The notes beneath the pieces were generated by a model that was given only the letters and a program-made list of their open reading frames with translations, was not told where the DNA came from and did not search any database. Shown piece after piece: positions 1 to 23,706 of a stretch of 23,706 nt of DNA. The DNA is from a virus. Numbering within the stretch: the stretch's first letter is position 1; each line of letters starts with the position of its first letter. The translations under genes were made by a program, and so were the position numbers. The DNA lies in the IMG/VR virus record IMGVR_UViG_3300008267_000387, positions 1-23,706 of that record, one strand, 5' to 3'.

Positions 1-1242
1 GGTCTTGGGCGCGGTGCGATTGCAGGACTTGCGGAACCATTTGTCGGTAAGGATCTTGTATCAGTAGAACAAGTCATGTCAGGGACAGTCCCAGGGTCTA
101 AAGAACTTGCCGAAAAAGCAGGGATTGATCCTACTATAATTTATCCAGAGTACATAAGAGCAGGAGCAAAATTATTAGGCCAAGAAGAAAACTTAAAATC
201 ACTTGCAGGAGCTACTGCGGATGTTTATACCGACCCTGCAACATTCCTAGCACCTATGGCAAGAGCCGCACAAATGGGCGCTAAAGGCGCTAAACTTGGA
301 GCAACTAAGTTTCTTGAAACTATGCTTGATCCTTTGGGAGTAGGTCTAGGGGCAGTTGGTAAAGGTACTGCTGCGGTTGGAGAACAGGCATATAAATCAG
401 CATTTGAAAAAGCAGACCGCGCTCTTGCAACTAGATACGGAAAAGGATCCATTGCGGACATCCTTAAAAGTAAGCGTTTCAAAGGTAGTGCAGAAGATGC
501 ACTAGAAGCCACTCAACAAATTAACGAGCAACTCGGGCAGAAGATCGGATCATTCCGTGAAGCGGCGGATTTAAAAGGAACATTGGAAAAACCAGGCAAC
601 TTTGAGGCGGCTGAAAAAGTTATTCAAAAGTACCGTGTGGCTTCAGATCCTAAAATGATGGCGATTGCGGATAGTCTTCAAGAGACTTTAGATTCCTATA
701 AAGGAATGCCGCCAAAAACTGCATCAGAACTTGCCACAATCAAAAGAACTAATCTTGATATGGCAGGTGGAGATACTGCTTTTGATTTCCTTAAATCTTC
801 TCCAGATCGTGCTGAGTCGGAACTAAGAAAAGCAATCGGTAAGAGTCTCGGTGAAGCGGAAGATACTGCGGTTAAAAAGGCATTGCCTGAAGATAAATTT
901 AAAGAGTATTTAGCCACCAAGAAAGATTACGGCGTCACAACAAAGTTCTCTCAAAAACAAATGGCTAAACTTGCGACTCAAGAAGCCAATAGAACTGGAA
1001 TCCTCCCAAGTGCTGTAGACGTAATGGGGACAGGTGTTGCAATGGCTGCTGGAAGCCCTATCGGAATGGGCGCGATGGCTCTTAAAAAAGCAAGGGACAT
1101 TGGGCGTTTGACCTCTGTAAAAACTGGAGGCGGTTTGATGCTTGAAGATATTGGAAAACAAATCCAACAAAAAGCAACAATGGTTCCACCACAAATTTGG
1201 TCACAAATGTTAAGGCCACAAACTAAGGAGCAAGAACAATGA
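1..1242 (+). CDS. Putative virion-associated (internal/ejection) protein, C-terminal part, 5' end outside window
   Basis: The reading frame is open from base 1, so this is the 3' part of a longer gene (about 413 codons visible); the ATG at 76 is probably internal. The product is rich in Ala, Gly and Lys, with helix-forming stretches and two small-residue hydrophobic segments (around codons 80-120 and 335-360 of the visible part). No enzymatic motif was recognised. Such composition is common in internal or ejection proteins of short-tailed phages, and the gene lies at the edge of what is probably the structural module; this assignment is inference. It overlaps the next gene by 4 bases (ATGA), so the two are probably translationally coupled. 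It could equally be another structural protein. Confidence 0.55.
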   Translation, partial: GLGRGAIAGLAEPFVGKDLVSVEQVMSGTVPGSKELAEKAGIDPTIIYPEYIRAGAKLLGQEENLKSLAGATADVYTDPATFLAPMARAAQMGAKGAKLGATKFLETMLDPLGVGLGAVGKGTAAVGEQAYKSAFEKADRALATRYGKGSIADILKSKRFKGSAEDALEATQQINEQLGQKIGSFREAADLKGTLEKPGNFEAAEKVIQKYRVASDPKMMAIADSLQETLDSYKGMPPKTASELATIKRTNLDMAGGDTAFDFLKSSPDRAESELRKAIGKSLGEAEDTAVKKALPEDKFKEYLATKKDYGVTTKFSQKQMAKLATQEANRTGILPSAVDVMGTGVAMAAGSPIGMGAMALKKARDIGRLTSVKTGGGLMLEDIGKQIQQKATMVPPQIWSQMLRPQTKEQEQ

Positions 1243-1538
1243 TGAAAAACAAAATGGGCAAACCAGAATCCGAAATCGAAATCTCCATCGAACCTGCCGA
1301 GAAAGAAGAAGGCATGGAAAAAGAAGATGAGGAAGAAGGCGAAGAAGAGTATTCCTCTAAAGAGATGGACTTTAAAGCCGAGTGCGATGCTAACGATCTT
1401 ATGCGCGCTGCTGAGATCAAGAACGACCCTGCCCGCATGAAAAAAGCGATGGCAATCCTTCAAAAGAAAAAAGCCGCCATCGAATCTGTCGCAGATTTGA
1501 AAGCGGCTCGTAATGCTGCTTTTACTAAAGAGTCTTAA
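1239..1538 (+). CDS. Small acidic/lysine-rich phage protein, unknown function
   Basis: The product has 99 residues. Its first 45 residues are dominated by Glu, with runs of EEE and EKE, and the rest is Lys/Ala-rich and probably helical (from about DLMRAAEIKNDPARMKK onward). No known domain was recognised. The start is supported by AAGGAG at 1225-1230, 8 bases upstream of the ATG at 1239, which overlaps the upstream stop as ATGA; a second ATG follows at 1242. The stop codon interlocks with that of the convergent gene on the other strand (shared CTTAA at 1534-1538). Its position at the end of a rightward module suggests a virion accessory or assembly role, but this is not shown. Confidence 0.65.
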   Translation: MMKNKMGKPESEIEISIEPAEKEEGMEKEDEEEGEEEYSSKEMDFKAECDANDLMRAAEIKNDPARMKKAMAILQKKKAAIESVADLKAARNAAFTKES

Positions 1539-1954
1539 AGATTATTCAGGTCAGCAATGAACGGCTCAAGAACTACGAGATCGTTCGGGCTGATCTGAAC
1601 ATTTGAAAGTTCCACCGCATAAAGTGGGCTTACTTCAATCTGAAAATCAGAAGCAAGGTACTCGTCCATTTCCTTTTTGAATACTTCTGTATTTTTCAAT
1701 TTGTACCCAACAGGTCTTTTCTGATCGCCTTCACCTTCAAACTCAAGTTGAAGATTTCCCGCTTCATCAAGTTCCCCGTGGTTCTTCAAAAGATCGCTCA
1801 TGAACTGAACGTGCTCTTTGTTCTTCTGATCGAGTTTGTCAGCGTAACGCTTCATTTTGTAGGCCGCATTGATCGGCATCTTCTCTTTCATCAGCGCCTG
1901 AAATACGGTGTAAAGATTCTGGTTCACTAAGATGTTGTGTTTAAGGTTTAGCAT
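1535..1954 (-). CDS. Conserved-looking phage protein of unknown function (139 aa)
   Basis: This is the last gene of the long leftward replication operon. The ATG at 1954 is preferred because GAGGA lies about 9 bases upstream; an in-frame TTG at 1969 would add five residues. The product is soluble and mixed alpha/beta. It has an N-terminal helical part (QALMKEKMPINAAYKMKRYADKL), a charged middle, and a C-terminal part rich in beta-branched residues (IEVSPLYAVELSNVQISPNDL). No catalytic motif was found. It overlaps the upstream VRR-NUC nuclease gene by 14 bases in another frame and converges on the rightward 99-aa gene with overlapping stops. No terminator hairpin is visible between the converging genes. 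Confidence 0.65.
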   Translation of the reverse strand: MLNLKHNILVNQNLYTVFQALMKEKMPINAAYKMKRYADKLDQKNKEHVQFMSDLLKNHGELDEAGNLQLEFEGEGDQKRPVGYKLKNTEVFKKEMDEYLASDFQIEVSPLYAVELSNVQISPNDLVVLEPFIADLNNL

Positions 1955-2252
1955 TGGAAATATCCTCAAGTTCTTTCATGATTACGTCTAAGTTTTCTGG
2001 ATAAACAAGAGTTGCGTAACCTCCACTCTCATTGATCTTCGCTATGTTATATAGCTGTAACTCTGTCACCGGAGCCGTAGCACTTCGCTTTAACTCAAGC
2101 CCCACAAACCGCCCGTTAATTGAAACCAAAAGATCCGGGGTTCCCCGGATAGATGCTTGCTGAATGGTAAACACCACAGTCTTCGGTATCTTCCGGAGCC
2201 GAGATAATACACGCTTTTTGAACGTCGATTCTTTGGGTGAGGGTGTCTTCAT
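1941..2252 (-). CDS. VRR-NUC domain nuclease
   Basis: The 103-residue product matches the small stand-alone phage VRR-NUC proteins of the PD-(D/E)xK nuclease superfamily. These are structure-specific nucleases, probably acting on branched DNA during replication or recombination. Visible motifs: an N-terminal basic helix (FKKRVLSRLRKIPKTVVF), the IRGTPDLLV segment carrying the catalytic Asp, and GLELKR carrying the E-x-K pair, followed by a helix containing Q (ELQLYNIAKI). The ATG at 2252 has a strong GAGGAG site 4 bases upstream. The start lies 137 bases inside the 3' end of the DNA polymerase gene, in a different frame, which is a long overlap. Position in the replication operon fits a role in resolving DNA intermediates. 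Confidence 0.85.
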   Translation of the reverse strand: MKTPSPKESTFKKRVLSRLRKIPKTVVFTIQQASIRGTPDLLVSINGRFVGLELKRSATAPVTELQLYNIAKINESGGYATLVYPENLDVIMKELEDISNAKP

Positions 2253-4068
2253 CTAACTCCTCAAGTCTACCCCAGCTTTTACCGATTGCAACCGAAGTAT
2301 CCATTCCAAGGCCGTTCTTGGCTGGGTATCCGATACACATAAGTCTTCTTATTTCAGGGATAAGGTGAAACTCTCCCTCGTGCAATTCAATTAAGAGTTC
2401 GTCGTGGACACTGAGCACAATTTTAGACTGATAAGGAACTAAGAACTCATGAACCAAAATCAATGCTCTTCGCATGATCTCCGAACCGGAGGATTGAATG
2501 ATATAGTTCGGGCCTTTATAGGCAAAGTTCCCTTTCCTCTTTTGCCCATCCACTTCAAACTCAATCACCGGAAAATGCAAGATACGCCCAGCAAAGTTAA
2601 ATATAAACCCACGCCTATCAATGGCATTTTTCACGTTACTGATAAACGAACTAATACTGCCAAGTTTTGCAAAGTACAGGTTCTTTAGCTCGGTGGCTTT
2701 ATCCACACTGACCCCTAGCATCCCCGCAATCTTCGGCGGTTGAGCACCGTACAAAAGGGCGAAGTTTAAGACTTTCGCCGAGAAGCGGTCAACTTTCATC
2801 ATGCTTGCCGTTGCCGAGTGAACGTCTACTCCCGCTTTGATCTGGGAAATGAGATCACGTTCTCCGGCATAGTCTGCTGTGAGTCGGTACTCTTGGGCGG
2901 CATAGTCGATGGAACAAAAGACAAATCCGTCTCTAGCCTTAAAGCTATCTCGAACTCTCCACTCTCCGTCATCTTCACTGTTGAGAGTTTGAAGTGCAGG
3001 GTTGACGATTGAAAATCGGAAAGTGTCTGCGGCAGTCTGCTTAACAGATGGCCTAACAATTCCGTCTTGATCTGCATAACTGGTAAATGAATGGTAATAT
3101 GTGTTGAGTCGTTTGTAGGCATCTCGGTACTCCGTAACTACTTTGGCCGCTTCGTGGTCGATGGTCTTAAGAACGTCATCCGTAAAGCTGGCATTCCCCT
3201 TTGACGTAGTACCACCAGATATTCCATGTAACCCGAAAACGTGTTGTAGGTGTTTGTTGGAATCGGTGAACTCGTGACCTGTAACCAATCGGAATTTTTC
3301 TTTGGCTTTCGTGATGCGCGCTTCTTCGTGGGCTTTTGCTTTTTTAATGAACTCAAGGTCTAACTCCATGCCCCGCTTTTCCATATCAAATAGCACTTTG
3401 GTTAAGCGGTTTTCTTGTTCGACGAGATCCCTAAACTTTACAGGGTATCCTTTGATCTTGCCGTACTTCTCAGTCAGCTCATCAATGATCTGTTCTTGCT
3501 TCACACCAATTTGATAGGTGAGCCTAGCATCTTGGAGCGCATACTCGGAGATGATCTCAAACGGGACTTTATCGAATCGGGGGTTTTTGGTTGCGCTCTT
3601 CTTACCGGGGACTTCGATCTTATCAAAGAGTTTATGCTCTTTGATGTACTCCATCACACTACCTAGTTTTTCTCCCAGTCCCATTCGTTTTGAAACCACA
3701 TCCAAGCTGTAAGACAAATGGCGATTATAGATACACTTATCAACAACAAGGACATCCCAAGGGCTATAATCCACGCCCCAACCTTCTTTTGAAAGAAAGT
3801 GCATATCGAATTTAGCGTTCGCAAAATAAATCTTTTTACCCTTAACCGCATCATAGAGTTCAAGAATCCTGTTTTTATGAAGTGCTCTTACGTCTTCATA
3901 GTTTTGAAAATTAAAATAAAAAGTCTCATCAGCGCAACCAACGACGATGCTGAAAAGACGATCTCCAGTGTAGGGGGACAATCCTGTGCTCTCGATATCA
4001 AGACTGAGCACACTACTATTTGCGATAGTATGAAAAACGTCAGAAAGATTTTCATTGGAAACGATCAT
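2116..4068 (-). CDS. Family A DNA polymerase with 3'-5' exonuclease domain (T7 gp5-like)
   Basis: The 650-residue product is the replicative DNA polymerase. The N-terminal exonuclease domain shows ExoI (LSLDIEST, D24/E26), ExoII (NAKFD, D88) and ExoIII (YALQDARLTYQ), so proofreading is expected. The polymerase domain has motif A (SIDYAAQEYR, about residue 387), motif B (R-FSA-K-VLNFALLYG, about 427-440) and motif C (VHDE, about 553). In the O-helix the residue equivalent to E. coli F762/T7 Y526 is Phe. In this family Phe there goes with discrimination against dideoxynucleotides. The start overlaps the upstream exonuclease stop (ATGA). The last ~45 residues run through the start of the VRR-NUC gene in another frame and look unlike the family, so they are probably a non-conserved tail. 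Confidence 0.93.
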   Translation of the reverse strand: MIVSNENLSDVFHTIANSSVLSLDIESTGLSPYTGDRLFSIVVGCADETFYFNFQNYEDVRALHKNRILELYDAVKGKKIYFANAKFDMHFLSKEGWGVDYSPWDVLVVDKCIYNRHLSYSLDVVSKRMGLGEKLGSVMEYIKEHKLFDKIEVPGKKSATKNPRFDKVPFEIISEYALQDARLTYQIGVKQEQIIDELTEKYGKIKGYPVKFRDLVEQENRLTKVLFDMEKRGMELDLEFIKKAKAHEEARITKAKEKFRLVTGHEFTDSNKHLQHVFGLHGISGGTTSKGNASFTDDVLKTIDHEAAKVVTEYRDAYKRLNTYYHSFTSYADQDGIVRPSVKQTAADTFRFSIVNPALQTLNSEDDGEWRVRDSFKARDGFVFCSIDYAAQEYRLTADYAGERDLISQIKAGVDVHSATASMMKVDRFSAKVLNFALLYGAQPPKIAGMLGVSVDKATELKNLYFAKLGSISSFISNVKNAIDRRGFIFNFAGRILHFPVIEFEVDGQKRKGNFAYKGPNYIIQSSGSEIMRRALILVHEFLVPYQSKIVLSVHDELLIELHEGEFHLIPEIRRLMCIGYPAKNGLGMDTSVAIGKSWGRLEELDEDTLTQRIDVQKACIISAPEDTEDCGVYHSASIYPGNPGSFGFN

Positions 4069-4778
4069 GGCTGGTAGTCATGAAGGATAATGGTTCTAAA
4101 GTCAAATGACTCTTTTTCAAGGTCACATTGCTTAAATTGTTTTACCCAGATTTTCTTCGTTGGGTTCCACATGAACCGTTTTTCACGGGCTTTATCCTTG
4201 TGGTCAAAGCTGACATCTGCCCGCACCCAAACCATCGGAGAACTAGCCCGCTCGATGATAGTATCAAGTGGGAACATGAAAAACATCTTACTCATGATGT
4301 CTACATCATGGCGGGCACTATGGGCCGAGGGATTCACAACACCAAACTCAGCTCCTAGATAGGTGAGTTTGCGAGTGTCTATGTGTTCAGGCCAAGGCAC
4401 ATCAAAGCGGGTGTCAATTAGGCTCGGGAGTTTAAAGTCTTCTCGTCCAAGGCGTTTAAGTTCATTTTGCAGTAAAGGGTAATCGTAGGCGTGTAAGTTA
4501 TGAGCAATGAGGTATTCCACACCCATGAGGTGCTTGTACATAATCTCAAGCACTGATCGAAGGGACTCACCAAACTCACAGAGTTGCTCGATGTCGATTC
4601 CGGTGATTCGTTGGGCTCCTTCATCAAATACAAACTCCCCTTCTGGCATCACAAGCGCCGAATAGTGGTATAACTCCCGTTTATTAATAAGGTCAAAAAC
4701 ACTAAACGCAACTTGGGTGATGCGAGCATTTGCCACATCTTTATCAGTCGCTTCAAAATCTAAAAACATTCCCCGCAT
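4065..4778 (-). CDS. DnaQ-like DEDDh 3'-5' exonuclease with extra C-terminal domain
   Basis: The 237-residue product shows all DEDDh motifs: ExoI FLDFEATD near the N-terminus, ExoII IAHNLHAYDYPLL (about residues 90-105), and ExoIII HSARHDVDIM (H-x-A-x4-D-type, about 150-160). It should therefore be a metal-dependent 3'-5' exonuclease of the DNA polymerase III epsilon/RNase T type. A small C-terminal domain follows, with the pattern FDHKDKAREKRFMWNPTKKIW. Such domains are seen appended to phage exonucleases and may bind nucleic acid. GGGGGA lies just upstream of the ATG at 4778, and the stop overlaps the polymerase start. Because the polymerase carries its own exonuclease motifs, this second exonuclease may serve nucleotide recycling, RNA removal or recombination rather than proofreading. 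Confidence 0.88.
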   Translation of the reverse strand: MRGMFLDFEATDKDVANARITQVAFSVFDLINKRELYHYSALVMPEGEFVFDEGAQRITGIDIEQLCEFGESLRSVLEIMYKHLMGVEYLIAHNLHAYDYPLLQNELKRLGREDFKLPSLIDTRFDVPWPEHIDTRKLTYLGAEFGVVNPSAHSARHDVDIMSKMFFMFPLDTIIERASSPMVWVRADVSFDHKDKAREKRFMWNPTKKIWVKQFKQCDLEKESFDFRTIILHDYQP

Positions 4779-4787
4779 ATATCCCCC

Positions 4788-4832
4788 AATATAAAAATAA
4801 CCCCCGACTCTCCATCACAAAAAATCGGGGGT
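4788..4832 (-). terminator. Rho-independent terminator on the minus strand
   Basis: ACCCCCGA (4800-4807) pairs perfectly with TCGGGGGT (4825-4832), giving an 8-bp stem with a 17-base loop. On the minus strand the stem is followed by a T-rich tract (TTATTTTTATATT). It lies after the SSB-like gene and just before the exonuclease gene, so it probably attenuates rather than ends the operon; no new promoter is evident after it. Confidence 0.6.
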
Positions 4833-4862
4833 ATCTAGTTTTAATTTATGGCAAGCCAATCA

Positions 4863-5591
4863 TTAAAACGGAGCTTCTTCTGTATCCAAGACTTCTTCGT
4901 TAGTCTGGATATTTGCACCTTGAGCAAGCATTGAGTGAAGGTTCTTAGCCTCCATCGCAGCGTGGGTCAAAAGGTCTGAAGGTACTTTGGTGTCACGATC
5001 AGATGCAGCGGTGAATACAAACCACTTACCTTTATCGTTCTCAACCTGCTTAACGCCGATGTCGTACACGGTATTATATGGGGGGATACCGCGCTGAACT
5101 GAGTTCATCAGTTGGGTCAACATCGGGCGTCCAGCAGAGTTGATGTTCTTTGAGCCACGGAATGAAAGCACATATTTTGCTTTCGTTTCGTCACCCAAAA
5201 CGTGAACGAAGAAATTAAAACAAAGAGAGTTAATATATTGAACGCCGTCTTTCTCTTCTTCATAAGAGCGTTCTCCGGTGTAAGGTTCGATTGCATGGAA
5301 CTCTTTTTTACCGTTCACCATCTTTTGTACTTGGTAACTTTTTTGGAAATAAAACGGCACAACTTTAGCTGCGCCTTTCTTACCGCCGAGAACCTTGTTG
5401 TCCATGTTCTCAACGATGTCGCCTTGGTTTGCAAGGCCATCAGCGCATACTTTACTCATGGCCTGAGCAATGTAGATCAGAGGGATCTTGATGTCCTTAG
5501 ATGACACTTGGTCAAGGCCGAACATATCAATACTGAAATCGGTTGTCGCTGGTACGTTTGTTTGTTTAGTAGCTACTTCTTTTTTACTCAT
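4863..5591 (-). CDS. Probable single-stranded DNA-binding protein
   Basis: The 242-residue protein is soluble. It has a probable beta-rich central part (about residues 75-200, with segments such as AAKVVPFYFQKSYQVQKMV and GKWFVFTAAS) and a flexible C-terminus that ends in EEVLDTEEAPF. An acidic tail finishing in a hydrophobic tip is the hallmark of bacterial SSB and T7 gp2.5-type proteins, which use it to contact polymerase and helicase. I do not recognise the family by core sequence, so the call rests on the tail and on position between helicase and polymerase genes. The ATG at 5591 has AAGGAAAA upstream. A terminator-like hairpin follows the gene. A general recombination-associated protein is the main alternative. 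Confidence 0.55.
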   Translation of the reverse strand: MSKKEVATKQTNVPATTDFSIDMFGLDQVSSKDIKIPLIYIAQAMSKVCADGLANQGDIVENMDNKVLGGKKGAAKVVPFYFQKSYQVQKMVNGKKEFHAIEPYTGERSYEEEKDGVQYINSLCFNFFVHVLGDETKAKYVLSFRGSKNINSAGRPMLTQLMNSVQRGIPPYNTVYDIGVKQVENDKGKWFVFTAASDRDTKVPSDLLTHAAMEAKNLHSMLAQGANIQTNEEVLDTEEAPF

Positions 5592-5594
5592 ATA

Positions 5595-6062
5595 CTATTT
5601 TCCTTTTCTCATTGAGATGGTTACACGTTGTTCTGGCGCTCCGACTCCCGGTAGCACCTTAGTTGGATCTGCACCTTCTCCTAACTCTTCCAACTTTGAC
5701 TTATAAAAAGCGTTTAATGTTTGATGATTCATGGTGAGCATATTGTCCATGCCGTGATCCACAAGGTATTGACGAAACTTCGCAGACTCTTCGCCGTCTT
5801 TTGGAAAACTCACTTGGTACTTTGTCACCATAGAGATCGTCCCAGCTCCCGGAGTGTTATGGTTCAAACGTCCGGTGGCTTCTAAAATGCTCTGCACTTT
5901 GTACTGCATGGTTTCGTACTCAGAATGTTTTTCAGATGCTTGATCTTTGAGTGCCTCGTATTCAGCACGAAGTTCAAAGCACTTCTTTACCATCTGATCT
6001 AGTTCTTGAATTGTAGTTTGATCGAGTGGCTTTTCTTCAAAGCCAAAGTTCATATCGTCCAT
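5595..6062 (-). CDS. Coiled-coil phage protein, unknown function
   Basis: The 155-residue product starts with a long charged helical region (about residues 15-65, e.g. FELRAEYEALKDQASEKHSEY) likely to form a coiled coil. A compact C-terminal part follows, with YQVSFPKDGEESAKFRQYL and NMLTMNHQTLNAFYKSKLEEL. No enzyme motif was seen. The start has the GAGGAC leader (AAAGAGGACTACAAAATG) also used by genes of the 15-18 kb accessory cluster. It lies 3 bases before the SSB-like gene and behind the SNF2 helicase, so a role with single-stranded DNA or helicase loading is conceivable but not demonstrated. Confidence 0.65.
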   Translation of the reverse strand: MDDMNFGFEEKPLDQTTIQELDQMVKKCFELRAEYEALKDQASEKHSEYETMQYKVQSILEATGRLNHNTPGAGTISMVTKYQVSFPKDGEESAKFRQYLVDHGMDNMLTMNHQTLNAFYKSKLEELGEGADPTKVLPGVGAPEQRVTISMRKGK

Positions 6063-6094
6063 TTTGTAGTCCTCTTTCCTTACAGCTATAAAAC

Positions 6095-7507
6095 TTAAAG
6101 TGACTTTGCAAGTGCTAAAATATCCATGGATAAGTCTTTCTTACCTTGCAGTGCTTTAAGTACCGCAACATCAATCGTGTTTTCGGCAATTAGATCAATT
6201 CGAGTAATACTTGCGTGGCGCTCTGATCCGCCCCTATACGCTCGCGCTTCACTCTGCATATCGTGCTCTAAACTATACCCTCGGCTAAAGTAAATCATGT
6301 AACTTGCCGCAGTCAGGTTTACTCCAGTTCCCCCTGCCGCTTGAGATGCAATCATCACTCGGCAGTTCTCATCGTTCTGGAAGCGGTCAATTTCTTTTTG
6401 CTTATCTGACACTAACCCCGTCAGTTCAGCGTATTGAACCTTGGCTCCCTGACACGCCTTCTTCACCACTTCGTGATCCTCGTGAAAGATCGACCACACA
6501 ATTACTTTGTGGTTTGGGGCGATGTCTTCGATAAGATCATTGAGCGCGTTGGCTCGGGGGTTTTTAGTGAACCGATGAATCGTCCCATCTTCTAACTTTA
6601 AAAACCCACTTAAAATCTGCTGCATTCTCAGTGCTTTTGTAATCGCAAGTTGCGCTACTGCCACGCCCGATTCGACAAACACTAAGAACTCTTTTTTCAT
6701 GTCCTCATACGCTTTCTTCTGCTCATCACTCATGAGCACAGGAACCGAAACGCGCACGAGTGGCGGCAAATCAAGGCACTCACTCTTAGCAGCGTGAATG
6801 CTGATCTCACTAATTAGAGATTTCAACTTCTCACGAGTCGATGCCTTTGGAACCCATTTAGGAAAGTGAGAGTGTTTTGGCATGAAGCGGTTTTTGTCTT
6901 CAAAGTAGTTTGCACGAAACTGAAAGTAGTTTGTTCCAAGACGCTTGCCACCATCTAAAATGCGGTACTGGGAAAACAAGTCCATCTCATTGTTGAGTAC
7001 AGGAGTCCCGGTCAGAATCATCCGGTAGTGCGATTTGTGGTTCGCCATCTGATCGGAAATTTTAATCAGGGCTTTTGTCCGTTGGGCAGCAACTCCCTTG
7101 ACTCGGTGGCTTTCATCTAAGATCAAAAACTCCGGTGGTTTTGCCATTACTTCACGGGCAAAAGTCAGATTCGCAAACGCTTCGTAATTTGTAATGAAGA
7201 TTGAATCGGCTGGGCATTTAAGATAAAGGTTAGTTCGTTGCGCTAAAGTCTGGTTGAGCACAAACACCTTACTAAGTGGGATCTTTGTGTACTTTGCGAT
7301 TTCGTTTTTCCAGTTTTCTAAAACCGCTGACGGGCCGATGATGAGTGTTCTTAAAATCTTCTTGTTCTCGTTCATTCGGTGTCTGAGAACTTCTAAAGCG
7401 GTACGGGTCTTACCTGTTCCCATGTCAAACAAGAGCGCAAGATCGGGGGTTTTCTTCCCTAGTTCAATCCCTTGTACTTGATGATTCCAAAGTGGTGGTA
7501 ATTCCAT
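6095..7507 (-). CDS. SNF2-type DEAD/DEAH-box helicase (superfamily 2)
   Basis: The 470-residue product has the full set of SF2/SNF2 motifs: a Q-like region (LWNHQVQGIELG), Walker A DMGTGKT (residues 28-34), motif Ia/Ib (IIGPSAVLENWKNEI), Walker B LDESH (130-134), motif III ILTGTPVLNN, and in the second RecA lobe IASQAAGGTGVNLT followed by an arginine-bearing motif VI (SEARAYRGGS). It is an ATP-dependent DNA translocase or helicase common in phage replication operons, shorter than chromatin remodellers. GGGGGA lies 7 bases before the ATG at 7507. The start overlaps the methyltransferase stop by one base (TAATG), so translation is probably coupled. Its most likely role is in replication or recombination-dependent fork restart. 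Confidence 0.9.
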   Translation of the reverse strand: MELPPLWNHQVQGIELGKKTPDLALLFDMGTGKTRTALEVLRHRMNENKKILRTLIIGPSAVLENWKNEIAKYTKIPLSKVFVLNQTLAQRTNLYLKCPADSIFITNYEAFANLTFAREVMAKPPEFLILDESHRVKGVAAQRTKALIKISDQMANHKSHYRMILTGTPVLNNEMDLFSQYRILDGGKRLGTNYFQFRANYFEDKNRFMPKHSHFPKWVPKASTREKLKSLISEISIHAAKSECLDLPPLVRVSVPVLMSDEQKKAYEDMKKEFLVFVESGVAVAQLAITKALRMQQILSGFLKLEDGTIHRFTKNPRANALNDLIEDIAPNHKVIVWSIFHEDHEVVKKACQGAKVQYAELTGLVSDKQKEIDRFQNDENCRVMIASQAAGGTGVNLTAASYMIYFSRGYSLEHDMQSEARAYRGGSERHASITRIDLIAENTIDVAVLKALQGKKDLSMDILALAKSL

Positions 7508-8076
7508 TATTCAATCCCCCACTGAGCCGCTATAGCATCTGCAATTCCTTGGTAAGTTGTAGAGCGTAATTTCCATCTATCTTTAGAAGGGGGCAGGTAA
7601 TGAAGGCGCTGTACCCTACCTTCTACAATATTTGTAGGTTTCAATGGCGGAAGATTCTTCAACCAAAAACAAGTGGCCTTAGTTTCGCCATGTCCAAACA
7701 TCCATGGTTGAACAACTTGAGATTTATCGGCGCCGATAATCTCTTTTGCATACTTGTGCATGATGGGGTTTTCTACAGCAATTTTAGGGATATTCGCCTC
7801 TAATAGCTTCTTAAAAAATAAAGCCCCGTCCCGCATCTTGCCCCATCGAGATTCATCCTTATGAAGCCAACATACCCCTGAGTTGCACAGATAGGTGCAA
7901 GGGGGGTGCGCGATCATCAGATCAAACCCGTTGTCGATAATATCAAAAACATCGCCCTGATAATGAGGGCCAGGAACATCCGTAGGTAAAAGATCACATG
8001 AAATAGCATCGTGACCTAATTTTAAAAAGGCGTCTCGTACACGCCCAGAGTATTCACAAGCAATTAAAACTTTCAA
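7507..8076 (-). CDS. C5-cytosine methyltransferase-like protein (phage short form)
   Basis: The 189-residue product resembles the short phage proteins annotated as cytosine-5 DNA methyltransferases. Visible motifs: N-terminal VLIACEYSGRVRDAF (S-adenosylmethionine-binding motif I position), PPC at residues 58-60 within AHPPCTYL (motif IV with the catalytic Cys), and VENP (about 100, ENV-like motif VI). It is much shorter than typical Dcm-type enzymes (over 300 residues) and lacks an obvious target-recognition domain, so activity is uncertain. It starts with TTG at 8076, preceded by AGGGGGA at a spacing of about 5 bases; no usable ATG fits. A role in protecting phage DNA against host restriction is likely by family but not shown. 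Confidence 0.75.
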   Translation of the reverse strand: MKVLIACEYSGRVRDAFLKLGHDAISCDLLPTDVPGPHYQGDVFDIIDNGFDLMIAHPPCTYLCNSGVCWLHKDESRWGKMRDGALFFKKLLEANIPKIAVENPIMHKYAKEIIGADKSQVVQPWMFGHGETKATCFWLKNLPPLKPTNIVEGRVQRLHYLPPSKDRWKLRSTTYQGIADAIAAQWGIE

Positions 8077-8088
8077 AACAGTCCCCCT

Positions 8089-8122
8089 AAAAAAATTGCC
8101 CTTGGTTCGTCATACCAAGGGC
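8089..8122 (-). terminator. Rho-independent terminator on the minus strand
   Basis: GCCCTTGG (8098-8105) and CCAAGGGC (8115-8122) form a perfect 8-bp stem with a 9-base loop. On the minus strand it is followed by AATTTTTTT. It lies directly after the 16-residue peptide gene and just upstream of the methyltransferase start, so it would separate or attenuate expression of the replication half of the operon. Confidence 0.8.
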
Positions 8123-8131
8123 TGTTGTTTA

Positions 8132-8182
8132 TTACTTCTTCTTTTTAGGTGCAACTTTTTTCTTCGCTGGTTTTTTAGCCAT
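8132..8182 (-). CDS. Lysine-rich micropeptide (16 aa)
   Basis: The frame ATG (8182) to TAA (8132) encodes MAKKPAKKKVAPKKKK: 10 Lys, no acidic residue, with an AKKPAKKK pattern reminiscent of histone H1-like tails. A very strong ribosome-binding site, AGAGGAGA, sits 6 bases upstream of the ATG, 14 bases after the preceding stop, and a strong terminator follows 10 bases after the stop. This compact layout makes real translation likely. The expected behaviour is nucleic acid binding by charge; this is inference. Confidence 0.65.
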   Translation of the reverse strand: MAKKPAKKKVAPKKKK

Positions 8183-8196
8183 GATAGTATCTCCTC

Positions 8197-8382
8197 TCAT
8201 TTTTTTAGCTTCTCTTTGGCAATCTTTTTAAGATCCTCCAAAGTTTTGACCTTAGACTTAATTCGCTCTGGGATGTTCTTCGGGGTTTCGGAGTTCCATT
8301 CATTGAACGTCTTCTCACTCATCTTTCCCTCTTTAACCAATGCCCCAAACTTGCGTCTTTGCGCCTCTGATTTAAACGGCAT
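8197..8382 (-). CDS. Small basic conserved phage protein (61 aa)
   Basis: The protein is helical and very basic. Its N-terminus, MPFKSEAQRRKFGALVKEGK, followed by NEWNSETPKNIPERI, is a pattern that recurs in many small phage proteins (FKS-x-AQ-R-x-(F/W) ... W-x-x-E/H-TP). Their function is unknown. The ATG at 8382 has AGGGG upstream at about 5 bases. The gene lies 8 bases after the metalloprotease-like gene and 14 bases before the lysine-rich micropeptide, within one operon. Confidence 0.75.
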   Translation of the reverse strand: MPFKSEAQRRKFGALVKEGKMSEKTFNEWNSETPKNIPERIKSKVKTLEDLKKIAKEKLKK

Positions 8383-8390
8383 AATTACCC

Positions 8391-8840
8391 CTATTTTGTA
8401 ATAAGTTTTACAGCAGTCTCTACATACTCGCCCACTTGGTACGGAAGGCTACGCGCCCGCTCTGGGCAGTCCTGCACACTGTGACTGAAGCCAATAATGT
8501 GCATCAGTTCATGCGCCAAATGCCCAGCCTTATCAGGAATACTCATGGCTTTGTACCGTGGTTCATAAGTAAAAATACTATCCTTGATAGTGTAACCAAC
8601 AACGCTACTCATGCGCTTATACCAAGGGCGTGAAACGATCTTCCAAGCAAAGCGGTACTCGTCGTTTAAGAAAAATTTATTGTACAACTCCTGCCCCGTA
8701 CAGCCTTGCAGATCCCCTAACTCTGTGAACTTAGTTCTCCAGATGAACCCCTTGAAATCGACAGAGTTTAAAACCTGCTCAACAAGAGCGATTACTTCAA
8801 ATTGTTCGGGCGTACACTTATGAGTCGGAAGTAGTTTCAT
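8391..8840 (-). CDS. Putative zinc metalloprotease (HExxHxxGFxH)
   Basis: The 149-residue product carries AHELMHIIGFSHS (about residues 108-121). This is the extended zinc-binding motif H-E-x-x-H-x-x-G-x-x-H of metzincin proteases, with the third His present. The rest is not recognisable; there is no signal peptide and no transmembrane segment, so it acts in the cytoplasm or in the virion. A Met-turn candidate is not clear. The start overlaps the preceding gene by 4 bases (ATGA-type). Possible roles include processing a phage or host protein or domestication of a matrixin-like fold. Substrate unknown. Confidence 0.65.
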   Translation of the reverse strand: MKLLPTHKCTPEQFEVIALVEQVLNSVDFKGFIWRTKFTELGDLQGCTGQELYNKFFLNDEYRFAWKIVSRPWYKRMSSVVGYTIKDSIFTYEPRYKAMSIPDKAGHLAHELMHIIGFSHSVQDCPERARSLPYQVGEYVETAVKLITK

Positions 8841-9064
8841 ACACTATTTTTCTCAGACTTCATCACCTGTTGCAAGTACGTTCTGATCGCCATACCGTTC
8901 TCGTAGCTAAGTCCAGAGTAATCTTCTTGTACCAATCGAGCTACAATCTGACGGTGTACCCCAGTCCTAGACTCTATTTGATAGGTGTTAAACTTCATTT
9001 TCTCCATGTGGGCTTGGAGTTTCTTGCGCAAGTTGTTTGTGTAAATTCTGCATTTGTCCGTCAT
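8837..9064 (-). CDS. Small helix-turn-helix-like regulator
   Basis: The 75-residue basic protein contains KFNTYQIESRTGVHRQIVARLVQ (about residues 24-46; spacing resembles helix-turn-helix), where a TGVHRQIVARL recognition-helix pattern follows a short turn. A second helical region follows (YENGMAIRTYLQQVM). It is similar in layout to phage proteins that combine a short HTH with a C-terminal helix. The ATG at 9064 has GGGGAA upstream. It overlaps the upstream 83-residue gene by 77 bases in another frame and the downstream metalloprotease gene by 4 bases. A role as transcription regulator is inferred from the motif only. Confidence 0.6.
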   Translation of the reverse strand: MTDKCRIYTNNLRKKLQAHMEKMKFNTYQIESRTGVHRQIVARLVQEDYSGLSYENGMAIRTYLQQVMKSEKNSV

Positions 9065-9239
9065 TTAATTCCCCAATCAAAAACATATTGTGTTTTGTGC
9101 AACCCGAACAACAACACGACAAAGCAAACTTTACAAACTCTTCTTTTGCTTTTCTATACCCACGCTCTTCGGCTTCACGAATCAGCGTCTCTTCTATCTC
9201 TCGCTCTAAGCGTTCAAGTTCTTGCCTTAAATCTGCCAT
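8988..9239 (-). CDS. Coiled-coil protein with cysteine cluster, unknown function
   Basis: The 83-residue product has an acidic/basic heptad-like helix (ADLRQELERLEREIEETLI) and then a cysteine cluster, SCCCSGCTKH, which may bind a metal. The last 26 codons overlap the next gene in another frame. No good Shine-Dalgarno site precedes the ATG; instead a 7-bp GC-rich hairpin ends about 8 bases upstream. Start choice is therefore less certain, though the N-terminal helix argues for it. Unknown function. Confidence 0.5.
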   Translation of the reverse strand: MADLRQELERLEREIEETLIREAEERGYRKAKEEFVKFALSCCCSGCTKHNMFLIGELNDGQMQNLHKQLAQETPSPHGENEV

Positions 9240-9246
9240 AAAAGTG

Positions 9247-9321
9247 GCCGGGTAGAGAGCACTGCACCCGGCAGCAGTATGGTGGCGGAGACAACAAGTG
9301 GAGACTAATAACTCCGCCGCT
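9247..9321 (-). other. Structured leader with two hairpins
   Basis: The 82-base gap between two leftward genes contains two perfect 7-bp stems. GGCGGAG (9284-9290) pairs with CTCCGCC (9312-9318), with wobble extension outward. GCCGGGT (9247-9253) pairs with ACCCGGC (9266-9272). On the minus strand the second stem is followed by CACTTTT and then the ATG of the 83-residue gene. It could be a weak terminator or a translational control leader. Confidence 0.4.
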
Positions 9322-9519
9322 CTAAACTAACGCTTCCCCGTTCTTCCCACGGTAGCGGTATTTATAATTGTACTTTTTCTTCTGCTCGTTTGGGTCGTCC
9401 TTGATCTGCCCAGATCCCCCGCATTTCCCGCAAGTAATACGGTCAGCAACGGTGTACCCACCGATCTTCAGATGAAACCCACGGCCAAAACATTTAGTGC
9501 ATCTTTTTAAATTTTCCAT
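9322..9519 (-). CDS. DnaJ-type zinc-finger small protein
   Basis: The 65-residue protein contains two CxxCxGxG-type motifs: CTKCFGRGF at residues 7-15 and CGKCGGSG at about 30-37. This arrangement, as in the central cysteine-rich domain of DnaJ, should bind one zinc ion. The C-terminal tail is basic and Tyr-rich (KKKYNYKYRYRGK). Stand-alone proteins of this kind are frequent in phages and probably bind protein or nucleic acid; the exact role is unknown. The ATG at 9519 is preceded by AGAGGACT, the same leader as in the accessory cluster but with a spacing 2 bases shorter. Confidence 0.75.
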   Translation of the reverse strand: MENLKRCTKCFGRGFHLKIGGYTVADRITCGKCGGSGQIKDDPNEQKKKYNYKYRYRGKNGEALV

Positions 9520-9607
9520 AGTCCTCTAAAAGAAACGCGCACCCGATTTGTTTTTTCATTTAATCAGGATGATCGAACTTAACGGGTGCCCGTTCCTTCC
9601 CCCCCAT

Positions 9608-9886
9608 TTAAGCATCATACTTGGAAAAGTCAACAGGGTCGTCGTCCCGCTCGATCTGAATTATCACTTGAAGCCCATCGCTGTCCACAATGTAGAGGTG
9701 ATTATCGTCTGCCTCATAGTCCGCCACGAACTTCACACTCCGACGCACTTTCAGATCCTCCAACTTTCGGAGGTCTTTTATAAAGATTTTGGCGTTCTCT
9801 TTGTTCTTCTCGAAAAGAGCGATGGTTCGGTGGCTTCCAATAACGTATGTCGTAGTCTTACTCTTTATCGGCCAATCTATTTCCAT
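9608..9886 (-). CDS. Hypothetical protein (92 aa)
   Basis: The product is a small soluble, acidic, probably alpha/beta protein: an N-terminal TTTYVIGSHRTIALFEKN segment, then a charged helix (ENAKIFIKDLRKLEDLKV), then strands (RSVKFVADYEAD, HLYIVDSDGLQVIIQIE). No known motif was recognised. GGGGGT lies about 8 bases upstream of the ATG at 9886. The start overlaps the 3' end of the YkgJ-like gene by 29 bases. The 88 bases that follow hold inverted repeats (AACGGG/CCCGTT at 9581-9594, and GCACCCG at 9539 with CGGGTGC at 9583) and only two micro-frames. Confidence 0.6.
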   Translation of the reverse strand: MEIDWPIKSKTTTYVIGSHRTIALFEKNKENAKIFIKDLRKLEDLKVRRSVKFVADYEADDNHLYIVDSDGLQVIIQIERDDDPVDFSKYDA

Positions 9887-10154
9887 GTGCGTCTACCCCC
9901 ACTACTTTCTGTAGTATCGCACAAGCATCACGGGATTGTGCCTTATATTCATCCCAACTCACTTTTCCCCGTACCTCCCAGACCTTCCTCACATCGCAGA
10001 CCCAAGGACGGGTGTCATAAATCGCACACCTATTGTCAGGCAGAAGATGCCCGCATCCACCACTCGGTGACTCGGGGAGTTTGAAGAAATCTAAAAAGGG
10101 TTTTGGAAGCACTTTGCAACAAGCGCCACATCCAGTGCAGTCGAACTTATCCAT
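9858..10154 (-). CDS. YkgJ-family cysteine cluster protein
   Basis: The 98-residue product shows the YkgJ-type metal-chelating pattern: FDCTGCGACCK at the N-terminus (C-x2-C-x2-CC) and CGHLLPDNRCAIYDTRPWVC (residues about 34-53), with later Cys in SRDACAIL. Members are predicted to chelate zinc or iron; their biological role is unsettled. The ATG at 10154 was chosen because it puts the first Cys at residue 5, as in relatives, and has TGGA upstream; further in-frame ATGs lie at 10163 and 10190. It overlaps the preceding HExxH gene by 8 bases and the next gene by 29 bases. Confidence 0.8.
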   Translation of the reverse strand: MDKFDCTGCGACCKVLPKPFLDFFKLPESPSGGCGHLLPDNRCAIYDTRPWVCDVRKVWEVRGKVSWDEYKAQSRDACAILQKVVGVDAHGNRLADKE

Positions 10155-10437
10155 TCCAGTCATTATGAAATAAAAAGTAGTAAACGGCATCTTCTAATTG
10201 ATAGATGACCTTGTGGGGTATTCTGATCCCACGCTCAAACTCCATTGCATGAAGGCTTTCGTGGATAAACGTCTTCATAATTTCCCGCTCACTCTGGCCT
10301 TGTTTGAGCGCGATTTGTTTGGTATCAAAGCGGCATTCACCAAGAACATCGGGGTCTTTGAAACTGTCCACCCACACCACTTCGTATGTGACCTTATTCT
10401 TGATCTTAATATGTGAGGGGATTTTGAACGACTTCAT
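10147..10437 (-). CDS. HExxH putative metallopeptidase-like protein (96 aa)
   Basis: The product has a zincin motif, FIHESLHAMEFE, with H59-E60-x-x-H63; it follows a beta-rich half (YEVVWVDSF, ECRFDTKQIALKQG) and precedes a helix (KVIYQLEDAVYYFLF). This order of strands then HESLH helix resembles small phage proteins related to ImmA/SprT-type zincins. A third zinc ligand could be Glu67 (HAMEFE region) or E in QLEDAVYYF; this cannot be settled by eye. The ATG at 10437 is preceded directly by TTTAGGG, a poorly spaced site. It sits immediately after the tRNA-Asn gene on the minus strand. Confidence 0.65.
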   Translation of the reverse strand: MKSFKIPSHIKIKNKVTYEVVWVDSFKDPDVLGECRFDTKQIALKQGQSEREIMKTFIHESLHAMEFERGIRIPHKVIYQLEDAVYYFLFHNDWNG

Positions 10438-10495
10438 CCCTAAATTGTAGGGCGGAATTTCACTCGATCAAAGGAATATATCCAGATAACGCGTA

Positions 10496-10570
10496 TGGCT
10501 GAGGAGGTAGGGATCGAACCTACGACCAAACGGTTAACAGCCGTTTGCTCTACCACTGAGCTACTCCTCA
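10496..10570 (-). tRNA. tRNA-Asn (anticodon GTT), CCA encoded
   Basis: The minus strand folds into a complete 75-base cloverleaf: acceptor TGAGGAG/CTCCTCA (7 perfect pairs), D-stem GCTC/GAGC, anticodon stem AACGG/CCGTT with loop CTGTTAA giving anticodon GTT (reads AAC/AAU), T-stem GTAGG/CCTAC with TTCGATC loop, discriminator G and an encoded CCA. The first 10 bases of the tRNA double as the end of the preceding protein gene, whose TAG stop falls at tRNA positions 8-10. It is transcribed within the leftward operon. It may compensate for codon demand in late genes or replace a cleaved host tRNA. Confidence 0.95.
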
Positions 10571-10755
10571 AAAATATCAGGCACTTTTTTAGCCACTTCT
10601 TCCATGTGCATATCCCAAGGATAATGCTTCAAAATATAAAGCGCACGAAGCCTGATGGATCGGGGGATTTTGGGAGTCTTCTTCGGATCAAGTAAGTCAC
10701 GAAGAAATTCCCTCGCAGCTTTCACCGCACGAAACCGTTCATCAGGCAATGTCAT
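10561..10755 (-). CDS. BPSL0761-like small conserved protein
   Basis: The 64-residue helical protein begins MTLPDERFRAVKAAREFLRD, then LDPKKTP, P-x-x-(I/V)R-x-x-A and LKHYPWDM. This pattern (MT-x-P-x-ER-x-x-AV ... R-x-FL ... P-x-x-(I/V)R-x-x-A-x-x-(I/L)L-(K/R)-HYP) fits the small BPSL0761 family of phage and bacterial proteins, function unknown. Two ATGs are tandem (10758 and 10755); the second fits the family N-terminus and spacing to AGGGGGA better. The upstream stop overlaps as ATGATG. The gene's last three codons, GAG GAG TAG, lie inside the tRNA-Asn gene. Confidence 0.7.
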   Translation of the reverse strand: MTLPDERFRAVKAAREFLRDLLDPKKTPKIPRSIRLRALYILKHYPWDMHMEEVAKKVPDIFEE

Positions 10756-11156
10756 CATTCCCCCTTCAACGCTTCACGAGCACGTTTACCTTTTACCCAG
10801 TATCCATTTTCAACAGAAACATCAAAATGATCTGAAAGTAATTCCATTTCCTTTTCAATTTCACTAAATTTGGGATCTGTTTTTTGTACAATTACAGGCT
10901 CACCATCAGCGTAAAACTCCAACGCCTCCCTCGCCTTGGCGAGCTTCTCTCTCAAATAGTTATTTTCTTCTGCAATTTTATTTGATTGATGCCCAAGATT
11001 AAACCAATAATGTTCAAGTGGTGTTTCAGGTTGTTTGTGTACCTCAAGTACAGAGCCTTCAAGATCAAATACTTTAGCTATTACACCATCAAACTCGCAA
11101 TGTCCTTCCATTGCCATTAGTTGCCCAACTTCATTTTTATAAATTGTGAATCTCAT
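10755..11156 (-). CDS. Phage protein with coiled coil and REALEFYAD module (133 aa)
   Basis: The N-terminal part (about 60 residues) is beta-rich (MRFTIYKNEVGQLMAMEG, VIAKVFDLEGSVLEV). A coiled-coil helix (NKIAEENNYLREKLAKAREALEFYAD) and a C-terminal segment ending KRAREALKGE follow. The two 'AREAL' ends frame a module also present in the next upstream gene. The ATG at 11156 has AAGGAG 8 bases upstream (a GTG at 11159 is also in frame), and it overlaps the upstream stop. Coiled-coil plus (A)REALEFYA... AREAL endings are frequent in small phage proteins of unknown role. Confidence 0.65.
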   Translation of the reverse strand: MRFTIYKNEVGQLMAMEGHCEFDGVIAKVFDLEGSVLEVHKQPETPLEHYWFNLGHQSNKIAEENNYLREKLAKAREALEFYADGEPVIVQKTDPKFSEIEKEMELLSDHFDVSVENGYWVKGKRAREALKGE

Positions 11157-11347
11157 CACTCAATCTCCTTCAACGCTTCACGGGCACTATCACCGTTATC
11201 TGAAATAATAATTGGGTCATAGCCGTGATAATTTTTTTCATCAGCATAAAACTCCAACGCCTCCCGATAGCGTGCGTTTTCGGCTTTCAATTCATTGATC
11301 TCTTGATTCAAACGATCTATTTCAATTTTCACTTGTAGTCTATCCAT
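11156..11347 (-). CDS. Small coiled-coil REALEFYAD protein (63 aa)
   Basis: The product is mostly one heptad-rich helix (VKIEIDRLNQEINELKAENARYREALEFYAD) and a C-terminal segment (NYHGYDPIIISDNGDSAREALKEIE). The REALEFYAD-to-AREALK part is a shorter copy of the module in the downstream 133-residue protein, with near-identical DNA over about 27 bases. Start choice is uncertain: ATG at 11347, one base after the upstream stop, or GTG at 11356; neither has a clear ribosome-binding site, so coupling to the upstream gene is likely. Its 3' end carries the AAGGAG site of the next gene. Confidence 0.6.
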   Translation of the reverse strand: MDRLQVKIEIDRLNQEINELKAENARYREALEFYADEKNYHGYDPIIISDNGDSAREALKEIE

Positions 11348-11348
11348 C

Positions 11349-11552
11349 TCAATCACACGACGCCAAGCGATCGCCTACAACACAAAACCCATGTGTCGGG
11401 TCGTAATCAACTCGTTCAAATTTTGTCATGTACCCATTCGGGTGATAGTCTTTCAAATAACTATCCACCGCTTTCTTCACGGCTTCTTCACTCACATCGC
11501 AAATTGTAATTTTTACAAAAGTCCCAACTGGAATTTCATTAATGGTCGTCAT
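11349..11552 (-). CDS. Hypothetical protein, first gene of the leftward operon (67 aa)
   Basis: The product starts MTTINEIPVGTFVKITI and contains a helical middle (SEEAVKKAVDSYLKDYHPNG) and a C-terminal FCVVGDRLASCD. No family was recognised. The ATG at 11552 is preferred over an upstream in-frame start at 11603, since the extra residues are low quality and the region upstream looks like a divergent promoter region. No clear Shine-Dalgarno sequence was seen. As first gene of the leftward operon it may be expressed early. Confidence 0.55.
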   Translation of the reverse strand: MTTINEIPVGTFVKITICDVSEEAVKKAVDSYLKDYHPNGYMTKFERVDYDPTHGFCVVGDRLASCD

Positions 11553-11732
11553 GTGCAATGACTGCCACAAAAAAGAAATGGATGCAAACATTTCTGCCCG
11601 CACCCATCCCGACGACCAGAGGACTATTTCTGGCGCAGCGAACGCTGCAACATCGTTCTATAAAAACTTTTGGTAATTGCACAACGAAAAAAGATGAGCT
11701 ACCTATAAAATTACCGAATCGGGGGACTAACT
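11553..11732. promoter_or_regulatory. Divergent intergenic region with candidate leftward promoter
   Basis: This 180-base gap separates the leftward operon from the rightward primase gene. On the minus strand, TTGTGC (11679-11684) and TATAGA (11657-11662), 16 bases apart, form a weak promoter candidate. For the primase, TATAAA at 11704-11709 is a possible -10 without a good -35. An inverted repeat GGTAATT/AATTACC (about 11672 and 11708) brackets these elements and could be an operator. A short hairpin GCAGC-GAAC-GCTGC lies near 11635-11648. GGGGGA at about 11722 is the primase ribosome-binding site. Confidence 0.35.
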
Positions 11733-14132
11733 ATGCAACTAATCAACTTCGTACTACCGTCTTTACACTCTTCACTCACCGGAGGGCATCTCAATGCCAC
11801 TGAACTTCAAGCTAAAATCAAATCTTTCAACAAAGGAGAAGGCTACTATTGCCTCTTTGACCTTGAGCCTCGCGACTCTTTCAAAGAGTACCGAGGAGTC
11901 CAAAGCCCCGCTCTCGGCTACTTCGTTCTCGATTTTGATTCTAGTGAAGACATGGATAACGCTAAAAACGACTGCCTCACTGTTATCTCGTCCCTTCACC
12001 TTCAGCCGGATACTTTTAAAGTGTTCTTTAGTGGCAACAAAGGCTTTCACCTTTACATTCGCCAAGAGTTTTTTAACATCCCTGCAAACGACCGAACCGC
12101 AAAATCCTTTGAAGCTATCGCAACCGAACTCGGCAAACGCTTCAACCTTAACACCCTCGATGATTCAATCTATCAAGCCAATAGGAAGTTTAGAATTCCA
12201 AACTCCCAGCACCAAAAAACAGGACTCCATAAAATCGAAATCGACTGGCGAAGGCTGGAAAGTCTAACGATTGATGAAATCAAAAACCTCGCAAAAACAC
12301 CGCAAAAACTGACCCTTTTCGACTACTCCCTTCCTACCACGAAGTACACAAAAGCTGTGTATAAGAAGGAAGATGGCTCGGTGAATTTGTACGGTCTTGA
12401 TGCCGTGACAGATAAGGACATCAGCTCCGGTGGTTCGGGGGATTTTGCCACATTCAAAGACAAAGTGTGCATCTCATCCATGCAAGGCTCAAAGCACAAA
12501 GAAGGAATGCGCCACGAAGTCGCCCTCACCTTAATCTCCGAATACTTCCACCAAGGACTCACACAACCTGAAACCGAAGAGCGTCTCCTTTCGTACTGTA
12601 AAACTAACTCCATCGAAGAGCGTTTCAACCGTGACTATAAGCGCGCCATTAAGGATATTTACAACGGAGGCACCGAGTACAAGTTCGGGTGCTATTCCAA
12701 AATCAAACAAAAGTTCTGCTCCGGCACTTGCGGTCTTTATCCACGTTTAGACCCATATAAACGAGCCGAAGTCACCGATTCACCCGTTCCTGCTAGTTCG
12801 TTGAACCGGGTTTCAGAAGGTTCGGGTGGGGCGGTGGACTCTAACCTCTCTAAAAAGGAACAACGAGAACTAGAAAAGAAACAAAAGGCCGAGGAAAAGC
12901 GCAGAGCCTACCTCCAATCACTCCCCGTCAGTACCTTCAAAGAATGGGGCGATAAAGGCCCAAAATGCACCATTTCTAACGTACAACATATGCTAGAAGC
13001 CCTCTCAATCGACGTTAGATACGATGTCATTAAGAAAAATATCCACATCGAAATCCCAAACTCCAAGTTCCTGATCGACACCGAACTAAACGACAAGATG
13101 AATTTCATCGTCTCTTTAGCCATCTCGTGCGATATGAACTACGGCAAAATTGAAGACTTCGTCTCATTCATCGGGGCAAAAAACCCCTATAACCCCGTGG
13201 CTCGGTGGGTTGATGAGCGTCCTTGGGACGGCGTAGACCGCCTCCAAGCCTTCTTCGACACCGTAACAGGAGCCAATGACCACGTTGATGAAGAGCGTCT
13301 CTTCAAAGAAACCCTACTGCGCCGGTGGATGATCTCTGCCATCGCAGCCGCCTACTCCCCGAACGGCATCCAAGCCCACGGCGTCCTCGTCTTCACTGGC
13401 GCTCAATACATGGGGAAAACAAACTGGTTTAAGTCCCTTGCCCCTGAATCCCTCCAAGTCCTGAAAGACGGAGCAATCCTTGACCCTAAAGACAAAGATA
13501 GCGTCTACCAGGCCGTATCTAATTGGCTCGTGGAATTAGGCGAAATCGACTCCACCTTCCGCAAATCCGACATCGCCCAGCTTAAAGCGTTCATCACTAA
13601 AGACAAAGATACCGTCAGGCTTCCCTACCGCCGGGAACCTGCCTCTTTCGCCCGCCGTACCGTATTCTTCGGGAGCGTCAACGATAACGAATACCTAAAC
13701 GACCCAACCGGAAACCGCCGCTTCTGGACAATCAAGTGCGAAAAGCTCAACTTTAACCACGGGCTTGATATGCAACAAATCTGGGCGCAAGTCCTAAGCC
13801 TATACGATGCGGGCGAACCTTGGTGGCTCTCTAAAGAGGAAATGGACAAACTCAATATCCTTAACCAAGACTTCGAGACCGAAGACCCAGTGGCTTTTAA
13901 ACTTAAAGAGAAGTTTGAGCATTCTGAAGGAAGTCTACTGTCAGCAACCGAGATTGCCGAACTTCTAGGCTACACCTTCCCTCAACAACGAGACCTACGA
14001 GCTATTGGTAGGGCAATCAAAAAGGTATTTAACTTAAATGCTGAAAGAATTGACGTAAAAAGAGGCTACCGAATCAAGCCGATTGACGGCTCGGTGGATG
14101 TCAGGGACTCGGCTCAAGAGAATCCGTTTTAG
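11733..14132 (+). CDS. Primase-helicase fusion (archaeo-eukaryotic-type primase + VirE/SF3-like helicase)
   Basis: The 799-residue product joins two replication activities. The N-terminal AEP-type primase shows motif I YFVLDFDS (D67, D69), motif II SGNKGFHLYI (S100-H106), and a motif III-like KFRIPNSQ...GLHKIEID (about 150-170). A Cys cluster, CYSKIKQKFCSGTC (about 320), may bind zinc. A charged linker (KKEQRELEKKQKAEEKRR) separates it from a virulence-associated E (VirE)-type P-loop ATPase with Walker A GAQYMGKT (556-563), Walker B WLVELGEID (about 596-604), an RLPYRREP arginine segment and FFGSVNDNEYLNDPTGNRRFW. A C-terminal winged-helix-like part follows. It should prime and unwind DNA at the fork. 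The start has GGGGGA 6 bases upstream of the ATG. A terminator and repeat cluster follow. Confidence 0.92.
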   Translation: MQLINFVLPSLHSSLTGGHLNATELQAKIKSFNKGEGYYCLFDLEPRDSFKEYRGVQSPALGYFVLDFDSSEDMDNAKNDCLTVISSLHLQPDTFKVFFSGNKGFHLYIRQEFFNIPANDRTAKSFEAIATELGKRFNLNTLDDSIYQANRKFRIPNSQHQKTGLHKIEIDWRRLESLTIDEIKNLAKTPQKLTLFDYSLPTTKYTKAVYKKEDGSVNLYGLDAVTDKDISSGGSGDFATFKDKVCISSMQGSKHKEGMRHEVALTLISEYFHQGLTQPETEERLLSYCKTNSIEERFNRDYKRAIKDIYNGGTEYKFGCYSKIKQKFCSGTCGLYPRLDPYKRAEVTDSPVPASSLNRVSEGSGGAVDSNLSKKEQRELEKKQKAEEKRRAYLQSLPVSTFKEWGDKGPKCTISNVQHMLEALSIDVRYDVIKKNIHIEIPNSKFLIDTELNDKMNFIVSLAISCDMNYGKIEDFVSFIGAKNPYNPVARWVDERPWDGVDRLQAFFDTVTGANDHVDEERLFKETLLRRWMISAIAAAYSPNGIQAHGVLVFTGAQYMGKTNWFKSLAPESLQVLKDGAILDPKDKDSVYQAVSNWLVELGEIDSTFRKSDIAQLKAFITKDKDTVRLPYRREPASFARRTVFFGSVNDNEYLNDPTGNRRFWTIKCEKLNFNHGLDMQQIWAQVLSLYDAGEPWWLSKEEMDKLNILNQDFETEDPVAFKLKEKFEHSEGSLLSATEIAELLGYTFPQQRDLRAIGRAIKKVFNLNAERIDVKRGYRIKPIDGSVDVRDSAQENPF

Positions 14133-14486
14133 TGACGGTTTGATGAGCGTCTCAATGACGGTTTGTAGAGAGAGGAAGGTGATGAGCCTTCCTTTTTTTA
14201 TGGGTTTTTGGAGTAGTGGAGCGGGGTGGTAGGATGATTTTATCGGGGCGGTGGTTCGGGTGACGGTTAAACCGTCATTAAAAAGCATACCGTCATTGCT
14301 ATCTGTCACTGAAAAAATCTTTTATTATTAGCTATATACAGTAAACAATGACGGTAATGACGGTATGTATGTATTTATATAAGTTACAAAGTAGAAATGT
14401 ATATTTTGTAGTACTACTATAAAAAACGCATTTTACTATATAAGGATTAGAAAGCTGAAAATACCGTCAGACCGTCAGAACCGTCA
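14133..14486. repeat. Cluster of ten TGACGGT repeats (iteron-like), candidate origin or regulator-binding region
   Basis: This gap of about 360 bases without a gene has ten exact copies of TGACGGT. Forward copies start at 14133, 14156, 14261, 14349 and 14358; inverted copies (ACCGTCA) start at 14271, 14289, 14463, 14471 and 14480. Two forward copies form a tandem AATGACGGT pair (14347-14364). One forward and one inverted copy form the near-perfect palindrome TGACGGTTAAACCGTCA (14261-14277). Between the groups lies an AT-rich block (about 14300-14460) that includes GTAGTACTAC (14408-14417). Iterons flanking AT-rich DNA next to a primase-helicase gene resemble a replication origin, but operators for a repressor would look similar. 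Confidence 0.7.
14173..14199 (+). terminator. Rho-independent terminator after primase-helicase
   Basis: AGGAAGG (14173-14179) pairs with CCTTCCT (14187-14193) around a 7-base loop, and the stem runs into seven Ts (14193-14199). It lies 40 bases after the primase-helicase stop codon and between TGACGGT copies 2 and 3. Confidence 0.85.
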
Positions 14487-14495
14487 TTAAGTCCC

Positions 14496-14813
14496 TTAAT
14501 CGTAGTCGCTAATGTCCGAAATAAACTCGGAAACATCCTCCGCTCGCTTGGCACGTTTCTTCCAGTTCTTGCCCCGGAGCGCCGGGGTATTAGTCTGAAG
14601 CCATGTCCGGCACCGGACGATCGTGGTGAATGAGGGGACTTCCTTTTGCATGAGCCAATCCTTTAATTCGACGAACCCCCCGCACCGGAGGGAGCAGAAT
14701 CGCTGGTAGTAGGTTAGGACTAACAGCTTATCGGACTCTCTTGTGTCGGGAAGAGTCGCTAGGAGGTGTTCAACTTTGCTTTTTACTGTCGTGTATTCTG
14801 AAATAGTATCCAT
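14496..14813 (-). CDS. Hypothetical protein (105 aa), possibly DNA-binding
   Basis: The 105-residue product begins MDTISEYTTVKSKVEHLLATLP, has a helical middle (ESDKLLVLTYYQRFCSLRC), then a segment with helix-turn-helix-like rhythm (LKDWLMQKEVPSFTTIVRCRTWLQTN) and a basic stretch (LRGKNWKKRAKR), ending acidic. The PSFTTIVRCRTWLQ part resembles a recognition helix seen in small phage proteins, but this is a weak call. It has no Shine-Dalgarno site; a promoter candidate just upstream would place transcription start at or next to the ATG. Its 3' end abuts the TGACGGT cluster, which makes it a possible binder of those repeats. Inference only. Confidence 0.6.
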   Translation of the reverse strand: MDTISEYTTVKSKVEHLLATLPDTRESDKLLVLTYYQRFCSLRCGGFVELKDWLMQKEVPSFTTIVRCRTWLQTNTPALRGKNWKKRAKRAEDVSEFISDISDYD

Positions 14814-14820
14814 GCCGACT

Positions 14821-14849
14821 GGTTTAAACTAGGTAACTCACCGTGTCAA
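14821..14849 (-). promoter_or_regulatory. Candidate promoter for the 105-aa gene, possibly giving a leaderless mRNA
   Basis: On the minus strand a perfect -35, TTGACA (14844-14849), is followed after 17 bases by a weak -10, TAAACC (14821-14826). The predicted start of transcription is near 14814, beside the ATG at 14813, and no ribosome-binding site is present. The -10 overlaps the palindrome GTTTAAAC. Confidence 0.4.
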
Positions 14850-14863
14850 TTAAAATCATTCCC

Positions 14864-14876
14864 GCATCCTTTGTGC
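14864..14876 (-). repeat. Degenerate copy of the ATCCTTTGCGCG repeat
   Basis: GCATCCTTTGTGC matches the repeat family except in the GCGC part. It lies upstream of the 105-residue gene and its candidate promoter. Confidence 0.5.
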
Positions 14877-14930
14877 CCGGGAGTACACCATAACCCTTGC
14901 GGATGGTGCTATTGATGGCACAATGGACTT

Positions 14931-15095
14931 ATGGAAAAGTCGCTTTGGCAAAATATGGTTGAGACTATCAAAAGTAAGAAGCCCACCGAGACGGATGAGA
15001 CTGGCTATCCAAAGATGACCCCCGAGCAACTTGCTCAGGTAAACAAGACTTGGAACCCCAAGGATAAGGAAGAACTCGCTAAGGTATTTCGTTAG
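14931..15095 (+). CDS. Small hypothetical protein (54 aa)
   Basis: The frame from ATG (14931) to TAG (15093-15095) encodes a hydrophilic protein with protein-like composition: MEKSLWQNMVETIKSKK at the N-terminus and MTPEQLAQVNKTWNPKDKEE near the end. It is the only rightward protein frame between the TGACGGT cluster and 18.9 kb. Ribosome-binding site is weak (TGGACTT directly upstream) and no promoter is obvious. Competing frames here are shorter and less protein-like. Function unknown. Confidence 0.45.
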   Translation: MEKSLWQNMVETIKSKKPTETDETGYPKMTPEQLAQVNKTWNPKDKEELAKVFR

Positions 15096-15107
15096 TACCC
15101 GACCATT

Positions 15108-15124
15108 CGCGTATCCTTTGCGCG
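15108..15124 (-). repeat. ATCCTTTGCGCG repeat, copy 1 (long palindromic form)
   Basis: CGCGTATCCTTTGCGCG carries the exact 12-mer core at 15113-15124 with CGCG at both ends. It lies between the 54-residue gene and the tRNA-like element. Confidence 0.8.
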
Positions 15125-15135
15125 TAATGAAATGT

Positions 15136-15223
15136 TCGGGGGTAGCTTAAACGGAAGAGCTTGAGCCAGACGACGCGTCGACGCCTGAACTCGGTGTGGG
15201 TTCGAGTCCCGCCCCCCGATCCA
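15136..15223 (+). tRNA. tRNA-like element with abnormal anticodon region
   Basis: Three tRNA arms are clear on the plus strand: acceptor TCGGGGG/CCCCCGA (7 pairs) with discriminator T and encoded CCA at 15221-15223; D-arm GCTT/GAGC preceded by TA; and T-arm GTGGG/CCCGC around TTCGAGT. The 35 bases between D- and T-arms do not form a normal 5-bp stem with a 7-base loop. They hold instead overlapping palindromes (GACGCGTC, GCGTCGACGC). Total length is 88 bases, the size of a tRNA with a long variable arm (Ser/Leu type), but no anticodon can be assigned. It may be a decayed tRNA, a tRNA with an insertion, or a tRNA mimic. Confidence 0.5.
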
Positions 15224-15376
15224 TTAGAACGGCTGGAACATCGTGAATAGAAGCACTCCGAACCATGCCCAAAACTTCCTCCAAAAACTACTGCAATGGT
15301 CGTATGCGAAGTACCATATCCCAAGCCACATTAGTCCCTTGAACCAAATTTCCATCGGTAGAGGCATTTGCCACAT
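15224..15376 (-). CDS. Small membrane protein, two predicted transmembrane segments (50 aa)
   Basis: The minus-strand frame from ATG (15376) to TAA (15224) encodes a Trp/Phe-rich 50-residue protein with hydrophobic segments WFKGLMWLGIWYFAY and FWAWFGVLLFTMF, joined by DHCSSFWRK. A strong site, AAAGGAG, lies 7 bases before the ATG. The start is 3 bases after the XRE gene stop and the stop abuts the CCA end of the tRNA-like element on the opposite strand. Size and topology would suit a holin, antiholin or superinfection-exclusion peptide, but no lysis enzyme is adjacent, so the role is open. Confidence 0.65.
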   Translation of the reverse strand: MWQMPLPMEIWFKGLMWLGIWYFAYDHCSSFWRKFWAWFGVLLFTMFQPF

Positions 15377-15378
15377 AG

Positions 15379-15825
15379 CTACTCTCCTTTGTCTTTCTTC
15401 CGCGCATCCTTTGCGCGTGAGCGTGTTAGTGCATTAACGTCTAAGGGGTACGGACTCCCGTCTTTGGACGCTATGATGTCTAGAGTGTACCCGAGCGCCT
15501 CAACATAGTCCTTGAGTCTCGAGATTGTCGGGGAGTTGTAACCGCGTTCAATCTTCAAAACTTCTCCTTGATGCCCAGCTCCTCGCCCCCTTTCGTGCAT
15601 CCTTTGCGCGAGGGCTTCTTGGGTGATACCAACTTTATTCCTAAGATCGGCAAGGCCACAAAGTCGAAACTCCTCGCTAGGCGTATCCTTTGCGCGTGGG
15701 AGTTCTTCTTGGGCGACAAGTAAAGCCAAGTTTAGAGCGAAAAAAATATCTTGGAGGGCGTCATCTGGTATTTTTTGGTAGCGATTGATGTGCCAAATTA
15801 TTGATTCAAGTTTTTGGATGTTCAT
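15379..15825 (-). CDS. XRE-family helix-turn-helix regulator with repeat insertions
   Basis: The 148-residue product contains an XRE/Cro-CI type HTH at about residues 58-112: LADLRNKVGITQEALAQRM, then VLKIERGYNSPTISRLKDYVEALGYTLDI. Between the two HTH halves sits HERGRGAGHQGE, longer than the usual turn. Three copies of the 12-mer ATCCTTTGCGCG lie in the coding sequence, encoding RAKD (twice) and AQRM in different frames. Helical N-terminal region (about residues 1-45) may dimerise. AAAGGA lies about 13 bases before the ATG at 15825. It is a candidate regulator of the leftward cluster and possibly binds the 12-mers; that link is inference. Confidence 0.8.
   Translation of the reverse strand: MNIQKLESIIWHINRYQKIPDDALQDIFFALNLALLVAQEELPRAKDTPSEEFRLCGLADLRNKVGITQEALAQRMHERGRGAGHQGEVLKIERGYNSPTISRLKDYVEALGYTLDIIASKDGSPYPLDVNALTRSRAKDARKKDKGE
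15402..15417 (-). repeat. ATCCTTTGCGCG repeat, copy 2 (inside the XRE gene)
   Basis: The 12-mer core is at 15406-15417, preceded by GCGC. It encodes part of RSRAKDAR near the C-terminus of the XRE protein. Confidence 0.85.
15599..15610 (-). repeat. ATCCTTTGCGCG repeat, copy 3 (inside the XRE HTH)
   Basis: This exact 12-mer encodes AQRM in the HTH region, in a reading frame different from the copies at 15406 and 15685. Confidence 0.85.
15685..15696 (-). repeat. ATCCTTTGCGCG repeat, copy 4 (inside the XRE gene)
   Basis: This exact 12-mer encodes part of PRAKDTP in the linker before the HTH, in the same frame as copy 2. Confidence 0.85.
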
Positions 15826-15849
15826 TTTTATAGGTGTCCTTTTTGGTTA

Positions 15850-16149
15850 TTAAAACGGGCACTCGTCTAAATTTCTAAGCCGATAGCCAATTTTGCTCAT
15901 TAATTCATCACGGTATCTGATTAAATTTTGCCTGGAGTATGCGCTTAAAACTTGTTTTTCATAATCATTTTTGCATAGATCATGAGCGACATTAAGCAAT
16001 GCGATAGCGTGGTTTTTGACTATATTGTCATTATCGTCCGATAAATTTTCAGCGTAATTTAGTGCGACAATTGAATGATGATTATAGTTTTCAGCTTGAT
16101 CTATTGTTTTTAAACCCAATTTTTTCAGATATTTTTTTGATAATTTCAT
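15850..16149 (-). CDS. Hypothetical helical protein (99 aa)
   Basis: The product is all-helical by appearance, with KLSKKYLKKLGLKTIDQAENYNH and DIVK-type charged helices, then LLNVAHDLCKNDYEKQVLSAY and a basic C-terminal part. No family recognised. Its start (ATG 16149) carries the shared leader AAAAGAGGACTATATG and the first five codons (MKLSK) match those of the next gene upstream. Copy 5 of the 12-mer repeat lies just upstream of that leader. AT-rich relative to the packaging genes. Confidence 0.65.
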   Translation of the reverse strand: MKLSKKYLKKLGLKTIDQAENYNHHSIVALNYAENLSDDNDNIVKNHAIALLNVAHDLCKNDYEKQVLSAYSRQNLIRYRDELMSKIGYRLRNLDECPF

Positions 16150-16169
16150 ATAGTCCTCTTTTCTCTCGC

Positions 16170-16181
16170 ATCCTTTGCGCG
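16170..16181 (-). repeat. ATCCTTTGCGCG repeat, copy 5
   Basis: This exact 12-mer lies in the gap between two leftward genes. On the minus strand it is followed by GCGAGAGAAAAGAGGACTAT and the next ATG. Confidence 0.85.
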
Positions 16182-16186
16182 TGTAA

Positions 16187-16540
16187 TTACATTATGTATA
16201 GTTTTCCATCATCCCCGACATAAAGGTCACACTCCCCAAATTCGTGGGATAATTCGGTCAATTTTTTCCCAGTGCTCTTTTCATAATCGCCGTCCCAAAA
16301 ACCCGCGCCGTGATGATTCCTTGTTAGCCAAAAATCATGGGCAACTAAAGTTTCGTTTAGATTATCAAGCAAGTCCCCCGCTTCATTTTGGAACTTGTTG
16401 CAGTCTTCTCGGAGTTGTTCAAGTGTTTCATCCGCAAAGTCATTTTCCGAATATTTTTCATCTAAAGGCACTCCATTGTCGTCAATGGAAGACCACAAAG
16501 CCGTTTCGATATAACTGTATTCAAATTTTGATAGTTTCAT
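16187..16540 (-). CDS. Conserved phage protein with AHDFWLTRNxHGAGFWD motif (117 aa)
   Basis: The acidic product opens MKLSKFEYSYIETALWSSID and carries VAHDFWLTRNHHGAGFWDGD and a C-terminal SHEFGECDLYVGDDGKLYIM. This motif pair recurs in many phage and plasmid proteins of unknown function. It is typically a one-domain protein; none of the residues proves catalysis. The ATG at 16540 follows AGAGGACTAT; an in-frame ATG at 16570, which comes from the repeat (GGATGCG), lacks a spaced ribosome-binding site and was rejected. Confidence 0.75.
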   Translation of the reverse strand: MKLSKFEYSYIETALWSSIDDNGVPLDEKYSENDFADETLEQLREDCNKFQNEAGDLLDNLNETLVAHDFWLTRNHHGAGFWDGDYEKSTGKKLTELSHEFGECDLYVGDDGKLYIM

Positions 16541-16568
16541 ATAGTCCTCTTTTCTTTTCTTTTCTCGC

Positions 16569-16580
16569 ATCCTTTGCGCG
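16569..16580 (-). repeat. ATCCTTTGCGCG repeat, copy 6
   Basis: This exact 12-mer lies between the cold-shock gene and the 117-residue gene, about 30 bases before the latter's start. Confidence 0.85.
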
Positions 16581-16586
16581 TACGTG

Positions 16587-16982
16587 TTATTTATTCTCTC
16601 TTATTTCCATAACATTGAACGCCTGATAGTCTTTAGTCCCATTGATCAACTCCAACTCGCAAGTGACAAGGCTTCCTTCTGTCAAGGTTTTAAAACCATC
16701 ATTTAAAATAGCCGAGTAATGTACAAAAATGTCGAATTCGTGCCCGTCTATTCGTAAATACCCGTATCCTTTTGCATCGTTGAACCATTTCACACGGCAA
16801 GTTTCCTTTACTGGGATTTTTATTTTTTGCTCATGTTTAGTTATGATTATTTTTGCGGAGTGAATTGACTTCACTTCCATTGAATATGCGTAAGGGTCAA
16901 CTTGCACGCGTACTATTTCTGTTTTATTGTCGGGGTATGATAAGTGAATAAAACCAAATTTGTATTTAATTGTTTGAAACAT
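16587..16982 (-). CDS. Cold-shock domain protein with N-terminal extension
   Basis: The C-terminal half of this 131-residue protein is a cold-shock domain: CRVKWFNDAKGYGYLRI holds RNP1 (KGYGYL), FDIFVHYSAI holds RNP2, and LTEGSLVTCELELINGTKDYQAFNV completes the OB-fold. It should bind single-stranded RNA or DNA. The N-terminal 55 residues form an extra beta-rich part (FQTIKYKFGFIHLSYPD, TEIVRVQVDPYAY), possibly a second small domain. The ATG at 16982 follows AAAGAGGACTAT; an in-frame ATG at 17006 belongs to the repeat. A role as RNA chaperone for phage mRNA is likely by family. Confidence 0.85.
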   Translation of the reverse strand: MFQTIKYKFGFIHLSYPDNKTEIVRVQVDPYAYSMEVKSIHSAKIIITKHEQKIKIPVKETCRVKWFNDAKGYGYLRIDGHEFDIFVHYSAILNDGFKTLTEGSLVTCELELINGTKDYQAFNVMEIRENK

Positions 16983-17004
16983 ATAGTCCTCTTTTTTCTC
17001 TCGC

Positions 17005-17016
17005 ATCCTTTGCGCG
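17005..17016 (-). repeat. ATCCTTTGCGCG repeat, copy 7
   Basis: This exact 12-mer lies between the 83-residue gene and the cold-shock gene. Confidence 0.85.
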
Positions 17017-17022
17017 TATGTA

Positions 17023-17274
17023 TTAATTAATAACCGTCAAGTTATATCCAAGTGATTCAAGTTCAGTTTTTAGGCTGAAGTATTTTTCAGGTGATACCGC
17101 TTTTCTTCTCATGAAAGAACTTGACGCTGCGCTATGTTGGCCTATGTGCATATAACTCATAATTTTAGTTTTTCCATATAAATCCGGCGAGTACAATTCA
17201 TCAGGAAATAGCGCCAAAACTTCTCCTTCAATGTTTACAAATTTTACTCTTGTTTTATGTTTGTCTTTTTTCAT
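17023..17274 (-). CDS. Conserved phage protein with LFPDE...YMHIGQHS motif (83 aa)
   Basis: The product shows VKFVNIEGEVLALFPDE, then MSYMHIGQHSAASS, then SPEKYFSLKTELESLGYNL. This order (E-x-V-x-ALFP, a Y-x-H-(V/I)-GQH core, and a final EL-x-x-x-GY-x-L) recurs in small phage and plasmid proteins without known function. The ATG at 17274 has the AGAGGACTAT leader. AT-rich. Copy 8 of the repeat lies upstream. Confidence 0.75.
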   Translation of the reverse strand: MKKDKHKTRVKFVNIEGEVLALFPDELYSPDLYGKTKIMSYMHIGQHSAASSSFMRRKAVSPEKYFSLKTELESLGYNLTVIN

Positions 17275-17299
17275 ATAGTCCTCTTTTCTTTTCTCGCGT

Positions 17300-17311
17300 A
17301 TCCTTTGCGCG
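17300..17311 (-). repeat. ATCCTTTGCGCG repeat, copy 8 (long palindromic form)
   Basis: The core is preceded by CGCGT (17295-17299), so CGCG stands at both ends, as in copy 1. Confidence 0.85.
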
Positions 17312-17317
17312 TAAGTG

Positions 17318-17647
17318 TTATTCGTTCACCGTCTGGAGATATTTTTTTGCAGTGTAAAGGGTCACACCATCTAACCCTTCAACCGTGTCAATGCTATAAC
17401 GTCTCCCGTATCCGTTTTTGTCCTCAGTCAAAGTCACACACCGAACACTTGCGACACGAGTATTGTCTTCAAAGCATCGTTTTTCAGTTGTGACAAAGTA
17501 CGCTTTACGGTCTGACACTCTCTTATAGTGAGACGTTAATCGGCTTTTAAAAAACCGCATTGTGTCGCGGTCAAAAAAATGCCCGCTTGACGTGTAGTTA
17601 TAGTCCTGTACTAAGTGGGCAATGTTCCAAGGTATTGTGTTTTTCAT
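17318..17647 (-). CDS. Conserved phage protein with HFFDRDTMRFFKSRL motif (109 aa)
   Basis: The product carries HFFDRDTMRFFKSRLTSHYK near residues 23-42, YFVTTEKRCFEDNTRVASVRCV in the middle and IDTVEGL at the end. Related small phage proteins share the 'HFF-x-x-DTMRFF-x-SR ... YF(I/V)TSE ... R-x-(Y/S)-(T/S)-(V/I)' layout; function unknown. The ATG at 17647 has the AGAGGACTAT leader. Unlike neighbours, the C-terminus contains several Tyr/Lys pairs. Probably an accessory gene not needed for growth; inference. Confidence 0.75.
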   Translation of the reverse strand: MKNTIPWNIAHLVQDYNYTSSGHFFDRDTMRFFKSRLTSHYKRVSDRKAYFVTTEKRCFEDNTRVASVRCVTLTEDKNGYGRRYSIDTVEGLDGVTLYTAKKYLQTVNE

Positions 17648-17665
17648 ATAGTCCTCTTTTCTCGT

Positions 17666-17677
17666 ATCCTTTGCGCG
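17666..17677 (-). repeat. ATCCTTTGCGCG repeat, copy 9
   Basis: This exact 12-mer directly abuts the stop codon of the 208-residue gene (TAA at 17678-17680), so the repeat begins where coding ends. Confidence 0.85.
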
Positions 17678-18304
17678 TTATTCTTCCATAGCCTTTTCAA
17701 TTTCTTCCAGTTGACGATCAATCTCCGCATCATCCAATGCACCTAGCATTGGAATTTCTAGGGTAACTCCTCCATAATAATCAACTTCGACAATGTTCGG
17801 GAATATTCCGTGTTGTCTCATTGTCTTCTCGATTATTAACTTTGCATGATGGAGTTTTTCAGAATCATCATTCCCAACTAAATCAGAATAATTTAGTTTT
17901 AAGTCTAGTTCTCTTGAATGTACCGCGTAACAATTTCTTCTATCTGAAAAATTAATTGTTACCGCTTCACCTAGACATTGACTCATTGACCATTGATGCT
18001 TCCCTTGACTGTATTGATCTTGTGAAAAATAAATAACGTCAGAACATGATTGAAGTAATTCTTCAATTACTTCAAATTCTTCTTCCGAAAAGTGATCAAC
18101 TTTTAAGCCCATAACAGACTCAAGTAAACCGTCTTCTCCAAGACTTCTATCTGACCCTTTGCAATACGGGTCATTTTCAAAGTGTTCAATCTGTGCTTTC
18201 AATTCCTTGAAAGCGTAAGTTTTCATCAATTCTTGAACGCGTGCACCGATAGCGTCTTGAATGATAGCGTTAGCCTGTTTTTTTGCATTATGTACGTTGT
18301 TCAT
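17678..18304 (-). CDS. Hypothetical protein (208 aa)
   Basis: The product is acidic, with a helical N-terminal part (KKQANAIIQDAIGARVQELMKT), a middle part with EEEFEVIEELLQSCSDVIYF and GEAVTINFSDRRNCYAVHS, and a C-terminal alpha/beta end (NIVEVDYYGGVTLEIPM, then a final acidic helix). No family recognised. AAAGGACTATATG stands at the start, a one-base variant of the shared leader. It is the second gene after the promoter at 18.47 kb and the largest of the accessory cluster. Confidence 0.65.
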   Translation of the reverse strand: MNNVHNAKKQANAIIQDAIGARVQELMKTYAFKELKAQIEHFENDPYCKGSDRSLGEDGLLESVMGLKVDHFSEEEFEVIEELLQSCSDVIYFSQDQYSQGKHQWSMSQCLGEAVTINFSDRRNCYAVHSRELDLKLNYSDLVGNDDSEKLHHAKLIIEKTMRQHGIFPNIVEVDYYGGVTLEIPMLGALDDAEIDRQLEEIEKAMEE

Positions 18305-18318
18305 ATAGTCCTTTCTAT

Positions 18319-18444
18319 CTATTTATTTTTTGCAATCGCGCTCTGTACACGCATTGCATTGTTTAGTGTTGTTATGTTTGTCGCCGTTTGAACACACACG
18401 CCCAAAACAACCCCGATTAAAAATAGTTGGAATAGTTTTTCCAT
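18319..18444 (-). CDS. Small membrane or secreted protein (41 aa), first gene of accessory cluster
   Basis: The frame from ATG (18444) to TAG (18319-18321) encodes 41 residues: MEKLFQLFLIGVVLGVCVQT forms one hydrophobic segment, then a polar tail TATNITTLNNAMRVQSAIAK. AGAGGAC lies 6 bases before the ATG, and a good promoter ends about 17 bases before it. It may be an inner-membrane peptide (superinfection exclusion, lysis timing, spanin-like) or a secreted peptide. The Cys is not in a clear lipobox. Confidence 0.65.
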   Translation of the reverse strand: MEKLFQLFLIGVVLGVCVQTATNITTLNNAMRVQSAIAKNK

Positions 18445-18467
18445 TGTTAGTCCTCTTTTCTGAAATC

Positions 18468-18496
18468 AGGATATCAATCATTCATACTTGCGTCAA
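18468..18496 (-). promoter_or_regulatory. Sigma70-type promoter for the leftward accessory cluster
   Basis: On the minus strand TTGACG (18491-18496, 5 of 6 matches) and TATCCT (18468-18473, 4 of 6) are 17 bases apart, and the -10 is extended (TGATATCCT). Predicted transcription start is near 18461, leaving a 17-base leader with AGAGGAC before the first ATG. Upstream DNA is A/T-tract rich (18499-18540), which could act as an UP element. Confidence 0.75.
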
Positions 18497-18504
18497 TCTT
18501 TTTT

Positions 18505-18995
18505 TTGATTAATACAAAAAATGATTATTTTCATTTAATCGCACGACCTCTCCCTCTCTATATTACCGCGCCACCGGATCAACGGACTTAGTTGACCCAG
18601 ATCAGTTTTTCTAATGGGTCTGATAAGAATTATTATGTCGACCCTGACACAACGTGTTGTAATTGTTAAGGAATTTGACTACTCAAATTGTTGCAGGTCA
18701 TCAGAACAAATAATAGTTGGAACCTGGCCCGAACCTTGCATATAGTTCCAACCCTCCGCGTCACCGTAACCCTACGTTATTATTACGTTCTACTCATCCG
18801 ATAGAATGATTCAACGATTCTATGCGGATCGTTGATTCAATTGATCCGGTGGATTGATTAAACGAAAGCCGTTGACGGGGGGGCTAGGGGGTCGCGGGTC
18901 GTTCGTAGTCGTAAACGTATCGTATTGCTCTATATAACGTGCGCATCTCGACCTTTTTGGTTTACATCCTGCCTTGGTCGGCTACGCTAAACTTG
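18505..18995. other. Non-coding, inverted-repeat-rich region before the packaging genes
   Basis: No convincing gene was seen in 18445-18995. Inverted repeats follow one another: GACCCA/TGGGTC (about 18594 and 18615), ACAAC-GT-GTTGT (18649-18660), AATTTG/CAAATT (18672-18689), GTTGGAAC/GTTCCAAC (18716-18723 and 18745-18752), ATAGAAT/ATTCTAT inside a longer ATCCG...CGGAT hairpin (about 18798-18831), CGGATC/GATCCG next to it, and a 12-bp pair framing the whole (listed separately). A TATATA at 18931-18936 may be the -10 of the packaging operon, without a good -35. Function could be packaging signal, origin or a structured leader. Confidence 0.55.
18571..18852. repeat. 12-bp perfect inverted repeat framing the non-coding region
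   Basis: CCACCGGATCAA (18571-18582) and its exact reverse complement TTGATCCGGTGG (18841-18852) are 258 bases apart. The right arm's GATCCG can also pair locally with CGGATC just before it, so the long-range and local foldings exclude each other. Confidence 0.75.
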
Positions 18996-19970
18996 ATGGA
19001 CAAGAAGCAAAAACGCGAAGAACAGTTAGCCAAGGTTCGTGAAGAAGTCCTTGCATCCCGTCCCAAGCCCACCGAATCACAGATCAACGGTTCGACCGGT
19101 GGTTATCAGGCTTATTTGAACGAAGACCCCGCTGGGATCACGCCTAGTAAGCGCAAAAGCCGTGGCAAGTTAGAGCAAGATCAGTCGATCCGTAAGGAAC
19201 TCACCTTCAACTCGTATATAGCTCAGGTAGAGGAGCCTCGGTCGTTCCTGAACCTGCTCCCCGAATCAGTCAAAAAGACGGCGCTCACGATCCCGGAAGA
19301 GTTGCTCGGTAAAGATGAGGAAGAGATGCTCACGGTGCTTGAGGAGAAGTACAAGTACAAGCCCACCGCCGCAGTGGAAGCGATGAGGAACAATTTTTGG
19401 ATGGAGCATGACCGAGTAGCGGTGACTCGGAATGAGATCGTAAATCAGTCAAATATCTATCTTGGGGTAGTAAGTCGGGAGTATTTCTATAAGGTGCTCG
19501 ACTCGGCTCCGCACATTGTCGCCTACATCCTGACTAGACCGCCTGAGTACGAGGCGGTGATGAAGGGGCTACTTAACCTTTCGACTCGGAAGATTCGGGA
19601 TGTGCTGAACCTCCCGCTCCAAAAAGCTGACGGTAGTATTCAAGACCCGAAAATCATCGAGCTTGTATTGAAGGCCGCCGCGATGGTTGATCTTCGTGCG
19701 AAGGGTGGTTATGTGCAGAGGTCAGAGACTAAGAACTTGACGCTCATGAAGCAGGAGAACTCGTACACGAATGTGTTTACGGCGGCATCTAACTCTAAGG
19801 TTCCAGACATCAACACATTGACGACAGACATTGACGCTAAAATTGCGGCTCTCGAGAAGGAGATGCAAGCGATACCGGGGATGCAAGCGGCGATTGAAGA
19901 GTCGCTGCCGTCGAAGAGTTCGGATACGCTAGAAGCAAGTTACAAAAAGTTTGAGGACGTTGACGTTTGA
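18996..19970 (+). CDS. Putative small terminase subunit / packaging protein
   Basis: The 324-residue protein starts MDKKQKREEQLAKVREEVL (basic coiled-coil-like), has a middle helical part with LLPESVKKTALTIPEELLG, HDRVAVTRNEIVNQSNIY and STRKIRDVLNLPLQ, and an acidic tail. The call as small terminase rests mainly on position just upstream of the large terminase gene; no clear HTH is proven. It could also be another DNA-packaging or scaffold-linked protein. The ATG at 18996 was chosen over a GTG at 18939, whose extra residues look non-coding; neither has a good ribosome-binding site. The stop overlaps the next start by one base (TGATG). Confidence 0.5.
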   Translation: MDKKQKREEQLAKVREEVLASRPKPTESQINGSTGGYQAYLNEDPAGITPSKRKSRGKLEQDQSIRKELTFNSYIAQVEEPRSFLNLLPESVKKTALTIPEELLGKDEEEMLTVLEEKYKYKPTAAVEAMRNNFWMEHDRVAVTRNEIVNQSNIYLGVVSREYFYKVLDSAPHIVAYILTRPPEYEAVMKGLLNLSTRKIRDVLNLPLQKADGSIQDPKIIELVLKAAAMVDLRAKGGYVQRSETKNLTLMKQENSYTNVFTAASNSKVPDINTLTTDIDAKIAALEKEMQAIPGMQAAIEESLPSKSSDTLEASYKKFEDVDV

Positions 19971-20227
19971 TGGATAGTGCTAGTGTAGAAATACATAAAT
20001 TATTTGGGCTTCCTATTAGCCGTTTAGATCATGGATTAAGTATTCATGGGATGGATTGTAAAGAATGTATGAGTAGGTGCTATGAAAGATCGCACATATC
20101 TTCTTCAAGATTAACCGTGGGAGAATTAAAAGAACTTGGGGAGCATTACCCTAGTGGGCTGTGTGACTGTGGGATGTTTTATCTAAAGGGCGGGGAATGG
20201 AAGACCAACTTAAAGACATCAAGCTAG
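19970..20227 (+). CDS. Small cysteine-rich protein between the terminase genes (85 aa)
   Basis: The product carries CKECMSRCYE near residue 30 and CDCGMFYLKGG near the end, five Cys in a layout suited to binding zinc, plus a helix (LTVGELKELGEHYPSG). Base composition is clearly more AT-rich than the neighbouring terminase genes, suggesting separate origin. It overlaps the large terminase start by 31 bases and carries that gene's GGGCGGGGA site. Function unknown; a small packaging accessory or an unrelated inserted gene is possible. Confidence 0.6.
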   Translation: MDSASVEIHKLFGLPISRLDHGLSIHGMDCKECMSRCYERSHISSSRLTVGELKELGEHYPSGLCDCGMFYLKGGEWKTNLKTSS

Positions 20228-21753
20228 AGAAGTTAAAGTTGCTGGAGGAGAAGGCCCGGTTGGTTCGGGGGCTTCCTCACCTTTATGGTTTTAAGGACTA
20301 CACTTGGTCGCGGGACTTTTTAGATTCAAACGATAAGACGATTTTATTAACAGCGGCCAATCAGCTTGGTAAGAGTACATCTCAGATTCGGAAGATTGTG
20401 GAGTACGCTACCAATGTTCAGGCATGGCCGAGTCGCTTTCGTCGGAATCCTCGGCAGTTTTGGTATCTCTATCCTACTGCATCGGTAGCGAGTGCGGAGT
20501 TTCACACGAAGTGGAAGCCTGACATCTTACCAAAAGAAGATTTCAAGGACGATCCGCAGTACGGGTGGAAGCCTGAGTTTAAGAATCGTGGGGACATTAG
20601 TGCGATTTACTTCAATAGCGGAGTGACGCTTTACTTTAAAACTTATGCGCAAGATGTGCAGCATCTTCAATCGGGAACGGTTGACTATGTTGCGTGTGAT
20701 GAGGAGTTGCCGCTTGAACTTTGGGATGAGATTAACTTTCGTCGTAACGCTGTTGATGGCTACTTCTCTATGGTGTTCACCGCTACATTAGGTCAGGAGT
20801 TCTGGCGCTTATGTATGGAGCCGAAAACGGGTGAGAAAGAGGCGATGCCGTTTGCGAAGAAGCTACGGGCATCACTCTTTGACTGTCAGCGGTTTTTAGA
20901 TGGTACGCCTTCTCACTGGACAACGGAGAAGATCCACCGAACCATTGCGATGTGTAAGTCAGAGGCCGAGGTGCAGCGAAGGGTTTACGGGAGATTCGTG
21001 AAGGACGAGGGCTTAAAGTACCCATCCTTTGACCGTGTGAGGAACATTCACACGCCGATGGAGATTCCGGCGCATTGGCCGATTTATGTAGGGGTAGATA
21101 TTGGAGCGGGTGGAGACGAAAACCACCCGAGTGCGATTACGTTCGTGGCGGTGAGGCCAGACTATAAGTATGCTCGTGTGTTCAGGCACTGGCGTGGGGA
21201 TGACCGCGTTTATACGATGTCGGATGTTGCTTCTAAGTACATGGAGTTGTCACAGGATCTTAACGTGACGGCGGCGTTTTACGATTACCACGCGAAAGAC
21301 TTTAAGACGATCACGGATAGGATGGGACTCGCGTTTATCCCAGCCGAGAAGAAGCACGATGTGGGGGAGCAAGTGATTAACGTGCTCTTTAAGAACGCGA
21401 TGCTCGATATTGACGGCACACAGGAGTGCGCTCCGATCGTTAATGAATTGACGACATTGCAGCTTGGTGTGGATAAGCGTAAGGCGAAAGATGACTCGGT
21501 GGACTCCATGCGTTATGCGCTGACGAAGATCCCGTTTGATTTTTCACACGTTGGGTATGTACCGCTGAAAGACAGTACGATCAGGCCCAAAACACTAACG
21601 CCTCATGAAGCGGCGTATGCAGAAAGAAACAGAGATCGCATCAGGATGATTGCAACTCCCAGAAATGAAGGGTTAAATGACATCAATGACGAAATCAAAG
21701 AGTGGAATGAAATCTTGGGAAATCAAATGGCCGAGTATGAGGACTTCTTTTGA
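20197..21753 (+). CDS. Large terminase subunit (TerL)
   Basis: The 518-residue packaging motor has an N-terminal ATPase with Walker A AANQLGKST (residues 53-61), Walker B VDYVACDEE (about 163-170) and a coupling motif (MVFTATLGQ). The C-terminal RNase H-like nuclease has the first acidic motif YVGVDIGAGG (D301), a second in FYDYHAKDF (about 363) and a third in DDSVDSMRYAL (about 430). It cuts concatemeric DNA and pumps it into the prohead through the portal. The ATG at 20197 has GGGCGGGGA upstream and lies in the end of the 85-residue gene. Length is typical for the family. Confidence 0.93.
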   Translation: MEDQLKDIKLEKLKLLEEKARLVRGLPHLYGFKDYTWSRDFLDSNDKTILLTAANQLGKSTSQIRKIVEYATNVQAWPSRFRRNPRQFWYLYPTASVASAEFHTKWKPDILPKEDFKDDPQYGWKPEFKNRGDISAIYFNSGVTLYFKTYAQDVQHLQSGTVDYVACDEELPLELWDEINFRRNAVDGYFSMVFTATLGQEFWRLCMEPKTGEKEAMPFAKKLRASLFDCQRFLDGTPSHWTTEKIHRTIAMCKSEAEVQRRVYGRFVKDEGLKYPSFDRVRNIHTPMEIPAHWPIYVGVDIGAGGDENHPSAITFVAVRPDYKYARVFRHWRGDDRVYTMSDVASKYMELSQDLNVTAAFYDYHAKDFKTITDRMGLAFIPAEKKHDVGEQVINVLFKNAMLDIDGTQECAPIVNELTTLQLGVDKRKAKDDSVDSMRYALTKIPFDFSHVGYVPLKDSTIRPKTLTPHEAAYAERNRDRIRMIATPRNEGLNDINDEIKEWNEILGNQMAEYEDFF

Positions 21754-22030
21754 CACGGATTCGATTCTTAGTATTATTGAAGTATGTAGTCGAAACGGCG
21801 TAGCCAAGTTCTCATACGGGGGGCTTGAACTGAGCTACCTCCAAGTAGACAAGGCTCCGATCACCGAGCCAGTATTTGTAAGACCTGAAATACAGGCAGA
21901 TCAGAACTCACAGGCCCGTGATTCTCGAACAAAAGAAGAAGTGTCAATGAAGCAGGATGCTCTTGAGCAGATGATGCTTGATGACCCGCTTGAGTACGAA
22001 AATCTCCTCCGTCAAAGGGATATTGAATGA
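21737..22030 (+). CDS. Hypothetical protein between terminase and portal (97 aa)
   Basis: The product begins MRTSFDTDSILSIIEVCSRNGVAKFSYGGLELSYLQ, an N-terminal helix then a beta hairpin, followed by a Pro/Gln-rich linker and an acidic helix (KQDALEQMMLDDPLEYENLL). Small phage proteins with such a 'helix + V-x-x-F-x-(Y/F)-x-x-LE(L/I)' opening occur next to terminase or portal genes; function unknown. ATG 21737 is preferred, with a 17-base overlap with the terminase gene; an in-frame ATG at 21677 would add 20 unlikely residues. The stop overlaps the portal start (ATGA). Confidence 0.6.
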   Translation: MRTSFDTDSILSIIEVCSRNGVAKFSYGGLELSYLQVDKAPITEPVFVRPEIQADQNSQARDSRTKEEVSMKQDALEQMMLDDPLEYENLLRQRDIE

Positions 22031-23706
22031 AAAAGTTAGATCACGGTGAATTGGTTAGGCTCTATAAAGAAGGTGAAGCAGCCGACAACCATCTCTACGC
22101 CGAACAAAGATCCAATTTGCTCCTTGTTGCTGGAAGCCACTATGCCCGTAAGGGTTCACGCTTTTGGAACAGGGTCAGGGATGATGCAAGGCTTACGGAA
22201 GAGCAAAAAATTCGTCTGACGATCAACCACATTCAGCGTATCTGTAAGATTTACGAAAATAACATCATTTCCTACGCTCCCGGTGTTACACCGCTCCCGA
22301 AGAACCAAAACGAACTTCAAGATCAGAAAGCCGCCGAGCTGAATAAAGCAGTATGGCAGGACATCAAGGATCGCCATCGCTTTAACGATAAGGTTCGGGA
22401 GATTGTTCAGGACTTTATCCGCGTGGGAGAAGTCGCGCATAAGATTTACTGGGACGACACTAAAGGCAAGATGAACGGTTATGAACCGCTTGTCGATGAG
22501 ATGGGCATGCCTGTTATCGACGAAGCTGGTCAGGCGGTGATGGATCAGACTAAGCCGATCTTTACGGGCGATTTTGTATTTGAGAGAATCTTCGGGTTCA
22601 ATCTTTTCCGCGCATCTGAAGCTAAAAGCATGGATGAATCTTGGTTCATCGGTCTTCGTAAGATGGTGAACGTCGATGATCTTCGTGCTCGTGTAGGTAA
22701 CGACGAAGAAAAGCAGAAGTTAATTCAAGAATCAAAAGATGAAACCTACATCGTGTTTGATGGTAACGGTGGGGCGTATGATAAGTCTAAAAATCAGTGC
22801 CTTTTGCTTGAAATGTATATCCGTCCTTCGATCAAGTTCCCGAATGGTTACTATTTTATCTACACAATGCAGGGGGTTCTTTGGGAAGGTGAGCTTCCAT
22901 TCGGTATTTTCCCTATCGTTTATACCGGGATGGATGAAATTCCTACTTCTCCTCGCTCTTACTCATTCATTAAGCAACTTCGCCCTATCCAAGGTGAAAT
23001 CAACCGCGCCATCAGTCAGACCGCCACTCATCAAGTAACTCTTGGGGACGACAAACTTGCCGTTCAAGCGGGAACGAAGATCGCAAACGGTGGACTTCAA
23101 CCGGGCGTTCGTGTTCTTTCTTACTCCGGTCAAGCGCCTGTTGTAATTCCGGGACGTACTGGCGATCAGTATATGCCGTATATCGAGAAGATGGTCGATC
23201 AGTTCTATGTGATCGCCAATCTTCAGGAAGAGTTGCAGGAGAAAAACGGCAACATGGATCCGTACACCATGTTGTTTGCAAGCATTCAGCAAAAGAAAAA
23301 GTATTCTATATACACATCCAAAATCGAGCAGTATTTGATTGATCTATGCTCGAAAACTTTGGAGTTAGCGAAGAACTACTACACCGATGCTAACCTTATC
23401 CCTGCGATTGGACGCGCGGAGATCATCAACATCGCTGAGTTTAAGAATACTTCTCCTCTTTTCTACATGATTAAACTTGAGCCGGGTACAGAGGACATGG
23501 AGACTCGTCTTGGCAAGCAGCTTACATTCAATCAGATCCTTCAGTATGTAGGATCTAACTTGGATGCTAAAGACATTGGTAAGATCATCCGCACATCTCC
23601 TTACGCGAATAACGAACTTGCATCCGAAGACCTGACTATGGACTTCGATGCTGGAACGAACATGATTCTCGCACTCGATCGTGGGCAGATGATGGAGCCG
23701 TCGATG
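22027..23706 (+). CDS. Portal protein, 3' end outside window
   Basis: The frame is open from ATG 22027 to the window end (560 codons). It shows the portal layout of short-tailed phages: a helical N-terminus (MKKLDHGELVRLYKEGE...AEQRSNLLLVAGSHY), the wing with VREIVQDFIRVGEVAHKIYWD and DFVFERIFGFNLFRA, a beta-rich part (IVYTGMDEIPTSPRSYSFIKQ), the clip/stem region (LRPIQGEINRAISQTATHQV), and a long stem/crown helix (MVDQFYVIANLQEELQEK). It forms the dodecameric ring at the capsid vertex for DNA entry and exit and as terminase dock. The start overlaps the upstream stop as ATGA. Which portal family is closest (P22-like or T7-like) cannot be settled by eye. Confidence 0.85.
   Translation, partial: MKKLDHGELVRLYKEGEAADNHLYAEQRSNLLLVAGSHYARKGSRFWNRVRDDARLTEEQKIRLTINHIQRICKIYENNIISYAPGVTPLPKNQNELQDQKAAELNKAVWQDIKDRHRFNDKVREIVQDFIRVGEVAHKIYWDDTKGKMNGYEPLVDEMGMPVIDEAGQAVMDQTKPIFTGDFVFERIFGFNLFRASEAKSMDESWFIGLRKMVNVDDLRARVGNDEEKQKLIQESKDETYIVFDGNGGAYDKSKNQCLLLEMYIRPSIKFPNGYYFIYTMQGVLWEGELPFGIFPIVYTGMDEIPTSPRSYSFIKQLRPIQGEINRAISQTATHQVTLGDDKLAVQAGTKIANGGLQPGVRVLSYSGQAPVVIPGRTGDQYMPYIEKMVDQFYVIANLQEELQEKNGNMDPYTMLFASIQQKKKYSIYTSKIEQYLIDLCSKTLELAKNYYTDANLIPAIGRAEIINIAEFKNTSPLFYMIKLEPGTEDMETRLGKQLTFNQILQYVGSNLDAKDIGKIIRTSPYANNELASEDLTMDFDAGTNMILALDRGQMMEPSM

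Follow-up and report, generated by a model that had tools for sequence, protein, structure and literature searches.

A TGACGGT iteron array directly 3′ of a VapE-type primase-helicase gene: a probable phage replication origin whose repeats covary with the predicted winged helix of the initiator

The viral DNA analysed here is a stretch of 23,706 nt, referred to throughout as the window. It encodes a terminase large subunit, a portal protein, a family-A DNA polymerase and an SNF2-type helicase, and its relatives are phage contigs of 42–45 kb. We considered whether it might be a PICI satellite, an element that depends on the structural genes of a helper, and rejected this since the window has terminase large subunit and portal genes. 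Ten exact copies of the 7-mer TGACGGT, or of its complement ACCGTCA, are packed into 354 bp of the window (14133–14486), beginning 1 base past the stop codon of a rightward gene for a 799-aa primase-helicase and ending 9 bp short of the stop codon of a leftward 105-aa ORF. An earlier reading of the sequence alone had put the array between the end of the primase gene and the end of a leftward gene, and that is where it lies; because the two flanking genes converge on it, no gene starts inside the array. Its place is that of an origin located immediately 3′ of its initiator gene, as in the rep-ori pairs of PICIs and SaPIs. The features of the locus, in window coordinates, are as follows.

11733–14132, + strand: primase-helicase gene, 799 aa, the proposed origin-binding initiator, with N-terminal archaeo-eukaryotic-type primase (AEP), VapE-like helicase and C-terminal winged helix
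13887–14081, + strand: part coding for the C-terminal winged helix (aa 719–783), the proposed iteron-reading domain
13986–14030, + strand: part coding for the predicted recognition helix (aa 752–766), which precedes the wing in both models and falls within the covariation peak
14133–14486, no strand: whole iteron array, ten TGACGGT copies, the proposed replication origin
14133+, 14156+, 14261+, 14271−, 14289−, 14349+, 14358+, 14463−, 14471− and 14480−: start and strand of each exact TGACGGT copy
14133–14162, + strand: outer direct iteron pair (14133–14139 and 14156–14162, 23-bp spacing)
14174–14199, + strand: probable intrinsic terminator of the primase gene, GGAAGG-TGATGAG-CCTTCC then seven T, read in the sequence
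14261–14295, no strand: outer iteron group + − −, made of the palindrome TGACGGTTAAACCGTCA (14261–14277) and an inverted copy (14289–14295)
14349–14364, + strand: core left arm, tandem iterons (14349–14355 and 14358–14364, 9-bp spacing)
14365–14462, no strand: A+T-rich core spacer, 98 bp, 79% A+T, the proposed melting region
14463–14486, − strand: core right arm, three inverted iterons (14463–14469, 14471–14477 and 14480–14486; 8- and 9-bp spacing)
14496–14813, − strand: 105-aa ORF that ends at the array, outside the conserved origin module and without a match in the relatives that keep the array

The density of repeats, which the sequence-only reading had called far above chance, is borne out by the counts: TGACGGT occurs 14 times in the window, against 2.4 expected, a number that none of 100 shuffled sequences reached, and no other 7-mer cluster in the window is as strong as the array (log10 p about −18). 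The four copies outside it (8949, 13611, 17033 and 19628) are at about chance level, and the window holds no second TGACGGT cluster. The same array is present in a second contig (L002), with 3 differences from the window in 7298 bases. The orientations, the palindrome, the tandem pair (present as AATGACGGT at 14347–14364), the inverted copies on the right and the A+T-rich stretch are likewise all present as that reading described them. What it had not spelled out is the orientation pattern around the core, in which two forward iterons on the left and three inverted ones on the right, at spacings of 8–9 bp, face each other across a spacer that is 79% A+T in a window of 56%. The probable terminator overlaps an inverted repeat (I10), and a consensus scan did not list it; a similar hairpin is found in two relatives (L260 and L277), and a terminator is annotated at the same place in P4 alpha. 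Two tRNA genes, Asn(gtt) at 10496–10570 (−) and Arg(acg) at 15136–15223 (+), flank the primase-array region, and relatives L256 and L258 have a tRNA-like sequence just beyond their own arrays.

Cumulative GC skew, which had been proposed as a check on the origin, proved uninformative. There is a local sign change near 14.0 kb, but the window as a whole reaches its minimum at about 18.9 kb, and in a 42-kb relative the array does not coincide with an extremum; we set skew aside as an origin test because it follows gene direction. Nor does the word TGACGGT itself stand out: a scan of viral contigs for three-copy arrays is saturated with it, but equally so with a permuted 7-mer, and most of the matches look like coding repeats. 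In six of the contigs (L034, L061, L095, L099, L038 and L046), TGACGGT recurs at spacings of 10–12 and 22 bp, mostly inside a predicted ORF of about 200–330 aa, and such intervals, which match turns of the helix, point to binding sites, perhaps within a gene, more than to coding repeats.

The protein encoded immediately upstream has the parts that an origin-binding initiator would need. Residues 497–715 match PF05272 (E 2.6e-57, 194 bits against a gathering score of 25), which makes this a VapE-like helicase; a search for a D5_N helicase in 11 related records found none. The N-terminus matches proteins called 'DNA primase small subunit' in Bacillus and Thermus phages, and by fold the N-terminal part of the model pairs with the primases of archaea and human (Z 6.5 and 6.2). 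A sequence search found a single solved structure, 7pds, PriRep1 with dsDNA (E 4e-23), and it also ranks first by fold (Z 13.6, over aa 396–787). As the full-length model is only moderate (mean pLDDT 63), we relied on its helicase and winged-helix parts alone. The last 80 residues are modelled with good confidence as a winged helix, AlphaFold2 giving the order H-E-H-H-E-E for aa 719–783 with pLDDT mostly 84–91. Fold matches to this domain are generic, all with Z under 7, and 1ka8, the P4 origin-binding domain, is among them (Z 5.1); since winged helices resemble each other widely, such matches carry no information on specificity.

Arrays of the same kind lie downstream of primase genes in relatives, as the sequence-only reading had suggested one should look for, with layout and position kept and the repeat word changed (AGGGCAG, GGTGACA, TGGTCAT, AGTGCA, TGGATAC and others). 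Relatives identified by their terminase keep the gene order primase, array, HTH gene, terminase, portal. L260 and L277 have an AGGGCAG array about 100 bp beyond the primase stop, after the terminator-like hairpin; the core of L260 is a 92-bp stretch of A+T-rich DNA with a tandem pair of repeats on one side and two inverted copies on the other, and this cluster after the primase is the strongest in the stretch examined. In L275, two copies of GGAGCAG are followed by 94 bp and two inverted copies. The window, L260 and L275 thus share one plan, two forward repeats, a spacer of 98, 92 or 94 bp, and two or three inverted repeats, built from three different words. The repeat word is therefore specific to a lineage rather than universal.

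L275 also indicates how such a word may change. Its terminase is 83% identical to that of the window, while at positions 1–980 the VapE primase has been replaced by a primase of another PHROG family (with a phrog_6088-like C-terminus), upstream of the GGAGCAG array; Pfam gave no match on the fragment upstream of the array, and PHROGs gave primase C-termini. Since a C-terminus of another family and an array of its own accompany a terminase that is still so similar, initiator and array were replaced together, apparently as one cassette comprising initiator and origin. Two relatives at a greater distance (terminase 50%) have dense arrays, one of 13 copies of TGTAACA (L280, 7066–7414) and one of 11 copies of TGAAACA (L278, 255–706), in stretches in which no VapE gene was found.

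The association extends well beyond these relatives. In the viral-contig set, which comprised 80 of the 400-plus VapE loci found by primase similarity, the strongest 7-mer cluster lay between −200 and +500 of the VapE stop codon in 42 of 48 loci with a strong cluster (4.7 expected); after thinning to less than 70% identity the figure was 14 of 17 (1.6 expected), and in 2 cases the cluster was close to the gene start. A separate set of loci from bacterial genomes, on which the idea had not been formed, gave 18 of 25 after thinning (2.2 expected) and none near the gene start. The 333-bp gap that follows the VapE gene in Enterococcus phage phiFL4A contains ten copies of TGGATAC, and the VapE genes of Paenibacillus phage Jacinda and Lacticaseibacillus phage JB1P3 are followed by ten copies each of GTTGCAG and TGGGACA. 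The rule has its exceptions: at many Pseudomonas prophage loci the cluster is slightly farther away (about +380 to +650), in Mica and ep3 it lies some 2.8 kb past the primase, Bacteroides phage BT12 has no array after its VapE gene, and several other VapE loci have no detectable array. In all 28 viral representatives the spacer between the inner iterons, taken as the A+T-richest gap, is richer in A+T than the locus, and in 21 of them the inner copies are inverted, the spacer then measuring 72–116 bp.

If the winged helix reads the repeats, repeat word and domain should change together, and statistically they do. Across 33 non-redundant loci, iteron similarity correlates with identity of the primase C-terminus (r 0.49–0.52) and less so with identity of the helicase or N-terminus. 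The C-terminal effect persists once helicase identity is removed (partial r 0.34–0.36, permutation p 0.0005, with the permutation run over related sequences, so that shared ancestry is only partly removed), and the partial correlation for helicase or N-terminus given the C-terminus is about 0. Along the protein, the correlation peaks at aa 740–780, where the model places the recognition helix and the wing. Some lineages carry one iteron copy within the primase gene, which might dictate the protein sequence and make the argument circular; when loci with an in-gene copy were dropped and only repeats beyond the stop codon were used, the result was unchanged (n=27, partial r 0.34). The covariation holds at redundancy cut-offs of 80% and 70%, and at 60% (n=11) the partial correlation has a p of 0.052. 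The AGGGACA lineage (L335, L340, L342, L350 and others) has one such iteron about 137 nt before the primase stop, where it falls in the part coding for the winged helix, so that a binding site and the domain presumed to read it share bases.

Individual pairs illustrate both the trend and its looseness. L326 and L344 are 87% identical in the helicase and 94% in the winged helix and have GGTGACA in common; L326 and L346 are 86% identical in the helicase and 51% in the winged helix, and the iteron of L346 is TGGTCAT, against GGTGACA in L326. L326 and L361 have nearly the same iteron even though their winged helices are just 40% identical, so the link is statistical and not one-to-one.

Taken together, these observations make it very probable that replication of this phage starts at the array, as one half of a rep-ori pair of the kind known from SaPIs and PICIs and from P4 alpha, bound by the winged helix of its primase-helicase. 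An iteron-type origin had been proposed from the letters alone, and it is strongly favoured by the conserved position 3′ of the initiator gene, by the layout around an A+T-rich core and by repeats that change with the winged helix. Two candidate binders had been named along with it; the primase-helicase, with its own C-terminal winged helix and covarying repeats, is the likely one, whereas the 105-aa protein lost ground for want of a counterpart in relatives that keep the array. We suggest that the AEP-VapE primase-helicase encoded just upstream would bind the TGACGGT iterons through its C-terminal winged helix, and that iterons converging on the 98-bp core would load helicase rings on both sides of it. 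The rings could then melt and unwind the core (14365–14462), where the fused primase domain would lay down primers for the family-A DNA polymerase of the phage to extend.

Three other accounts of the array deserve consideration. The array might be a cis-acting replication element that the primase-helicase binds, like crr of P4, with synthesis starting at a different origin; P4 sets a precedent, in that crr, directly 3′ of its alpha gene, and a distinct ori both contain the type I repeats, and since the window is only part of a phage genome the true start could be elsewhere. Yet the array has a complete core with an A+T-rich spacer, whereas crr has about 35 bp between its + + and − − repeats, and the absence of a second cluster from the window, together with the rank of the post-primase cluster in L260, tells against this reading; we regard an accessory site as improbable. 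A related thought is that what is conserved, and recognised by its shape, is a large stem-loop of the sort suggested for the archaeal plasmid pRN1 and for phage BIP-1, with the repeats as nothing more than its arms. pRN1 requires a 100-nt stem-loop 3′ of a gene for an AEP-helicase-winged-helix protein, the same has been proposed for BIP-1 (PMC4234260), and the core strand of the window does fold as a stem-loop with iteron arms (z −5.45). Inverted iterons form such a stem by themselves, however; the outer copies, direct pairs included, lie outside it, in 7 of the 28 loci the inner copies do not form an inverted pair, and the repeat sequence tracks the winged helix, which recognition by shape would not require. 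We think this account very unlikely.

The sequence-only reading had itself pointed to a third possibility, an operator cluster for a repressor; the candidates for that repressor are the 105-aa protein and the 148-aa product of an HTH_3 gene (15379–15825). The HTH_3 gene lies about 0.9 kb from the array and is kept in L256, L258, L260, L275 and L277. Against this, the array sits between two gene ends, and the alternative is weakened by the fact that no gene starts there and that no sigma70-like site was found in 13900–15000; moreover, VapE genes are followed by such arrays across widely differing phages and hosts, their repeats vary with the primase C-terminus, and the 105-aa gene has no match where the array is kept. 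A repressor's operators thus seem a most improbable explanation, and the reading of the array as an origin bound by the primase-helicase is the one we carry forward.

In a wider context, we consider it likely, with somewhat less assurance than for the window itself, that VapE primase-helicase replicons in general, among them full-size tailed phages and prophages, use an origin of the satellite type, in which two iteron sets enclose an A+T-rich core directly 3′ of the initiator gene. The iteron word would differ from lineage to lineage and be read by a winged helix that evolves fast; it would follow that sequence alone is enough to find cognate iterons and that origin specificities are swapped as a cassette. 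Origins are known for only a minority of environmental phages, and a rule that places the origin just past the VapE gene would locate it in hundreds of phages and prophages from their sequences. Matching repeats to winged helices would make changes of initiator specificity testable, and the occurrence of a satellite-type origin in full-size phages is relevant to the competition for replication between satellites and phages. Copies of the phage Sfi21 origin protect dairy streptococci against phages (PMC6356513), so VapE arrays could also act as decoys.

This kind of origin is already known from satellites and from P4. Our literature search found no paper on iterons of VapE phages, although earlier reports may exist in subscription journals; within the literature searched, what appears to be new is the wide presence of such origins in full-size tailed phages and prophages, together with sequence evidence that repeat words follow the winged helix. 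Among relatives in architecture, pRN1 and the Bordetella phage BIP-1 share the AEP primase, the helicase, the winged helix and a cis element of about 100 nt directly 3′, but no iterons were found there and the stem-loop was proposed instead (PMC4234260). Staphylococcal PriRep1, the closest protein of solved structure in both sequence and fold, is about 19% identical over the aligned part. The isolated C-terminal domain of SCCmec Cch2 binds repeats 3′ of its gene (PMC7581432), much as we propose here, although Cch2 is of the D5_N/Primase_Cterm type and has only three 5-nt repeats. P4 alpha, too, is a fused primase-helicase; its C-terminal winged helix binds iterons of 8 bp, and the crr repeats follow its gene directly, behind a terminator, much as the iterons of the window lie directly 3′ of the primase-helicase gene. 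Its primase, however, is of the Toprim type (PMC4234260), whereas the N-terminus of the window's protein is AEP-type by sequence and fold, and P4 has two separate sites, crr and an ori that lies about 2.1 kb beyond the start of the alpha gene (L370).

The closest parallel is the rep-ori of SaPIs and other PICIs (SaPIbov1, SaPI1, EfCIV583 and EcCICFT073). The origins of PICIs lie immediately 3′ of rep and always consist of two iteron sets around an A+T-rich region, and a rep-ori segment from an E. coli PICI maintains a plasmid (PMC6092414). SaPI Rep helicases recognise the iteron origin directly downstream of their own gene through a C-terminal domain (PMC7581432). The window has its proposed origin in the corresponding place, 3′ of the primase-helicase gene, with two iteron sets around an A+T-rich core as well, and its protein is likewise a helicase, fused to a primase as is sometimes the case in these elements, with a predicted winged helix in the place of their C-terminal DNA-binding domain. 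Where the two differ is in the replicons that carry them. PICIs and SaPIs are phage satellites, and the arrangement was earlier described as particular to these (PMC6092414); the window is part of a full-size tailed phage that encodes a terminase, a portal, a family-A polymerase and an SNF2-type helicase of its own, which suggests that the two-iteron-set layout is spread more widely than satellites.
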